DNA of 64,000 bases from Pelobacter seleniigenes DSM 18267 (lineage in GTDB: Bacteria > Desulfobacterota > Desulfuromonadia > Desulfuromonadales > Geopsychrobacteraceae): positions 1,500,501-1,564,500 of the forward strand of contig NZ_JOMG01000002.1 in assembly GCF_000711225.1 (NCBI RefSeq). The letters are read 5' to 3'. Every line of letters begins with the position of its first letter. Positions within the stretch are counted from its first letter, which is position 1. The translations under genes and the position numbers were made by a program. Under the pieces are notes generated by a model. It made no database searches. It was not told the DNA's origin and worked only from the letters and a program-made list of their open reading frames with translations. This document shows, piece by piece, positions 1-64,000 of the stretch.

Positions 1-41
1 AATGCCCTCAACAGCTTGATTGCCTGTTCAGATTTTTTCAT
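1..41 (-). CDS. Start of an unidentified gene, cut by the window edge
   Basis: The minus strand opens a reading frame with ATG at 41 that runs off the left edge. Only 13 codons are visible (MKKSEQAIKLLRA), too few to name a family. An in-frame GTG at 59 would add six residues and place the start inside the right-hand end of a DnaA box. Neither start has a convincing ribosome binding site. It would be the gene downstream of the EEP-family gene on the same strand. That it is a real gene is inference. Confidence 0.35.
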   Translation of the reverse strand, partial: MKKSEQAIKLLRA

Positions 42-51
42 GCTTAGCGAC

Positions 52-80
52 TTATCCACAAAATAAACAACTTATCCACA
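52..80. promoter_or_regulatory. Two perfect DnaA boxes, 20 bp apart
   Basis: TTATCCACA occurs at 52-60 and again at 72-80 in the same orientation. This is the strongest form of the DnaA box TTATNCACA. The second copy overlaps the stop codon of the EEP-family gene. The pair lies directly upstream of the partial gene starting at 41 and about two helical turns apart, which suits cooperative DnaA binding. The role (control of the partial gene, or titration of DnaA) is inferred. Confidence 0.6.
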
Positions 81-815
81 AACGGGATCAGGATGCTTGG
101 ATGCAATTCTTGCCGAGTTTTTGATCTTAAGAATCTTGCGTGTTTCTTTTGTTTCAACATCCAGAACCAGTGGCAGATGGGGGGAAGCCATTTTGGCAAG
201 CGAGGTCCTGATAACTTCTCCGGCCAAGGTGCGAATCGGACCGCGCAGATAAATCCGGTCGCGCCCCCAGAGGGGAAACCGACCTGGATAGTTAGCCCGC
301 CAGAGGGGAAGGGAAGCCCGTTTTAAATCGCGGGCGGAATGGAGTTGCCCCAGATCCCACAGCGGCAGCCCGAAGTCGCCAGCGACGATGGTTGCACAGG
401 GAAAAGAAGGGTTGTTAAGAATTTGCTCGCTTAATAACAACCGAACCTGTTCCAACCGCTGCCAAAGGTCCCAGGAAAGACTGACGTTGAACAAATGGAC
501 CCGCTCCTCCGCCCAATCGAGATCGGCACGCAGACAACGACCTCCGTAGCCGAGAGGGGACGCCTGAATATTATGGAGGGGAAAGCGTGACAGAAACGCA
601 CAGCCGCCTTCGGTTTCAGGCCCGTAGTGATTTAATCCGACCCGCTCGGACAACAGTTTGAGGCTGGTTGCACCGAGTGCTGAACCGATCCCCTGCAACA
701 GAACCAGATCGACATGCTGGGCACGGATCACCTTCGCACTCAATTCCGGTGTGAGTTTCCCGGAAGCGTTCAGCAATCCGTTGATGTGATAACTCATGAT
801 CCGGAATGTCGTCAT
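72..815 (-). CDS. Endonuclease/exonuclease/phosphatase (EEP) family protein, catalytic residues degenerate
   Basis: The 247-residue protein has the EEP (DNase I-like) order of motifs: an N-terminal SYHINGL segment, DLVLLQGIG near residue 40, AGDFG near 145, DRIYL near 185 and SPHLPLV near 215. In active members these read LQE, GDFN and SDH. Here the metal-binding Glu has become Gly, the Asn has become Gly and the Asp has become Pro, so the fold is likely kept while nuclease or phosphatase activity is doubtful. The ATG at 815 follows a purine-rich GGGAGAGGG. No signal peptide is visible, so it is probably cytoplasmic. It is the second-to-last leftward gene of the window; its substrate is unknown. 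Confidence 0.75.
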   Translation of the reverse strand: MTTFRIMSYHINGLLNASGKLTPELSAKVIRAQHVDLVLLQGIGSALGATSLKLLSERVGLNHYGPETEGGCAFLSRFPLHNIQASPLGYGGRCLRADLDWAEERVHLFNVSLSWDLWQRLEQVRLLLSEQILNNPSFPCATIVAGDFGLPLWDLGQLHSARDLKRASLPLWRANYPGRFPLWGRDRIYLRGPIRTLAGEVIRTSLAKMASPHLPLVLDVETKETRKILKIKNSARIASKHPDPVCG

Positions 816-877
816 CCCTCTCCCTTTATCCGGACAACACCCTTGAACATATCCGGTGCCGACGTTGGTTCATATCC

Positions 878-1444
878 TCAATTGAGCAACCTGACCGTCT
901 CAATAATAACCTGAGAGTCAGGATAATCTCTGAACAAAGCGCTTTTGGTAATGGTCTTAACCCGACCTATTTTTTCAACGACATCCATGCCTTCAATAAC
1001 TTTTCCAAACACGGCATAGCCGAATGCTCTTGCTGTCGGTCCGTTATGATTCAAAAATTTATTATCAACCAGGTTGATAAAAAACTGACTGGTCGCGCTG
1101 TTGATATCACTGGTTCGGGCCATGGCAATGGTTCCTTTGTCATTTTTCAGCCCATTGTCTGCTTCATTCTTGATCGGCGGGAGAGTCTCTTTCCGTGTTC
1201 CGGTCTGATCAAAACCGCCCCCCTGGATCATGAATCCACCGATCACCCGATGAAAAATTGTTCCATCATAAAAGCCATTTTGAACGTATTTGATAAAATT
1301 ATCGACTGTCTGCGGAGCTTTATCCGAATTCAGTTCAATTTTTATCATTCCCAGATTGGTTTTCATTTCAACGATCGGCCCGGCATAGGCAGCGGTCGTT
1401 GTCAAAGTCAGAACCGTAAATAAATAAAAAAGAACTTTGTTCAT
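878..1444 (-). CDS. ppiA: Secreted peptidyl-prolyl cis-trans isomerase, cyclophilin type
   Basis: The 188-residue protein is a single cyclophilin domain behind a signal peptide of about 21 residues (cleavage after AYA), so it should act in the periplasm on proline bonds of exported proteins. The active-site FHRVIGGFMIQGG segment (about residues 64-76) and the SQFFINL segment are intact. The tryptophan typical of cyclosporin-sensitive cyclophilins is Phe here, as in many bacterial forms. The length fits E. coli PpiA. It sits 62 bp upstream of the EEP gene on the same strand and may share its transcript. Confidence 0.9.
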   Translation of the reverse strand: MNKVLFYLFTVLTLTTTAAYAGPIVEMKTNLGMIKIELNSDKAPQTVDNFIKYVQNGFYDGTIFHRVIGGFMIQGGGFDQTGTRKETLPPIKNEADNGLKNDKGTIAMARTSDINSATSQFFINLVDNKFLNHNGPTARAFGYAVFGKVIEGMDVVEKIGRVKTITKSALFRDYPDSQVIIETVRLLN

Positions 1445-1612
1445 AGGGACTGCCTCTTTATCTGGATGATGAAAATAATCAAACCTCTGTCTTTGCCGCT
1501 CTTAATCGCTGAAAAGCACTATTCTCTTCTCATAAAATCAACAAGTTATCATATTTTTTTGGAATTTGAAGGCCCGCCAACAGTTTCCACACACTGTTAA
1601 ATGACCCTCTTT

Positions 1613-2629
1613 TCAGCTCATCAAGCTTTCTGGCTTCAGATCTCGCAGCATCAGATCGCTGACTGCCTGTCTGGGATCTTTATTCTGATAAAGGATTTGA
1701 TACATCTGCTCAATAATCGGAACGTCCACATTCAATTTATGAGCGAGTTGAAAAGCTGACAGGGTCGTTTTAACCCCTTCGGCAATCATGGTCATACCGG
1801 CCAGGATATCATCAAGCTTGCGCCCTTTTCCCAGTTCAATGCCGACACTACGATTACGGGATAGGTCTCCTGTACAGGTCAGCACAAGATCGCCCATTCC
1901 CGCCAAACCGGCAAAAGTGTCAGCTTTACCACCTAGTTTCAGGCCTAAACGGGTCATTTCCGCCAATCCCCGCGTAATCAGTGCGGCTCGGCTGTTATAA
2001 CCAAAGCCAAGACCATCGGCAACTCCGGCAGCAAGAGCAATAACATTTTTCATCGCTCCGCCAAGTTCAACCCCGATGACATCGGTATGAGTGTAAACCC
2101 GGAATTTTTCCGTGCTGAAAATCGTCTGAACTTGTTCTGCATAGGCAAGATCGCGCCCTGCGGCAACGACCGCTGTCGGCATCCCCTGGCTGACTTCCCG
2201 GGCGAACGAGGGTCCGGATAAAAAAACCAGCTGTTGGTGCATTGTTGCGGGAAGAAGTTCTTCAAAAATCTCCGACAGCAGTTTAAGGGTATTGTTTTCT
2301 ATCCCTTTTGATGCCGAAACAATGATAGTTTCAGGGCTGATATGGGGTAACGCCTGTTCAAGAACCTGGCGGGTTACTTGAGACGGAGCAACAAAAACCA
2401 GCATTTTTTTATCGCTCACCGCCTCTTTCAGCGAACTGGTAAAATGGAGGTTATCGGCGAGAACGATATCGGGAAGGTAGATATCATTGATCCTCTTCCG
2501 CTGCATCCTTTCCGTCAGGTCTGTTTCGTAACACCAGAGAGTAACACCATATTTTTTCTGAGCAAGCAGGTTCGCCAGGGTCGTTCCCCAACTTCCTGCA
2601 CCGATAACGGCATATTTGTTCTTCATCAT
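1613..2629 (-). CDS. gpsA: Glycerol-3-phosphate dehydrogenase [NAD(P)+]
   Basis: GpsA reduces dihydroxyacetone phosphate to sn-glycerol 3-phosphate, the backbone for phospholipid synthesis, in the cytosol. The 338-residue protein begins with the Rossmann motif GAGSWGTTLA (residues 10-19), carries the SASKGIE segment and the conserved LGGAMKNVIALAAG stretch around residue 190, and ends with the usual helical domain. The start is a doubled ATG; the first overlaps the TPR gene's stop by four bases, implying translational coupling. A 168-bp gap without a clear terminator separates it from the cyclophilin gene. Confidence 0.96.
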   Translation of the reverse strand: MMKNKYAVIGAGSWGTTLANLLAQKKYGVTLWCYETDLTERMQRKRINDIYLPDIVLADNLHFTSSLKEAVSDKKMLVFVAPSQVTRQVLEQALPHISPETIIVSASKGIENNTLKLLSEIFEELLPATMHQQLVFLSGPSFAREVSQGMPTAVVAAGRDLAYAEQVQTIFSTEKFRVYTHTDVIGVELGGAMKNVIALAAGVADGLGFGYNSRAALITRGLAEMTRLGLKLGGKADTFAGLAGMGDLVLTCTGDLSRNRSVGIELGKGRKLDDILAGMTMIAEGVKTTLSAFQLAHKLNVDVPIIEQMYQILYQNKDPRQAVSDLMLRDLKPESLMS

Positions 2630-3510
2630 ATCGCCTTGCTCTTTTTCTCGATGCGTTGTTCCAGATGTTTGATTTTTTCCTGAAGCAAAGACGGTCTAGG
2701 AAAATCGGTCAATTTGCGATATAGATCCAAAGCTTCCTGTAATAATCCTTCTTCTTCAAACATCCGTGCGAGGTTAAATTCCGCCTGACTGCGGTAACTG
2801 CTGTCAGGAAATCTGTCTATCAGCTGTTTCCAGCTTTGCTTCGCGGCTTCTGGACGATTTTCCAAAACCAGAATTCCCCCGCGCCGATACAATGCATCGG
2901 CGGTCAGCTCACTGTGCGGATAGTCTTCCAGTAATGTTTCGAGCTCAATCCGCGCCTGCGGATAATTTTCCAGCCGGAAATAACAGTCTGCTATTTCATA
3001 AAGATAACGGTCAGCGTTGTCTTTATCCAGTTCCAGCAGATGCTGATAGTAGCCGATGGCAGCGGAATAATCCCGCTGCGCATATTTGACAATCCACGCG
3101 GCTTCCTGCCGGGCCGGTAAGACATAGGTGCTTTCCGGATAATCATGTTCCAGTTGCAGATATGTCAACAGGGCCTGGGGCATATCTTTTCTGTCGTCCT
3201 GCCAGATACGCCCCATGCGAAACAATGCCTCTTCTGCAGCAGGGGTATGCGGGTAACGCTGTTTAAGCTTAACATAAGTCTGCTCTGCCAAGTCGAGCTG
3301 CCCCAGGCTCTCATATTCAACCCCTTTTGCCAATAAGCGCATCGGCAAAGTCAAACGGTAATCTTGAACATAGGGCAGTCCGATGATTCCCAACAGAATT
3401 ATCAGCAGGAAAAAGAGCAGCCAGGCTTTTCGGTTATTCGCTTTCCTCTTCAGCTCCCCCTGATTCTTCAATTCCTGCTTCAACTTCTTCTTCAACTGGT
3501 GCAGATTCAT
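2626..3510 (-). CDS. Membrane-anchored TPR-repeat protein
   Basis: A basic cytoplasmic N-terminus (about residues 1-29) leads into one transmembrane helix (about 30-48), followed by some 240 residues of tetratricopeptide-like helical repeats with BamD/YbgF-type spacing (for example [21 protein letters not shown]). It is probably an inner-membrane protein with its repeats in the periplasm, used for protein contacts. I place the start at ATG 3510, preceded by AGAAGGA; the longer frame to 3567 begins with TTG and has no ribosome site. The gene therefore begins 77 bp inside the end of gyrA. The order gyrA-TPR-gpsA is, from memory, usual in Geobacter relatives. The function is unknown. Confidence 0.8.
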
Positions 3511-5947
3511 CCGTTGATTCCTTCTCGGCCAAGCGGGCGACCGAAACGATAAATTCGTCTTCTTCAAGAACCATCATCCGAACCCCCTGGGTGTTCCGAC
3601 CAATGGAACGGATATCTTTTACTCTGGTCCGCAGCAGTTTGCCGCGATTGGTGATAAACATCAGGTCGGAATCTTCATTGACCATTTTGATATCGACGAC
3701 TCGGCCGTTCCGTTCACTGGTTTTGATGGTGATAATGCCTTTCCCACCACGACTCTGAACCCGATATTCGGTAATATCCGTCCTTTTACCATAACCATTC
3801 TCAGTGATTGTCACCAGAGCCAGGGCTGTGTTATCGGTGACAGATTGTAAGCCGATGACCTCATCGTCCCCTTCCAGAGTCATGCCGCGCACTCCGCGCG
3901 CTGAGCGCCCCATCGGACGAACATTGGCTTCCGGAAAACGAATCGATTTTCCATTGCGACTGGCCAATAGCAGATCTCGCTTGCCATCGGTCAGACGGGC
4001 TTCTATCAGGCTGTCACCCTCGTCGATGGTCAGGGCGATAATTCCACCGGAACGGGGGTTGGAATAAGCCATCAGTTCAGTCTTTTTGATCGTCCCTTTG
4101 GCCGTAGCGGTAACGATATATTTGTCCTCTTCAAATTCCTTGACCGGAAGGATGGTGGTGACTTTCTCCTCCGGAGCCAGTTTCAGCAGGTTGACAATCG
4201 CCTTACCACGGGAGGCCCTCCCTCCCTGGGGAATTTCATGAACCTTCAGCCAATAGACTTTGCCAAGATTGGTAAAGATCAGCACGTAGGAGTGGGTTGA
4301 GGCCACAAACAAACTTTCAACAAAGTCTTCTTCCTTGGGCCTTACTCCGCTCCTGCCTTTTCCGCCACGCCGCTGTGCCCGGTACAGGGACACGGCATTG
4401 CGTTTGATATAACCGCCGTGGGTAACGGTCACCACCATGTTCTCTTCGACGATCATGTCTTCCAAGGTCAGATCGGCCGTTTTGTCGATGATTTCGGTAC
4501 GCCGCGGATTAGCGAATTTTTCCTTCAGCTCAATCAATTCATCCTTAATGATTTTAAGGATTTCAACTTCGCTCGCGAGAATTTCTTTGAGCCGGGCAAT
4601 CTGTGCCAGGATCTGTTCCAGTTCTTCGAGAATTTTGCTCTGCTCAAGACCAGTCAACCGGTGCAAACGCATATCCAGGATAGCCTGGGCCTGAATGTCG
4701 GAAAAAGAGAACCTGTTCATCAGGTTTTCTTTGGCGTCGGCAGGCGTAGCGCTGCTTTTGATAATCTGAATCACCTCGTCAAGGTTTTCCAGGGCAAGTT
4801 TCAAACCATGCAGAATATGGGCGCGTGCTTCTGCTTTCTTCAACTCGAAAATACAGCGGCGAGTGACAATTTCACGGCGATGGTCGATAAAACTATCCAG
4901 CACTTCGCGCAAAGTCATGATCTTCGGCTGGCCGCCGACAATAGCGAGCATGATAATACCGAAGGATGTTTGCATGGTCGTCATTTTATAAAGTTGATTC
5001 AAAATGACTCCTGGCACCATGTCCTTTTTCAGCTCAATGACGATGCGCATGCCATCGCGATCCGATTCGTCCCGCAGATCGGAAATTCCTTCAATTTTCT
5101 TATTTTTAACCAGTTCGGCAATTTTTTCGATCAAACGAGCTTTGTTGACCTGATAAGGAATTTCGGTAACGACAATCGCTTCCTTACCGGAGCGACGGTC
5201 AACCTCGACCAGGGCTCTGGCCCGCAACTGAATGATTCCCCGGCCGGTATGATAAGCTTCACGAATTCCTTCCTTGCCGTTAATAAAGCCAGCGGTTGGA
5301 AAGTCGGGGCCGGGAATCCTCTCCAGCAAATCCTCAGCACTGATTCTGGGGTCTTCAATGATAGCTACCAGTCCATCAATAACTTCGCCAAGATTGTGCG
5401 GGGGAATCTTGGTCGCCATACCAACCGCAATTCCCTCTGAGCCGTTGACCAGCAAATTCGGAAATTTGCATGGTAAAACCAACGGTTCTTCAAGAGATTC
5501 GTCATAGTTGGGCCCAAAATCAACGGTTTCTTTTTCGATATCGGCAAGCAGTTCATGGGACAAGCGGTCCATACGAATTTCGGTGTAACGCATGGCTGCA
5601 GCAGAGTCCCCGTCAATGGAACCGAAATTCCCCTGGCCATCGACCAGGGGATGACGCATGGAAAAATCCTGGGCCATCCGAACGATGGTGTCATAGACCG
5701 CACTATCCCCGTGCGGGTGATATTTACCGATGACATCACCGACCACCCGGGCGGATTTTTTATAGGGCTTGTTGTAGTCATTACTGAGGTCATGCATAGC
5801 AAACAGAATTCGCCGGTGAACCGGTTTCAAACCATCCCTGACATCCGGTAGAGCTCGCCCGACAATGACGCTCATTGCGTAATCCATATAGGATTTACGC
5901 ATTTCATCTTCTATATTTACGGTGACTTTATTCTCTTCAGACAACAT
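3434..5947 (-). CDS. gyrA: DNA gyrase subunit A
   Basis: The 837-residue subunit breaks and rejoins DNA during negative supercoiling. The catalytic tyrosine lies in [14 protein letters not shown] (about residue 122). The quinolone-determining stretch GDSAVYDT carries the Ser and Asp of drug-sensitive enzymes. The C-terminal beta-pinwheel contains the GyrA box QRRGGKG, which separates gyrase from topoisomerase IV. The tail is very acidic ([20 protein letters not shown]). It follows gyrB by 43 bp on the same strand, so the two are probably co-transcribed. Confidence 0.98.
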
Positions 5948-5990
5948 TTATGCCTCCACTCCCGGCAGGGAAATACTTAATACCAACCAC

Positions 5991-9460
<3,470 letters not shown>

Positions 9461-9468
9461 TAATTTTA

Positions 9469-10584
9469 CTAAAGTCTCATGGGCATAATAACTGAAAGAT
9501 AATTATCATCGCTCTCAGGGCTTATGCGTCCTGGAGAAATATTGTCTTTTAAATTAAAAATTATATTTTCAGCTTTAATAACCTGTAAAATATCCATTAT
9601 ATATTTAGCATTAAAGCCAATCGAAATTTCGTCTGCATTATATGCAATATCCAATTCTTCTCTCGCATCACCCAAATCTGGATTTGAAGAACTCAGGACA
9701 AGAAAATCTTTATTAAAATTTAGTTTTATACCTTTTGATTTTTCACTTGATAAGATAGATATTCTTTTTAAAGAATGTAAAAATAGATCTTTATTTATTA
9801 CAGCAAAATTTTTTCCTTTTTCAGGAATAACTCTCTTATAATCAGGAAATTCTCCGTCAACCATTCTCATTATTAAAATTGTATTTTCATATTTAATTAT
9901 AAAATTATTGTCTGTAATTCCAATTTCAATATCTTGATCGGAGTTTTCAATTAATTTTCTAATTTCAAAAATGCCTTTTTTAGGTAAAATAAATCCTTCT
10001 TTAAATTTATCACCTAAATCACCATTTACTTTTCTTTGAACCATTGAAAGCCTATGGCCATCTGTTGATACAAATGTTAATAAATTATTATCCTCGATTC
10101 TCTCTTCTTTGACATAAATTCCAGTGAGATTAAATTTTGTTTCATCACTTGAAATTGAGAAGACAGTTTTATCAATCATTTCGTTAATTATATTTCCATT
10201 AACTTTAAATATATCATTATTAATTTCGGGGAATTTTGGAAAATCCTCGGGAGAAAGTCCAACGAGATTAAAGATAGATTTTTCACATTTAATCTCCACC
10301 CAAAAATTGCTTTTTGAGGTGAAATATACATTTTTATTGGGTAATTCCTTAATTATTTCAAAAAGTTTTTTTGCGGAGACGGTAATTTTACCCTCTTCTT
10401 TGATGGCGCAATTATGTTTGGTCTTCAGACCGACTTCCAAATCTGTTGCTGTTATCAGGATTTCTTCATTTTTAGCTTCAATGAGGACATTCGCCAGTAT
10501 TGGTATGGTATGGCGTTTTTCGATAATTCCCTGAACTTTTGTGAGTGCTTTAAGAAAGTCGTCTTTTGAGATTTCAAATTGCAT
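9469..10584 (-). CDS. dnaN: DNA polymerase III beta clamp
   Basis: DnaN forms the ring-shaped sliding clamp that tethers the replicative polymerase. The 371-residue protein begins MQFEISKDDFLKAL and shows the three-fold clamp architecture, ending in SVIMPMRL, the C-terminal signature of beta clamps. I chose ATG 10584 because GGAGG lies just upstream; the longer frame to 10599 begins with TTG. A gap of 219 bp with DnaA boxes separates it from dnaA, so it may be transcribed from its own promoter there. The gene is A+T-rich like its neighbours. Confidence 0.96.
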   Translation of the reverse strand: MQFEISKDDFLKALTKVQGIIEKRHTIPILANVLIEAKNEEILITATDLEVGLKTKHNCAIKEEGKITVSAKKLFEIIKELPNKNVYFTSKSNFWVEIKCEKSIFNLVGLSPEDFPKFPEINNDIFKVNGNIINEMIDKTVFSISSDETKFNLTGIYVKEERIEDNNLLTFVSTDGHRLSMVQRKVNGDLGDKFKEGFILPKKGIFEIRKLIENSDQDIEIGITDNNFIIKYENTILIMRMVDGEFPDYKRVIPEKGKNFAVINKDLFLHSLKRISILSSEKSKGIKLNFNKDFLVLSSSNPDLGDAREELDIAYNADEISIGFNAKYIMDILQVIKAENIIFNLKDNISPGRISPESDDNYLSVIMPMRL

Positions 10585-10803
10585 TTCGTCCTCCGTCAAC
10601 AGTGCATACTAAGTACTATATTAGTAATAATTTAATAGTAGTAACAGTAGTGGCTGTTTAAATGTTGATAAGTATCTAACCTATTAAAAAATAAAGAAAA
10701 ATTATTTCAAAATCGGTGTGGAAAATTTACCTATTTTGTTGCTCAATTGTGAACATTTTTTTTTATATCCCACTTAGGCAGGATTTTTACTATTTATCCA
10801 CAT
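10585..10803. other. dnaA-dnaN intergenic region with DnaA boxes (possible origin component)
   Basis: This A+T-rich 219-bp gap holds a perfect DnaA box TTATCCACA at 10794-10802, immediately after the dnaA stop, and two one-mismatch boxes in the opposite orientation: TTTTCCACA (10717-10725) and TTATCAACA (10663-10671). Origins flanking dnaA on one or both sides are established in bacteria. This gap either forms part of a bipartite origin or mediates DnaA control of dnaN. No open frame of note is seen. Confidence 0.5.
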
Positions 10804-12153
10804 TTAAGACCCCATCTTTTCCATGAGTTTTTCAACGGTCATTCTTGTATGCAGATCCTCTTCCATTTTTTTGTCTATTTTTTTTATGGCATGGATAATG
10901 GTGGAGTGATCCTTACCGCCGAATTTTGTGCCTATTTCCGGGTAGGAAAGATCAGTTAGTTTTCTGCATATATACATGGCAATCTGTCTTGGTAAAACAA
11001 GATTCTTTAATCTTTTCGATGATTTAAGTTCAATTGACTTAATTTGAAAATGTTCAGCGACGGTTTTTTGAATTTTTTCTATGGTTATTTCTTTGCTGTT
11101 TTCGATGATAATATCTTTTAATATGGTTTTTGCCATGTTTAAATTTATTGGTGTTGAAGTTAAGCTTGCATATGCTCCAACGCGGATTAAATAGCCTTCC
11201 AACTCCCGGACGTTGCTGGTGATTGAATTGGCCAGAAAGTAGGCGACATCTTCAGGGAGGTCAATTTTGTTTTGATCTGCTTTCATTTTGAGAATGGCCT
11301 GTTTTGTTTCCGTATCGGGTGATTGTATATCGGCGATAAGACCCCACTCAAACCTTGATCTTAACCTCTCTTCTAAATCCGGTATTTCTTTAGGAAATTT
11401 GTCCGAGGTTACAACTATTTGCTTATGAGATTCATATAAAGCATTAAATGTATGAAAAAATTCCTCTTGGGTACTTTTTTTACCTGCTATAAACTGAATA
11501 TCATCTATTAATAATATATCTATGGACCTGAATTTATTTCTAAATTCATCCATTTTTGCATGCCTTAATGAATTTATTAATTCATTAGTAAATTTTTCTG
11601 AAGAATAATAACAAACCTTTATATTATTATTCTTTTTAAGAACTTCATTTCCTATTGCATGAATAATATGTGTTTTTCCAAGTCCGACTCCTCCATATAT
11701 GAATAAAGGATTATATGTTGTAGCTGGATTATTTGATACTGCTAGAGCTGCTGCGTGGGCAAATTGATTTGATGGACCGGAAACAAATGTTTTAAAAGTG
11801 TAATTAGGATTAATGTTGGATATTTCAAAAAATTCATTTTTTGATTTATTATCAACATTTTTAACTGTTTCTTCTAGCGGCTCTTTTGGAGTTTTTACTT
11901 CTTTATTTTTAAGATTTCTATTTATTTGTATTTCAATATTAAAATTTATTTTAGATATTTCATAGAGTGTCTCGCATATTATTTGATTGTAATTTTCTTT
12001 AACCCAGTCCTTTATGAATTTATTTGGAACCTCCAATATTATATGATCATCTGATATTTCCTTGGTTTGGATTGGCTTTATCCAGGTGTTAATATTCTGA
12101 TCACTTATTTTACTTTTTAATTTATCAACGGCTTTTTCCCAAATATTCTTCAT
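10804..12153 (-). CDS. dnaA: Chromosomal replication initiator DnaA
   Basis: DnaA binds DnaA boxes and melts the origin. The 449-residue protein has domain I (about 1-80), a short Lys/Asn-rich linker, the AAA+ domain with Walker A GGVGLGKTHIIHA (about 155-167) and Walker B ILLIDDIQF, and a C-terminal DNA-binding domain with the signature GGKDHSTIIHAIKKI. The length is normal. The ribosome site before ATG 12153 is weak (GTGGAA). It is the last gene of the leftward block: transcription diverges between it and rpmH. Codons are very A+T-rich. Confidence 0.97.
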   Translation of the reverse strand: MKNIWEKAVDKLKSKISDQNINTWIKPIQTKEISDDHIILEVPNKFIKDWVKENYNQIICETLYEISKINFNIEIQINRNLKNKEVKTPKEPLEETVKNVDNKSKNEFFEISNINPNYTFKTFVSGPSNQFAHAAALAVSNNPATTYNPLFIYGGVGLGKTHIIHAIGNEVLKKNNNIKVCYYSSEKFTNELINSLRHAKMDEFRNKFRSIDILLIDDIQFIAGKKSTQEEFFHTFNALYESHKQIVVTSDKFPKEIPDLEERLRSRFEWGLIADIQSPDTETKQAILKMKADQNKIDLPEDVAYFLANSITSNVRELEGYLIRVGAYASLTSTPINLNMAKTILKDIIIENSKEITIEKIQKTVAEHFQIKSIELKSSKRLKNLVLPRQIAMYICRKLTDLSYPEIGTKFGGKDHSTIIHAIKKIDKKMEEDLHTRMTVEKLMEKMGS

Positions 12154-12373
12154 AATGATTCCACAAGTTATAAACAGCTGTGTATATCTCTAAAATGCTG
12201 ATTTTATTAAAAAAATAATTAAATATTGCGTATTTGAATGATTTTGGACCCCTACTATAATGCTTATTGGTTTTATCTTCCAGAATAAATTTGTCTTTCT
12301 TTTTTCTTGACTCTCTTAGGTTGTTGTGATTAATGATACTGCTTTGTCAAGAAATCAGTAATGGAGGAAAAGC
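12154..12373. other. Candidate replication origin between dnaA and rpmH
   Basis: The 220-bp gap is where gene orientation flips from all-left to all-right, as expected at a bidirectional origin. It contains a strongly A+T-rich stretch (about 12190-12245) suitable for unwinding. Near the dnaA start are two near-consensus DnaA boxes: TTATAAACA at 12168-12176 and, on the other strand, ATATACACA at 12179-12187, each with one mismatch. No perfect box lies here, so the working origin could instead be the gap on the other side of dnaA, or both gaps together. Confidence 0.5.
12307..12336 (+). promoter_or_regulatory. Possible sigma-70 promoter for rpmH operon
   Basis: TTGACT (12307-12312) stands 18 bp before TAATGA (12331-12336), about 38 bp upstream of the rpmH start. 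Both hexamers deviate from consensus and the spacing is at the upper limit, so this is only the best candidate in the gap. Confidence 0.35.
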
Positions 12374-12526
12374 ATGTCTAAGCGTACGTTCCAACCGAGC
12401 CGGATTAAAAGAAAGCGGACTCACGGTTTCAGAAAGAAGATGCAGACTAAAAATGGTCGCCAGACCCTTAGTAGGCGTCGGGCTCGTGGTCGGAAATCTC
12501 TTACCGTTTCCGTTCCACATAAATAA
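12374..12526 (+). CDS. rpmH: 50S ribosomal protein L34
   Basis: A 50-codon frame encodes [20 protein letters not shown] and continues with the Arg/Lys-rich sequence typical of L34, ending SVPHK. L34 is the smallest protein of the large ribosomal subunit. GGAGG at 12363-12367 lies seven bases before the ATG. The stop is followed after three bases by the rnpA start, the standard rpmH-rnpA arrangement next to dnaA. The protein is slightly longer than the usual 44-46 residues because of a C-terminal SLTVSVPHK extension. Confidence 0.97.
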
Positions 12527-12529
12527 TAG

Positions 12530-12862
12530 ATGGATGCATCTTTCCCCGGTTGTTTAAGAATTAGAAAATCGTGGGAATTCAGATTGATTAATAAAATGGG
12601 GTGTAAAATTTATGCACCCCATTTTATTCTCTTCAAGCTTCCTTCTAGTGCAAACAGTGCGCGTTTAGGGATTACTGCGAGTTCGAAAGTTGGAAACGCA
12701 GTACAAAGAAACCGAATTAAGAGGCTTATCAGAGAATACTTTCGAAAAAATATTTTTTCTCTTGATAAGTTGGATTATTCTGTCATTGTCAGAAGAGGCG
12801 TCTCACAAGTATCGTCGAAAATAATATTTGACGAGCTTCATCATATATTTACAAAGAAATAA
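12530..12862 (+). CDS. rnpA: Ribonuclease P protein component
   Basis: RnpA is the basic protein partner of the RNase P RNA in tRNA 5' maturation. The 110-residue product carries the family signature [12 protein letters not shown] (about residues 61-72) preceded by KVGNAVQ. The start ATG at 12530 is three bases after the rpmH stop, suggesting coupled translation. Composition shifts to A+T-rich from here. The RNase P RNA gene was not seen in this window. Confidence 0.93.
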
Positions 12863-12864
12863 TA

Positions 12865-13110
12865 ATGGTTAAGCAATTCTTTGTTTTTCTTATAGATATT
12901 TATAGATATCTTATATCCCCACTTACCCCCAGAAGTTGTCGCTTTTATCCTTCCTGTTCTTCCTATGCAAAAGATTCTATATTAAGATTTGGGGCTGTAA
13001 AGGGTTTGTTTTTATCTATAAGAAGATTATTAAAGTGTCATCCTTTCCATCCAGGTGGTTACGACCCTGTACCGTCAATTCAGAAACAGGATATTTATAA
13101 TGGAAAATAA
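12865..13110 (+). CDS. yidD: Membrane protein insertion efficiency factor YidD
   Basis: The 81-residue protein matches the YidD family: an N-terminal hydrophobic/amphipathic helix ([17 protein letters not shown]), then [15 protein letters not shown] and [12 protein letters not shown] with the three conserved cysteines. It assists YidC/Sec-dependent insertion at the inner membrane. It starts two bases after rnpA and overlaps the start of yidC by 11 bp. Confidence 0.94.
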
Positions 13111-14692
13111 TAGAACTATTTTGGCTATAGTACTTATTGTATTACTTTGGTCTGGGTACAGTTTATTTTTTGCCCCGTCTCGCCAGCCTGTTAAAAATAA
13201 TGATTCGGTGCAGGAGGCGACCACTGCAAATCAAGATATTAAGAAGGATATTAGTTCTGAGAAGGTAGATAAAAATTTTAATATTCCAACAACTGATGAA
13301 AAAGTTGTGTCAAAAAATATTCGAGTATCAAATGATCTTTTTGATATTTCTATTTCAACAGAAGGAGGGTCTGTTGATTCCATAATTTTAAAAAAATATA
13401 AAGAAACTAATTCTAAAAATTCTGATTTATATAGTTTGTTTTCAAGTAAAAACTTTCACGGTAATTCTTTTATAAATTATGGGTCTGATGAGTTTTATTT
13501 TCCTAGCAATTTAAATTATTCTGTTAATGGACCTGACAATATTACTATCGATAATAAATTTGACGTTGTTTTTACAGCTGAATACAAGAATTTAAAAATA
13601 GATAAAATATATACTTTTTATAAAGACAGATACTCTTTTGATTTAAAGGTTATAATCACTAATTTAAGTAATAATGATATTTCTGGCAATATTTTTACTT
13701 ATTTATATCATCCCATTGATACTGATGCAAAAAAGGAAATGTATTCTTTTACAGGTCCGGTCACTTTATATCAAGGTAAGTTACAAGAAGATAAAATTAA
13801 GAATATAGAAGAAAAATCAATTTCTTATAATGGTGATTTTAGTTGGTCTGGATTTACAACTAAATACTTTATGATTGCTGCTGCGCCTAGTAAGAATATT
13901 GAAGATGTCAATATATCACCCCAATATGATGGGATTATTAATAATTTTAGTAGTAATAATCTTAAATTAGGTGCAGGGGGATCAAGTCAAATTGATTTTA
14001 CCTTTTATGCCGGACCTAAGATGTATGAAGATCTGGCTGTCAGTGGTAATAAATTTGAAGAAGTTATTCATTTTGGTTTTTTCCATCCTTTGGCTAAGCC
14101 ATTGATGGTTATCCTCAAATTCTTTTATGGTTTCCTGGGTAATTATGGTTTTTCTATTATTTTATTGACTATCTGTATTAAGCTGCTTTTTTGGCCTTTG
14201 ACTCAAAAGAGTTATAAATCCATGAAAGGCATGCAGAAACTGCAGCCGGAGATGAAGAGGTTGCGGGACAAGTTTGGCTCAGATAAGCAGCGTCTCAATC
14301 AGGAGATGATGAAATTTTATAAAGACCATAAGGTTAATCCTTTGGGCGGCTGTTTGCCTATGGTGATTCAGATTCCGGTGTTTTTTGCGCTTTACCGCGT
14401 GCTGCTCGGCTCCATTGAACTGCGCCATGCTCCTTTTATCCTTTGGATTACAGATTTGTCTGCAAAAGACCCTTATTATGTAACGCCTTTGATTATGGGA
14501 GTTACAATGTTCCTGCAGCAAAAAATGACTCCAACCAATATGGATCCGACTCAGGCTAAAATTATGCTGTTGATGCCGGTCGTTTTTACCTTTATGTTTC
14601 TTAATTTTCCTTCCGGTCTTGTGGTATATTGGCTTGTGAATAACCTTTTGACTATTTTGCAGCAATATCTGATTAAGCGCCAACCTGATTGA
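13100..14692 (+). CDS. yidC: Membrane protein insertase YidC
   Basis: The 530-residue inner-membrane insertase has an N-terminal transmembrane helix ([17 protein letters not shown]), a large periplasmic beta domain (about 50-330) and the conserved insertase core of five further helices (for example [20 protein letters not shown] and [17 protein letters not shown]). I use ATG 13100, inside the end of yidD, rather than the longer frame to 13055. Composition changes within the gene: the periplasmic part is very A+T-rich, whereas the insertase core from about 14060 is much richer in G+C. The R3H protein Jag, often next to yidC, is absent. Confidence 0.96.
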
Positions 14693-14709
14693 CGCTTTCG
14701 CATGAATCA

Positions 14710-16074
14710 ATGAATACGAAGGATACTATTATTGCGCCTGTTACCCCGCCAGGGGAGGGTGGTGTTTCAATTGTCCGTCTATCAGGTCCGAGTAGTTACT
14801 ATTTATTAGAACATTATTTTTCTCCTACTGGGTCGGTTGAAAAATTCAGTTCTCACCGTCTTTATCATGGAAAACTAAAAGACGACAACGGAGCTATTAT
14901 TGACGAGGTGCTGGCTGTTTATATGGCCGCACCTCGTACTTATACCTGCGATGATGTGGTTGAAATTCATTGTCATGGCAGTCGGCATATTGTCCGGATA
15001 ATTCTTGATTTGTTTCAAAGGGCTGGTGTTCGTCTGGCCCAACCTGGCGAGTTTACCTATCGAGCATTCCTTAACGGTCGTATTGATCTCACTCAGGCTG
15101 AAGCCGTCGCACGACTTATTCATTCCTCCTCAGAGTCTTCCCGGAAGTTGGCACTGTCTCAAGTCGATGGTGGATTGAGTCAAAAAATTTATTATTTTCA
15201 AAGGGCGGTTAAAAAATTACTTGTTCTTGTCGAGGCCTGGATAGATTTTCCTGAAGAGGATATTCCTGGGACTGATATTCAGCAGATTAGATCCGGTGTT
15301 GCCGCTCTTGTGGAGGAAGTAGGTAGAATAACTTCAACCTATAGCTATGGGCGCATTCTTAGCGAAGGGCTGAGTGTTCTTCTGGTTGGGAAGCCGAATG
15401 TTGGCAAAAGTTCTCTTTTAAATTTTATTCTCGGTGAGGAACGTGCCATCGTTACGGATATTCCCGGAACTACGCGTGATATCATTGAAGAGGGCATTGT
15501 TATTCATGATATTCCGGTACGTATTTTTGATACTGCCGGACTTCGCAACTCAGATGATCCTGTTGAGATGGAAGGAATCCGTCGAGCTCAGAAAAAAATA
15601 TCTGAAGTCGATTTAGTTCTTCTCCTGGTTGATTCGAGTCGACCGCTTGATCAAGCAGATCTTGATGCTTTGGATGTTTGTCGCCAATATCCCTGTGTTG
15701 TCGTTAAAACCAAAGGCGATCTTGATACTTGCCATCATAATTATGATTTTTCCCAATTTACCTGCTTTTCTGTTTCAGCTAAGACTGGTGCGGGGATTAA
15801 AGAATTAATTAATTATATATATGAATATTTTATAAATGATCCTTCTTCTGTTTCCGACTCTGTTTTGCTTGCTGAAAGAAGGCATTATGAATCTCTTATT
15901 AGCAGCTTGGCAAATCTGAAGAAAGCTCTGCAGTTGATCGGGCAGGATGAATTTTTAGAGTTTATTGCTTTTGAATTGAGAGAGGCATTATTTTATTTAG
16001 GACAGATAACCGGAGAAACGACCACTGAAGATTTGTTGGGTGAAATTTTTTCCGGATTCTGTATTGGTAAATAG
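14710..16074 (+). CDS. mnmE: tRNA modification GTPase MnmE
   Basis: MnmE with MnmG makes the cmnm5 modification at wobble uridine 34 of certain tRNAs. The 454-residue protein has the N-terminal tetrahydrofolate-binding domain (TPPGEGGVSIVRLSG; EIHCHGS), an inserted G domain with GKPNVGKSSLLN (about residue 226), DIPGTTRD and DTAGLR, and ends in the invariant C-terminal FCIGK. ATG 14710 begins 17 bp after yidC; an upstream in-frame TTG at 14689 is less likely. Its partner mnmG follows after the parS site. Confidence 0.96.
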   Translation: MNTKDTIIAPVTPPGEGGVSIVRLSGPSSYYLLEHYFSPTGSVEKFSSHRLYHGKLKDDNGAIIDEVLAVYMAAPRTYTCDDVVEIHCHGSRHIVRIILDLFQRAGVRLAQPGEFTYRAFLNGRIDLTQAEAVARLIHSSSESSRKLALSQVDGGLSQKIYYFQRAVKKLLVLVEAWIDFPEEDIPGTDIQQIRSGVAALVEEVGRITSTYSYGRILSEGLSVLLVGKPNVGKSSLLNFILGEERAIVTDIPGTTRDIIEEGIVIHDIPVRIFDTAGLRNSDDPVEMEGIRRAQKKISEVDLVLLLVDSSRPLDQADLDALDVCRQYPCVVVKTKGDLDTCHHNYDFSQFTCFSVSAKTGAGIKELINYIYEYFINDPSSVSDSVLLAERRHYESLISSLANLKKALQLIGQDEFLEFIAFELREALFYLGQITGETTTEDLLGEIFSGFCIGK

Positions 16075-16090
16075 TGTTTCACGTGGAACA
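16075..16090. other. parS centromere site (perfect 16-bp match)
   Basis: TGTTTCACGTGGAACA is the exact reverse complement of the parS consensus TGTTCCACGTGAAACA bound by chromosomal ParB. It begins directly after the mnmE stop and ends four bases before the mnmG ATG, so its GTGGAA half also occupies the position of the mnmG ribosome binding site. parA and parB lie about 2.6 kb downstream. No second copy was noticed in the window. Confidence 0.93.
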
Positions 16091-16094
16091 TTGA

Positions 16095-17966
16095 ATGATG
16101 ACGTACGGGAAAGAATATCAAGTGATTGTGGTGGGGGCAGGGCATGCCGGCTGCGAAGCGGCTTTGGCGTCTGCACGAATGGGTTGCTCCACTCTATTAC
16201 TGACTATTGGGTTAGATACTATAGCACAAATGTCTTGTAATCCTTCTATTGGAGGGTTGGCAAAAGGCCATCTTGTCCATGAGGTTGATGCTTTGGGTGG
16301 AGAGATGGGGTTGAATATTGATGCTACCGGTATTCAATTTCGACGACTGAATATGAGGAAGGGCCCTGCAGTAAGAGCGTCAAGGGCTCAGGCTGATAGA
16401 ATGGCGTATAGCGCCAGAATGAAGAGAATTATTGAAAAAGAACCGACGTTGGATCTTAAGCAAGGACTTGTCGCTGAGCTATTAACAGAAGGACAGCGGG
16501 TTGTTGGGGTTAGGACTAGAGAGGGGTTGGTGTTTAAGGGGCGTACAGTTGTTATTACGACTGGAACTTTTATGCGCGGACTTATTCATGTTGGTTTGAA
16601 TCATTATGCAGGTGGGCGGGCAGGGGAACCATCGTCCGAAACTCTTTCCGATTCCCTGCGGGCATTGGGTTTTAAGGTTGGCCGGCTTAAGACAGGGACA
16701 CCAGCAAGGCTTTGCGGTCGAACTATAGATTTCACCAGGCTGGAGCGCCAATCAGGGGATGACCAGATAAAACCTTTTTCGTTTTTGCATGAGGCAATTG
16801 AGAGAGAACAGGTCTCTTGTTATATCGCAAACACCAATGAAAGGACCCATCAGATTATACGAGATAATCTGGATAAGTCTCCCCTTTATGCAGGGATTAT
16901 TGAGGGGGTCGGGCCTCGCTATTGCCCATCGATCGAAGATAAGGTGGTGCGCTTTCCGGAAAAAGCTTCACATCAATCTTTTATTGAACCGGAAGGACGG
17001 CAGAGTGATGAATTCTATCCAAGCGGTCTTTCAACCTCTCTTCCTGCAGATGTTCAGTTGGCCTATTTCAGGACGATGGTAGGTTTTGAAAAAGTTGAAA
17101 TAATGCGGCCAGGATATGCGATCGAATACGATTTCGTTGAACCCTTGCAGCTGAAAAAGAGTCTGGAGACAAAAGAGATAACGGGGTTATTTCATGCTGG
17201 CCAAATTAACGGAACGTCCGGTTATGAGGAAGCTGCGGCTCAGGGGTTAATGGCAGGAATCAATGCGGCAAGGTTTTGTCAGGATCGGGAACCGGTTATT
17301 CTTGGTCGGGATCAGGGTTATATTGGGGTGATGATAGATGATCTGGTGACCCAACCAACAACGGACCCTTATCGCATGTTTACTTCCAGATCTGAATATA
17401 GGCTGTTATTACGAGAAGATAATGCGGATCAGCGACTCACAGAAATTGGACGCGAAATAGGATTGGTGAAAGATGATCGCTGGAAGTTGTATCAACAAAA
17501 GCAGGTTCAAGTTGAGAAAACGAAGAAATTTTTAAATACTACAGTGGTAACCAGCTCACATAAAAAAGTCACTGAGGCTCTAAATATTGATGAATTAAAG
17601 AGTGGCGTTTCTTTAGCTGTTTTGCTGAAAAGGCCTGAAGTCAGTATTACTCAGCTGAAAGAAGTTTTTCCTGAATTAACAGCGGTTGCTGATTCAGCTC
17701 TTGAACAAGCTGAAATAAGTCTCAAATACGAAGGTTATATAACTCGGCAGTTGGAGCAGATTGCCAAGGCACAAGAGCAAGAAGATGTTTTGCTTCCCGA
17801 CAATTTGGACTATTCGGTTATTCCCAGTATTTCTTCTGAGGTAAGGGAAAAACTAGCTAAAATCAGACCAGCAACCCTGGGACAGGCAAGTAGGATTCAG
17901 GGGGTCACTCCAGCCGCAATTGCTGTTATCAATATCTATTTACGGAAAAATAAGAATGCCAGTTAG
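16095..17966 (+). CDS. mnmG: tRNA uridine-5-carboxymethylaminomethyl modification enzyme MnmG
   Basis: The 623-residue FAD protein works with MnmE on tRNA wobble uridine. It has the dinucleotide motif VVGAGHAGCEAA (about residues 12-23), NPSIGGLAKGHLV, the GTPARLCGRT segment and the HAGQINGTSGYEEAAAQG signature, followed by the C-terminal helical domain. It starts with a doubled ATG (16095 and 16098). The only plausible ribosome site is the GGAA inside parS. It overlaps rsmG by 11 bp. Confidence 0.96.
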   Translation: MMTYGKEYQVIVVGAGHAGCEAALASARMGCSTLLLTIGLDTIAQMSCNPSIGGLAKGHLVHEVDALGGEMGLNIDATGIQFRRLNMRKGPAVRASRAQADRMAYSARMKRIIEKEPTLDLKQGLVAELLTEGQRVVGVRTREGLVFKGRTVVITTGTFMRGLIHVGLNHYAGGRAGEPSSETLSDSLRALGFKVGRLKTGTPARLCGRTIDFTRLERQSGDDQIKPFSFLHEAIEREQVSCYIANTNERTHQIIRDNLDKSPLYAGIIEGVGPRYCPSIEDKVVRFPEKASHQSFIEPEGRQSDEFYPSGLSTSLPADVQLAYFRTMVGFEKVEIMRPGYAIEYDFVEPLQLKKSLETKEITGLFHAGQINGTSGYEEAAAQGLMAGINAARFCQDREPVILGRDQGYIGVMIDDLVTQPTTDPYRMFTSRSEYRLLLREDNADQRLTEIGREIGLVKDDRWKLYQQKQVQVEKTKKFLNTTVVTSSHKKVTEALNIDELKSGVSLAVLLKRPEVSITQLKEVFPELTAVADSALEQAEISLKYEGYITRQLEQIAKAQEQEDVLLPDNLDYSVIPSISSEVREKLAKIRPATLGQASRIQGVTPAAIAVINIYLRKNKNAS

Positions 17967-18597
17967 TTTGCATTATCAATTGCAGGCCTTGGGAATAAAT
18001 ATTTCTCCTCAATTCGTTGCAAAGGAAATAGCTTTTATCGACGAATTATTGAGGTGGAATAAAAAAATCAATCTTACCGCAATAACAGATCGTAACGAGG
18101 TGTTGGAAAAGCATCTGTTGGATTCTTTGGTGCTGAATAAATTTATAAAAGAAGGTTTCAGGCTTTTGGATCTCGGCTCCGGCGGGGGATTTCCAGGATT
18201 GGCTTTAGCCATTGCAAATCCGGAAATAAGAGTTGTCTCAGTGGAGAGTGTTGGAAAGAAGGTTAACTTTCAAAAGCATGTTAAAAGGTTGCTTGGTATA
18301 GATAATTTTGAGCCCATCGGCAACAGGATAGAAAATCTATTAATGCGAGGGGATTTTAAGTCAGAATTCGACATTATTACCGCGCGAGCATTTGCTTCTT
18401 TAGAGGTTATTGTCGAAATGAGTGAACCTTTTTTGTCTACCCATGGAAAAATAATCGCGATGAAGGGGCCGGAAGGGGACGCTGAACTAGCGGCTTTGGG
18501 AACAGAAAAACTTAAAAATTACAGAGACATATCAATAGAAAGTTATAAACTGCCGCTATCCGGATCGAATCGTCGCTTAATTGTTTTGCAAAAATAA
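17956..18597 (+). CDS. rsmG: 16S rRNA (guanine-527-N7)-methyltransferase RsmG
   Basis: RsmG (GidB) methylates G527 of 16S rRNA using S-adenosylmethionine. The 213-residue protein has the AdoMet-binding loop DLGSGGGFPGLALAI (about residues 74-88), preceded by LRWNKKINLTAI, a family hallmark. ATG 17956 (MPVSLHYQL) is inside the end of mnmG; the longer frame to 17920 is less likely. A 115-bp gap follows before parA. Confidence 0.95.
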   Translation: MPVSLHYQLQALGINISPQFVAKEIAFIDELLRWNKKINLTAITDRNEVLEKHLLDSLVLNKFIKEGFRLLDLGSGGGFPGLALAIANPEIRVVSVESVGKKVNFQKHVKRLLGIDNFEPIGNRIENLLMRGDFKSEFDIITARAFASLEVIVEMSEPFLSTHGKIIAMKGPEGDAELAALGTEKLKNYRDISIESYKLPLSGSNRRLIVLQK

Positions 18598-18712
18598 CAC
18601 AATCATTACATTTCTCTGACTTAAATTAGGTGAATTCAATCAACGCATATGCTATCTTCCCCTGACGTATGACAACTGTTTGTTATCAGGTGTGGTATAA
18701 GGAGTAAAAAGG

Positions 18713-19480
18713 ATGGCAAAAATCATAGCCGTGGCCAACCAAAAGGGTGGAGTCGGAAAAACAACCACCGCTGTCAATCTGGCTGCTTCTTTAGCGGCCG
18801 CTGAAAAAAAAACGATTCTGCTGGATATGGATCCTCAGGCCAATGCGTGTAGTGGTCTTGGAATCGATAAAACAGAAGTTATTTTAACGGTTTATGATGT
18901 TTTGTTGGGTGAAAGCAATATCGCTGAGGTAATGTTGCCAACCGAATTGAAATATCTATCTGTCATCCCCTCCAATACCAATCTGATCGGTGCAGAAATA
19001 GAGCTAATAGGAAGACCCGAACGAGAAAAACAATTAAAGTATGCACTTGAAACAATCCGTGACGAATTTGATTATATCATTGTTGATTGTCCACCGTCCC
19101 TCGGCTTATTAACAGTAAACTCATTGAGTGCTGCCGATTCTGTCCTGGTTCCCTTGCAATGTGAATTTTATGCCATGGAAGGATTGGGGCAATTGATGCA
19201 GACCATCAGAATTGTTCAGCAAGACCTGAACCCAAAGCTCCAGCTCGGGGGTATTCTTCTCACCATGTTTGACGGAAGAAATAATCTTTGCCATCAAGTC
19301 AGTGATGAGATACGCACCCATTTTGGCAAAAAAGTATTTAATTCCATTGTCCCAAGGAATGTTCGTCTGTCAGAGGCACCGAGCTATGGCCAACCTGCAT
19401 TGATGTACGATATCGCTTCGCGCGGCGCACAGGCGTACATTGAGTTGGCCAAAGAAATCGTGACCGGAGGCGCCATATGA
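18713..19480 (+). CDS. parA: Chromosome partitioning ATPase ParA (Soj)
   Basis: The 255-residue ParA/MinD-type ATPase has the deviant Walker motif KGGVGKTTTAVNLAA near the N-terminus, the LLDMDPQANA switch segment and IIVDCPPSLGLL. Such proteins bind DNA non-specifically and drive segregation of ParB-parS complexes. AAGGAG lies about 10 bases before the ATG. The gene overlaps parB by four bases (ATGA). With the nearby parS it forms a complete chromosomal segregation system. Confidence 0.96.
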   Translation: MAKIIAVANQKGGVGKTTTAVNLAASLAAAEKKTILLDMDPQANACSGLGIDKTEVILTVYDVLLGESNIAEVMLPTELKYLSVIPSNTNLIGAEIELIGRPEREKQLKYALETIRDEFDYIIVDCPPSLGLLTVNSLSAADSVLVPLQCEFYAMEGLGQLMQTIRIVQQDLNPKLQLGGILLTMFDGRNNLCHQVSDEIRTHFGKKVFNSIVPRNVRLSEAPSYGQPALMYDIASRGAQAYIELAKEIVTGGAI

Positions 19481-20346
19481 ACAAGCCTAAAAGACCTGCT
19501 CTTGGCAAGGGGATCGGCGCATTATTAAGCTCGGCCGCACAGGAGGGCGGAAAAAAATATTTTCTATGTCCCATTGAGGAACTGGAGCCGCACAGCCAGC
19601 AGCCGCGTAAGACCTTTAATGATGCCAAAATGGCGGAATTGGTGGCATCGATCAAGGAGAAGGGGGTTATTCAACCTCTCGTGGTCCGGCAACAGGGTGA
19701 TCATTACCAGATAATTGCCGGGGAGCGCCGTTGGCGGGCAGCCCAAAAGGCTGGTCTGGAGCGCGTTCCGGTGGTCATCCAGGATGTTTCCGAAGACTGG
19801 GCTCTGGAAATGGCTTTGATAGAGAATATTCAGCGTGAAGACCTGAATCCTCTTGAAGAGGCAAGTGCCTACCGGTATTTGATGGACAGTTTTGATTTGC
19901 TTCAGGAAGAAGTAGCCAAACGCGTTGGGAAAGATCGCTCAACAGTAGCTAACTCACTAAGATTATTAAGGTTACCAGAAGAAATCAAGCAACATCTACG
20001 GGATAATAAAGTCACAATGGGACACGCGCGGGCTTTACTGGCTCTGGACAGTGATGAAGATATCATCGAAGCAGGGCTGGAAGTCATCAGGAAAAAACTG
20101 TCAGTCCGTGACACTGAAAAGTTGATTAAAAAAATCAAGAATTTTAGTGGCAATCGAACAGTGGAGAAAAAACCGGAGAATAAGCAGGTCGATCCAGATT
20201 TGATTGCTCTGGAAAATGACCTGCAGCAGTTTTTTGCCACTCAGGTCAAACTGGCTGCGAAGGGGAAGGGGGGCAAGATCGAAATCAGTTATTTCGATCA
20301 GGGGGAATTGGCCCGGATTCTGGACCTGCTTGGTCTGCAACAATAA
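19477..20346 (+). CDS. parB: Chromosome partitioning protein ParB (Spo0J)
   Basis: The 289-residue protein opens with the LGKGIGALL ParA-contact motif, then has the ParB/Srx domain with IIAGERRWRAAQKAGL (CTP-binding C-box, GERRxRA, about residues 80-95) and ALIENIQREDLNPLEEA. A helix-turn-helix follows (VAKRVGKDRSTVANSLRLL) for parS recognition, then a C-terminal dimer domain. ParB clamps load at parS using CTP. A bactofilin follows 21 bp downstream. Confidence 0.96.
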   Translation: MNKPKRPALGKGIGALLSSAAQEGGKKYFLCPIEELEPHSQQPRKTFNDAKMAELVASIKEKGVIQPLVVRQQGDHYQIIAGERRWRAAQKAGLERVPVVIQDVSEDWALEMALIENIQREDLNPLEEASAYRYLMDSFDLLQEEVAKRVGKDRSTVANSLRLLRLPEEIKQHLRDNKVTMGHARALLALDSDEDIIEAGLEVIRKKLSVRDTEKLIKKIKNFSGNRTVEKKPENKQVDPDLIALENDLQQFFATQVKLAAKGKGGKIEISYFDQGELARILDLLGLQQ

Positions 20347-20367
20347 TTAATTGAAAAGTAGAAATCT

Positions 20368-20790
20368 ATGTTTGGAACTAAAAAGCAGGAGCAGAAAGCG
20401 ATGAAAAAACCGGTTGCAATAGATAAGGCTGATATCAAAGCTTTTCTCGGGTCGGGCAGCCGATTTGAAGGAAAGCTTAGTTTTGACGAGATGGTAAGGC
20501 TTGATGGACATTTTAAAGGTGAAATCTCTTCAACCGATACCCTTGTCGTTGGTGAAACGGGAGAGATTGAGGGGCAGATAACCGTTGGCGCTTTAATTTT
20601 AAGTGGCCGCTTCAAAGGGGATATCAAGGCTTCATCCCTCGTTGAGTTAAGGGCTCCTGCGGTTATTGACGGGAGCATTGAAACGCCAACACTTAAAATT
20701 GAAGAAAAAGTGGTCTTTAACGGCGAGGTAAAAATGACCAGCCCAAAAGAGCTGAAACCCGCGGTTGGAGGGGAGCCAAAAAAGAAATAA
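20368..20790 (+). CDS. Bactofilin (polymer-forming cytoskeletal protein)
   Basis: The 140-residue protein has a short basic N-terminus and a central beta-helix domain of repeating turns (FLGSGSRFEGKL, DGHFKGEI, GEIEGQI, SGRFKGDI, DGSIETPTL), the bactofilin (DUF583) pattern, ending in a Lys-rich tail. Bactofilins self-assemble into filaments without nucleotide. Its place right after parAB recalls Myxococcus, where bactofilins scaffold ParAB-parS near the poles (established there, inferred here). It could equally serve envelope or shape functions. Confidence 0.9.
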   Translation: MFGTKKQEQKAMKKPVAIDKADIKAFLGSGSRFEGKLSFDEMVRLDGHFKGEISSTDTLVVGETGEIEGQITVGALILSGRFKGDIKASSLVELRAPAVIDGSIETPTLKIEEKVVFNGEVKMTSPKELKPAVGGEPKKK

Positions 20791-20890
20791 TCGGCTTGTC
20801 AAAACAGCATTTGCAAAGAGGAATCATAGGCTTGACAAGAATCAGAAAAGTATGATAGCTATGCCCTTCCTTAACTTGAAACCCCGTTTA

Positions 20891-20919
20891 TATAATCGAT
20901 CTGTTGTATACTGTATACA
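20891..20919 (+). promoter_or_regulatory. ATP synthase operon promoter with GntR-type operator
   Basis: TATAAT at 20891-20896 is a perfect -10 hexamer 60 bp before atpF'; no good -35 is seen, which suggests dependence on an activator or an unusual promoter. Just downstream, over the likely start point, is the 15-bp palindrome TGTATACTGTATACA (20905-20919). The identical 15-mer occurs in the promoter of the GntR regulator at 34627 (34582-34596). Repression by that regulator through steric block is inferred. Confidence 0.65.
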
Positions 20920-20955
20920 GTAAATCGACTTTCAAACCGAAATGAGGTGAACTAG

Positions 20956-21384
20956 GTGATCAGTGTCGACTGGACCCTTGGTCTGCAATTCCTTAATTTT
21001 GCAGTCCTTCTTTTCATCCTGAACAAAATTTTGTACAAACCTCTCCAAAAAATTATTACTCAACGCCGAGAAACCATTCAGTCATCTCAATTACGCGCTA
21101 AAGACCTGCAGGTTGAAATTGATAATAAGATGCAGCACTATCAGCAGCAGTTGCAGGATGCGAAGAGCGTAGCCAATGACGAACGCAATAAGCTCAAAAA
21201 ATCAGGAGTAGAACAGGAAGCAGCTTTGCTCGCCGAGGCACATCACAAAGCCGCAGATCGGTTGCTGCAGATTAAAGAGAAGGTTCATCGCGAAGCAGGC
21301 GACGCAAGTCAGAAGCTTAAAGATGAAGTGGACAGTTTGGCCGGGCAAATCGCTTCGAAAATCCTCGGCAGAGATGTTGCCTAA
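20956..21384 (+). CDS. atpX: F-type ATP synthase subunit b' (F0 peripheral stalk)
   Basis: The 142-residue protein has one N-terminal transmembrane helix (LQFLNFAVLLFILNKILYKPL) and a long charged coiled coil, the plan of b/b' stalk subunits, which hold the F1 head static. The GTG start at 20956 follows GAGGTGA by five bases. It leads the b'-b-delta-alpha-gamma-beta-epsilon operon. Subunits a and c are absent and must be encoded elsewhere, as is usual in Geobacter relatives. Confidence 0.9.
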   Translation: MISVDWTLGLQFLNFAVLLFILNKILYKPLQKIITQRRETIQSSQLRAKDLQVEIDNKMQHYQQQLQDAKSVANDERNKLKKSGVEQEAALLAEAHHKAADRLLQIKEKVHREAGDASQKLKDEVDSLAGQIASKILGRDVA

Positions 21385-21392
21385 CGAAAAGG

Positions 21393-21992
21393 ATGGATCT
21401 GAGTATGTTGCAGAAACAAGTTAAGACAGCAATATTAACCTTGGGAATCGTCCTGCTCGTCAGCGTGGTTGCCTTCGCTTCAGGAGGAGCCGAACATCAT
21501 GCCGACAGCGGCGTCCTGCTCAAGGATTTTTTATACCGTGTCCTGAATTTTTCGATTGTGGTTGCCTTGCTGGTTTATTTTTTGCGGAAACCGCTTAAAA
21601 AAGGATTGGCCGGGCGGAGCGAGGAAATTGAGAAAGCGCTCTCTGAGGCAAAAAAGGCAAAGGAAGAAGCTGAGGCCAAGTTTGCCGAATATGATCTGAA
21701 GCTGAATCAGGCAACTGTCGAAATTGCAGAAATCAGTGCTTCGATCCGCCGCGAAGGTGAATTGGAAAAGCAACGGATCATTGAAAATGCCAAGGCGATG
21801 GCCGCAAAAATCGAAGCCGATGCCGAACGGACCGCGGATATTGAGGTTGCCAAAGCGCGCGAGGAGTTACAGCGGGAAGCTGTTCAACTGGCAGTTGCCC
21901 TGGCCGAAGACTTGCTGAAAAAGAACTTCACCAAAGAAGACGATACTCGCATGATTGATGAATACATTCAAAAAGTGGGAGAGTTACATTGA
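21393..21992 (+). CDS. atpF: F-type ATP synthase subunit b
   Basis: The 199-residue subunit has a hydrophobic N-terminal segment (AILTLGIVLLVSVVAFA) resembling an uncleaved or cleaved signal, a second transmembrane helix (VLNFSIVVALLVYFLRKPL) and a long Ala/Glu/Lys-rich coiled coil. It pairs with b' to form the peripheral stalk. A b subunit with an extra N-terminal hydrophobic segment is common in this group. Its stop overlaps the atpH start. Confidence 0.92.
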   Translation: MDLSMLQKQVKTAILTLGIVLLVSVVAFASGGAEHHADSGVLLKDFLYRVLNFSIVVALLVYFLRKPLKKGLAGRSEEIEKALSEAKKAKEEAEAKFAEYDLKLNQATVEIAEISASIRREGELEKQRIIENAKAMAAKIEADAERTADIEVAKAREELQREAVQLAVALAEDLLKKNFTKEDDTRMIDEYIQKVGELH

Positions 21993-22531
21993 GTGACAGT
22001 GCGATAGCCATAAGATACGCCAAAGCGTTGCTCAACATTGCTGAGGAACAAAAGCTGATTGAGCGGTTTTCAGATGAGGTCGGCCAGCTTGCGGAGCTTT
22101 TGAAAAAGGAAGACCTGCTGAGACTGTTATTGGATAGCCCGACTTTTCCATTGGAGAAAAAGCTGGCTATCATGCGTGATATCGGCGACAAGTTGCAATT
22201 GTCGGCGGGGTTGCAGAATTTTCTCGATCTTCTTCTGCAAAAAGGACGAATAATTTATCTTGGTGACATCGCGAGAAATTATCGCCGTTTGGCAGATGAT
22301 CGCTCCGGAGTGTTAAGGGCAACAATAAAAACCGCCCACGAATTACCAGAGCCGAAAGCTGAGGCTATCAAAACCGGACTTGAACAGCAGATCGGGAAGA
22401 AAATTATTCTCAGTATTGAAAGAGACGAAGCCCTTATTGGCGGCATTCTAGCTGAAATGGGCGGAAAAATATTTGATGGCAGCGTGAAAACCCAGCTGAA
22501 ACGGATTGCAGATACCTTAGCAAAGGGGTGA
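21989..22531 (+). CDS. atpH: F-type ATP synthase subunit delta
   Basis: The 180-residue OSCP/delta subunit links the peripheral stalk to the top of F1. It has the N-terminal helical bundle (AIRYAKALLNIAEEQ) and the C-terminal signature IGGILAEMGGKIFDGSVKTQ. The start appears to be TTG at 21989, overlapping the atpF stop (TTGA) with GGGAGAG about six bases upstream; there is no ATG nearby. Coupled translation with atpF is likely. Confidence 0.93.
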   Translation: MSDSAIAIRYAKALLNIAEEQKLIERFSDEVGQLAELLKKEDLLRLLLDSPTFPLEKKLAIMRDIGDKLQLSAGLQNFLDLLLQKGRIIYLGDIARNYRRLADDRSGVLRATIKTAHELPEPKAEAIKTGLEQQIGKKIILSIERDEALIGGILAEMGGKIFDGSVKTQLKRIADTLAKG

Positions 22532-22534
22532 TGA

Positions 22535-24049
<1,515 letters not shown>

Positions 24050-24069
24050 TTGCCTAAAAGGTTGAACAG

Positions 24070-24939
24070 ATGCCCAGTCTGAAAGACATCAAAAAAAGGA
24101 TCAGCTCGGTTAAAAATACCCAGCAGATCACCAAAGCGATGAAAATGGTGGCAGCGGCTAAATTGCGGCGTGCCCAGGAGGCTGCCGTTGCGGCTCGCCC
24201 CTATGCGGAGAAAATGCACACGGTGCTTTCCCATCTGGCCATGCGCGAAGAGGCCGAAGCTCATCCGCTTTTAAACCAGCGTGGTACAAGGCGCGCCCTG
24301 GTGGTCTTGATGACTGCTGATCGCGGCTTGTGTGGAGGTTTTAACGCCAACGTTTCCAAAGAAGCGGAGCGCTACATTCGTCGCAACGAAGAGGGCTACG
24401 ACGCTATCGACCTGATGATTATCGGTCGGAAAGGGCGCGATTTTCTCAAAAGCCGGCTCGGCGATAAAATCGTCAAGGTCTATGAGAATATCACCACGGA
24501 TGCAACCTATAAAACGGCTCAGCTTATTGGCGAAGAGGTCATCAGCAAATATACCGATGAAACCTATGACGCTGTCTTCCTGCTCTACAATGCTTTTCAG
24601 AGCGCCATTGTACAAAATGTTACCTTTGAGCAGGTTTTGCCGATTAAGCCGGATGATTCTATGGATATTAATGAATCAGCGGTCGATTATCTCTATGAGC
24701 CAAACCGGGCGGTCGTGCTTGGTGAAATCCTCCCGAAAATGGTTGAGGTGCAATTATTCCGCGGACTTTTGGAATCGAATGCGTCCGAGCAGGGAGCCCG
24801 GATGTCGGCCATGGACAGTGCCAGCAGGAATGCCGCTGAAATGATTGGTAAGCTGACTCTGCAGTATAACCGTGCCCGGCAGGCCGCGATTACCACAGAA
24901 TTGATGGAGATTATTTCCGGCGCCGAATCGATTAAATAA
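24070..24939 (+). CDS. atpG: F-type ATP synthase subunit gamma
   Basis: The 289-residue gamma subunit is the rotating central shaft. It has the conserved N-terminal helix ([20 protein letters not shown] pattern beginning at residue 9), the DRGLCGGFN motif and the C-terminal helix ending [10 protein letters not shown]. The start ATG 24070 is 20 bp after atpA, and a 62-bp gap precedes atpD. Confidence 0.97.
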
Positions 24940-24980
24940 CAAAGAGATTTTACTTTTTACATAGGCTTATTCCGTTGTGA

Positions 24981-26411
<1,431 letters not shown>

Positions 26412-26449
26412 AAGTCCGATCGGCTTAACTCGCATAAAGGAACGTTCTG

Positions 26450-26860
26450 ATGGCAGAAAAATTAACTCTGGAAATGGTTACCCCTTACAAAAAGGTCCTG
26501 TCGGAAGAGGTCGATGAATTGACCGCCCCTGGTTTCATGGGCGAACTCGGCATTCTTCCCGGGCATACGCCCCTGCTGACAACATTGAAGGTTGGCGAAC
26601 TTTCCTATCGCAAGGGGCAGGAACTGTTCCATGTTGCTGTAAACTGGGGTTATCTGGAAGTCGAAGAAGACAAGGTCACGGTTTTGGTCGATACCGCGGA
26701 AAAAGCTGATGAAATCGATCTGAACCGGGCCAAAGCCGCCCTGGGGCGGGCAGAAAGCGCATTGAAAACCCTCTCCGAGGATGATAAGCAGCACGCCGTC
26801 ATGGAAGCGGCTTTGCAGCGGGCTCTGATTCGGATTCAGGTTGCCAGCAGGAACCAATAG
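26450..26860 (+). CDS. atpC: F-type ATP synthase subunit epsilon
   Basis: The 136-residue epsilon subunit has the N-terminal beta sandwich (GFMGELGILPGHTPLLT) and the two-helix C-terminal domain (NRAKAALGRAESAL) that can inhibit ATP hydrolysis. It closes the operon; a strong hairpin follows 25 bp after its stop. Confidence 0.95.
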   Translation: MAEKLTLEMVTPYKKVLSEEVDELTAPGFMGELGILPGHTPLLTTLKVGELSYRKGQELFHVAVNWGYLEVEEDKVTVLVDTAEKADEIDLNRAKAALGRAESALKTLSEDDKQHAVMEAALQRALIRIQVASRNQ

Positions 26861-26885
26861 AAAGCGGCAATAAAAGCGAAAACCA

Positions 26886-26919
26886 GACAAAGGACACTTC
26901 ATTTGAAGTGTCCTTTGTC
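26886..26919 (+). terminator. Hairpin terminator after the ATP synthase operon
   Basis: GACAAAGGACACTTCA and its exact reverse complement TGAAGTGTCCTTTGTC are separated by only TT, giving a perfect 16-bp arm pair (the innermost pairs would open to form the loop). There is no long T run after it, so termination may be partial, or the hairpin may protect the transcript's 3' end. Confidence 0.7.
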
Positions 26920-27028
26920 ATTGATCCGCAGGAAGAACCCGGGAAACAGAGGTTGACATTTGCTCTCGGAGTTTTTACCTTGAGGAAAATAGGCACAACT
27001 TACATCGTACTATCGGGAAGGTGAGCCT

Positions 27029-27265
27029 GTGACCCAAACCGAAGAAACCTTCTTGTTCAACCGTCCGACCAACGCGCTGAACGCTTTATCTGGAATGCCT
27101 TCCGGTCCTTATTCTCCTTTTCTTTCCCCCCGGATTAAATTCCCTGACCGCATTTTTTACCAGCAAATGAAGGACAACGGTCCGCGGTCGGCTTACCGAG
27201 CAGCGTGGACCCTTCGTAATCAGGAAAAAAGAGCAGCGAAAGATTATTCTTATTTGAAATGGTGA
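27029..27265 (+). CDS. Small protein of unknown function upstream of the response regulator
   Basis: A 78-residue frame starts with GTG 27029 behind GGGAAGGTGAG and ends four bases before the response-regulator gene, so the two are probably translated from one message. The product is Pro/Arg-rich in its middle (SGPYSPFLSPRIKFPDRIFY) and basic at its end (RNQEKRAAKDYSYLKW). It has no membrane helix, signal or Cys cluster, and matches no family I recognise. The ribosome site and tight spacing support a real gene. Confidence 0.55.
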   Translation: MTQTEETFLFNRPTNALNALSGMPSGPYSPFLSPRIKFPDRIFYQQMKDNGPRSAYRAAWTLRNQEKRAAKDYSYLKW

Positions 27266-27269
27266 TGAA

Positions 27270-28679
27270 ATGGCCGAGATTCTGATTGTCGATGATGACG
27301 AGATGATGTGTTCAACGTTGTCTGCGCTGGTAACGCGCAAAGGCCACGCTGCGCTTTCGGCCATGACCTTGAAACAGGCCCTGGCAATGACAGAGCAAGG
27401 GCAATTTGATGTAGTTTTTCTCGATGTCCAGATGCCTGACGGAAATGGTTTGGATGCTTTGCCGGCCATTGAGATGAGCCCTTCCAAACCTGAAGTTATC
27501 ATCATGACTGGCTACGGAGATCCCAACGGCGCGGAACTGGCCATAAAAAGCGGGGCATGGGACTACATTGAAAAAGGTTTTTCCATCAAAGAGATTACCC
27601 TTTCCCTGGAAAGGGCACTGCAGTACCGCAAAGAAAAACTAGAGGTTGTCCGTCATCGCAAACCGGTATCGTTGAAACGGGACGGAATCATTGGCAGCAG
27701 TCCGGCCCTGTTGAGTTGTCTCGACCAGGTGGCGCAAGCCGCCGCCAGTGACGCCAATGTGTTCATCACCGGAGAGACCGGGACCGGCAAGGAGCTGATT
27801 GCCCGCGCGGTTCATGACAACAGTCAACGCAGGCAGGAAAATTTTGTTGTGGTCGACTGTACCTCTCTACCGGAAACCCTGGTCGAAAGTCTGCTGTTTG
27901 GACATGAAAAGGGGGCCTTTACCGGTGCCGACAGGGCACAGGACGGCTTGGTTCTACAGGCCCATAAAGGGACCTTGTTTCTCGATGAGGTCGGCGAGCT
28001 GCCTCCAGTATTACAAAAAGCCTTTCTTCGCGTGCTGCAGGAACGGCGCTTCCGCCCCCTCGGGCAGAGTAAGGAAAAAACCAGCGATTTTCGTCTCATT
28101 GCCGCAACCAACCGGGATCTTGACGCCATGGTTGAGGCCGGTCGTTTTCGTAGTGATCTGCTGTTTCGGTTGCGCTCTTTTGTTATCGAGTTGCCGCCGT
28201 TGCGGGAGCGGATGGAAGATATCCACATTCTTACCAGGCATTATGTGGATAAGTTTTGTGCCCGCTATGGCATGCCCTCCAAGGGGTTTGCACCGGAATT
28301 TCTCGAAATGCTGAGTCTTTACCCATGGCCGGGGAATGTCCGCGAACTGGTCAACACCCTGGAACGGGCCTTGGCCGCCGCCCATTTTGATCAGACACTT
28401 TATTCCAAACATTTGCCCAGCCACATTCGGGTCCATGTCCGCCGCGCGGAAATGGAAAATTCATCAACCGAGAAAAATGACCTGAACCTGAATGTTAGCG
28501 ACATACCAAAATTGCAGGATTTCCGAGAAGCTATCTATCAACAGGCCGAGAATGAATATCTGTTGAAATTGATGGCAACCAGCGCCGACGATATCCCCGC
28601 GGCCTGCCGGATTTCCGGACTCTCCCAATCACGGCTGTATGCGCTGCTGAAAAAACACGGTATTGCCAGGAAGAATTGA
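27270..28679 (+). CDS. Sigma-54-dependent response regulator (NtrC family), BccR-like
   Basis: The 469-residue protein has a receiver domain (acidic cluster D8-D10, phospho-acceptor D52 in FLDVQMPDG), an AAA+ domain with GETGTGKELIARAVH, an intact GAFTGA loop (GHEKGAFTGADRAQ), Walker B LFLDEVGELPP, both arginine-finger positions (GRFRSDLLFRL) and PWPGNVREL, and a C-terminal Fis-type helix-turn-helix (AACRISGLSQSRLYALL). It should activate sigma-54 promoters when phosphorylated. No histidine kinase lies nearby. In Geobacter sulfurreducens, as I recall, the regulator BccR controls cbcBA; this gene has the matching position and type. Likely targets are the promoters at 28861 and 30159. Confidence 0.9.
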   Translation: MAEILIVDDDEMMCSTLSALVTRKGHAALSAMTLKQALAMTEQGQFDVVFLDVQMPDGNGLDALPAIEMSPSKPEVIIMTGYGDPNGAELAIKSGAWDYIEKGFSIKEITLSLERALQYRKEKLEVVRHRKPVSLKRDGIIGSSPALLSCLDQVAQAAASDANVFITGETGTGKELIARAVHDNSQRRQENFVVVDCTSLPETLVESLLFGHEKGAFTGADRAQDGLVLQAHKGTLFLDEVGELPPVLQKAFLRVLQERRFRPLGQSKEKTSDFRLIAATNRDLDAMVEAGRFRSDLLFRLRSFVIELPPLRERMEDIHILTRHYVDKFCARYGMPSKGFAPEFLEMLSLYPWPGNVRELVNTLERALAAAHFDQTLYSKHLPSHIRVHVRRAEMENSSTEKNDLNLNVSDIPKLQDFREAIYQQAENEYLLKLMATSADDIPAACRISGLSQSRLYALLKKHGIARKN

Positions 28680-28774
28680 GCGGACCACGCCAGCTGTTAT
28701 TGCCGAAATCGCAAAAAAGAAATCAGCATAAAGTCATTTGCTCGCATAAATTAAATTCTGAACGGTGCGTGATA

Positions 28775-28788
28775 CAGGAAAATTTCTA
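28775..28788. promoter_or_regulatory. Candidate activator site upstream of the 28861 promoter
   Basis: CAGGAAAATTTCTA resembles CAGGAAAATTCCTG (30030-30043) found in the larger site cluster before the cytochrome locus; 12 of 14 bases agree. It lies about 75 bp upstream of a sigma-54 promoter, a normal distance for an enhancer site. Binding by the NtrC-type regulator encoded just upstream is inferred. Confidence 0.45.
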
Positions 28789-28860
28789 TCGGTTCAGACT
28801 GCCAAGACATTGCCCCCTTAGGTAAATAACCCTACAAACATTCTGAAGTAGACAAAAAAT

Positions 28861-28876
28861 TGGCATGACAGATGCT
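28861..28876 (+). promoter_or_regulatory. Sigma-54 promoter before the AAA+ gene
   Basis: TGGCATGACAGATGCT has the invariant GG and GC dinucleotides with exactly ten bases between. The -24 half is good (TGGCA), the -12 half weaker (ATGC instead of TTGC). The downstream gene starts 65 bp later. An A-rich tract immediately precedes it, as at the 30159 promoter. Confidence 0.6.
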
Positions 28877-28940
28877 TTGCAAGTCTCTATGTCTGTTTGA
28901 CCTTCGACTCGAATGAGACTTCTCAAGAAAGGCAAGGACA

Positions 28941-29879
28941 ATGAGGAAGAGCAACAAAGGGCATAACGCAGGAGTAACTGCGCTGCTGCAACAATTGGGG
29001 GAAGGGCGGGATTGTCTTGAAAAGGCCATGGCCTTGCTGGAGAATCTGAGCCTGAAAAGCGAGATTCCGGGAATCAGCGCTGAAGATATTGAATATACCC
29101 TGGACGGCTCGGTCCTGATCCTCAGAAGAACGAACACAGCGCAACAGCAGCGGCCGGCCGGCGCGCCACGAATCATCGCGGAAAATGGCAAAACCCGGTT
29201 GGCTCTTGGAATCGCTGAAAAAATGGCTCAGGGGGATGAAAATGTCATCATCCAAGGGGAAACCGGAACCGGGAAAGACCTGTTTGCGCGCTATATCCAT
29301 CTGGTCGGAAGCAGATCTGTGGAACCGTTTGTCTGGTGTCCCTGCGGCACCGGCTTTGGAATACGGCAGTTGGAGGATACCTTTCAACAGGTGGGTCATG
29401 GCACGTTGTTGCTGGACGATGTGAATGATCTCGAGAGTTCGGGGCAAGGGGAATTGTTAAAAATATTGACCGCGAGCTCAGGCCGAAGAGAGTTCCGAAT
29501 CATTTCCACCACCAGCTGTGAGCTGGACGCCCTGGCCTCAAAAGGGCAGTTTTCAGACGCTCTGTTGGATCTGTTACGGGGGTGTTTCGTTGAATTACCT
29601 GCGCTCCGTGACCGGAAGGAGGATATCATTCCATTGGCGCGCCATCATTTGCCATTGCTTTGCCAGAAAAACAAACTTCCCGCAAAACAGATGTCACCGG
29701 AATATCTGCAGCTATGTGAACTATATCCATGGCCCGGCAATGTCAGGGAACTGATTAATGTTCTGGAACAATCACTTTACACCGCGGGGGACAAGAAGAC
29801 CCTTTTCGGAAGAGATCTACCGACCCATGTCCGTATTCAGACGGCCAAGGGCGCGGCTCAAAGAAAAAAAGGTTTGTAG
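28941..29879 (+). CDS. Degenerate sigma-54-activator-like AAA+ protein lacking GAFTGA and DNA-binding domain
   Basis: The 312-residue protein is related to the central domain of the neighbouring regulator: Walker A GETGTGKDLFARYIH, Walker B GTLLLDDVNDL and the PWPGNVREL segment are intact. However, the stretch between Walker A and B is shortened and has no GAFTGA loop, so it should not engage sigma-54. The two catalytic arginines of FRxDLxxRL are replaced (GQFSDALLDLL). The protein stops just before where the Fis helix-turn-helix would begin, and a unique segment of about 80 residues replaces the receiver. It may bind ATP and modulate the full-length activator by mixed oligomers; that is inference. 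ATG 28941 follows AAGG. Confidence 0.8.
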   Translation: MRKSNKGHNAGVTALLQQLGEGRDCLEKAMALLENLSLKSEIPGISAEDIEYTLDGSVLILRRTNTAQQQRPAGAPRIIAENGKTRLALGIAEKMAQGDENVIIQGETGTGKDLFARYIHLVGSRSVEPFVWCPCGTGFGIRQLEDTFQQVGHGTLLLDDVNDLESSGQGELLKILTASSGRREFRIISTTSCELDALASKGQFSDALLDLLRGCFVELPALRDRKEDIIPLARHHLPLLCQKNKLPAKQMSPEYLQLCELYPWPGNVRELINVLEQSLYTAGDKKTLFGRDLPTHVRIQTAKGAAQRKKGL

Positions 29880-30018
29880 CCGCCCGCTTAACGGTTGCCA
29901 GGCCGTTTCCCATCAGTACCATCTGCCCGAACAGATTGCAGTCAACCCGTTCGGCCTGGAGAGCAAGGTTGTCCTCAGGCCGTTCATTTCCTTGAAGATG
30001 AGAAAAAGTCCTGATCGA
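29880..30018. other. Gene-free stretch before the activator sites
   Basis: No supported reading frame is found between the AAA+ gene and the activator sites. The short frames overlapping here on both strands have no ribosome site and no family resemblance. Together with the two following entries this accounts for the 339-bp gap. Confidence 0.5.
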
Positions 30019-30077
30019 TTCCTGCGCAACAGGAAAATTCCTGCGCGATAGGAATTTTAGGACCTTGCTCGTAGGAA
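30019..30077. promoter_or_regulatory. Tandem activator-binding sites before the cytochrome locus
   Basis: Three dyads follow one another: TTCCTGCGCAACAGGAA (30019-30035), TTCCTGCGCGATAGGAA (30038-30054) and the weaker GACCTTGCTCGTAGGAA (30061-30077). The half-sites TTCCT and AGGAA recur with spacing near two helical turns. They lie 80-140 bp upstream of the sigma-54 promoter at 30159, the classic placement of enhancer sites for an NtrC-type activator. Confidence 0.7.
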
Positions 30078-30158
30078 AACACCAGCGTTTATTTGTCCAT
30101 CCCTTATAACCTACCAGAAATACTGAAGTAAAAAAATAAACAGAAGAAGGTTCTGTTT

Positions 30159-30174
30159 TGGTATGCAGGTTGCT
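30159..30174 (+). promoter_or_regulatory. Sigma-54 promoter of the cytochrome operon
   Basis: TGGTATGCAGGTTGCT carries GG and GC ten bases apart with a perfect TTGCT at -12. Transcription should begin near 30185, giving a leader of about 35 bases before the first small membrane-protein gene (30219). The following genes up to 33569 run in one direction with short gaps and are probably in this operon. Confidence 0.75.
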
Positions 30175-30218
30175 GTTTAGTAAAGGCGTCGGCAACAGTT
30201 CCTTAACAGGAGAAACTT

Positions 30219-30455
30219 ATGAAACGAAAAAAATTCTACAGGTTGGCCGCTGTCGGTGTCGCAATCATTGTTGCGGGTTTGTTCATGTTCTGTGATCTGG
30301 GGCTCGGATTCTCGCCGATCATGAAATTCTTTGTGGTCTTTTTCGGCTTGATCATCGGTCTTCAATGTATCCCCGCGGTTTTGATGTTTATCGGCATGCT
30401 GAAAGGTATTGCGCCGCAGACCAGAACCAAGGTGATCGACCATAGCGGGCGCTAG
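30219..30455 (+). CDS. Small two-helix membrane protein, first of a paralogous pair
   Basis: The 78-residue protein has a basic start (MKRKKFYR), a first transmembrane helix (about 9-27) and a second (about 33-60), with a short basic tail. Its second helix, GLIIGLQCIPAVLMFIGMLKGI, shares the pattern GLIIxLQxxPxxxxxxGxxKGI with the product of 30929-31177, so the two are paralogues. AGGAG precedes the ATG. It is the first gene after the sigma-54 promoter. The function is unknown; as part of a cytochrome operon it may be an accessory or regulatory subunit of the membrane complex. Confidence 0.75.
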   Translation: MKRKKFYRLAAVGVAIIVAGLFMFCDLGLGFSPIMKFFVVFFGLIIGLQCIPAVLMFIGMLKGIAPQTRTKVIDHSGR

Positions 30456-30473
30456 AAAAGAACGGAGTCACAT

Positions 30474-30863
30474 ATGAGAGCGCGAAAAGTGTTGATAGCG
30501 GATCGTGATGAAAAGGCGAGAACGAAATTGGCCGAATTCTTTGAGAATTCGAATTATGACGTGGAAACAACCGGCTCCGCAGCCTATGCGATTGCCAAGA
30601 TTGTTCAGAAGCAGGAGCCGATCGTTATCCTTGGGGATGCATTTGAAGAAAAAATTGCCTCCGTGGATGTCATCGCCCTGATGCGGAAGTGCAATAAAAA
30701 CCTGAAGATCATTCTGATTTCGGATGACAGCTCGCTAGAAACGCTCCGTCGCATTCGTAAAGATGGCATCTTTTACCACGCTTTGAAGCCACATGATTCT
30801 GAAGATAATGAAGAGCTGCGTTCCGTCGTCGAATGCGCGGTGGAGGGTTTTCAGCCTGTTTAG
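30474..30863 (+). CDS. Stand-alone receiver-like protein
   Basis: The 129-residue protein has a CheY-like outline: VLIADRDEKAR supplies the acidic residues after strand 1, IVILGDAFEEK lies at strand 3, IILISDD gives the Ser/Thr position, and HALKPHD gives the conserved Lys-Pro. The likely phospho-acceptor Asp is shifted by one residue relative to the usual LLD pattern, so phosphorylation is uncertain. There is no output domain. It sits between the two paralogous membrane proteins with gaps of 18 and 65 bp. CGGAG lies upstream of the ATG. Confidence 0.75.
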   Translation: MRARKVLIADRDEKARTKLAEFFENSNYDVETTGSAAYAIAKIVQKQEPIVILGDAFEEKIASVDVIALMRKCNKNLKIILISDDSSLETLRRIRKDGIFYHALKPHDSEDNEELRSVVECAVEGFQPV

Positions 30864-30928
30864 CAGGGAAAAATAACCATTCGGCCTGCTGGCCGAGCAG
30901 TGATCGATTGCATGAAAGGGGTACCGCA

Positions 30929-31177
30929 ATGAAAAGAAAATATCAACAATGCCTCACCACGATTCTTGTTCTGGTTGCCGCAATGCCGGCTATCGCTGCG
31001 GAAACTGCCGCACGTCAGGATGACAGTATGACCCTGGTCTATCTGTTCCTGGCGACCTGTGGGTTAATCATTGTGCTGCAACTACTGCCGGTGTTCACCC
31101 TGGTCTATGGGCTGATCAAGGGAATCTTCGGCAAGCGTCAGGAGCAGCAAAAACCGCTCCCGGTCAAAAACAGGTAA
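30929..31177 (+). CDS. Small membrane protein with signal segment, second of a paralogous pair
   Basis: The 82-residue protein starts at ATG 30929 behind AAAGGGG; the longer frame from 30833 overlaps the previous gene and is not used. It has an N-terminal hydrophobic signal-like segment (LTTILVLVAAMPAIAAETAA, possible cleavage after AIA) and one helix, GLIIVLQLLPVFTLVYGLIKGI, matching the second helix of the 30219 product. The tail is basic and Gln-rich. It precedes the seven-heme cytochrome gene by 62 bp. Confidence 0.75.
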   Translation: MKRKYQQCLTTILVLVAAMPAIAAETAARQDDSMTLVYLFLATCGLIIVLQLLPVFTLVYGLIKGIFGKRQEQQKPLPVKNR

Positions 31178-31239
31178 GGTTCGCCGGAAGGGCAGGGAAA
31201 TTTACGTATCGGCCGCTTGGAAGAGCCAAGGAAAGAGGA

Positions 31240-32298
31240 ATGATCATGAAACCATTGAGCAGGATAAAAATAAAAACATGGCCCCTGCTGTTGCTCCTGT
31301 TTTTCATTCCCGCACCAGTGCCCGCCATGGAGGTGGATGACTGTCTGGGGTGCCACGGTGATGTGGAAATGGTCGGTGCAGACTTGCTGATCAATTTGGA
31401 GAAATACGATCATACAGCCCATGCCCAGATGGGTTGCCTGACTTGTCACGAATCGGTCACCGATGCGCACCCGGATGATGGCGTGGCAGTCACCAAAGCG
31501 GCATGTCTCGATTGTCACGAAGAGGTCGGAGCGCAATACCTGGCCACAAAACACGCTGAATATGCTGCCTGCAAGGATTGTCACAATCCCCATGAGGCGC
31601 AGGGGCTGGCAGCGGTTTCAGCGCCGCAGATGAATCAGCAGTGCGGCACCTGCCATAGCGCGGAGAGTGTGGTGCAGGCCCATCAGGAGTGGTTGCCCCA
31701 GGCTGATCTGCATATCAGTGCATTGCCCTGCATTACCTGTCATACCTCGTCAAAAGGGTACAAAATTGTCCTGAATATCACCCAGAAACAACAACAACGG
31801 GTCTTCGGGGACTATGTGTTTCCCAGCTATGCTGACCTTTCGACTGTGGCTGGTGGAAAGAGCATTCGCTCTTTGATCGATATCAATAATGACAATCTGA
31901 TCTCTTTAGCAGAGCTGAGGACTTTTAACCGGAATCCGAAATACCAGGACCTCAGGCTGGAAGGGACCCTGGTGCCAAGCATGCTGTCCCACGACCTGAG
32001 TACCCTCGAAAGCCGCTATGACTGCACATTCTGTCATGCGTCCGGGCCGAAGAGTCTGCAGACGAGTTTTGTCGCACTGCCACTGCCCGGCGGCAATTAC
32101 GAACAGATTGCGGTGGAGAAGGGCCCAGTCCTGGAAGCCCTGTATGGCACTCCGGACTTTTATATGAGCGGCAGCACCCGCAATGCTTCTCTCAATATTA
32201 TGGGACTGCTGATTATTTGCGCCGGACTGGTCATGCCGATCGGGCATGGAACGCTACGGTTTTTAACCAGAAAAAACCGGCAACATAAAGGGGAATAG
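31240..32298 (+). CDS. cbcA: Seven-heme c-type cytochrome, CbcA-like, with EF-hand loop
   Basis: The 352-residue protein has a signal peptide (cleavage after PVPA, about residue 29) and seven CxxCH heme sites: CLGCH 35, CLTCH 66, CLDCH 89, CKDCH 111, CGTCH 135, CITCH 164 and CTFCH 262. A C-terminal transmembrane helix (about 319-337) anchors it to the inner membrane with the hemes in the periplasm. Between hemes six and seven is a canonical EF-hand loop, DINNDNLISLAEL (214-226). It abuts a b-type cytochrome gene. In Geobacter, CbcA (seven hemes) with CbcB passes electrons from menaquinol to the periplasm during low-potential metal respiration; that role is inferred here from heme count, partner and regulator. 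Confidence 0.85.
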   Translation: MIMKPLSRIKIKTWPLLLLLFFIPAPVPAMEVDDCLGCHGDVEMVGADLLINLEKYDHTAHAQMGCLTCHESVTDAHPDDGVAVTKAACLDCHEEVGAQYLATKHAEYAACKDCHNPHEAQGLAAVSAPQMNQQCGTCHSAESVVQAHQEWLPQADLHISALPCITCHTSSKGYKIVLNITQKQQQRVFGDYVFPSYADLSTVAGGKSIRSLIDINNDNLISLAELRTFNRNPKYQDLRLEGTLVPSMLSHDLSTLESRYDCTFCHASGPKSLQTSFVALPLPGGNYEQIAVEKGPVLEALYGTPDFYMSGSTRNASLNIMGLLIICAGLVMPIGHGTLRFLTRKNRQHKGE

Positions 32299-32300
32299 TC

Positions 32301-32978
32301 ATGAAAAAGAAAAAAAGAGTTTACCTGCAACCGACCCCGGTCAGAATCTGGCATTGGCTCAATGCACTGGGCATCGTGACTTTAATGGTCTCAGGAGCGC
32401 AGATCCGTTTCCCCGAATACATCTCCTGGTTGGGAAGTTACAAATCTGCAATCTACTTGCATAACGCGGCGGGGTATGTGGTTGCCGTTTCCTTCTCGCT
32501 TTGGTTTTTCTACTACCTGTTCATCGCCAGGACCATGGCAAACCTCTATGTCCCCAAAGTGGAGGATCTGAAAACCGGTCTGGTCAAACAGGCGAAATTT
32601 TACTTTCTTACTTACTTTCTGGGCTGGGAGAATCCACATCACCCGACCCCGGAAAACAAGTTCAATCCGTTGCAGAAATCCGCCTACCTGGCAATCATGT
32701 TTGTCCTGGTTCCCTTGGTCAGCCTGTCCGGGATCCTGCTGACCAATGTCGAGCCATTGCGGGGATTGATCGTCATGCTGGGAGGGCTGAAAATTCTGGT
32801 TGGGCTGCATTTCCTGCTCGCCTGCATGCTGATAGCTTTTCTGCCGACCCATATTTACCTGGCAACCCTGGGACATACTCCCATGGAACATATCAAGGCG
32901 ATGTGGACCGGCTGGGACGAAGAGGACGACGAGCGGGAAGAAGACAGTAAGCAGCCGCTACCGAGTCATACCGGTTGA
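32301..32978 (+). CDS. cbcB: Inner-membrane b-type cytochrome, CbcB-like
   Basis: The 225-residue protein has four transmembrane helices with histidines placed for two b hemes: WHWLN (about residue 18), LHNAAGY (54), LHFLL and THIYL in the last helix. This is the cytochrome b561/HydC-FdnI fold that oxidises quinol. The C-terminus is a charged cytoplasmic tail (DEEDDEREEDSKQ). It starts two bases after the seven-heme gene, so the two almost certainly form one quinol-oxidising complex. Confidence 0.87.
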   Translation: MKKKKRVYLQPTPVRIWHWLNALGIVTLMVSGAQIRFPEYISWLGSYKSAIYLHNAAGYVVAVSFSLWFFYYLFIARTMANLYVPKVEDLKTGLVKQAKFYFLTYFLGWENPHHPTPENKFNPLQKSAYLAIMFVLVPLVSLSGILLTNVEPLRGLIVMLGGLKILVGLHFLLACMLIAFLPTHIYLATLGHTPMEHIKAMWTGWDEEDDEREEDSKQPLPSHTG

Positions 32979-33083
32979 GGATAAGAGAGGATCTGTCAAC
33001 AGCAGCCCGCCGGGGCTGATGACCGGAACAATACCTGCAGAGCAATTTCCAAGCTGCAACTGAAGAAACCAACGGAGGACCTC

Positions 33084-33569
33084 ATGGCCAGATGTGATAG
33101 AAACAGCATGATACTTAGAACCGGTCCCGGATTCGGGACACGAAACCGGGAATATCAGCTGATGTCGGGTCGGAAATTGCTTGAGGCCATCTTGTTTCTG
33201 CTGCTCAGCATCGGAGCTTTCTGCGGCCGGGAGATCAACCTTTTCCTCCTCGCCCCGGAATCATTCCGCCACATTCTCGGGTATCCGCCTTCGCCAGCTT
33301 TGGTGGATATTGCCCTGGCCGTTTATTGTTTTTCTGCGACTGTGCTGATTTTAACCGGGCTGGCCAGTGGCAACCGCCCAGACCCAGGCTGGAAACATCT
33401 GGGCTACCGCAGTGCTTTTTTCGGGTTTTACTGCTTTTCCGGCAGTATTGCCACACATTTCACGGCCGTAGTTGTGGTCGGGCTGTTTCTTTATCTTCTT
33501 GAGCAAGCCCAGATTTGGTTTTACTGTTGGCAGGCTGCTCATATCGATGATGTGGGTGGGCAGCCTTAG
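33084..33569 (+). CDS. Membrane protein of unknown function in the cytochrome operon
   Basis: The 161-residue protein has a polar N-terminus of about 30 residues and roughly four hydrophobic segments (LLEAILFLLLSIGAF; ALVDIALAVYCFSATVLILTG; FFGFYCFSGSIATHF; VVVVGLFLYLLEQA). A perfect GGAGG precedes ATG 33084. An internal Met at about residue 27 is an alternative start. It is the last rightward gene before a convergent gene 19 bp away, with a 105-bp gap after cbcB. No family is recognised; a role with the cytochrome pair is suggested only by position. Confidence 0.65.
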   Translation: MARCDRNSMILRTGPGFGTRNREYQLMSGRKLLEAILFLLLSIGAFCGREINLFLLAPESFRHILGYPPSPALVDIALAVYCFSATVLILTGLASGNRPDPGWKHLGYRSAFFGFYCFSGSIATHFTAVVVVGLFLYLLEQAQIWFYCWQAAHIDDVGGQP

Positions 33570-33588
33570 CCGGTGGTAGGCCGGCTTC

Positions 33589-34368
33589 TCAGTCGTCTTT
33601 GGCAAAATGGGCGCGATAAAAGGCCAGGGAGTCTTTGGCGTCCGAAAGGTGTCTGTTTTCAAGAGTCAGTGATGGCGGGTTCGGCACGCTCTGTAACCAT
33701 GAAAAGAGCGTGCCCAGGGGAGCGTTACCCTGACCAAGGGGAAGGTGATCATCATTAAGACCCCAATTGTCGTGCAGATGCATATGTTTGAGGAACGGAC
33801 CAAGCAGCTCCAACCATTCCGCTAGCCCGGTGTGGGCAAAAATATTCCAGTGGCCAATATCAAAGACATGACCGACCCAGGGGGTATCGAGGGTGCTAAG
33901 TAGCTGTAACAACTGTTGCGGTTGCTGATCGTATATGTTTTCCAGGCAGATGATTGCGCCAATCTCTTCAGCCGTCGGAATGAGGTTTTGCCAGAACGAC
34001 AGGGAATGAGCCAACCATTTCGACAGAATTCTCGGGTCGCTGGAGCAGGGGATTTCCGGGTGAAAAATAATTTTTTGTGCCTTCAGCTTATTGGCCAGCA
34101 GGAAAGTAAGTTCGGCATTTGCTAGCGAGGCTCGGAGGGTTTTTCTTTGGTCGCTCCCGGGATCAATGCCGGTAAAGGGGGCATGGAGAGTCGTTCCCAG
34201 GCCAGATTCCCGCAATTCTGCGGCACAATCCGCCAGTAACTCAAAATCCAGTTTTTCCAAAGTGACTTCGTGGCAGGCGACTTCCGCATGCAGAGCATAC
34301 TCCGTCAAAAACGGCAGGCTTGCTGCCAAGCGTTGGGCGGGAATATGAACATAGAGATTTTTGGGCAT
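33589..34368 (-). CDS. Sugar phosphate isomerase/epimerase family protein (TIM barrel)
   Basis: The 259-residue protein follows the xylose isomerase-like/AP endonuclease 2 pattern of metal-binding residues: TLHAPF near residue 60, IIFHPE near 98, ICLENIYDQ near 140, GHVFDIGHWN near 166, MHLHDNWG near 195 and LTLENRH near 235. Substrate cannot be predicted. It lies alone on the minus strand, converging with the cytochrome operon and diverging from the GntR gene. Confidence 0.82.
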   Translation of the reverse strand: MPKNLYVHIPAQRLAASLPFLTEYALHAEVACHEVTLEKLDFELLADCAAELRESGLGTTLHAPFTGIDPGSDQRKTLRASLANAELTFLLANKLKAQKIIFHPEIPCSSDPRILSKWLAHSLSFWQNLIPTAEEIGAIICLENIYDQQPQQLLQLLSTLDTPWVGHVFDIGHWNIFAHTGLAEWLELLGPFLKHMHLHDNWGLNDDHLPLGQGNAPLGTLFSWLQSVPNPPSLTLENRHLSDAKDSLAFYRAHFAKDD

Positions 34369-34570
34369 TGCTACGGATTCTTTCCAGGTCGATTGTTATT
34401 GAAATGCAGGTTCCGGTGACCAGCTCTAAGCGGTATTCTGCAGTGGCTCCGGGCACGGCAAAAGAGCCGCAAGGGCGATCCGGGAGCCGTTCTTTATAAT
34501 AGTCAGCAGAGGAGGAAAAATCTACTGCGCTGCAGAAGTAAAACTGTAGCTGGAGACAAGCAAAAAAAGA

Positions 34571-34598
34571 TTGACATCATATGTATACTGTATACAAT
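34571..34598 (+). promoter_or_regulatory. Promoter and operator of the GntR regulator gene
   Basis: TTGACA (34571-34576) and TACAAT (34593-34598) are 16 bp apart, a good sigma-70 promoter. The 15-bp palindrome TGTATACTGTATACA (34582-34596) fills the spacer and overlaps the -10, so the regulator probably represses itself. The same 15-mer lies at the ATP synthase promoter (20905-20919). Confidence 0.75.
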
Positions 34599-34626
34599 TC
34601 ACTAAATTGTGTACGGGAGACAGCTT

Positions 34627-35340
34627 TTGAAAACGAAACAGATTGAACGGCACCAGACGTTACGTGAGAAAATTCTCGAAACAATTCGCGAAGCGATTCT
34701 CAAAGGGAGTCTTAAACCCGGTGAGAAGGTTGCGGAACCGGAGCTGGCAGAACGGTTCGGAATCAGCCGGACCCCGATCCGGGAAGCGTTCCGGCAACTG
34801 GAATCGGAAGGCTACCTGACGGTTATTCCCCGCAAGGGAGCGGTTGTCGCCGCTCTTTCCGAGCGAGATGTGCAGGAATTTTACGCGATCAAAAGTATAT
34901 TGGAAGGCTATGCTGCGGAATTGGCAGCGGTCAACCTGACTGATAAAGAACTCGAAAAGCTGGAAGCCATCAACGAAAAGCTTCGCAATCTGGCTGCAGA
35001 GGGGGATGTCAAAGCCTTCTTCCGGATCCATAACGAGTTTCACGATACTTTTATCAAGGCCGCCGACAATAGTAAACTTTTTGAACTTATCCAACAATTG
35101 GGAATGAAATTCAACCGCTTGCGGATGGCGTCACTTTCCGTGGCTGGGCGGATGGAGATTTCCGTAGATGAGCATGAGAAGCTGCTGGATGCCTTCCGGC
35201 GTCATGATGGCAAGACTGCGGAAGAACTCGTTAAAAAGACGGCTGCCATTGGCGGGAAAGTGCTTTTGGAAAGTTTGGTCCATACCCAGGGCGGTGAGGC
35301 CAGATCGACCCTCCTTGACGAAAAAATTAATTTATTTTGA
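34627..35340 (+). CDS. GntR-family transcriptional regulator (FadR/FCD subgroup)
   Basis: The protein has an N-terminal winged helix-turn-helix (ETIREAILKGSLKPGEKV, then ELAERFGISRTPIREAFRQL) and a C-terminal all-helical FCD ligand domain whose metal-binding residues fit (HNEFHDTFIKAADN; DEHEKLLDAFRRHD). Such regulators usually sense small carboxylic acids. I favour TTG 34627 because GGGAGA lies about eight bases upstream; the GTG at 34609 would leave almost no leader after the promoter. Its predicted operator occurs at its own promoter and at the ATP synthase promoter, hinting at control of energy metabolism. pckA is nearby but lacks a full site. Confidence 0.88.
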   Translation: MKTKQIERHQTLREKILETIREAILKGSLKPGEKVAEPELAERFGISRTPIREAFRQLESEGYLTVIPRKGAVVAALSERDVQEFYAIKSILEGYAAELAAVNLTDKELEKLEAINEKLRNLAAEGDVKAFFRIHNEFHDTFIKAADNSKLFELIQQLGMKFNRLRMASLSVAGRMEISVDEHEKLLDAFRRHDGKTAEELVKKTAAIGGKVLLESLVHTQGGEARSTLLDEKINLF

Positions 35341-35427
35341 CTTGTTGACACCTTTTATTCTGATGTGAACCCTGGGTTGCTCAGCCACGGGTATTTTTAT
35401 ACCGGTAGGCACCCTGACCGCCGGGGA

Positions 35428-36318
35428 TCAGTGCAGGTAGGTTTTAAGCTCATCCGCAAGAGGTAACAGTGTGAGTTGCAGCTCCTTGGCCCAGCTGTCG
35501 TTGTCACAGGTATTTCCTTCCAGCAGCATCTGCAATTGATCAGCGGTCAGCGGAAAAAACGGTAGGCTTTGCAACACCGCGACAGCGGGTTTGACCAGAA
35601 ACAGCGGCTGGTGGAGTTTACAGACAGTGGTTTTTTTCCCCAGGGTGTGGGCGATAATATCCAACAGCTCGTTGTAGTTGTAGGTCTCCGGCCCGCAGCA
35701 GTGATAAACTTTGCCGATGGTCGCAGGGACCTCCAGTGCTTTGACAAACCCCTGTGCAACGTTTTTAACACTGACCGGCTGCATCCGGTAGCGGCCGTCA
35801 CCCAGGACCGGAACCAGCGGCAGTTTTTTGATCATCCGTGCCAGCAGGTTGATAAACTCATCACCGGGGCCGAAAATCAACGAAGGCCGGAAAATTGTCC
35901 AGTCAAGGTCTGTATTGCGGATTATCTCTTCCGCAGCCCATTTGCTTTGATGATAGCCTGTTGATGCCTCGGCACGGGTGCCGTTGGCGCTCATGTGCAG
36001 AATGCGCCGGACTCCCTGGGCCGCGGCAGCTTTGGCAATATTCGCAGTCGATTCGGTGTGGACGCGCTGAAAAGTGATTCCCCGGGCCGGAAATTCCCGG
36101 ATGATACCGACCAGGTGTATGATTGCATCGCACCCCTCCAAAATACCGCTCAGGGTTTCCGGCAAGGTTGTGTCGCCTTGAACTTTTTCAATTTGGTTGT
36201 ACTCTTTAATATTGTCCGGGTTGCGGACCAGGGCTCTGACCTGATGCTTTCTTTCGCTCAATTGTCTGATGATTTCACGTCCGACAAACCCGCTTCCGCC
36301 GGTAATAAAAACTTTCAT
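35428..36318 (-). CDS. NAD(P)-binding epimerase-like protein (NDUFA9-like atypical SDR)
   Basis: The 296-residue protein begins with the dinucleotide motif MKVFITGGSGFVGREIIRQL and shows IIHLVGI, then YHQSKWAAEE (the YxxxK position) and RPSLIFGPGDEF, the pattern of atypical short-chain dehydrogenases related to complex I subunit NDUFA9. The reaction is unknown; relatives bind NADP and have roles in quinone or carotenoid metabolism. It is transcribed away from pckA across a 283-bp A+T-rich gap in which I see only a half-site TATACAA of the GntR palindrome (near 36384) and no gene. Confidence 0.82.
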   Translation of the reverse strand: MKVFITGGSGFVGREIIRQLSERKHQVRALVRNPDNIKEYNQIEKVQGDTTLPETLSGILEGCDAIIHLVGIIREFPARGITFQRVHTESTANIAKAAAAQGVRRILHMSANGTRAEASTGYHQSKWAAEEIIRNTDLDWTIFRPSLIFGPGDEFINLLARMIKKLPLVPVLGDGRYRMQPVSVKNVAQGFVKALEVPATIGKVYHCCGPETYNYNELLDIIAHTLGKKTTVCKLHQPLFLVKPAVAVLQSLPFFPLTADQLQMLLEGNTCDNDSWAKELQLTLLPLADELKTYLH

Positions 36319-36601
36319 AAAAATAAGCCTTTGCGGAGATAGAATAAATTTCCGACGGCGTCAATATAGCTTGATTTGCCAAGCTATACAAAAGGGAGTC
36401 ATCATATCTTTTTTTAAATCACCAAAAAAATTTGTCTCGATATTTCATTCTTCTAGGGTTGTTTTTGGTTCAGAGATTAAGCTATAAAACTGCAAATCTC
36501 CATTTACGGAGAAATTTTAACAGAAAAGCTTCCGCTTTGCAGGTCGCCGCCGCCGGCGAATTAAAAATAATTTTATATAAACACAGGATGGAGAGATCAA
36601 G

Positions 36602-38185
36602 ATGAATGATTTAAGTGCCGAAAAGTTAGGTCTGAAAACAGTTGGTAAGGTTTATCACAATCTGAGTTACGACGAACTTTTCGAGCATGAAAGCCGAAAT
36701 AAAGAGGGTGCGCTTTCTGCGAACGGAACCATGATGGTCGATACCGGCAAATTTACCGGTCGTTCACCCAAAGACAAATATTTTGTCAAACAGGCTCCGT
36801 CTGCTGAGAGACTGGCCTGGGGGAAAATCAACCAACCGGTTTCCAGCAGCATTTTCGACCAGCTTTATTCCGAGGTCATTGATTATCTTTCCGGCAAGGA
36901 TGTTTATGTCACCGACGGATTTTGCGGGGCCAATCCGCAGACACGTAAAAATGTCCGCTTTGTCACTGAAATAGCCTGGCAGTCCCATTTTGTAAAAAAT
37001 ATGTTTATCCGGCCAGGGAGCAGTGAACAGGCCGAATTTACTCCCCAATTCACCGTTTACAATGCCGCCGGCCTGACCAACGACCGCTGGCGGGAGATGG
37101 GGCTGAACTCCGAGGTTTTCGTGATTTTCAACATTGAAAAGAACGTCGCGATTATCGGTGGGACCTGGTATGGCGGAGAGATGAAAAAAGGGATTTTCAC
37201 CATGATGAATTACTGGCTGCCGCTGGAGAATATCCTCTCCATGCATTGTAGTGCCAATGTCGGCGCCGCTGGTGATGTCTGCCTGTTTTTCGGCCTTTCC
37301 GGGACCGGGAAAACAACCCTGTCCACTGACGCCAGACGCAAGCTGATCGGTGACGATGAGCATGGTTGGGATGAAGACGGGATTTTTAATTTCGAAGGCG
37401 GCTGCTATGCCAAGTGTATCGACCTGTCCCCTGAAAACGAGCCGGAAATTTTCAATGCCATCAAGCGCAACGCCTTGCTCGAAAATGTCTCCTATGACGA
37501 AGCCGGAGTCATTGACTTCAGTGACAGCAGCAAAACCGAGAATACCCGGGTCTCTTACCCCATTGAGCATATCCTCAACCATGAACCTGCTTTGAAGGGC
37601 GGGCATCCGCGCAACATCATTTTCCTGACTTGCGATGCTTTCGGCGTTTTGCCGCCGGTGTCCAAACTGACTCGGGAGCAGGCCATGTACTACTTTCTGT
37701 CCGGTTATACGGCCAAAGTCGCCGGTACCGAACGCGGCATCACTGAGCCGCAGGCGACTTTTTCCGCTTGCTTCGGTGAAGCCTTTTTGCCCCTTCATCC
37801 CACCGAGTACGCCAAACTGCTGGGTGAAAAGATGGAAAAATATCAAGTCAATGCCTTCCTGGTTAATACCGGTTGGACCGGGGGCGGTTACGGCACCGGG
37901 AAACGCATGAGTATCAAGGCCACCCGGGGTTGTATCAATGCGATTCTTGATGGCAGCATCAATCAGGCGGAATTCGAACAGACTGAGTTTTTTGGCCTGA
38001 GCATCCCCAAAGCGTTACCGGGGGTGGATGCCAAACTGCTGAATCCCCGCAACTCCTGGAAAGATTCCGCTGCTTTTGACCGTAGCGCTGGAGAGCTGGC
38101 CGCAATGTTTGTGGAGAATTTCCGCAAGTACATCGTCAGCAACGATGATTTCGATTTTACCAAGGCCGGACCGCAGCTTGGGTAA
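36602..38185 (+). CDS. pckA: Phosphoenolpyruvate carboxykinase (ATP)
   Basis: PckA converts oxaloacetate and ATP to phosphoenolpyruvate, the entry to gluconeogenesis from acetate and other organic acids. The 527-residue protein has [14 protein letters not shown] near the N-terminus, the P-loop [14 protein letters not shown] (about residues 228-241), the LIGDDEHGW metal site and [17 protein letters not shown]. The length is typical. GGAGAG lies just upstream of the ATG, and a strong terminator follows. Confidence 0.97.
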
Positions 38186-38218
38186 GCAAGAAGCGGAAAA
38201 GCTTTAAGAAAGATGCTG

Positions 38219-38256
38219 AAAAAGCGGTCGACTCCAGAGTCCGGCCGCTTTTTTTA
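38219..38256 (+). terminator. Rho-independent terminator after pckA
   Basis: The stem pairs AAAAAGCGG with CCGCTTTTT and, inside an internal loop, GACTC with GAGTC around a CA loop. Seven T residues follow the right arm, so this is a textbook intrinsic terminator. Confidence 0.85.
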
Positions 38257-38275
38257 TGTTGAAGGGTGGCTTTTC

Positions 38276-38303
38276 TTGACAAGAGGTAAAAGAAAAATAA
38301 TAA
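38276..38303 (+). promoter_or_regulatory. Sigma-70 promoter for thiL and the chemotaxis-type operon
   Basis: TTGACA (38276-38281) is perfect and stands 16 bp before TAATAA (38298-38303), about 20 bp upstream of the thiL start. It follows the pckA terminator directly. Confidence 0.6.
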
Positions 38304-38323
38304 TTGAATATTAACATTTAATC

Positions 38324-39316
38324 ATGGAAAGAAGAATGATGTCTCAAGGTCATAACAAAATGGGCGAGTTTGCCCTGATCCGCTGGATTCAACAACAGGC
38401 CAAAAAAGGAGATCATCTTACCCAGGGAATCGGCGATGATTGTTCGGTTCAACCTCAACAGGACGGTCAGGAACTGTTGACCAGTACAGATTTATTGATT
38501 GAAGATGTTCACTTTAAGCGAGCATGGAGCTCCATGCATGACCTGGGCCGGAAAGCGGCTGCGGTCAATATCAGCGACATTGCTGCCATGGGCGGGATCC
38601 CACAGTCCCTGTTTCTGAGTCTGGGTCGACCCGATCAGATCCCCGATGCGGAAATTCAGGAATTCGTCTCGGGTTTTATTGCTGAAGCCGAATTCTACGG
38701 AGCGGTTCTGGCTGGAGGTGATAGCTGCAGGTCCACGGGGCCGCTGGTCATTGCAGTGACGGTTCAGGGAACCATTGCAGCTGGTGAAGCCGTCTATCGC
38801 CACGGGGCCAGTTACGGGGATGCCGTTTATGTCTCCGGCTGTTTGGGCGACAGTGCCCTGGCCCTGCAAGCGCTGCTACGGGGCGAGCAACCGGATCCCT
38901 ATCTGGCCGGGCGGTTTCATACCCCCAGCCCACGGGTGGACCTGGGAGTCAACCTGGCCCGCAGCGGCTGGGCCACGGCGATGCTCGATATTTCGGATGG
39001 TTTAATTGCCGATCTCGGCCATATTCTGGAGGCCTCCGGAGTTGGCGCGGAGATCGAACTGGCCCGGCTGCCGCTCTCCGGACCCTTCAGTCAAGCGTTA
39101 CTGCAGGATACCGAGTTGATCGAGCTGGCCCTGGCCGGTGGTGAAGATTACGAACTGGTGTTTACCTCGCCATTGAATGATCTGGACACCCGACCGGGGT
39201 TTTCACCCTTTGTGACCCGCATCGGGGTTATCCGGCAGGAACCTGGGCTGTCCCTGCGGGCTGTTGATGGCAGCTTTTATGAGTGTCGACGCAAAGGATA
39301 TGACCATTTTGGCTGA
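38324..39316 (+). CDS. thiL: Thiamine-monophosphate kinase
   Basis: ThiL phosphorylates thiamine monophosphate to the cofactor thiamine pyrophosphate. The 330-residue protein has the family's motifs: GIGDDCSV, DLLIEDVHF, LAGGDSCRS, LDISDGLIADLGHI and GGEDYELVF. The start could be ATG 38324 or the paired ATGs at 38336/38339. Its 3' end overlaps cheR, so a vitamin gene heads a signalling operon; no TPP riboswitch was seen upstream. Confidence 0.94.
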   Translation: MERRMMSQGHNKMGEFALIRWIQQQAKKGDHLTQGIGDDCSVQPQQDGQELLTSTDLLIEDVHFKRAWSSMHDLGRKAAAVNISDIAAMGGIPQSLFLSLGRPDQIPDAEIQEFVSGFIAEAEFYGAVLAGGDSCRSTGPLVIAVTVQGTIAAGEAVYRHGASYGDAVYVSGCLGDSALALQALLRGEQPDPYLAGRFHTPSPRVDLGVNLARSGWATAMLDISDGLIADLGHILEASGVGAEIELARLPLSGPFSQALLQDTELIELALAGGEDYELVFTSPLNDLDTRPGFSPFVTRIGVIRQEPGLSLRAVDGSFYECRRKGYDHFG

Positions 39317-40208
39317 CCCGGATCGGTGCGCAGGGGTAACCACCGCAGCGGAAGAAAAATCCATCCGCATCGTTCTTGATTCCAAGCCTCTGCTGGGCGA
39401 AGATGTCAGCCATGAAGCTTATCGGAAAATAGCCGGAATTTTGCAGGAACAGCAGCATTTCTACCTTGATGCCTACAAGGAGATTTCCATCAAGCGCCGG
39501 CTGGCATCACGGATCAGGGCGGCCGGGTTTAGAGACCCTGAGGCATATATTGCCCTGTTGCAGGACGATGCTGCCGAGCGGCAGCAACTGTTGCTGGCGC
39601 TAAGTATCCACGTCTCCCAGTTCTTTCGTAATCCGAGCTCGTTTGCGGTCCTGGAAAAGGTCGTCATCCCGGAATTGTTGGGCGTTGCGCGTAAGACACG
39701 GACCAAATTGAGGCTATGGAGCGTTGGCTGTGCCAATGGCGAGGAGCCGTATTCCCTGGCTTTGTTGTGTCGCAAGTTGATACGTGCTGAGGATCAGGTC
39801 GCGATTATCGGCACAGATATCAGCGCGGCCGCCTTGAAAAAAGCGCGGCAGGGGTTCTTCCCGGAAAAGCGCCTGACCGGGGTCAATCCTGAGCTGCTGG
39901 CATGCTGTTTCGAGCGGCAGGGCAACGATGAGTACCGGCTGAATGAGGAACTGCGCAACAGTGTGCAGTTTTTTCGGCATGATATTCTTGTCGACCAGCC
40001 GTTTTACCGGGCTGATCTGATATTGTGCCGAAATCTGTTGATCTATTTTTCCCGGGATCAGCAACGGTTCATTCTGGAAACCCTGGCCGGTGCTCTGCAG
40101 CCCGGTGGTGTTCTGATGCTGGGACGGGCCGAAACCCTGGCTCCGGACTGCCGCAATCTGTTTCATTGTCTTGATCCGGCGGAGAGAATTTACCGGCGGG
40201 CAGGATGA
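39300..40208 (+). CDS. cheR: CheR-type methyltransferase
   Basis: CheR methylates glutamates of chemoreceptors using S-adenosylmethionine. The protein has the N-terminal helical domain (YLDAYKEISIKRRLASRI), HVSQFFRNPSSF, the AdoMet site LWSVGCANGEEPYSLALL, GTDISAAALKKAR and ADLILCRNLLIYF. The start is uncertain: ATG 39300 (used), ATG 39279 or TTG 39309, all within the end of thiL. No cheB methylesterase gene is present in the cluster. Confidence 0.92.
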   Translation: MTILADPDRCAGVTTAAEEKSIRIVLDSKPLLGEDVSHEAYRKIAGILQEQQHFYLDAYKEISIKRRLASRIRAAGFRDPEAYIALLQDDAAERQQLLLALSIHVSQFFRNPSSFAVLEKVVIPELLGVARKTRTKLRLWSVGCANGEEPYSLALLCRKLIRAEDQVAIIGTDISAAALKKARQGFFPEKRLTGVNPELLACCFERQGNDEYRLNEELRNSVQFFRHDILVDQPFYRADLILCRNLLIYFSRDQQRFILETLAGALQPGGVLMLGRAETLAPDCRNLFHCLDPAERIYRRAG

Positions 40209-40295
40209 ATGATGATTGAGTTCAATGAGGTTTTAAAGCCCTTTTGAGGTAAGGATGAGACCAGTGTCGACCGGGACCTCTCGTCACAAGGAGAA

Positions 40296-41585
40296 ATGAA
40301 AATGCGTGTTGAAATCAGCTATAAGTTTGTTGTCGGATTTATTTTTGTGGTGGCTTCGGTCGTCTTGCTGAATTTGCTGGTGCCACGACTGGATATTCCG
40401 GAATGGACCTATCAATGGATCACGATTGTCGGGGCGTTGCTGGTCGGACTTATTTTCGGCTGGTTGTTTTCCAAAGCGTTCACCGCCAACATCAAGATTC
40501 TGACCGAAGGGACCGCCCGGGTCAGCGACGGTGACCTCAGCCGCAAGGTTCGTTTGCGTAAAGGGCTGTTTTCCGATGAAACCGAAGACCTGGCCAATTC
40601 GTTGAATCTGGTGGTGGACAGTCTGCGCAATCTGGTCGGACAGATCCGCACCAGTTCGGTCAATGTCAACGAATCATCCTTGGCCCTGGCCACCACCACC
40701 GAGGAGATGACTGCGACCGCCCATGAAGTTGCCGGCTCCATTGAGCAGATCAGTCAGGGGGCGGAAACCCAGGCCGAGATGGTCGAGCGGGCTTCCAAGG
40801 TCATTCGCGAAATGGCCGAACAGATTGACCTGGTGGCGGCTTCGGCCGGCAATCTGTCCCTTTCTGCGGAGGAAACCACGCTCTCGGCGCGGCAAGGGGA
40901 GGGGATGACGGTGAAGGCCTTGGAAAACCTCAAGCAGGTGCTCAGTCAGATCGAAGAGAATGGCATTCTGATCATGTCGTTCAATGAACAGGTGCAGAAA
41001 ATTGGCACCATCATCGATGTGATCACCAGTATTGCCCAGAAAACCAATCTGCTGGCTCTTAATGCGACCATTGAAGCGGCCCGAGCCGGCGAATATGGGC
41101 ACGGCTTTGCCGTGGTGGCCGAGGAGGTCAGCAAGTTGGCTGATAGCACCAGCCTTTCCGCCGGAGAAATCACCCGCCTGATCGAAGGGACCCGGGAGCA
41201 GAGCCTGAAGGTCCAACAGTCAATGGCAGAAAGTGTCAAAGCCATTGATGCCGGTAGGCAGGCGGTGGATATCACCGGTAGCGCATTCAAGACCATCATC
41301 GACAAAGCGGAAGCGGCCCAGGTCAAATCGGTCAGTATTCGCGATCTGACCGAGAAACAGAGTCTTGGTGCCCAGGCCATTGTCAATGCCATCGAGGAAA
41401 TCGCCAGGGTTGCGGAAGACAATGCCGCATCCACCGAAGAGGTCTCCGCAGCCACCGAACAACAGACCGCTTCTATGGAGGAGATGACCTTTGCTTCGCA
41501 ACGGTTGTCTCGCCTGGCCGATGAATTGTTGACCTCGGTCAGCCGGTTTAATCTTGGGATCAGTCAGGACAAGGACCAGGCATGA
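40296..41585 (+). CDS. Methyl-accepting chemotaxis protein without periplasmic sensor
   Basis: The 429-residue receptor has two closely spaced transmembrane helices (about 8-28 and 40-58) with hardly any loop between, then a HAMP domain and a long cytoplasmic coiled coil with the conserved hairpin tip [18 protein letters not shown]. It therefore lacks an external ligand domain and probably senses a cytoplasmic or membrane state. AAGGAG stands close to ATG 40296; the in-frame ATG at 40302 fits its spacing better. It overlaps cheW by four bases. Confidence 0.93.
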
Positions 41586-42016
41586 TTCAGCTGTTGCCGT
41601 TTAAAATCGGCTTCGAGACTTATGCGCTTGAATTACCGGATATTCAAGAGGTCGTCGAAAATCGCACGGTTCATGCTTTTCCCGGGGCTCCGGCCGAGAT
41701 TCTCGGTGCCATCGGTTTTCACGGGCGCATCGTACCGGTGGTCAACCTGCCGCGGCTGTTGGATTTCCCGGAAGGAAATCACGGCCAGCGGCTGATCGTA
41801 TTGACCAATGGCTACGGTCCCATGGCGTTGGCGACCGACCAGGTCAGACCGATCCTCAATGTTGAAATGACCCATGCCATCCGGATGGGGCAAGCCAGCG
41901 AACGACCGTATATCAAGGACATCATCAACTGGCAGGGAGAAACCATCAGCCTGTTTGATCTCGAACAGCTGCAGGGAGCTCTGGAGCGGGTCTGCGATCC
42001 ACAGGGAGGCCGATAA
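41582..42016 (+). CDS. cheW: Chemotaxis adaptor protein CheW
   Basis: The 144-residue protein is a single CheW domain (SH3-like double barrel) with FEPYALEL-type start ([15 protein letters not shown]), [16 protein letters not shown] and the closing [16 protein letters not shown]. It couples the receptor to the CheA kinase. Its start overlaps the receptor stop (ATGA), and the next gene begins one base after its stop. Confidence 0.92.
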
Positions 42017-42017
42017 A

Positions 42018-42383
42018 TTGCTCAAAAAGGTATTGATTGTCGATGATGCGCTGTTCATGCGCAATATGCTGCAGGAGATCTTCGAAGGTTCCGGCTGGCA
42101 GGTGGTTGCCACGGCAGAAACCGGGGAACAGGCGGTCCTTGAATATAAAGCCCTTCGCCCGGACCTGGTGACCATGGATATTGTGATGCCCGGCAGCGGT
42201 GGTATCGAAGCCATGAAAAATATCCTTCATCATGATCCCGAAGCCAAGGTGGTGGTATGCAGTGCTTTGGGCCAGAAACAGCTGATCATGGAAGCCATAA
42301 CGGCCGGCGCCAAAGATTTTATCGTCAAGCCTTTTAAAGACAACCAGGTTCTCGAAGTCGTTAACCGGGTTGTTGCCGGGTAA
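42018..42383 (+). CDS. cheY: CheY-like response regulator
   Basis: The 121-residue single receiver domain has VLIVDDALFMRNML, phospho-acceptor Asp in LVTMDIVMPG (about residue 53), VVCSALGQ and FIVKPFKD. The start is probably TTG 42018, with GGGAGGC about eight bases upstream; the longer frame starts deep in cheW. It is the likely output of the CheA encoded next and the substrate of the CheC-like protein. Confidence 0.92.
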   Translation: MLKKVLIVDDALFMRNMLQEIFEGSGWQVVATAETGEQAVLEYKALRPDLVTMDIVMPGSGGIEAMKNILHHDPEAKVVVCSALGQKQLIMEAITAGAKDFIVKPFKDNQVLEVVNRVVAG

Positions 42384-42389
42384 TTCTGC

Positions 42390-44231
42390 ATGGATATGGT
42401 CAAATTCAGGGCGATGTTTCTGGCTGAAGCCGGAGAGCATCTGCAGGACATGGCAGCGGTCCTGATGCAGCTTGCGACCGACCCCACGGATCGGCAAGCC
42501 ATCGACTCGTTGTTTCGTAACGCCCATTCCATCAAAGGGATGGCCGGGACGATGGAGTTTACCGTGTCCGCACGCTTGGCCCATCATCTGGAAGACCGCC
42601 TGGATCTCTGTCGGGAACGGGGACAAATGACCCAGCAGGATATTGACTGGGTTCTGGACGGAGTCGGGCATCTTGAGGGGTTGCTTGAGGATATCCGCCA
42701 GGGTAAGGCTGAGCGCAGTGTCGATGGCTTTCTCACCCAGGGCGGGCAGTCTGCCGAGACGGGCTCCGATAATGAAATAGGTTCTGTCCCGGTTATGAAG
42801 GCTGCAGAGAGCCGGGACCCTTTGCTGGTCCGGCTGGTCTTGAAAGATATGGTGGCGGCGCCAGGCGCGCGGTTGCTGGTCCTGCTGAAAAAATGCGCCG
42901 ACCTGGGGACCGTGCTGGAATCGACTCCGAGCCAGGAAGCGCTGCTTACCGAGGATGCTGCGCCGGAGCAGTTGCTGGTGCAGCTGGACACGGAGCTGTC
43001 CAAAGATGAGGTTCACCAGCAGCTGGAAAGATTCAGTGAGCTGCAGGAGATCTCTTTTCCGGCCAAGCAGAAAACAGAACCGCTCCAGCCCCGGCAAAAG
43101 CCGATTCAGACCAAAACGGTTCGGGTCAGTACCGAGCTGCTCGATCACTTCATCAACCTCACCGGAGAACTGATCACCACTCGCTATCATTTACAGAATG
43201 CGGTCAAGGAGCGGCACTGGCATAACGTGGATGACGGGGTCGGGCAGTTGACCCGGCTGGTGAAAAATCTGCATCGGCAGGTTTTGCAGGTGCGAATGGT
43301 TTCCCTGGAGAATCTGTTCAGCCGCTTATCACGAACCGTCCATGAGCTTGCCCGGGTCAAGCAAAAACAGGTCAGGCTGGTGCTGGAGGGGGCTGAGATC
43401 GAATTGGATCGGGCCATTGTCGAAGGGTTGACCGATGCCCTTGGCCATATGGTCCGTAATGCCATTGACCACGGCATTCGCGAGCAGGGGACCATTCACA
43501 TCAAAGCCTGGCGGGAGCGGGACCAGGTGCTGTTGCAAGTGGCTGACGACGGGGCCGGGATGGATCCCGAAATTATTCGCGAGCGGGCCGTTGCCCGCGG
43601 TCTGGTGAAAGCGGCTCTGGCCAGAACTTTGAAACCCTACGACGTGTTGCAGCTGGTTTGCCTGCCCGGATTTTCCACTGTGGACAATATCTCGGCAACC
43701 TCCGGCCGGGGAGTCGGGATGGATGTCGTTAAAACCGCCGTGGAAAAGGTTGGTGGTTTGTTGGAGATCGATTCAGAACCCGGCAATGGCACCCGCATCA
43801 CCCTGAAACTGCCCCTGTCTTTGGCCATTATCCGCGTGTTGATCGTGTCCTGCCATGAGGTGCCGATGGCCTTGCCGATCAATCGCATTGTCCAGACCCT
43901 TGAAATCAGTCGGCAGGAGGTACAGAGCAGCGGCAAACAACTGGTCATTGAGCACCAAGGCAAACTACTGCCGCTGCTGTCCCTGAGGAAAATCCTGCAA
44001 TATCCGAAGGCAGCGCAGACCGATCCGATAGCGGTGGTCGTTACCGAGCTGTTCGGCCGGCGGGTCGGGCTGGTGGTCGATCGCCTGGCCGGGCAACGCG
44101 AAGTCTTTGTGCAGCGGCTGCCGGCTCCCTTTGATCAGATCCGCGGCTGTAGCGGGGCAACGATTCTCGGGGATGGCCAGATCGTCTTCCTGCTGGATCT
44201 GCAATCGCTGCTGGAAAGGCGTCGAACCTGA
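42390..44231 (+). CDS. cheA: Chemotaxis histidine kinase CheA
   Basis: The 613-residue kinase has an N-terminal HPt domain with the phosphorylated His in NAHSIKGMAGTM (about residue 46), a P2-like region (about 145-220), the P3 dimer domain (VSTELLDHFINLTGELI), an ATP-binding domain with VRNAIDHGI, VADDGAGMD and GRGVGMDVVKTAVEKVGG, and a C-terminal CheW-like domain. All catalytic motifs are intact. It begins six bases after cheY, and its stop abuts the next gene. Confidence 0.95.
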   Translation: MDMVKFRAMFLAEAGEHLQDMAAVLMQLATDPTDRQAIDSLFRNAHSIKGMAGTMEFTVSARLAHHLEDRLDLCRERGQMTQQDIDWVLDGVGHLEGLLEDIRQGKAERSVDGFLTQGGQSAETGSDNEIGSVPVMKAAESRDPLLVRLVLKDMVAAPGARLLVLLKKCADLGTVLESTPSQEALLTEDAAPEQLLVQLDTELSKDEVHQQLERFSELQEISFPAKQKTEPLQPRQKPIQTKTVRVSTELLDHFINLTGELITTRYHLQNAVKERHWHNVDDGVGQLTRLVKNLHRQVLQVRMVSLENLFSRLSRTVHELARVKQKQVRLVLEGAEIELDRAIVEGLTDALGHMVRNAIDHGIREQGTIHIKAWRERDQVLLQVADDGAGMDPEIIRERAVARGLVKAALARTLKPYDVLQLVCLPGFSTVDNISATSGRGVGMDVVKTAVEKVGGLLEIDSEPGNGTRITLKLPLSLAIIRVLIVSCHEVPMALPINRIVQTLEISRQEVQSSGKQLVIEHQGKLLPLLSLRKILQYPKAAQTDPIAVVVTELFGRRVGLVVDRLAGQREVFVQRLPAPFDQIRGCSGATILGDGQIVFLLDLQSLLERRRT

Positions 44232-44810
44232 ATGAACGGGAAGCGAACCATGTCCGCGTCTCAATTGAGCGGTCTTTGCGCCAGGTTGGAGGAAGCTTTT
44301 CTGGCCACCGGGGAAACGATGTCGCGGTTTTTGGACGCACCGCTGCAACTGAACCCGGAACTTGCCTGCACTGTCGTGAGCGGACGGGAGGCCGGGTTCG
44401 AGGTGCCCTGCAGCAAAGAGGCCGGAGTCGGCATCGAGCTCAGCGGTGATCTGGCCGGGCAACTGGTGCTGTTGATTTCCCACCCGTCCTGTCACTGGAT
44501 CACTGCCAGACTGATCGGCCCCGGGCAAAGCGATGAATTAACGGCTCTGGCCCGTTCCGCCTTGCAGGAGGTGGGAAATATTCTGGTCTCCTCTTTTCTG
44601 ACTGAGCTGGAAAATCGCTTTGGTGTAACCAGCCGGCTTCATCCGCCGCGCTTTAATCAAGGGGCGTCACAGGACCTCTTCCATTTTTTCTTTCCCGCTC
44701 CCCTTTCCGAAGCCGTTGTGATCAAGGGCGGATTTTGCAGCGCTGATCAGCAAGCCCGGTTCAGAGTCTTTTTGTTGCTCGACCTGCCCCAGGCCTTAAT
44801 CCTGACCTAG
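44232..44810 (+). CDS. CheC/CheX-like chemotaxis phosphatase
   Basis: The 192-residue protein carries one phosphatase motif of the CheC/CheX/FliY type, SALQEVGNI (S109, E113, N116), within a weakly similar CheC-like sequence (HWITARLIGP before it, FFFPAPLSEA and VFLLLDLP after it). Such proteins dephosphorylate CheY. True CheC has two motifs; only one is visible here. It starts directly after the cheA stop and ends the operon. Confidence 0.72.
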   Translation: MNGKRTMSASQLSGLCARLEEAFLATGETMSRFLDAPLQLNPELACTVVSGREAGFEVPCSKEAGVGIELSGDLAGQLVLLISHPSCHWITARLIGPGQSDELTALARSALQEVGNILVSSFLTELENRFGVTSRLHPPRFNQGASQDLFHFFFPAPLSEAVVIKGGFCSADQQARFRVFLLLDLPQALILT

Positions 44811-45055
44811 CCGATCCCGATGGCTCGTTGCGGGAAATCCAATCAGCGATCGACGTCATTTCTGCCCCGCGCGACCTGGCTGTTTTCCCCTCCTCCCGTT
44901 AAGCCGGTGTTATCGACAATTGAGTGTTGTCTGTCAACAGGGATACCCGGCACCGTTGAAATCTGCTAAAATCTCCCTTTTGCCTTTACGTTTTTTAAAT
45001 ACCCGGCACCGGGTTCCCGCGAACCGGGGAACGGGGCCGAGATAAAGGACCGGAT
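44811..45055. other. Intergenic region with a 13-bp direct repeat
   Basis: This 245-bp gap between the chemotaxis-type operon and lolA holds no supported gene. ATACCCGGCACCG occurs twice, at 44943-44955 and 44999-45011, 56 bp apart. No convincing terminator or promoter was found. Confidence 0.5.
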
Positions 45056-45808
45056 ATGATACGTAACCTGCTGCTGGCTTTATTGTTGTTGCTTCCCCTG
45101 ACCTGCTGGGCCGAACCAGCCGACCTGGCTGCCGTGATCAACAGCCTGGAGACCCCTTTTTCCCGACAGACTCCGGTCAGCCAGCGGATCAGCGATTTTC
45201 AGGGCGAGTTCTTCCAGCAATCCCATATCGCATCGATCAGCCGGGTCCAGCATGGTGAAGGACGGGTCCGGTTCAAGTTCCTGTTTCAACAGCAACTAAC
45301 ACCGACGGTGATGTTTCGCTGGGAATACAGCCAGCCGGAAATTCAGGAGATTATCTCCGACGGCCAGACCCTGTGGTTTTACCTGCCCGATAACAGTCAG
45401 GTGATCCAAAGCGATATGAGTGAAGTGAATAAGGATGGCGGGCCCAATCCGGTCACCTTCCTCAGCAGCCTGGGCGACCTGGGCCGGGAATTTAGCGTGA
45501 CCTGGGGGGAGCCGCGACTTGATGAGCGAGGCAACTATCGGCTGCGACTGACCCCGCGGGTGGCTTCCAACCTGGTCAAGGTCATGGAGGTGGTGGTCGC
45601 CAAAGATGCCGTCGAGAAGGGCCAACAGACCAGTGAAAACCCGATTTTTCCCTTATTGCAGACCGATGTGACCGATCAGCAGGGGAACCGAACCACCATC
45701 GAGTTTGTTAATGTCAAGGTTAACCCGGGCTTGCCGGCCAGCGATTTTAAGTTCACCATTCCGCCGGGAGTTGAGGTGGTCAAGCCGACCGAGCAGCAGA
45801 CTTTCTGA
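45056..45808 (+). CDS. lolA: Outer-membrane lipoprotein carrier protein LolA
   Basis: LolA shuttles lipoproteins across the periplasm to the outer membrane. The 250-residue protein has a signal peptide (cleavage after CWA), the FQGEFFQQSHI start of the LolA barrel, FRWEYSQPEIQEIISDGQTLWFY-like core positions and the C-terminal VNPGLPASDFKFTIPPGVEVV signature. It is about 40 residues longer than the E. coli protein, mainly through an insertion near residue 180 and the C-terminus. No lolB-like gene adjoins it. Confidence 0.87.
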   Translation: MIRNLLLALLLLLPLTCWAEPADLAAVINSLETPFSRQTPVSQRISDFQGEFFQQSHIASISRVQHGEGRVRFKFLFQQQLTPTVMFRWEYSQPEIQEIISDGQTLWFYLPDNSQVIQSDMSEVNKDGGPNPVTFLSSLGDLGREFSVTWGEPRLDERGNYRLRLTPRVASNLVKVMEVVVAKDAVEKGQQTSENPIFPLLQTDVTDQQGNRTTIEFVNVKVNPGLPASDFKFTIPPGVEVVKPTEQQTF

Positions 45809-45952
45809 CCCAGCGGCAGCGATGGTCCGCTGGCGGGGTGATGAAACATTTGCCTGGCGACCATTTTATGCTATAACCCTTCGATTCCTCGGGGTTTTGC
45901 CGCGGAGGAATCGTTCAAGAATAGGCTCGATAAAGGAAAAAGGAGTTGATCC

Positions 45953-46438
45953 ATGCCGAGTTTTGACATTGTCTCCAAGGTCGATTTTCAGGAAGTTGAC
46001 AATGCGGTCAACCAGGCCGTGAAGGAGATCGCCCAGCGCTTTGATTTCAAAGGAACCACCAACGAGGTGGAACTGGAAAAAGACGGTCTGAAAATCCTTG
46101 CCGCCGACGAATATAAGCTGCAGGCGATCAAGGATATTCTGATCGGCAAGCTGGTCCGCCGCAACGTTTCTCCCAAATGTTTCGATTACGGCAAGGAAGA
46201 GCCCGCTTCGGGCGGCGCGGTGCGGGTACGGGCTGCCATCGTCCAGGGGATCAGCAAGGAAAAAGGAAAAGAGATCGTCAAGTTGATCAAAGAGACCAAG
46301 CTGAAGGTGCAGGCACAGATCATGGAAGATCAGGTCCGGGTCACCGGCAAGAAGATCGACGATCTGCAGGAAGTGATTCAGACCCTGAAAGGGAAGGATC
46401 TTGGCATCGAATTGCAATTTGAAAACATGCGTTCCTGA
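45953..46438 (+). CDS. YajQ family nucleotide-binding protein
   Basis: The 161-residue protein opens [20 protein letters not shown], continues with [18 protein letters not shown] and ends with the [24 protein letters not shown] signature of the YajQ family, small proteins with two ferredoxin-like domains. Some relatives bind cyclic di-GMP or phage RNA components; the role here is unknown. AAGGAG precedes the ATG. It precedes rimO by 59 bp. Confidence 0.92.
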
Positions 46439-46497
46439 ACTATTGCCATCCGGAGATTCCGGATCGCCACACATACAGAAAGCAACGGTACAAAGAC

Positions 46498-47838
46498 GTG
46501 GAAAAGTTAAAAGTCAGTCTGGTCAGCCTCGGCTGCCCGAAAAACCTGGTCGATGCCGAGGTGATGCTGGGCCATCTGCCGCCCCAGCGCTTTGAAATTA
46601 TTGTTGATGAAAGTCAGGCGGATATTATCATCGTCAACACCTGTTCCTTTATCAATGACGCCAAGGAAGAGTCCATCGATACCATTCTGGAGGTCGCCGA
46701 CTACAAGGAAAACGGCGCCTGCCGGATGCTGATCGTGTCCGGTTGCCTGCCGCAACGCTATCAGGAGGATCTCCAGCAGCAGTTGCCCGAGGTTGACCTG
46801 TTTCTTGGTATTTCCGAAGGCGCTCGGATCGTTGAACTGATCGATCGGCAGCTGGGCAGCGATTCGTCGACCCTGGAAATCGGCGCACCGGACTATCTCT
46901 ATGATCACACCACGCCGCGGGTCAACTCTTCGCCGGCTTACACCAGCTACGTCAAGATTGCCGAAGGCTGCTCCAATCGCTGCTCTTACTGCATCATCCC
47001 GCAATTACGCGGCGACCTGCGCTCACGCAGTATCGCTTCGGTGGTGGCGGAGGTGCGCGCTCTGGCCGCCCAGGGGGTGACCGAGATTAACCTGATCGCT
47101 CAGGATATCACCGCTTATGGGCGGGACCGGCAGGACGGGGCGACCATCGAAGGGCTGCTCAAGGAACTGGTCAAGGTCGAGGAGATCGTCTGGGTCCGTT
47201 TGCTCTACGCTTATCCGGACGGCGTTTCGGACGAACTGATCGAACTGATCGCAACCCAGGAAAAAATCTGTAACTACCTGGATTTGCCGTTACAGCATAT
47301 CGATGATGTGATCCTCAAGCAGATGAACCGTCGACTTGGCGAACAGGAGGTTCGCGGCTTATTGGAACGGATGCGGACCCGGATTCCCGATCTTACTTTG
47401 CGGACCTCCTTCATCGTCGGTTTCCCGGGGGAAAGCCGGGAACAGTTCGACAAGCTGCTGGCTTTTGTTGAAGAAGGTCATTTCGAGCGGGTCGGGGTGT
47501 TCCGTTACAGTCGCGAAGAGGGGACCCCGGCCGCGAGTTATCCAAACCAGGTTCCGGCTTCAACCAAGAAGAGCCGCCTCAACAAGCTGATGAAGGCCCA
47601 GGCGCGGGTGTCTTTTGCCAAAAACCGGGCCCTGGTCGGACGGGTTGAGCAGGTGTTGATCGAAGGCTACAGCGACGAAACCGATCTGCTGCTGAAAGGG
47701 CGTAGCGCCAGACAGGCACCGGATATCGACGGCCAGTACCTGATTACCGCGGGGCATGCGGATGTCGGTGAATACGTCAGCCTGAAGATTACCGATTCTT
47801 CCGAGTACGACCTGATCGGCGAGATGATCGAAGAGTGA
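46498..47838 (+). CDS. rimO: Ribosomal protein S12 methylthiotransferase RimO
   Basis: RimO methylthiolates Asp89 of ribosomal protein S12. The 446-residue protein has the N-terminal UPF0004 domain ([34 protein letters not shown] supplying the three cluster cysteines), the radical-SAM motif [15 protein letters not shown] and a C-terminal TRAM domain. The start is GTG 46498 with only a weak ribosome site. Its stop overlaps the GTG start of apbE. Confidence 0.95.
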
Positions 47839-48821
47839 CCCTGTTGTTTCGAAGATCGGCATTGGTCCTGCTTATTGTGGCGGCGTTGCTGTGGTTTGTC
47901 CGGTATCGTACTGCTCAGCCGCAGCCCCCGTTGGTGCGCACGGCATTGATCATGGGAACCTTGGTCGAAATCAGGGTTTATGATCAGTCCGGCGGAGAGG
48001 CGGAAGCGGCCGTTAACGCGGCCTTTGCCGAAATGAGGCGGGTCGAACAGCTGTTTTCCAGCGCGGTTCCAGGCAGTGAAGTGGTGCGGTTATCTGCTGC
48101 TACGGGTCCGCTTGAAGTTGATGCGGAAACCGCTCGCGTACTCAAGACCGGCCTGCGCATTGCACACCGCAGCGCCGGGGCCTTTGATATGACTCTTGGC
48201 AAGGTAAAAGCCCTGTGGGGGATTGAGACCGATCATCCGCGCATTCCCAGCTCCGTCGAGCTGAGCGCCGCCCTGGTCGGGGTCGGTCCGGATTCCCTGC
48301 AGGTGGTCGGTCAGCAGGTCAGCAAGGCCCGACCCGACCTGGTCCTGGAACTGGGCGGGATCGCCAAAGGCTATGCGGTTGATCGGGCGATCGAACTGTT
48401 GCAGGGCAAAAGTATCCGTTCGGCTGCGGTCAATGCCGGCGGTGACATTCGTTTACTCGGCAATCGGCAGGGTGAACCCTGGCGCATCGGGATTCAGCAT
48501 CCGCGGCGGGAGGATGATGTCCTTCTAACCCTGCCGCTGGTCAATCGGGCGGTGGTCACCTCTGGCGACTATGAGCGGTTTTTTGAACGCGCTGGCGTTC
48601 GCTATCATCATATTTTCGACCCTGCTACCGGTCGCCCGGCCCGCGGTTGCCAAAGTGTGACCGTGATTGCCGCTGATGCCATGACCGCCGACGCTCTGGC
48701 CACGGCGGCCTTTGTCCTCGGTCCGGTCAAAGGACTGGCTTTGCTGCAAGGGGAAAAGGATGTCGAGGGGCTGCTGGTCGCTGCTGACGGGCGGATTTTG
48801 AAAACCGCCGGACTGAAATGA
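47835..48821 (+). CDS. apbE: FAD:protein FMN transferase ApbE
   Basis: ApbE attaches FMN to threonines of exported flavoproteins. The 328-residue protein has an N-terminal membrane anchor ([15 protein letters not shown]), the [11 protein letters not shown] start of the catalytic domain, [24 protein letters not shown], and the [16 protein letters not shown] metal site. There is no lipobox, so it is probably anchored by the N-terminal helix and faces the periplasm. The GTG start overlaps the rimO stop, and its end overlaps the next gene. Confidence 0.93.
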
Positions 48822-49225
48822 GAGAACGGATGAAGCTCTTCTCCTGGCTCCGCTACGCCACACCTCTTGATCGTAAACTGCTGCTCGCCGTTGCCATCCT
48901 GGTTGCAGTCTCGTTTGCCTTGTCGCTCCGGCGCGAGGCCGGGGCGCAGGTTATTGCCACTGTCCAGGATCGGGTGGTGTTTAAGGTACCGTTGAATATC
49001 GATCGGACCGTTGATCTACAGGGCCCTCTTGGCACCACGGTGCTGCAGATTGCCGCAGGCAAGGTCAGCATTCTGTCCTCGCCGTGCCGGAATAAGACCT
49101 GTGTACGCATGGGCGAAGTGCATCAGGATGGTGATCTGCTGGCCTGCCTGCCGAATAAGCTGGTTATTCATGTCGAGAGAAAGACGCTGGCCGGGAAAAC
49201 GGGGCATGATTTTGTCAGCCGCTGA
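48818..49225 (+). CDS. NusG domain II-containing membrane protein
   Basis: The 135-residue protein has an N-terminal transmembrane helix (LLLAVAILVAVSFALSL) and a small beta domain with two conserved cysteines in SSPCRNKTCVRMG, typical of the NusG domain II family. It overlaps apbE by four bases and the Gx transporter gene by 20 bp. In Firmicutes, as I recall, proteins of these two types (EetA and EetB) with ApbE belong to flavin-based extracellular electron transfer loci. Confidence 0.83.
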   Translation: MRERMKLFSWLRYATPLDRKLLLAVAILVAVSFALSLRREAGAQVIATVQDRVVFKVPLNIDRTVDLQGPLGTTVLQIAAGKVSILSSPCRNKTCVRMGEVHQDGDLLACLPNKLVIHVERKTLAGKTGHDFVSR

Positions 49226-49814
49226 AAACATCACCCTTGAGCAGACCCGCCAGCGGGTTTTTCTGGCCCTGTTTGTGGCTCTGGCCGTTGTTCTTAACAC
49301 CCTGGAGTTTCTGCTGCCCAATCCGGTCCCCTGGTTTCGCATCGGGCTGGCCAACATTCTTGGCATCACCGCGCTGTTTTGTTACGGAGTGCGGGAGCTC
49401 TGGCTGGTGAACCTGTGCCGCATTATTCTGGGGAGTCTGCTGGTCGGCCGCCTGTTTGGCCCCGGCTTTCTGCTCTCCCTGGGGGGCGGAATTCTGTCCG
49501 CGACCATGATGAGCTGCGGCTTTTCTCTGGGGCGCAAGCGAATCGGACCGATCGGGGTCTCGGTGCTGGGCGCTCTTGGCCATGTCAGCGGACAACTCCT
49601 GGTGGCTTGGCTGGTGGTGGTGCGGCATCCGGGGATCTGGCTGCTACTGCCTTTCTTTCTGCTATTTGCCATGATAAGTGGTATTGTTAACGGGTTGGCA
49701 GCACACTTTCTGCTCAATTCGTTGGCCGGACATGCCGCCTTTCGCGGCCTGAGGGAGCGGCTGGACATTTTGACCGGCCAACCTGATTTACACCAACAAC
49801 AATCCGGAAATTGA
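49206..49814 (+). CDS. Gx transporter family protein (heptaprenyl diphosphate synthase component I-like)
   Basis: The 202-residue integral membrane protein has about six helices and the family sequence PVPWFRIGLANILGITALF and GGGILSATMMS, also annotated as heptaprenyl diphosphate synthase component I. Substrate transport is predicted, not shown. ATG 49206 lies within the end of the NusG domain II gene; the longer frame to 49011 is an overlap artefact. Confidence 0.82.
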   Translation: MILSAAENITLEQTRQRVFLALFVALAVVLNTLEFLLPNPVPWFRIGLANILGITALFCYGVRELWLVNLCRIILGSLLVGRLFGPGFLLSLGGGILSATMMSCGFSLGRKRIGPIGVSVLGALGHVSGQLLVAWLVVVRHPGIWLLLPFFLLFAMISGIVNGLAAHFLLNSLAGHAAFRGLRERLDILTGQPDLHQQQSGN

Positions 49815-49827
49815 TGAAGGAGGGATT

Positions 49828-50823
49828 ATGAAAGCAATTCTGCCTGTTGCCGGAAAAGGCACCCGGCTGCGTCCGCATACCCATACTAAAGCCAAGTCCC
49901 TGGTCCGGGTGGCCGGAAAAACGGTCCTTGAACATATTGTTGAACGGCTGCAAGCCATCGACGTTGAGGAATATATCTTCATTACCGATGAGAACGGCCA
50001 GCAAATCGAAGAGTTCATGGAGAAGAAGTTCCCCGGACTTAGGTGCAGCTACTACATTCAGCATGAGCGCCTCGGTCCGGCTCATGCGGTGGCCCTGGCC
50101 GGACCTTCGGTCAACCCCGGAGACGACCTGCTGGTGGTTTTCAACGACACCATCTTTGTCACCGATCTCGCGGCCATCAAGGGGTTGTGCAGCTCTGCCG
50201 ACGGCTTGATCTATTCCAAAGAAGTTGAGGATTATCAACGCTTCGGGGTCAATGTGTTAAGCGGGGATTATATTGTCGACATGGTGGAAAAGCCGGATCA
50301 GCCGATCTCCAGACTGGCCCAGGTCGGCCTCTACTATCTCAAGGACGGGGCCGGTTTTATCAACGCCATTGAAGAAACCATCGCCGCTGGCGAAACGGTC
50401 AAAGGGGAATATTACCTGCCTTCGGTCTTTATGCGCATGATCGCGGCCGGGCATAAATTCAAAGCCCCGGAGATCGATGCCTGGCTCGATTGCGGCAAAC
50501 CGGAAACCCTGCTGGAAACCAATCGTTATCTGCTGAAAGGGCGCCACCATATCCATGGCGACGTCAAAAATTGCGTACTGATCGAACCGGTCCATGTCGA
50601 AGCCGGCGCGGTGATCACTAATTCGATTATCGGTCCCAACGTCTCGGTTGCCGCCGGCAGCGAGATTGAAAGCAGCGTCATCAGCGATTCGATCATCAAT
50701 GCCGATAACAAGGTCAGCCATCTGATCCTGAATCATTCGCTCCTCGGCGATGCGGTCAGTCTGATCGGTTCCCCCCGGCGCATGAATATCGGCGACCATT
50801 CGCATATTTACATGGAGCAGTAG
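49828..50823 (+). CDS. Sugar-phosphate nucleotidyltransferase
   Basis: The 331-residue protein begins MKAILPVAGKGTRLRPHTHT, the nucleotide-binding loop of glucose-1-phosphate thymidylyl/uridylyltransferases, has VVFNDTIF in place of the usual GDN/GDT metal site and DAWLDCGKPETLL. The C-terminal 80 residues are hexapeptide-like turns of a left-handed beta helix (VEAGAVITNSIIGPNVSVAAGS). The sugar and the nucleotide cannot be told. AAGGAGGG precedes the ATG, and it stands alone before a terminator. Confidence 0.85.
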   Translation: MKAILPVAGKGTRLRPHTHTKAKSLVRVAGKTVLEHIVERLQAIDVEEYIFITDENGQQIEEFMEKKFPGLRCSYYIQHERLGPAHAVALAGPSVNPGDDLLVVFNDTIFVTDLAAIKGLCSSADGLIYSKEVEDYQRFGVNVLSGDYIVDMVEKPDQPISRLAQVGLYYLKDGAGFINAIEETIAAGETVKGEYYLPSVFMRMIAAGHKFKAPEIDAWLDCGKPETLLETNRYLLKGRHHIHGDVKNCVLIEPVHVEAGAVITNSIIGPNVSVAAGSEIESSVISDSIINADNKVSHLILNHSLLGDAVSLIGSPRRMNIGDHSHIYMEQ

Positions 50824-50880
50824 GCCTTCGACCAGCTGCTGTTCTTGTTCAGCACGCAAAAGGTCGGAAAAATGAACTCT

Positions 50881-50945
50881 GTCTGCGGTCGCCTGGCCGC
50901 AGACACCCTGCCTGGCGCCCGGTCGAGCAGGGCGCCAGGGTTTTC
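50881..50945 (+). terminator. Tandem hairpins after the nucleotidyltransferase gene
   Basis: GTCTGCGG (50881-50888) pairs with CCGCAGAC (50897-50904). CCTGGCGCCC (50911-50920) pairs perfectly with GGGCGCCAGG (50930-50939), followed by GTTTT. The second hairpin is the likely intrinsic terminator. Confidence 0.75.
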
Positions 50946-50976
50946 CTGGCAAAATCGTTTTGTTTCGGGTTGAACC

Positions 50977-52575
50977 ATGATCGTGGAATTTCAGCACTAC
51001 CTGCCTTATCTGCTCCCGCCGTTGCTGGGTGCGGTGATCGGCTATGTCACCAATTATGTAGCCATCCGGATGCTATTCCGGCCATTGCGGGCCTGGCGGT
51101 TCCTGGGCCTGCGCATCCCCCTGACCCCGGGGATTATTCCGTCCAAACGGGGTGAACTGGCGCGTAAGATGGGCGAAATGGTCGGCGCCCACCTGTTGAC
51201 CGCTGATGATGTCGGGCAGGCTTTCGCCCGGGAATCGATTCAACGCGAGTTGCGGCTGGCCGTGACCGACAAGCTCGGGCGGTTTCTCGACACCCGGCTG
51301 GGCCCGCTGGAAACGCTGGTGCCCGACCGCTTTCGGCTGCGCTTTCGCGAGCTGGTCGCCTTACTGCAGGAGAAACTGGTCAAACTGATCTTCACCTATC
51401 TGCAGAGCCAGTCCTTCGAAGAGAAATTCCGCCGGCATCTCGGTCATCAGGCCGACCGCCTCCTGGCCCGGGACCTGGCCAGCTTTCTGACCCCGGAACG
51501 TTACCAGGCGGCTCAGCAGCACCTGGATAAGAAACTGGCAAATTTTTTCCAATCCCCACGGACTGCAGCCATGGTCGGCGATTATGTCGATCGCAAAACG
51601 GAACGGCTGCTGACCAGCGATCAGCCGTTGCGCAAGCTGCTCCCTGAAGACCTGGTTGAATTGATTCTGGCCCAACTGGAAAAAGAGCTGCCCCCCCTGG
51701 CGGAAAAATTTGGCGGCATGCTTTACGACCCGGAATTTCGTGAGCAGCTGGTCAGCAAGGGGAAAAAGGCTATCGACTCGTTCCTCGATTCCCTTGGCGG
51801 GCTGGCCGGGTTGCTCAGCGGCTTTATGGATCTGGATAAGATCTATGGCAAGATCCCGACTTTTCTCGATCGCGCCGGCGATGAACTGGCCGCCTGGCTG
51901 AAAGAGGAGCGGACTCAGCAGCAACTCGCCAAACTGTTGCGGGAGCGCGCCGACCTTTTGCTGGATCGCTCCTTGAGCAGTTATATCGAGAAGATGCCCT
52001 ATGAAAAAATCCGCGGGGTCAGGCAGTTTGTCCGCGCCCAGGTGGTGAGTGCGGTCCAGTCGCGGCGGACGGTGGATACCACCATGATTCTGGCGGAAAG
52101 CGCCATCGATCGGTTAAAGGACCATTCCTTCGAAAGCCTGCTGAAACGAGTTTTGCCGGCCAATGGCATTCAGTCCGGGCAGGACTATCTGGCGGATAAA
52201 CTGCTTGAGGTGCTTCGCTCGGACAAGGCCCGGGAGGCGCTGCGGGCGATCGTTATCGAGCAGAGCGAGGAATGGGTCTATCGCAAGCCACTCGGGATTC
52301 TGTCCGCCCGCCTGCCCGGCGACTTGCGGCAGGAATTGGAGAGCGGCATCTGCCAGCTGGTTGAGGAAATGCTCAAAAAAGAAGCCCCCAAGCTGGTCGA
52401 AACCCTCAATGTCCGGCGGATGGTCGAAGCGAAAGTGAACAGTCTCGATCTGTTGCAGGTGGAGGGGCTGCTGATGGGGATTATGAAAGAACAGTTTAAG
52501 TACATCAACCTGTTCGGTGCGTTACTGGGGATGTTGATCGGCCTGATTAATCTGCTGGTACTGCAGTTACCTTAA
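50977..52575 (+). CDS. DUF445 family membrane protein
   Basis: The 532-residue protein has the DUF445 (YheB/YjiN-type) layout: an N-terminal helix with GAVIGYVTNYVAIRMLFRPLRAW, then PLTPGIIPSKRGELARKMGEMVG, a long charged helical region, and a C-terminal helix (NLFGALLGMLIGLINLLVLQLP). The function is not established. It lies 31 bp after a terminator and begins a new unit that may include the DUF815 gene and msrA. Confidence 0.87.
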   Translation: MIVEFQHYLPYLLPPLLGAVIGYVTNYVAIRMLFRPLRAWRFLGLRIPLTPGIIPSKRGELARKMGEMVGAHLLTADDVGQAFARESIQRELRLAVTDKLGRFLDTRLGPLETLVPDRFRLRFRELVALLQEKLVKLIFTYLQSQSFEEKFRRHLGHQADRLLARDLASFLTPERYQAAQQHLDKKLANFFQSPRTAAMVGDYVDRKTERLLTSDQPLRKLLPEDLVELILAQLEKELPPLAEKFGGMLYDPEFREQLVSKGKKAIDSFLDSLGGLAGLLSGFMDLDKIYGKIPTFLDRAGDELAAWLKEERTQQQLAKLLRERADLLLDRSLSSYIEKMPYEKIRGVRQFVRAQVVSAVQSRRTVDTTMILAESAIDRLKDHSFESLLKRVLPANGIQSGQDYLADKLLEVLRSDKAREALRAIVIEQSEEWVYRKPLGILSARLPGDLRQELESGICQLVEEMLKKEAPKLVETLNVRRMVEAKVNSLDLLQVEGLLMGIMKEQFKYINLFGALLGMLIGLINLLVLQLP

Positions 52576-52682
52576 ACGGCGTTTGCCCGGGGCCAGTGCT
52601 TTCGCTTGCCCGGATGTGGGCTTTGCAGGCTGTTTATCATCCCTTCGCCAAGGGCACCGGACCCCAACCGTGGAGGTCAGCA

Positions 52683-53570
52683 GTGTTTGACGATGAAGAG
52701 CTGAAGACGCGCCTGCACAGGGTTCTTGCTTCCCTGGAGCAGCTGTTGCCCCGGCCGGTCGGTGAGGTCGACTGGGCTATCACCCGGGCGGCCAGCTGGC
52801 GGCGACACTCCTTTGCCGGCTATCTGGAGCCGGTCAGTGATGTCGATCCGGTTCAGCTGGAGGAGCTCCTCGGTATTGAGCGGCAGAAGCAGTTGCTGGA
52901 GGATAATACCCGCCAGTTTATCGCCGGTTTTCCCTGCAATAACGTGCTGCTCTGGGGGACACGCGGAACCGGTAAATCGTCGCTGGTCCGCGCCCTGCTC
53001 AACAAATATGCTCCACAGGGCTTACGGGTGGTGCAGGTCGACAAGGATGACCTGGTGTACCTGCCCGATATCTTCAGTGCCATCAAAGGACATCAGTACC
53101 GGTTTATCTTCCTCTGTGACGATCTGTCTTTCGAAGCCGGGGAGTCGAGCTATAAAATGCTCAAGAGCGCCCTCGACGGATCGGTCTATGCGGCTCCGGA
53201 AAACGTTCGTTTTTATGTGACCTCCAATCGGCGTTATCTGCTGCCTGAATATGAGACCGACAATCTCGGTTTTAAAATGGTCAACAACGAACTGCATCCC
53301 GGTGAAGGGGTCGAGGAGAAGAGTTCTCTGGCCGACCGCTTCGGGTTGTGGATTCCGTTTCATATTTTCAGTCAGAACCAGTATCTCGACCTGGTGCGCC
53401 ACCAGGTTGCCAGGTTTTCTTTGGAAAACGGTCTTGAACCTGTTCTGAACGAGGACTTGCAAAAAGCGGCGCTAAAGTGGTCTCATGAAAAAAGTAAGCG
53501 TTGCGGCAGGACTGCTTTGCAGTTTTCCCGTTTTTGGGTTGGTCAACAACTGTTACAACGGAGTCGCTGA
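52683..53570 (+). CDS. DUF815 family ATP-binding protein
   Basis: The 295-residue protein is a AAA+-like ATPase with Walker [19 protein letters not shown] (about residues 105-122), Walker B-like [11 protein letters not shown], and [16 protein letters not shown], the DUF815 pattern. The role is unknown. I place the start at GTG 52683 because GGAGGT precedes it by five bases; the frame extends to 52596 without a ribosome site. Its stop overlaps the msrA start by one base. Confidence 0.85.
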
Positions 53571-54040
53571 TGGAACGAGCAACCTTTGCAGCCGGTTGTT
53601 TCTGGGGCGTTGAAGAAGCGTTCCGGACCCTTCCCGGCGTGGTGGAGACAGCAGTCGGCTACATGGGCGGAACCACGGAGCAGCCGACCTATCAACAGGT
53701 TTGCAGCGGGGCCACCGGGCATGCAGAGGTGGTTGAGGTCATTTTTGATCCGGCGCAGATCAGTTATGGGCAACTCCTGGAGCGGTTCTGGGGCAAGCAT
53801 AATCCGACCAGCCTGAATCGTCAGGGGTGGGATATCGGAACCCAGTACCGTTCGGCTATTTTTTATCACAGTGCCGAACAGCGTCGCCAGGCCGAGGAAG
53901 CAAAGAGGGCGCTGGAGGCCAGTGGTGTCTACACCGAGCCGGTCGTCACCGAGATTGTCCCGGCCGGGACCTTCTGGCGTGCCGAAGAATATCACCAGCA
54001 GTATATCCGCAAGCAGAGTCCTGGCTTTACCTGCAGGTAG
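53570..54040 (+). CDS. msrA: Peptide-methionine (S)-S-oxide reductase MsrA
   Basis: MsrA repairs oxidised methionine. The 156-residue protein has the catalytic motif [12 protein letters not shown] at its very start, then [25 protein letters not shown] and [12 protein letters not shown]. No MsrB domain is fused. I use ATG 53570, overlapping the DUF815 stop; the frame upstream of it lacks a ribosome site. Confidence 0.94.
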
Positions 54041-54180
54041 CGGGCTTTTCCCCGGACGCTCCAGGGTCTGCTGCCAGCGGTTGGCCGTGAGGCAGGCCAA
54101 GAAGGCACCGCCGCGGTCAGCGGAGCAGAAGGGATGCATGTCGGTAACCACACGGAACACAATAATCGGGAGAACAGACA

Positions 54181-54987
54181 ATTTTATCCAGCAGCCACTT
54201 ATCTCGCCAGCGGTTGGCCGATCTCCTCCAGGCCGCAGCCTTTGTGCTGGTCCTGATCGGCTTGGGGGCGGTCCTGCTTCATGGCGCCAGCGGTCTTGGC
54301 TATAATTGGCAGTGGAATCGGGTGACCCGCTATCTGCTGATCCGTGATGCCGCCGGTTGGCAGTTCGGGCCGCTGCTGAAGGGCCTTGGGCTGACTCTGG
54401 AGATTACGCTGGCCAGCCTTGGCCTGTCTTTGCTGATCGGTCTTTGTACCGCGTTGATGCGCCTTTCCGCCAGCCCAATGGCGCGGGGGATCGCCCGGGT
54501 CTATCTGGAGCTGATCCGCAACACTCCGCTGCTTATTCAGATTTTTGTCCTCTATTTTGTCTTTGCGCCAATTCTTGACCTGGGCCGGTTTTCGTCTGCA
54601 GTTATCGCCTTAAGCCTGTTTGAGGGCTCCTATGCCTCGGAGATTATCCGGGCCGGGATCCTGGCGATCCCAGTCGGCCAGTGGGAAGCGGCCGCTTCGC
54701 TGGGCTTGCCCCGCAAGCAGACCTATCGCCATATTATTCTCCCCCAGGCCCTGCGCCAGATGACCCCTCCACTGACCAGCCAGGGCATTTCCCTGGTCAA
54801 GGATTCCGCCCTGGTATCGACCATCGCCATTTATGACCTGACCATGCAGGGGCAGCAGATTATCGCTGAAACCTTTCTGACTTTTGAAATCTGGTTTACC
54901 GTGGCAGCAATTTACCTGGCCGTCACCATGCTGCTGTCAATTCTGGTAAAATATTTGGAAAATCACCTGACTAAGTACCAACACTGA
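54181..54987 (+). CDS. Polar amino acid ABC transporter permease (HisM type)
   Basis: The permease has five to six helices and the cytoplasmic EAA loop EAAASLGLPRKQTYRHIILPQ that contacts the ATPase. The N-terminal periplasmic-side segment YNWQWNRV resembles that of the second permease (YQWNWQV), suggesting a heterodimer. The start is unusual: the frame opens after a stop at 54163 and has no ATG, GTG or CTG before the hydrophobic region. ATT 54181 follows GGGAG by about eight bases and would give an N-terminus like the partner's; TTG 54214 has no ribosome site. The ATT start is inferred. Confidence 0.82.
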   Translation: MLSSSHLSRQRLADLLQAAAFVLVLIGLGAVLLHGASGLGYNWQWNRVTRYLLIRDAAGWQFGPLLKGLGLTLEITLASLGLSLLIGLCTALMRLSASPMARGIARVYLELIRNTPLLIQIFVLYFVFAPILDLGRFSSAVIALSLFEGSYASEIIRAGILAIPVGQWEAAASLGLPRKQTYRHIILPQALRQMTPPLTSQGISLVKDSALVSTIAIYDLTMQGQQIIAETFLTFEIWFTVAAIYLAVTMLLSILVKYLENHLTKYQH

Positions 54988-55011
54988 GATCCGCAAAGAG
55001 GAGATGTAAAG

Positions 55012-55836
55012 ATGAAGATTCGATGTCTGCTGGCCCTGACCCTGGTTTTGTCCCTGCTGGCGACCCCCCTGCTGGCCAGCGAAGTGCGACAAAGCCTGAC
55101 GGAAGAGAGCACCCTGGCGCAGGTTGTTGCCAAAAACAAACTGCGGATCGGTTTCTCAACCTTTGTCCCCTGGGCCATGAAGGACAAAACCGGCGGCTAT
55201 ACCGGCTTTGAAATTGAAGTGGCCAAGCAGCTGGCGGAGGATATGGGGGTCGAAGCGGAATTTGTGCCAACTAAATGGTCCGGCATTATTCCGGCTTTGC
55301 TGACCGGTAAGTTCGATGTCATCATTGGTGGGATGGGGATTACCCCGGCCCGCAATCTCAAGGTCAATTTCAGCGACCCCTACGAGTTCTCCGGGATGTC
55401 GATTGTGGCTAACAGCAAGCTCGCGGCCGGCCGCAGCAGTCTGGAGGCCTTCAACGATCCCGCCCTGACCATCGTCGCCCGGATTGGCACGACCGCCGCG
55501 ACCGCAGCCAAGAAGCACCTCCCCAAAGCCCAGCTGCGCCTGTTTGATGATGAAGGGCAGGCCCTGCAGGAAGTACTCAATAATCGCGCTGCGGCCATGG
55601 TGTCCTCACAGCCGTTTCCGGAGTTTCAGACCCTGAAATACGCCGACAAGCTGTATCTGCCCCTGGCCGGTAAAACTTTTACCAAAGAACCGATCGGCTT
55701 CGCGATCCGTAAAGGGGATGTCGATTTTCTGAATTTCCTGAACAACTGGGTCAAGTTCCGCAATGCCGACGGCTGGCTGCAGGAACATTACGAGTACTGG
55801 TTTACCACCCAGGATTGGAAAGCCCGGATCGAATAG
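55012..55836 (+). CDS. Polar amino acid ABC transporter, periplasmic binding protein
   Basis: The 274-residue protein has a cleaved signal peptide (after LLAS) and the solute-binding family 3 pattern: LRIGFSTFVPWAMKDKTGGY, GFEIEVAKQLAEDMG, DVIIGGMGITPARN, ARIGTTAATAAKKHL. It should deliver an amino acid to the flanking permeases. GAGGAG precedes the ATG. A hairpin follows the gene, which often allows higher expression of binding protein than of permease. Confidence 0.92.
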   Translation: MKIRCLLALTLVLSLLATPLLASEVRQSLTEESTLAQVVAKNKLRIGFSTFVPWAMKDKTGGYTGFEIEVAKQLAEDMGVEAEFVPTKWSGIIPALLTGKFDVIIGGMGITPARNLKVNFSDPYEFSGMSIVANSKLAAGRSSLEAFNDPALTIVARIGTTAATAAKKHLPKAQLRLFDDEGQALQEVLNNRAAAMVSSQPFPEFQTLKYADKLYLPLAGKTFTKEPIGFAIRKGDVDFLNFLNNWVKFRNADGWLQEHYEYWFTTQDWKARIE

Positions 55837-55843
55837 GCGGGCT

Positions 55844-55884
55844 CCGGTTCTGCCCGGAGCTGTTGCTTTCCCGGGCAGAGCCGG
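55844..55884 (+). other. Intercistronic hairpin between binding protein and second permease
   Basis: CCGGTTCTGCCCGG (55844-55857) pairs with CCGGGCAGAGCCGG (55871-55884), 14 base pairs with one wobble. No T run follows. By analogy with malE-malF it may stabilise the upstream message or reduce downstream expression. Confidence 0.6.
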
Positions 55885-55940
55885 ACCGCAGTCCGGGTGT
55901 GGTCCAGCAATCAAGACCCTACCTCTGAGGAGTTGATTTT

Positions 55941-56825
55941 TTGATCTCTACCCGACCGACCCGCTGGAGCGGGCTGGATACCATTCTGCTGCTGGTCGTG
56001 CTCGGCTGTTTCGCCTACTTGGCCCACCGGGTCCACAGTGGCCTTGATTATCAGTGGAACTGGCAGGTGATTCCCCAATACCTGCTGCGTTACGACCCCG
56101 AGGCGGGCTGGGTTCCCAATCTGTTACTGCGTGGTCTGCTGACGACCATTCGGCTGAGTTTCTGGAGTTTACTGCTGGCTTTGCCCATCGGCCTGGTGTG
56201 CGGACTGTTGCGGACCAGTCTGCACCTGTTCAACCGGCTGCTCGGCGGGACCTACGTCACCTTGTTGCGGAATTTGCCCCCCCTGGTCCTGGTCTTTATT
56301 TTTTACTTCTTCATCAGTGACCAACTGTTGCCGCTGCTGCACCTGGGCGAACGGCTCAACGCCGCCCCCGGCTGGCTGCAGACCCTGCTCGGGAGAACCA
56401 TTGCCGGTCCGGATCAGATCGAACCCTTTCTGGCTGCGGTCATGACCCTGGCCCTGTTCGAAGGAGCTTATATCGGTGAAATTGTCCGTGCCGGTATCAA
56501 CGGGATCGAAAGCGGGCAGTGGGAGGCGGCGCGGGCTCTCGGCATGCGCCGCTGGCAGCTGTTGCGGCATGTTGTGTTGCCCCAGGCCTTTCAGCGGATG
56601 ATCCCGCCCCTGGCGGGGCAGGCCATCTCTACCATCAAGGATTCGGCTATTGTGTCGGTGATTTCAATTCAGGAATTGACCTTTCAGGGGATGGAGCTGA
56701 TGGCGGCAACCTATCTGACCTTTGAAGTCTGGATGACCGTCACCCTGCTTTATTTTCTCCTCACTTACAGCTGTTCATGGCTTGCCGGCCGGCTGGAAGT
56801 CCGGTTGCGCAAAGCCTATAATTGA
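55941..56825 (+). CDS. Polar amino acid ABC transporter permease (HisQ type)
   Basis: The 294-residue permease has about six helices, the loop EAARALGMRRWQLLRHVVLPQ, and NLPPLVLVFIFYFFI, typical of polar amino acid permeases. The start is TTG 55941 with GAGGAG eight bases upstream. It pairs with the permease at 54181. No ATP-binding subunit gene occurs in the locus, so the importer must borrow one encoded elsewhere. Confidence 0.9.
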   Translation: MISTRPTRWSGLDTILLLVVLGCFAYLAHRVHSGLDYQWNWQVIPQYLLRYDPEAGWVPNLLLRGLLTTIRLSFWSLLLALPIGLVCGLLRTSLHLFNRLLGGTYVTLLRNLPPLVLVFIFYFFISDQLLPLLHLGERLNAAPGWLQTLLGRTIAGPDQIEPFLAAVMTLALFEGAYIGEIVRAGINGIESGQWEAARALGMRRWQLLRHVVLPQAFQRMIPPLAGQAISTIKDSAIVSVISIQELTFQGMELMAATYLTFEVWMTVTLLYFLLTYSCSWLAGRLEVRLRKAYN

Positions 56826-56889
56826 AAGACCCGAAAGGGTTAGCGGTTTTCAGCAGAGGCAAAATCTGCCCACTTTTTAGGGAAAAATC

Positions 56890-57363
56890 ATGTTCATGAA
56901 ACAGTTATACCGTTGGTCTCTTCTGTTTATGCTCACCGTGGTCTGCGGTTGTGCTCTTTTGACCCCGGCATTCGAAACGCCGACGGTCAGTGTCACCAGT
57001 TTTCGGGTGTTGCCGGGGGACTCGGTGGTGCCGACTTTTGAAATCGGCCTGCATGTCGTTAACCCGAACCGTGCGGCCCTCAAGCTGGCCGGTTTGTCCT
57101 ATCAGGCTGAATTGGAAGGGCACCGCATCCTCGCCGGGGCCACCAGCCGCTTGCCGGTCATTGCCGGCTATGGCGAAGGGGATATCGTGCTCGAGGCCAA
57201 ACCGGACCTGTTCAATACCATCAGCCTGTTTCACGATTTTCTCAAGCAGCCGCGGGAATCTTTTAAATTCAACCTGGAAGCGCTGCTTGATGTCGGCGGA
57301 CTGGTGCCGAAAATCAAGGTGAGCAAGGAGGGTTTCATCGACCTGGCGGAAGCGGCCAAATAG
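56890..57363 (+). CDS. LEA type 2 family lipoprotein
   Basis: The 157-residue protein has a lipoprotein signal (LTVVCGC, lipidated Cys about residue 21) and a beta-sandwich domain of the late-embryogenesis-abundant type 2/WHy kind (GDSVVPTFEIGLHVVNPNRAALKLAGLSYQ positions; LPVIAGYGEGDIVL). Bacterial members are small envelope lipoproteins of unknown role. Its stop abuts the stop of a convergent gene. Confidence 0.8.
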   Translation: MFMKQLYRWSLLFMLTVVCGCALLTPAFETPTVSVTSFRVLPGDSVVPTFEIGLHVVNPNRAALKLAGLSYQAELEGHRILAGATSRLPVIAGYGEGDIVLEAKPDLFNTISLFHDFLKQPRESFKFNLEALLDVGGLVPKIKVSKEGFIDLAEAAK

Positions 57364-57729
57364 TCAGGTGGCGGATGGAAGCCATTGTCTGGCCTGAGCG
57401 AAGTCATGGAACAGGGAAAACTGTGCCGCATGATGAGGCTGGAGGGCTGCCGCGGACTCGGGGGAGGGGCTGAGCACCAGAGCGCATCTGCCGTCTCCCA
57501 GCCCTTCCCGATGAAAAGCGATGATGGAGTCGAGCATGGCAATTTCCTCGGGCTCCAGCTGAGTCAGCTGCAACTCGCGGTGATCGATGATCAGGCCGGC
57601 CCCGCTGTGCCAGCTCGGAGAAGCCAGCAGATCCCTGAGCAGTTTGTAGAAATCTTCCATGACCGAAAAATGTCCGGTTTTGATGACCACATAGTCGGGC
57701 AGCCGGGAAAAATCAAAAGCGTACTTCAT
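57364..57729 (-). CDS. Small protein of unknown function, possibly STAS/SpoIIAA-like
   Basis: The 121-residue protein starts at ATG 57729 with GGAGGT four bases upstream. Its outline (FSRLPDYVVIKTGHFSVMEDFYKLLRDLL, then AGLIIDHREL, IAFHREGLGDGRCALVLSPS, and HDFAQARQWL) alternates strands and helices like STAS or SpoIIAA-type domains, with RxxL after a buried strand, but I cannot assign it firmly. No membrane segment is seen. The stop directly abuts the lipoprotein stop. Confidence 0.6.
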   Translation of the reverse strand: MKYAFDFSRLPDYVVIKTGHFSVMEDFYKLLRDLLASPSWHSGAGLIIDHRELQLTQLEPEEIAMLDSIIAFHREGLGDGRCALVLSPSPESAAALQPHHAAQFSLFHDFAQARQWLPSAT

Positions 57730-57833
57730 GCTTACCTCCACCGCCTAAGTAGTTGTCATCCGAAAACGGCCCTTTTCCGCCGTGGCGGTGTCAATCTGCA
57801 GGCTTATTTGTGCGGCGTAAAGAACGACGCCTC

Positions 57834-57899
57834 CGCATAAGTCCATGATTTCCTAGCCACAACGAAAAATTGCTCGTTTCCAATCTGAAAACTTATGCG
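57834..57899. repeat. Spaced inverted repeat in a gene-free gap
   Basis: CGCATAAGT (57834-57842) and its exact complement ACTTATGCG (57891-57899) flank 48 bp; the flanks GCC/GGC extend the match with two mismatches. It lies within the 266-bp gap between the start of the STAS-like gene and the stop of the binding protein gene, which contains no supported gene. Confidence 0.4.
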
Positions 57900-57943
57900 T
57901 TGGCATCCGGGAACTCCGGAGGCCAACTAAGTAGGGTAAAGCC

Positions 57944-57968
57944 GGGCCTTGCGGACTGCGCAAGGCCC
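57944..57968 (-). terminator. Hairpin after the leftward binding-protein gene
   Basis: GGGCCTTGCG and CGCAAGGCCC form a perfect 10-bp stem with a five-base loop, 27 bp beyond the stop of the leftward gene. On that strand only CTTT follows, so it is a modest intrinsic terminator. A second small palindrome, CGCTGCT/AGCAGCG, lies at 57974-57988. Confidence 0.6.
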
Positions 57969-57995
57969 GTGGAGCGCTGCTAAGCAGCGTAGTGT

Positions 57996-59147
57996 TCAGT
58001 CGGCCAGGACAAACTGGCCGTTTTTCACTTGCACCATCACCATGGAATCGACACCCAGGCCGTTATGATCTTCGGGAGTCATGTTGTAAATGCCGGAAAT
58101 CCCGACATAGTTTTTGGTGTTTTCGATGGCGCTGCGTAACGCGGCCGGCTCGGTGCCAACTTGTTTGATCGCGTTGGCAATGATCATGATAGCATCCCAG
58201 GCATAGCCGGAATGGGTGTTGATCGGGAACTGCTGATCGTAGCCTTTTTCCTTATAGAGCTTGACGAATTCGCGGATAACCTGCTGCTGCGGATCGCTGG
58301 CGGGCAGTTCTTCAACCACCATCAGTTTGGTGGCCGGCATCCGGTCGCCTTCGCTGGCGGCTCCTGCCAGTTCAATATACTTGGGATCCGGCAGCCCGTG
58401 GCACTGAAAGAGCGGGGTGTCGATACCGAGCTGGACTTTGTTTTTGGCAATAATCGCTCCGGCTGGACCGGTCGTCCAAGCCAGGATGGCCTGCGGCTGG
58501 CTGTTTTTGACCTTGGTCAGCTGCGAAGTCATGTCTGTGTCCCTGGTCCCGAAAGACTCCTGGGCAATAATTTCAATCCCGTACTGAGGAGCCAGGGTTT
58601 CCATCCAGCGGGCACCGTCCTTGCCGAAGCCATCGGTTCCCGTCAGCAGGGCAACCTTGGTCAGCCCCTTCTCCTTGAGATAGATGAACATCCTCTCAAC
58701 AGCGGTCTTGGAGCGCTGCGGGGATTTGAAAACCCATTTATAGGAACCGAATTTTCCGCCCATAATGACCGGATCGCCGCCGACCGTCATGACAATGGGA
58801 AGCTCGGCTTTGTCGACGATATTTTTAACGTTCATGCCGGTGTCGGTCAGGGTTGGACCGATAATTGCGACCACTTTGTCCTTGTAGATGAATTTCTTGG
58901 CGATGGAGGCCGCTTTGGCGGGATTTCCTTCGGTATCGCCGATTTCCAGTTCCAGTTGTTTGCCGTTGATACCGCCTTCTGCGTTGATCTTGGCGACGAC
59001 CATCTCGGCGACCAGTTTCGTGGGAGTCCCGATAAACGAGGCCCGGCCGGACAGATCAAAAAAGGCCCCCAGCTTGATGGTGTCAGCGGCCATGGCCGCT
59101 GGAGTCACCAGCAACATCACCGCAAGGAATGCGAGCAAACGCTTCAT
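57996..59147 (-). CDS. Branched-chain amino acid-type ABC transporter binding protein
   Basis: The 383-residue protein has a signal peptide (cleavage after AMA) and the LivJ/LivK (type I periplasmic) pattern: IKLGAFFDLSGRASFIGTP, AEMVVAKINAEGGINGKQLEL, VVAIIGPTLTDTG and LLTGTDGFGKDG. I use ATG 59147, which follows AAGGAG by seven bases; the frame running on to 59618 overlaps the divergent regulator gene and is spurious. No permease or ATPase genes adjoin it. Ligands of this family include branched-chain and aromatic amino acids, amides and other small acids, so the ligand is open. Confidence 0.9.
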   Translation of the reverse strand: MKRLLAFLAVMLLVTPAAMAADTIKLGAFFDLSGRASFIGTPTKLVAEMVVAKINAEGGINGKQLELEIGDTEGNPAKAASIAKKFIYKDKVVAIIGPTLTDTGMNVKNIVDKAELPIVMTVGGDPVIMGGKFGSYKWVFKSPQRSKTAVERMFIYLKEKGLTKVALLTGTDGFGKDGARWMETLAPQYGIEIIAQESFGTRDTDMTSQLTKVKNSQPQAILAWTTGPAGAIIAKNKVQLGIDTPLFQCHGLPDPKYIELAGAASEGDRMPATKLMVVEELPASDPQQQVIREFVKLYKEKGYDQQFPINTHSGYAWDAIMIIANAIKQVGTEPAALRSAIENTKNYVGISGIYNMTPEDHNGLGVDSMVMVQVKNGQFVLAD

Positions 59148-59499
59148 AAAAATTCTCCTTTCACAAAAAGAAAAAACAGCACTTCCAAGGTGGCTGTGAA
59201 CAGCACCGCAAGTTTTCTGAGTATTACGGGAGAATGCTGGAAAATCAAATGTTTTCGTGCTACTGGTAAGATAAAATCTGCTCAAAAAAAGTTTTGTCAA
59301 ACGAAGTGATGCGGCCCGGATGCAGGTTCTGCGGGTATTCATCTCCGCCTGCCTGAAGGGCACATTAATATTTCTATTGATTTTTAGGGCCACTCCTTGA
59401 GCATAATACCTGAGACCGGCCAGCGACTTTAAGCTTTTGTTCTTTACCTGTTCCTGGCTTTTTTCTGTTGAGCCCCCGTGCTGGAAAAAGAAGGTTTCG
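59148..59499. other. Divergent promoter region between binding protein and PAS regulator
   Basis: This 352-bp gap carries no supported gene. It holds the leftward promoter listed next. For the rightward regulator gene only a weak pair (TTGATT and CATAAT with 19-bp spacing, about 59370-59410) is visible. No copy of the CTTCTCA palindrome found downstream of the regulator was seen here. Confidence 0.5.
59221..59248 (-). promoter_or_regulatory. Sigma-70 promoter of the leftward binding-protein gene
   Basis: Read on the minus strand, TTGATT (59248-59243) stands 16 bp before TAATAC (59226-59221), about 75 bp upstream of the start codon. Both hexamers are one base or two from consensus. Confidence 0.5.
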
Positions 59500-60900
59500 A
59501 TGCCAAAAGATAGCAAGGGTGACACGTTCTCTTTTCCCGCTATTCTTGAAGAGTTGTCGGTTTCCATCCTGAACGCCATCAATGATGGCATTCTGGTTGC
59601 CGATCGGGAAGAGGTCATTCAGTACACCAATCCTGAATATTCCAGAATTATCGGCGTTCCACAGGAAAAACTTCTCTATCAAAAGCTTGCTGAAGTTCGT
59701 CCCGGTGCCATTCTGCCATCGGTCATCAGAACCGGCAAAGCCATGTCCGGGGTTTACCGGGAGGTCGGGGATGCCCGTTATGTTGTTGATATGGCACCGA
59801 TTCTTATTGACGGTGTGATTGTCGGCGGGGTTTCCATCGTCAAAAACATAACCGAAGTGAAAAAGCTCTCCGAGGCTTTGAAAACAGCTGAAAGTTCCCT
59901 GCAAAATCTGCAGGGGACGGTGGCGCGTTTTTTTCGCTCCAAATTTCAACTCCATCAGTTAAAAGGGGTCTCCGACAAGTTCAACCAGATGGTTTCCTTA
60001 GCCGAGCGAGCGGCCCTGGGGGAAGCGAATATTCTTATTTTAGGGGAGAGCGGAACCGGAAAAGAGTTGATCGCCCAGGGTATTCACGGAGCCAGCAGGC
60101 GCAAAAACGGACCTTTTATTCCGGTCAACTGCGCAGCGATTCCTCATGTTCTGCTGGAAAGCGAACTGTTTGGCTATGTGGAAGGGGCCTTTACCGGTGC
60201 AAAGCGCGGGGGCAAGCTCGGCCTCTTCCAGATGGCGGACAAAGGGACCCTGTTCCTCGATGAAATCGGCGACATGCATATCGATATGCAGGTCAAATTG
60301 CTGCGCATCCTGCAGGAGCACAAGGTGCGCCGGGTCGGTGAATTGGAAGAACAGCACTTTGATGTACGGATCATCGCCGCAACCAATCAGGATCTCGATT
60401 TAATGGTGAAAAGAGGACGCTTCAGGGAAGATTTGTTCTATCGCCTGAACGTTTTTCAATTGGTGATTCCGCCGCTGCGGGAACGCAAGGAGGATATTAT
60501 TGACCTCAGTCTCTATTTTGCCAGCGAATATCTGGATGGCGGAAAATTTACCATTTCGGAAGATGTTCGGCAGATCCTGTTGAGCTATGGTTGGCCTGGA
60601 AATATCCGGGAATTGAAAAATGTCATTGAATTCATCTGCAATGTGGTTGATCCGGGAACCCTGATCTTACCTGAGCATCTTCCCGAACGCTTGCAGTCGA
60701 TTCCTTATCTGCAGCTCAAAGGGAGCGCCTCCCTACGCCCCTTGAGCGAGCAGGTCAGAGTGTTTGAACAGGATTTACTCCGCAAATTGCTGCTCAGCGA
60801 AGGTCATTCCCTGGCCAGCAAGAAAAAAATCTGTGACGCGCTGGGGATCTCCCTGGCCACCCTTTACCGGAAATTGGAAGGAACGCCTTCTCAAAACTGA
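59500..60900 (+). CDS. PAS-domain sigma-54-dependent transcriptional activator
   Basis: The 466-residue protein has an N-terminal PAS domain (about 15-125; AINDGILVADREEVIQYTNPEY), an AAA+ domain with GESGTGKELIAQGIHG, an intact GAFTGA loop (VEGAFTGAKRGGKLG), LFLDEIGDMHI, GRFREDLFYRLNVF and YGWPGNIRELKNV, and a C-terminal helix-turn-helix (KICDALGISLATLYRKL). It should sense a small molecule through PAS and activate the sigma-54 promoter at 61066. ATG 59500 follows GAAGG; the frame from 59437 is not needed. Its stop codon lies inside the first of three palindromic sites. Confidence 0.92.
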   Translation: MPKDSKGDTFSFPAILEELSVSILNAINDGILVADREEVIQYTNPEYSRIIGVPQEKLLYQKLAEVRPGAILPSVIRTGKAMSGVYREVGDARYVVDMAPILIDGVIVGGVSIVKNITEVKKLSEALKTAESSLQNLQGTVARFFRSKFQLHQLKGVSDKFNQMVSLAERAALGEANILILGESGTGKELIAQGIHGASRRKNGPFIPVNCAAIPHVLLESELFGYVEGAFTGAKRGGKLGLFQMADKGTLFLDEIGDMHIDMQVKLLRILQEHKVRRVGELEEQHFDVRIIAATNQDLDLMVKRGRFREDLFYRLNVFQLVIPPLRERKEDIIDLSLYFASEYLDGGKFTISEDVRQILLSYGWPGNIRELKNVIEFICNVVDPGTLILPEHLPERLQSIPYLQLKGSASLRPLSEQVRVFEQDLLRKLLLSEGHSLASKKKICDALGISLATLYRKLEGTPSQN

Positions 60901-61002
60901 GAAGCCATCATTCCCTTCTCAGTTTTGAGAAATTTTGCTAAGTAACGTTTTTCCGCGCTTTCGGACATATTCCCTTCCCAACCGCTTCTCATGTTTGAGA
61001 AG
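60887..61002. promoter_or_regulatory. Three palindromic activator sites (CTTCTCA-N4-TGAGAAG)
   Basis: CTTCTCAAAACTGAGAAG (60887-60904), CTTCTCAGTTTTGAGAAA (60915-60932) and CTTCTCATGTTTGAGAAG (60985-61002) share one consensus. The third lies about 65 bp upstream of the sigma-54 promoter. The first overlaps the regulator's stop codon, and sites one and two are reverse complements of each other, so in RNA they can also fold into a terminator-like hairpin followed by ATTTT. They are probably bound by the adjacent PAS activator (inferred). Confidence 0.82.
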
Positions 61003-61065
61003 TATATCATCGTTATATTTGATTTATATTCTATAGGCTACCGATTTTTAACGGTTTTTTAATTA

Positions 61066-61081
61066 TGGCATCATGCTTGCC
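61066..61081 (+). promoter_or_regulatory. Sigma-54 promoter of the transporter-AtuA operon
   Basis: TGGCATCATGCTTGCC matches the -24/-12 consensus closely: TGGCA and TTGC with GG and GC ten bases apart. Transcription should start near 61092, leaving a leader of about 50 bases before the transporter gene. Confidence 0.85.
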
Positions 61082-61142
61082 TAGTTGGTGGATAGCTGAT
61101 CTGGAAAGACGTTCTTTCATCATTTAAACAAGGAGGTTTAGT

Positions 61143-62441
61143 ATGTTGGCGTTCTGGGGTTTCTGCATTATTGCAGTACTGCTTTTTCTGGTGATGACCA
61201 AGCGCACATCTGTGCTGGTCGCTTTAGTCGGGGTGCCGATTATCTTCGGCCTGCTCGCCGGGTTGGGCCCGGATCTCGGCAAACACATGCTGGCCGGCTT
61301 GAAGGGGGTTGCGCCGACCGGGATCATGCTGACCTTTGCCATTCTTTATTTCAGTGTCATGAATGATGCGGGCATGTTTGACCCGATCATCAAGGGGATT
61401 GTCCGTTTCGGCGGGCAGGATCCGGTCAAAATCACCATTGGGACCGCCCTGATTGCCATGGTTGCGCATCTGGATGGCTCCGGCGCTTCCACCTTTCTGG
61501 TCTGCATCCCGGCCATGCTGCCGATTTACGATCGCCTGCAGATCGATCGCAAGGTGCTGGCCTGCATCGCGGCCCTCGGTGCCGGAACCATGAATGTGGT
61601 TCCCTGGGGTGGGCCGACACTGCGCGCAGCAACGTCCCTCCATTTGGAGATGAAGGATCTGTTCAACCCCGTCATCCCGGCTTTTTTCGCCGGTCTTATC
61701 TGTGTCCTGGGGATCAGCTACTGGCTCGGCAAAGGGGAAAAGAAACGCCTTGGGAATTTACCTGCCGACGTCAAAGTGCAGATTGACGCGCACCTGATTG
61801 ACGGTGATTCAGGGTTGAAGCGCCCCAAACTGGTCTGGTTCAATATCATTCTGACCATTGCCGCCATCGTTTGCCTGATCAAGGGAATTCTGCCACTGCC
61901 CGCCGTGTTCGTGGTTGGCCTGGCCATCGCCCTGATTGTCAATTATCCGAATGTGAAAATCCAGCAGGACCGCATCACTGCCCATGGGCAGGCCGCAATT
62001 CTCATGATCTCGATCATTTTTGCCGCGGGGATTTTTACCGGGATCATGAAAGGCTCAGGCATGATCAAAGACCTGGCCGAAGCGTTGGTGTCTTTTATCC
62101 CCCATGGCATTGGTGGGCATCTGCCGGTTTTGACCGGGATTACTTCCATGCCGGCGAGTCTGCTGTTCGATCCCGATTCTTATTACTTTGGCGTTTTGCC
62201 GGTGCTGGCATCGGCGGCCGAAGCTTTTCATGTTCCCGGTGTTGAGGTGGCCCGGGCTGCAATTCTGGGCCAGATGACCACCGGTTTCCCGGTTAGCCCG
62301 TTGACGGCGTCGACCTTTCTGTTGATCGGTCTGGCCGGTGTCGACCTTGGCGACCATCAGAAAAAGACCATTCCGTTGGCCTTCCTGGTCACTCTGGTCA
62401 TGGTCGTGGTTGCGGTCATCAGCGGAGCGATCCGGCTTTAG
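61143..62441 (+). CDS. CitMHS-family carboxylate transporter
   Basis: The 432-residue membrane protein has about 12 helices and the features of the CitMHS (citrate-metal:proton symporter) family, including HLDGSGASTFLVCIPAMLPIY, VPWGGPTLRAATSL and TGITSMPASLLFDPDSYYFGVLP. Family members import citrate-metal complexes, but relatives carry other acids, so the substrate here is open. AAGGAGG precedes the ATG. It is the first gene behind the sigma-54 promoter and 27 bp before the DUF1446 gene, so its cargo is probably the substrate of those enzymes. Confidence 0.87.
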   Translation: MLAFWGFCIIAVLLFLVMTKRTSVLVALVGVPIIFGLLAGLGPDLGKHMLAGLKGVAPTGIMLTFAILYFSVMNDAGMFDPIIKGIVRFGGQDPVKITIGTALIAMVAHLDGSGASTFLVCIPAMLPIYDRLQIDRKVLACIAALGAGTMNVVPWGGPTLRAATSLHLEMKDLFNPVIPAFFAGLICVLGISYWLGKGEKKRLGNLPADVKVQIDAHLIDGDSGLKRPKLVWFNIILTIAAIVCLIKGILPLPAVFVVGLAIALIVNYPNVKIQQDRITAHGQAAILMISIIFAAGIFTGIMKGSGMIKDLAEALVSFIPHGIGGHLPVLTGITSMPASLLFDPDSYYFGVLPVLASAAEAFHVPGVEVARAAILGQMTTGFPVSPLTASTFLLIGLAGVDLGDHQKKTIPLAFLVTLVMVVVAVISGAIRL

Positions 62442-62468
62442 CATATTTATCAGTACAGGAGTAGGTAC

Positions 62469-63827
62469 ATGGCTTTGAAACAAGGGAAAACCGTGGTCAT
62501 CGGTTCCGGGGCGGGTTATTCGGGAGACCGGATTGAGCCAGCCGAGGAACTGGTGCGCAGCGGCAAGTTGGACTACATCAGTTTTGAGTGCCTGGCAGAG
62601 CGAACCATTGCCCTGGCGCAACTGAAAAAGAGTAAAGATCCATTGGCCGGTTACGATCCGCTGCTGGTCGAGCGGATGGAGCGGATTCTGCCACTCTGTT
62701 ATCAGAACAAGGTGAAGCTGATTACCAATATGGGGGCTGCCAATCCTCTGGCTGCCCTTAACAAGACCCTGGAGATCGCCCGTAAGCACAACCTCAAGGG
62801 GCTTAAGATCGCCGCGGTCTATGGGGATGATGTGGCAACTCTGGTCAAACAGCTTGACCCGGTATTGCTGGAGACGGAACAGCCGCTGAGTCAATCGATC
62901 AGTGAAGTGGTGTCAGCGAATACCTACCTCGGGGTGGAGAGCATTCTGCCGGCGCTGCAGCAGGGGGCGGACGTCATTATCACCGGCCGGGTATCGGATC
63001 CCGCCCTGTTCCTGGCCCCGCTGGTCCATGAGTTCGGTTGGGATCTGCAGGACTGGACCATGCTCGGGAAGGGGACGGTGATCGGCCATCTCCTGGAGTG
63101 CGCCGGGCAGATCACCGGCGGTTACTATGCGGAGCCAGGGAAAAAAGATGTGCCGGATTTTGCCCGGTTGGGGTTCCCGTACATGGAAGTTAAGAGCAAC
63201 GGTGATGCCGTGGTGACCAAATTGGCTTCAGCCGGTGGTCGGGTGGATCCCTCGACCTGTAAGGAACAGATCGTTTATGAGATCCATGATCCGAGTAAAT
63301 ACCTGACCCCGGATGTGACGGCGGATTTTTCCAAGGTTCATTTCGAACAGGTTGGCCCCGATCGGGTCAAGATTGGCGGTGGGGATGGGGCTCCGCGGCC
63401 TGAACAATTGAAGGTCAGTATCGGCTATCACGGCGGTTACATCGGTGAAGGGAGTATCGGCTATGCCGGACCCGGTGCGGTTGCCCGGGCGCAGTTGGCC
63501 GCCGAGACCGTCAAGGAAAGGCTGGCCATTATCGGTGCACAATACTCTGAATTGCGCTGTGATCTGGTGGGAGTGAATGCCCTGCACCGGGAGAGTTCGG
63601 ACCTGGATAACTTTGAACCTTACGAGGTGCTGCTGCGGGTGGCGGCGAAGACCGCAACCTTGAAGGACGCGGCTCTGATCGGCCGGGAAGTGGAAACCCT
63701 TTACACCAACGGGCCTGCCGGCGGCGGTGGCGCGACCAAGGGAACCCGTGAAATTATCGCCGTCATGTCGGCGTTCATTCCCCGCGAGGCAGTGACCCCG
63801 CAGCTGGCAATCAAGGAGGTCGAATAA
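62469..63827 (+). CDS. AtuA-family (DUF1446) protein
   Basis: The 452-residue protein is a full-length DUF1446 domain: VIGSGAGYSGDRIEPAEELV at the start, YISFECLAERTIALAQ, LITNMGAANPLAAL, ADVIITGRVSDPALFLAPLVHEFGW positions, and a C-terminal NGPAGGGGATKGTREI. The family takes its name from acyclic terpene utilisation but is widespread in carboxylate catabolism clusters; the reaction is not settled. AGGAG precedes the ATG. The next gene encodes the small domain that is fused to DUF1446 in some relatives. Confidence 0.87.
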   Translation: MALKQGKTVVIGSGAGYSGDRIEPAEELVRSGKLDYISFECLAERTIALAQLKKSKDPLAGYDPLLVERMERILPLCYQNKVKLITNMGAANPLAALNKTLEIARKHNLKGLKIAAVYGDDVATLVKQLDPVLLETEQPLSQSISEVVSANTYLGVESILPALQQGADVIITGRVSDPALFLAPLVHEFGWDLQDWTMLGKGTVIGHLLECAGQITGGYYAEPGKKDVPDFARLGFPYMEVKSNGDAVVTKLASAGGRVDPSTCKEQIVYEIHDPSKYLTPDVTADFSKVHFEQVGPDRVKIGGGDGAPRPEQLKVSIGYHGGYIGEGSIGYAGPGAVARAQLAAETVKERLAIIGAQYSELRCDLVGVNALHRESSDLDNFEPYEVLLRVAAKTATLKDAALIGREVETLYTNGPAGGGGATKGTREIIAVMSAFIPREAVTPQLAIKEVE

Positions 63828-63828
63828 C

Positions 63829-64000
63829 ATGGCCATTGTCAAACTTTGGGAAATTGCCCATGCCAGAACCGGCGACAAGGGGGATACCTCAAATATTTCG
63901 CTGATTCCCTATGATGAACGGCATTATGACCTGCTCAAGGAGAAGGTGACTGCTGAAGTGGTCAAAAACCATTTCGCGAAAGTCGCTCATGGTGAGGTGG
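63829..64000 (+). CDS. AtuA C-terminal-like small subunit, cut by the window edge
   Basis: The first 57 codons are visible, beginning MAIVKLWEIAHARTGDKGDT and continuing SNISLIPYDERHYDLLKEKV. This matches the AtuA-like ferredoxin-fold domain found either fused behind DUF1446 or as a separate partner of about 100 residues. AAGGAGG lies nine bases before ATG 63829, one base after the DUF1446 stop. The gene continues beyond the right edge. Confidence 0.82.
   Translation, partial: MAIVKLWEIAHARTGDKGDTSNISLIPYDERHYDLLKEKVTAEVVKNHFAKVAHGEV

Follow-up and report, generated by a model that had tools for sequence, protein, structure and literature searches.

The locus studied here raises the question of what a sigma-54-activator paralogue (EBP2) may still do when it is without most of the parts that make such a protein work. 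The gene lies in a stretch of 64,000 nucleotides (the window) of Pelobacter seleniigenes DSM 18267. It is found directly downstream of an intact paralogue, EBP1 (34% identity), as the earlier note had reported, and ahead of an operon that is presumed to be cbcBA-like from its gene content (seven CXXCH motifs, cytochrome b). The coordinates, frame and length of EBP2 were verified by an ORF check, and the features of the locus are listed in Table 1. As a lead, EBP1 may be the orthologue of BccR, the activator of cbcBA in G. sulfurreducens.

Table 1. Features of the EBP1-EBP2-cytochrome locus (positions within the window).
Feature	Position	Strand	Basis
EBP1, intact receiver-AAA+-HTH sigma-54 activator, presumed EBP2 partner	27270..28679	+	domain search, synteny, alignment
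EBP2 sigma-54 (-24/-12) promoter, TGGCATGACAGATGCT	28861..28876	+	motif scoring
EBP2, degenerate sigma-54-activator paralogue, 312 aa	28941..29879	+	ORF list, domain search, alignment
Trace of Hsp20/alpha-crystallin-like segment, EBP2 residues 36-65, around SLKSEIPGISAEDIEYTLDGSVLILRR	29046..29135	+	profiles vs PDB
Walker A GETGTGK, EBP2 residues 106-112	29256..29276	+	alignment
L1/GAFTGA loop deletion point, EBP2 residues ~137-138	29349..29354	+	alignment
Altered Walker B LLLDD (vs LFLDE), EBP2 residues 156-160	29406..29420	+	alignment
Pre-sensor-I (L2) loop deletion point, EBP2 residues 182-183	29484..29489	+	alignment
FSDALLDLL in EBP2 (vs FRSDLLFRL in EBP1)	29550..29576	+	alignment
Sensor II WPGNVREL, retained in EBP2	29730..29753	+	alignment
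Conserved C-terminal tail of EBP2, TLFGRDLPTHVRIQ...KKGL	29799..29876	+	alignment
Enhancer dyad TTCCTG-N5-CAGGAA upstream of cytochrome operon promoter	30019..30035	+	motif search
Second enhancer dyad, one mismatch	30038..30054	+	motif search
Sigma-54 promoter of cbcBA-like operon, TGGTATGCAGGTTGCT	30159..30174	+	motif scoring
cbcBA-like operon, presumed target	30219..32978	+	ORF list, domain search, synteny
Operon member, small membrane protein (first)		+	
Operon member, receiver-only protein	30474..30863	+	
Operon member, membrane protein	30929..31177	+	
Operon member, 7-CXXCH cytochrome c	31240..32298	+	
Operon member, cytochrome b	32301..32978	+	

EBP2 was found to match Sigma54_activ_2 (PF14532) over residues 93–222 (75.2 bits against a gathering score of 25) and the AAA lid (AAA_lid_14, PF25601) over residues 223–307, above the cut-off. 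The protein fits the domain family PF14532, which is silent on partner gene, promoter and role. Neither a receiver nor a C-terminal Fis-type HTH was matched in the domain search; the stop comes right after the lid, with the KKGL tail closing the protein at the point where the HTH linker would start, which bears out the clean loss of the Fis domain described earlier. The AF2 model of EBP2 is confident over the AAA+ and lid regions and matches structures of FlrC, NtrC1 and FleQ, with VpsR structures also among the matches.

Alignment with EBP1 confirmed the loss of GAFTGA through deletion of the L1 loop. The losses first listed were found as described, but the list had missed a deletion of 9–12 residues in the L2 loop; both loops are deleted in EBP2 and the same 12 orthologues. 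The two catalytic arginines had been reported as lost, and indeed the whole RxDxxxR arginine-finger motif is gone (R to S, D to A, R to L, giving SxAxxxL). Sensor II had correctly been described as kept, its Arg being retained in the window and absent in three orthologues (L040, L041, and L043). Of the two Walker motifs said to be retained, Walker A is intact, with GxxGxGK invariant across 13 orthologues, but in Walker B the DE pair reads DD, the glutamate having become Asp. Among the orthologues this pair is DD, DG, ED, EE or SE, with DE in one only. Given a variable Walker B and a sensor II Arg that three orthologues do without, even nucleotide binding may be dispensable. The best-conserved parts of EBP2 are lid and tail elements common to EBP1 (mean column identity of 0.88 over residues 287–302). 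Judged by its sequence against a functional sigma-54 activator, EBP2 has kept the AAA+ type, the P-loop and the lid, and has lost L1, L2, RxDxxxR, the HTH and, as is usual in its group, the Walker B glutamate or aspartate. It is alone in being without L1, L2, fingers and HTH together among the 51 sigma-54-activator ORFs recovered from the genome. A second degenerate homologue (L094) is present on C1 of the same genome at ~409 kb (about 408983–409615, 660-aa frame); GAFTGA is absent, Walker B reads D-R (no glutamate), the fingers are altered, Walker A reads GDDGTGR and the HTH is kept.

The loss of several catalytic motifs and the HTH might be expected of a decaying pseudogene or a sequencing frameshift, and orthologues were sought in 136 genomes of the order, many of them incomplete. 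These orthologues (mostly 38–48% identity) are of similar length and lie directly downstream of an EBP1 orthologue, and the frame is open in all full-length examples, which share the end point KKGL. For EBP2, dN/dS in unsaturated pairs was 0.19 (0.105/0.557), 0.13 (0.157/1.164), 0.18 (0.196/1.108), and 0.19 (0.249/1.296), compared with 0.04–0.15 for EBP1 in the same pairs, and dN in the closest pairs was about 1.3–3.7 times that of EBP1. EBP2 is under purifying selection and is evolving faster than EBP1. With open orthologues, no random breaks, dN/dS of ~0.13–0.19 and a conserved promoter and location, decay or a frameshift was rejected as extremely improbable.

Such fast divergence, together with the variable Walker B and sensor II, would also suit a repurposed nucleotide-binding protein acting apart from the EBP1 ring, for example as a scaffold for the downstream receiver-only or membrane proteins; the receiver-only gene is near EBP2 in most genomes. 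However, the conservation of lid and tail elements common to EBP1 speaks against this reading, as does strict co-occurrence and adjacency with EBP1, and we regard it as decidedly improbable. The EBP2 gene is present in 19 of the 19 EBP1-bearing genomes of the window's family (f1), the form in genus g8 being less reduced, and members of the family without EBP1 are also without EBP2, with one contig-edge exception (Fisher p ~5e-12, with species treated as independent and shared ancestry ignored). No EBP1, EBP2 or cytochrome was found in genera g2, g4, g5, and g6 at the thresholds used, and a single EBP1-like match was all that was obtained in several further families of the order and in the class's other orders. 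A scan of genome contigs with the orthologue profile gave only weak matches (28–37% identity) in many phyla, apparently to generic activators.

The same pair beside cbcBA-like loci in other genomes, which the earlier note had proposed looking for, was found in about 20 genomes with the shared order EBP1, EBP2, small membrane protein, receiver, membrane protein, heptaheme cytochrome c and cytochrome b. ATP synthase genes are often found upstream, and there are some local duplications. The small-protein/receiver/membrane-protein (and p33084-like) module is tandemly duplicated before the cytochromes in L039, L041, L049, and L239. The receiver-only protein, which is conserved ahead of the cytochrome genes, has an unusual phosphoacceptor region (ILGDAFEE). 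In relatives a hybrid histidine kinase, the likely cognate sensor, lies between atpC and EBP1 (L040:3362–5722, + strand). The window has just ~410 bp between these two genes, and the closest kinase homologue (62%) is unlinked, at C2:2146395–2148686 of the same genome.

The sigma-54 promoter that had been proposed for EBP2 was upheld. None of 300 base-shuffled versions of the upstream region reached its score, and a site of this type lies 36–96 bases ahead of the EBP2 start in 24 of the 24 loci with enough upstream DNA; no comparably conserved site was found upstream of EBP1 in the same comparison. Going by sequence, EBP2 has a conserved promoter of its own and is always with EBP1 in its family. 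A sigma-54 site is also found between EBP2 and the cytochrome operon (22/22 loci), preceded in all 22 by the dyad TTCYTG-N5-CARGAA with at most one mismatch, the best dyads of the window being those in Table 1. Controls for promoters and dyads were simple base shuffles. From its position and co-occurrence, the dyad is probably what EBP1 reads. Most relatives also have it ahead of the EBP2 promoter, without mismatch in genus g8 and the majority of f3; it is missing there in L042, L047, L048, and L057. In the window the ~180 bp ahead of the EBP2 promoter contain no dyad of the EBP1 type, a point against the damping reading given below. A genome-wide search for other EBP1 targets gave four exact dyad sites compared with about two in a reversed control, so no EBP1 regulon could be called.

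The origin of EBP2 was examined with a maximum-likelihood tree built on the AAA+ and lid regions, in which the reduced proteins nest in a clade with nearly complete activators on its early branches. Members of families f3 and f14 retain GSFTGA (changed in some, e.g., L062 and L065), FRxDLLxRL and the HTH. L055 has lost the GAFTGA loop and kept both fingers and the HTH, and L223, which still has the HTH, is without the loop and one finger. In L052 and L053 GAFTGA, fingers and HTH are lost and the Walker B DE is kept, and in EBP2 of the window and twelve others L1 and L2 are deleted and Walker B is mostly altered. These proteins form a series, from a full activator through loss of GAFTGA, then of fingers and HTH, to deletion of L1 and L2; an intermediate of the L055 type could bind DNA and ATP and could not act on sigma-54. 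The clade probably goes back to a single duplication and not to two, although this is unproven because support at the clade base is weak (33); a support of 98 was obtained for the inner node that unites L058/L065 with the window's family.

The receiver had been described as simply lost, and none is present in EBP2, but in its older relatives the receiver position holds an Hsp20-like segment (e.g., VELPGVSADEIDVRISDVLLNI) of which a trace persists in the window. Sub-threshold HSP20 matches were obtained for six of the 10 sequences tested, at the same profile positions. All 19 PDB matches of the segment profile at E ≤ 1 were small heat-shock proteins (best 1.3e-5), as were all 11 matches of a profile made from the reduced clade only (best 4.3e-4), by which the segment is homologous to the first half of the alpha-crystallin domain. 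Only positions ~5–48 of the Hsp20 profile (PF00011) are covered, below the gathering score, the complete domain of ~90 residues being absent, and the EBP2 sequence of the window alone gave no Pfam match over the segment. An AF2 model of the 80-residue N-terminal piece showed four strands at low confidence; a fold search with it returned mostly small heat-shock proteins, none significant (best E 0.49), which is mild support. On these matches, the receiver was replaced early by a half alpha-crystallin (Hsp20-like) segment. L045 and L046 are without the segment, and nothing relevant on a described Hsp20-EBP fusion was found in a literature search.

In genus g19 the EBP2 position is occupied by a protein of ~116–131 aa (L071:7471–7818, − strand; L227:4452–4844, − strand; L228:7676–8068, + strand). 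In L227 and L228 the Hsp20-like segment is fused straight to a Fis-type HTH and the whole AAA+ domain is absent; ahead of the short protein lie a sigma-54 site of the type seen before EBP2 and a dyad without mismatches. The truncations are opposite, one lineage having kept the ring part and g19 the DNA-binding part. Without AAA+, the g19 form would be no ring subunit and can be expected to compete for the enhancer; HTH-less EBP2 would not compete for DNA and can be expected to enter rings. Each reduced form would keep one way of interfering with EBP1, and such interference seems the simplest role common to both, which is the main argument for a negative sign. The L228 gene adjoins cytochrome genes with no EBP1 on the stretch, and no EBP1 was found in its genome (G023, 87% complete).

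As for known systems, in the paralogous pairs HrpR/HrpS and VnfA1/VnfA3 both partners are activators and neither is known to be as reduced as EBP2. Homologues without GAFTGA such as TyrR, DhaR, HupR, VpsR, and YplP keep their DNA-binding domain; like EBP2 they have an EBP-type AAA+ domain without the sigma-54-contacting motif, and unlike them EBP2 has no HTH. HrpR/HrpS and VnfA1/VnfA3 are known to interact, and subunit specialisation has been proposed (PMC9542535). Many GAFTGA-less homologues, the five named above included, have been described, several being sigma-70 dependent (PMC3162934), and FleT of Rhodobacter (Cereibacter) sphaeroides, which hetero-oligomerises with FleQ, is without regulatory and DNA-binding domains (PMC11999139, PMC3162934, PMC7277832) and is expressed from a sigma-54 promoter that FleQ switches on (PMC11999139, PMC3162934). 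The statement that no described protein has this design was therefore too strong.

FleT is the closest precedent, as EBP2 is likewise without both terminal domains and has its own sigma-54 promoter. With regard to a partner-driven promoter, the relatives of EBP2 mostly share the enhancer dyad, whereas the window has none ahead of the EBP2 promoter. FleT is a co-activator at flagellar promoters and EBP2 sits at a cytochrome operon. L1, L2 and the fingers, and in most of its group Walker B as well, are missing from EBP2, which also carries an Hsp20-like N-terminal trace.

Damping could nevertheless be questioned, as FleT, the closest analogue, is a co-activator of FleQ and not an inhibitor. EBP2 might similarly form active hetero-oligomers with EBP1 and alter promoter choice, assembly threshold or phosphorylation dependence. 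FleQ/FleT complexes recognise later promoters (PMC11999139, PMC3162934), VnfA paralogues co-activate (PMC9542535), the circuit logic is the same as that of the EBP1-EBP2 promoters and dyads, and the constitutive hexamers given by substitutions in the PspF finger motif could help assembly (PMC3419264). Against this, EBP2 has lost L1, L2, the fingers and in most cases Walker B, and the g19 form, having no AAA+, cannot take a place in the ring, which speaks against a conserved role in ring assembly. A co-activator or selector is considered rather unlikely.

The best-supported option, to which we give about an even chance, is that EBP2 is a functional, selected regulatory subunit, controlled by EBP1 and sigma-54, which co-assembles with EBP1 and damps it; the protein would have arisen by duplication of the activator next to it. 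EBP1 would switch on both EBP2 and the cbcBA-like operon, and EBP2 would bind nucleotide without hydrolysis and insert into or cap EBP1 rings. The fingers of PspF work in trans, on the ATP of the neighbouring subunit; when R162, D164 or R168 is substituted, ATPase falls sharply but hexamers form constitutively, so that a loss of fingers does not bar entry into the ring (PMC3419264). L2 of PspF exerts its effect on sigma-54 via L1 (PMC2745333); the L1 loops follow the N-terminus of sigma-54 round the ring (PMC12054792). A ring with EBP2 would have a gap in its L1 spiral and one neighbouring ATP site without a finger. Insertion would lower activator output, since EBP2 offers no fingers for the neighbouring site, no sigma-54 contact and no enhancer binding. 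The cytochrome operon would thereby come under a delayed negative feedback, which is plausible because Geobacter uses CbcBA at potentials near -0.2 V and induces it if easier acceptors are absent (PMC12307469). An anti-activator that poisons the hexamer had already been suggested in the earlier note; it withstood the test for decay, with the poisoning itself still conjectural.

It is possible, though somewhat short of probable, that the whole lineage is one of dominant-negative hexamer subunits, which gained half an alpha-crystallin segment for the receiver and were then converted stepwise into a dead subunit feeding back on its sister, the other genus having dropped AAA+ and kept the DNA-binding half as an enhancer competitor, so that two opposite truncations would have one regulatory outcome. 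The intermediates from full sigma-54 activator to dead partner subunit all occur at one genomic place, and with this series the order in which sigma-54 contact, trans-catalysis, DNA binding and hydrolysis were lost becomes directly testable. For the organism, EBP2 suggests an unrecognised layer of control on CbcBA-type respiration near the energetic limit, which is of relevance to extracellular electron transfer.

Follow-up and report, generated by a model that had tools for sequence, protein, structure and literature searches.

A putative sigma-54-driven S1-PsR-S2 accessory module encoded upstream of the CbcBA-type cytochrome locus of Pelobacter seleniigenes

We identified a set of three small genes, S1-PsR-S2, directly preceding a cbcBA locus in a 64,000-nucleotide window of the Pelobacter seleniigenes DSM 18267 genome, the window being the whole stretch of DNA that was analysed. 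Our preferred reading, which we give an even chance of being right, is that the set forms a sigma-54-driven accessory module in which a membrane adaptor holds a phosphorylation-independent receiver at the inner membrane, serving quinol-cytochrome complexes without being exclusive to them. A full-text literature search, outside whose coverage the key CbcBA paper (Joshi 2021) lies, returned no description of the S1-PsR-S2 module. The locus contains the following features:

27270-28679, forward strand: NtrC-type enhancer-binding response regulator (Pfam Response_reg and Sigma54_activat; AAA+ domain with GAFTGA)
28941-29879, forward strand: degenerate AAA+ sigma-54 activator-like protein of 312 aa (Pfam), without receiver and without GAFTGA loop
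30159-30174, forward strand: sigma-54 -24/-12 element TGGTATGCAGGTTGCT, score 20.4 of 22
30219-30455, forward strand: S1, small two-helix membrane protein of 78 aa, first of the paralogous pair
30474-30863, forward strand: PsR, stand-alone pseudo-receiver of 129 aa, with Gly in place of the acceptor Asp and the signature GIFYHALKP
30929-31177, forward strand: S2, small membrane protein of 82 aa with one transmembrane helix besides a signal-like N-terminus, second of the pair
31240-32298, forward strand: CbcA, seven-heme c-type cytochrome (seven CXXCH in the translation; Pfam multiheme matches; seven-heme homologues in relatives)
32301-32978, forward strand: CbcB, b561-type quinol-oxidising membrane subunit (Pfam Ni_hydr_CYTB, E 2.5e-29)
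33084-33569, forward strand: membrane protein at the CbcE position ('C161' family, with members at CbcBA-type and CbcSTU-like loci)

The CbcBA assignment rests on the adjacency, within the window, of the genes for a seven-heme c cytochrome and a b561-type subunit. A preliminary description had placed the trio between a sigma-54 promoter and a seven-heme cytochrome, and both its coordinates and the seven CXXCH motifs of CbcA were exact. The product of 33084-33569 matched no Pfam family above cut-off and no NCBIfam family, and we infer its naming as CbcE from gene order compared with the table given in PMC10989804. The cbcBA locus lies directly 3′ of an ATP synthase operon (22541-26860). At CbcSTU-like loci a two-helix protein with a CHASE8/Mcp40H-type sensor-domain match (12509-13324 of locus L161) is encoded just before the CbcE-like gene, that is, in the place of CbcD.

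The operon combines a predicted sigma-54 element (30159-30174) with a nearby gene for an enhancer-binding activator (27270-28679), as befits a sigma-54-dependent operon, and the product of the latter is the candidate activator; no sensor kinase gene adjoins it in the window, unlike in several relatives. Using a home-made consensus score, strong -24/-12 sites (at least 19 of 22) were found upstream of the first S gene in 103 of 146 S cassettes compared with 37 of 920 control regions, taken from other genes with at least 100 bp upstream. By context such sites preceded 25 of 37 CbcA-linked, 12 of 21 5-heme, 2 of 2 11-heme and 64 of 86 stand-alone cassettes, fewer than 0.5 being expected in each context after base shuffling, and the median distance from site to start codon was 50 bp. 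It is this predicted sigma-54 site that unites the stand-alone and cytochrome-linked S copies. Counterparts of the degenerate activator, about 316-360 aa in length, adjoin the true activator in Desulfuromusa-type loci, and the 28941-29879 product is perhaps a hetero-oligomer partner or an anti-activator. A second sigma-54-like element, TGGCATGACAGATGCT (28861-28876), was spotted by eye upstream of its gene.

A profile of 44 S proteins located S-family genes in 204 of the 277 class genomes; in a phylum-wide sample of 395 genomes it had matches in 40, of which 29 lie outside the class. A single genome carries up to 17 copies. A scan with CbcB, blind to S, yielded 80 loci, in which CbcA was called close at 300 bits or more and remote at 110 bits or less. 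S was encoded upstream in 25 of the 28 close-CbcA loci (24 by script plus L039, where it was masked by an overlong ORF) and PsR in 22, compared with S in none of the 30 loci with remote CbcA-like proteins; 22 loci had no CbcA call. The preliminary description had held that its proposal would fall if the pair did not co-occur with cytochrome b/c genes in other genomes, and the 25 of 28 close cbcBA loci show that they do. In a further set of 20 CbcA loci, taken from genome hits regardless of S and apparently sharing several contigs with the first sample, S was found in 14 and PsR in 12; the module is absent from the remaining 6 and is thus apparently dispensable for cbcBA. As raw genome counts that ignore kinship, S was present in 156 of 161 genomes with CbcA and in 48 of 116 genomes without.

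The module is also found 5′ of CbcSTU-like loci, where a 5-heme cytochrome is encoded together with a TAT-type 4Fe-4S protein and a membrane subunit of seven to nine helices that matches no Pfam family, and 5′ of loci encoding an 11-heme cytochrome and a b561 subunit. Among 304 S genes surveyed in loci fetched by S or by CbcB, a non-random sample, the multiheme gene close downstream was CbcA in 103, 5-heme-type (4 to 6 hemes) in 44 and 11-heme in 6, while 151 had none. This survey rules out a module restricted to cytochromes: since 151 of the 304 S genes stand alone, with the same promoter type (64 of 86), the module is not specific to cytochrome operons. The earlier suggestion of a module for a quinol-oxidising complex therefore survives as regards conservation and co-occurrence and fails as regards cytochrome specificity. 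No common partner gene was found 3′ of the stand-alone S units, the genes inspected there being unrelated or spurious-looking antisense frames. PsR is missing from many clusters, among them 24 that consist of a plain S1-S2 pair and 22 of a lone S2 gene (cluster counts here and below include repeats, some loci having been fetched twice by different routes), so that PsR is not obligatory.

Certain Desulfuromusa-type loci carry a tandem second S1-PsR-S2 cassette with the CbcE-like gene between the copies (L033:4187-6894, L034:4068-6895 and L037:344-3301), S1 and PsR lying in one frame in one of the copies. Similar S1-S2-receiver arrays with related sigma-54 sites are scattered in the single genomes G082 and G091 (L149, L151, L155, L156, L157 and L159); no shared neighbours of these arrays were found, and they look like a recent expansion.

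The last helices of S1 (...FFGLIIGLQCIPAVLMFIGMLKGI) and S2 (...TCGLIIVLQLLPVFTLVYGLIKGI) can be aligned without gaps, with a local score of 59 that 1 in 5000 shuffles of the whole sequence and 2 in 5000 block shuffles attained, and profile-profile comparison of the two family alignments gave an hhalign probability of 98.4 (E 8.4e-15). Judged from their sequences S1 and S2 are homologous, which bears out the paralogy previously proposed from a shared GLII-LQ-P-G-KGI helix. The hydrophobic stretches also agree with the two helices described for S1 and the signal-like segment described for S2: S1 has two such stretches and S2 a signal-like N-terminus followed by one strong stretch. The intramembrane Gln and Pro of the helix are almost invariant in the S family, and a Cys four residues past a conserved Phe is present in 129 of 154 S2 sequences, whereas the eight residues most often found in that column of 123 S1 sequences do not include Cys.

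A FastTree tree was constructed from 277 distinct S sequences, whose shortness leaves individual branches weak, 148 of them labelled by position relative to the receiver gene. Gene position required 2 changes on this tree compared with 40-58 in 50 shuffles, and a single split (support 84) sorted 141 of the 148 labels correctly. The seven discordant labels (L141, L143, L149, L155, L156, L157 and L159) are regarded here as labelling artefacts rather than true exceptions, since each belongs to the second S of an S-S-receiver array, where it is this second S that stands in front of the receiver. When the genes are typed by the tree, S1 lies ahead of S2 in every one of the 97 clusters that contain both types, and 13 clusters with two S genes contain one type only. 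Tree and gene order together show S1 and S2, as judged phylogenetically, to be ancient paralogues whose order, S1 before S2, is fixed. On the tree, the S2 proteins from CbcA loci part from those of 5-heme loci with 2 changes (15-22 when shuffled) and the corresponding S1 proteins with 6 (14-21 when shuffled). Such separation by complex type would fit S proteins dedicated to one complex, but may reflect no more than their vertical descent together with the operon.

The tracking of complex type by the S lineages also suits another reading, in which S1 and S2 would be true minor subunits of the quinol-cytochrome complex, as small helices are elsewhere in respiratory complexes, and PsR their chaperone. 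Its case is strengthened by their place in the operon before three kinds of quinone-linked cytochrome locus and by the almost invariant intramembrane Gln and Pro. We nevertheless regard it as doubtful, as the module is missing from some complete CbcA loci (3 of 28 in the first sample and 6 of 20 in the second), which disfavours a fixed subunit, and stand-alone copies have no cytochrome neighbour.

PsR matched Pfam Response_reg with 38.3 bits (gathering score 30.2), its structure model has a receiver fold (pLDDT 86), and the model gave 584 matches to the PDB at E <= 0.001, nearly all of the 50 matches listed being receivers or receiver-containing proteins. A match to KaiA_N (PF21714) fell below cut-off (12.6 vs 27 bits). 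We aligned 95 distinct cassette-borne relatives, in which the acceptor column at the end of strand beta3, occupied by G54 in the window, contains Gly in 73, Ser in 11, Asp in 9 and Ala in 2; the following column, D55 in the window, contains Asp in 23 of the 95. The preliminary description had regarded PsR as receiver-like with an off-register acceptor Asp. Its likeness to receivers holds, but the register does not: pairwise alignment with Spo0F placed D55 on the acceptor, and this is contradicted by the family alignment, in which nine relatives retain Asp in the G54 column. The window PsR is better described as having lost its acceptor than as carrying an off-register Asp, at least as its relatives align. 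The second acidic residue has also been lost in most PsR proteins, while two Cys residues are near-invariant (C73 in 81 and C121 in 87 of the 95).

The active-site loops of PsR are poorly conserved, at 2.06 and 2.38 bits, when set against those of 17 activator receivers encoded at the same loci, which reach 3.05 and 3.07. Within PsR conservation is highest at alpha4-beta5 (3.86 and 3.58 bits) and weakest at alpha1 (1.73), and from this pattern, low at the active-site loops and alpha1 and high at alpha4-beta5, we read PsR as a putative phosphorylation-independent binding module. S1 and PsR share one open frame in seven Desulfuromusa-type loci (A6), as do PsR and S2 in others (e.g. L112, L115, L117, L118, L122, L162, L163 and L164). 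Simple fusion was rejected as an account of these joins, most of which retain an internal ATG with a Shine-Dalgarno sequence, so that separate products are likely too and both joined and separate forms are possible. Given conventional helix insertion, the joins would put PsR on the cytoplasmic side. The structure model of a natural S1=PsR join had a pLDDT of 45, too low for use.

In receivers alpha1 is usually the kinase-docking element. A membrane-held PsR could act as a negative-feedback decoy, competing with the receiver of the activator for the sensor kinase and so limiting expression of the cytochrome operon, and this would accord with its receiver-like character, with a kinase and an NtrC-type activator adjoining the module in many loci and with the module standing first in the operon to be limited. 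The least conserved element of PsR is however alpha1, which makes kinase feedback less favoured; in addition the window has no kinase gene directly beside the activator, and stand-alone and PsR-less copies are common, and we consider such a decoy unlikely.

Neither S1 nor S2 belongs to a Pfam or NCBIfam family above cut-off in a scan of 44 S members. Low-scoring, sub-threshold matches, inconsistent among the 44, were obtained to BRANT, SCO4225, Tetraspanin and ATP synthase b, and all four were rejected: the SCO4225 membrane protein (NF046119) matched S2 only (19.1 bits vs a cut-off of 33), and the His-rich protein BRANT (NF047414) matched 2 of 44 members at E 0.1, one of which, scanned singly, reached 25.4 of the 44 bits needed. 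The PspC model reached E 0.43 with S1 only. A general envelope or proton-motive-force stress module of phage-shock-like logic, brought into operons that serve close to the energy limit, is very improbable: stand-alone units under sigma-54 sites (64 of 86), up to 17 copies per genome and the description of CbcBA as an inner-membrane route near the energetic limit of metal respiration, near -0.2 V (PMC12307469), speak for it, whereas PspB, PspC and PspG found no match among the 44 S members at E 0.1 and the module has no PspA-like partner.

For the membrane adaptor that we prefer, the biochemical role envisaged at the cytochrome complex begins with the activator, which would turn the operon on so that S1-PsR-S2 is made first. 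S1 and S2 would enter the membrane as short helices, their C-termini on the cytoplasmic side, and may associate via their conserved F-C/F-Q-P face, and PsR would dock on the cytoplasmic side of S1/S2 through its alpha4-beta5-alpha5 surface with no need of phosphorylation. The module could then, as a membrane adaptor, assist or meter the quinol-cytochrome complex encoded behind it, by way of assembly, placement or expression feedback, and stand-alone copies may perform the same service for other sigma-54-controlled membrane functions encoded elsewhere. A bolder version, which we offer tentatively and hold to be somewhat more likely wrong than right, is that the paralogous membrane proteins S1 and S2 make up an obligate heteromer presenting a phosphorylation-independent receiver, an unnamed signalling module of the class and parts of the phylum that has been multiply duplicated under sigma-54 and is a common control or assembly unit before at least three kinds of quinone-cytochrome complex.

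We take GSU0594 of G. sulfurreducens to be cbcA, in which case GSU0597, GSU0596 and GSU0595 presumably correspond to S1, PsR and S2, an assumption based on gene order and the annotations reported with the gsu1771 mutant. In that mutant GSU0596 ('response receiver') and GSU0597 ('hypothetical') co-vary with GSU2750-2751 (dcuB), GSU3409 and GSU3410 (PMC10599522). A published list of the RpoN regulon includes GSU2750-2751 and gives a predicted promoter score for them (PMC2725144), and GSU0597 is down to 0.15 in a csrA mutant (PMC11934962). GSU3410 is the namesake of protein family 43, with ten members in six Geobacter genomes (PMC2825233, Table 2), and is referred to as a multi-copy 'putative membrane protein' (PMC6520446). 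The tables of PMC10989804 name CbcA-E and CbcSTU, and the S1, PsR and S2 genes are not among the names in those tables.

Throughout a large group of bacteria that respire metals the unnamed trio is found again, behind promoters of one type. If a conserved additional module is produced ahead of CbcBA and has relatives in most of the class's genomes, models of the way in which these bacteria choose, build or throttle their quinol-oxidising complexes would be lacking a component. As the stand-alone copies share the promoter type, a sizeable and so far unexplained portion of the sigma-54 regulon is marked by the S module.

The window shares with the Geobacter CbcBA/CbcABCDE system a seven-heme CbcA, a b561-type CbcB and then a CbcE-like membrane protein. 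Relative to CbcABCDE, for which the table of PMC10989804 lists A to E, it adds S1, PsR and S2 and has no CbcC or CbcD in the interval from cbcB to the CbcE-like gene. The GSU3410 family, compared by description only, resembles the S family in comprising multi-copy membrane proteins, and GSU3410 co-varies with GSU0596/GSU0597. With receivers and pseudo-receivers (PF00072) PsR has in common its fold and a profile match, but most PsR proteins differ from PF00072 receivers in having neither the acceptor Asp nor the second acidic residue and in possessing the GIFYHALKP signature and two near-invariant Cys residues of their own. In the Psp system small membrane proteins are produced under PspF and sigma-54. 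The S module follows a like logic, with short inner-membrane proteins behind a sigma-54 promoter, although the S family has no sequence match to Psp and a receiver stands in place of PspA.
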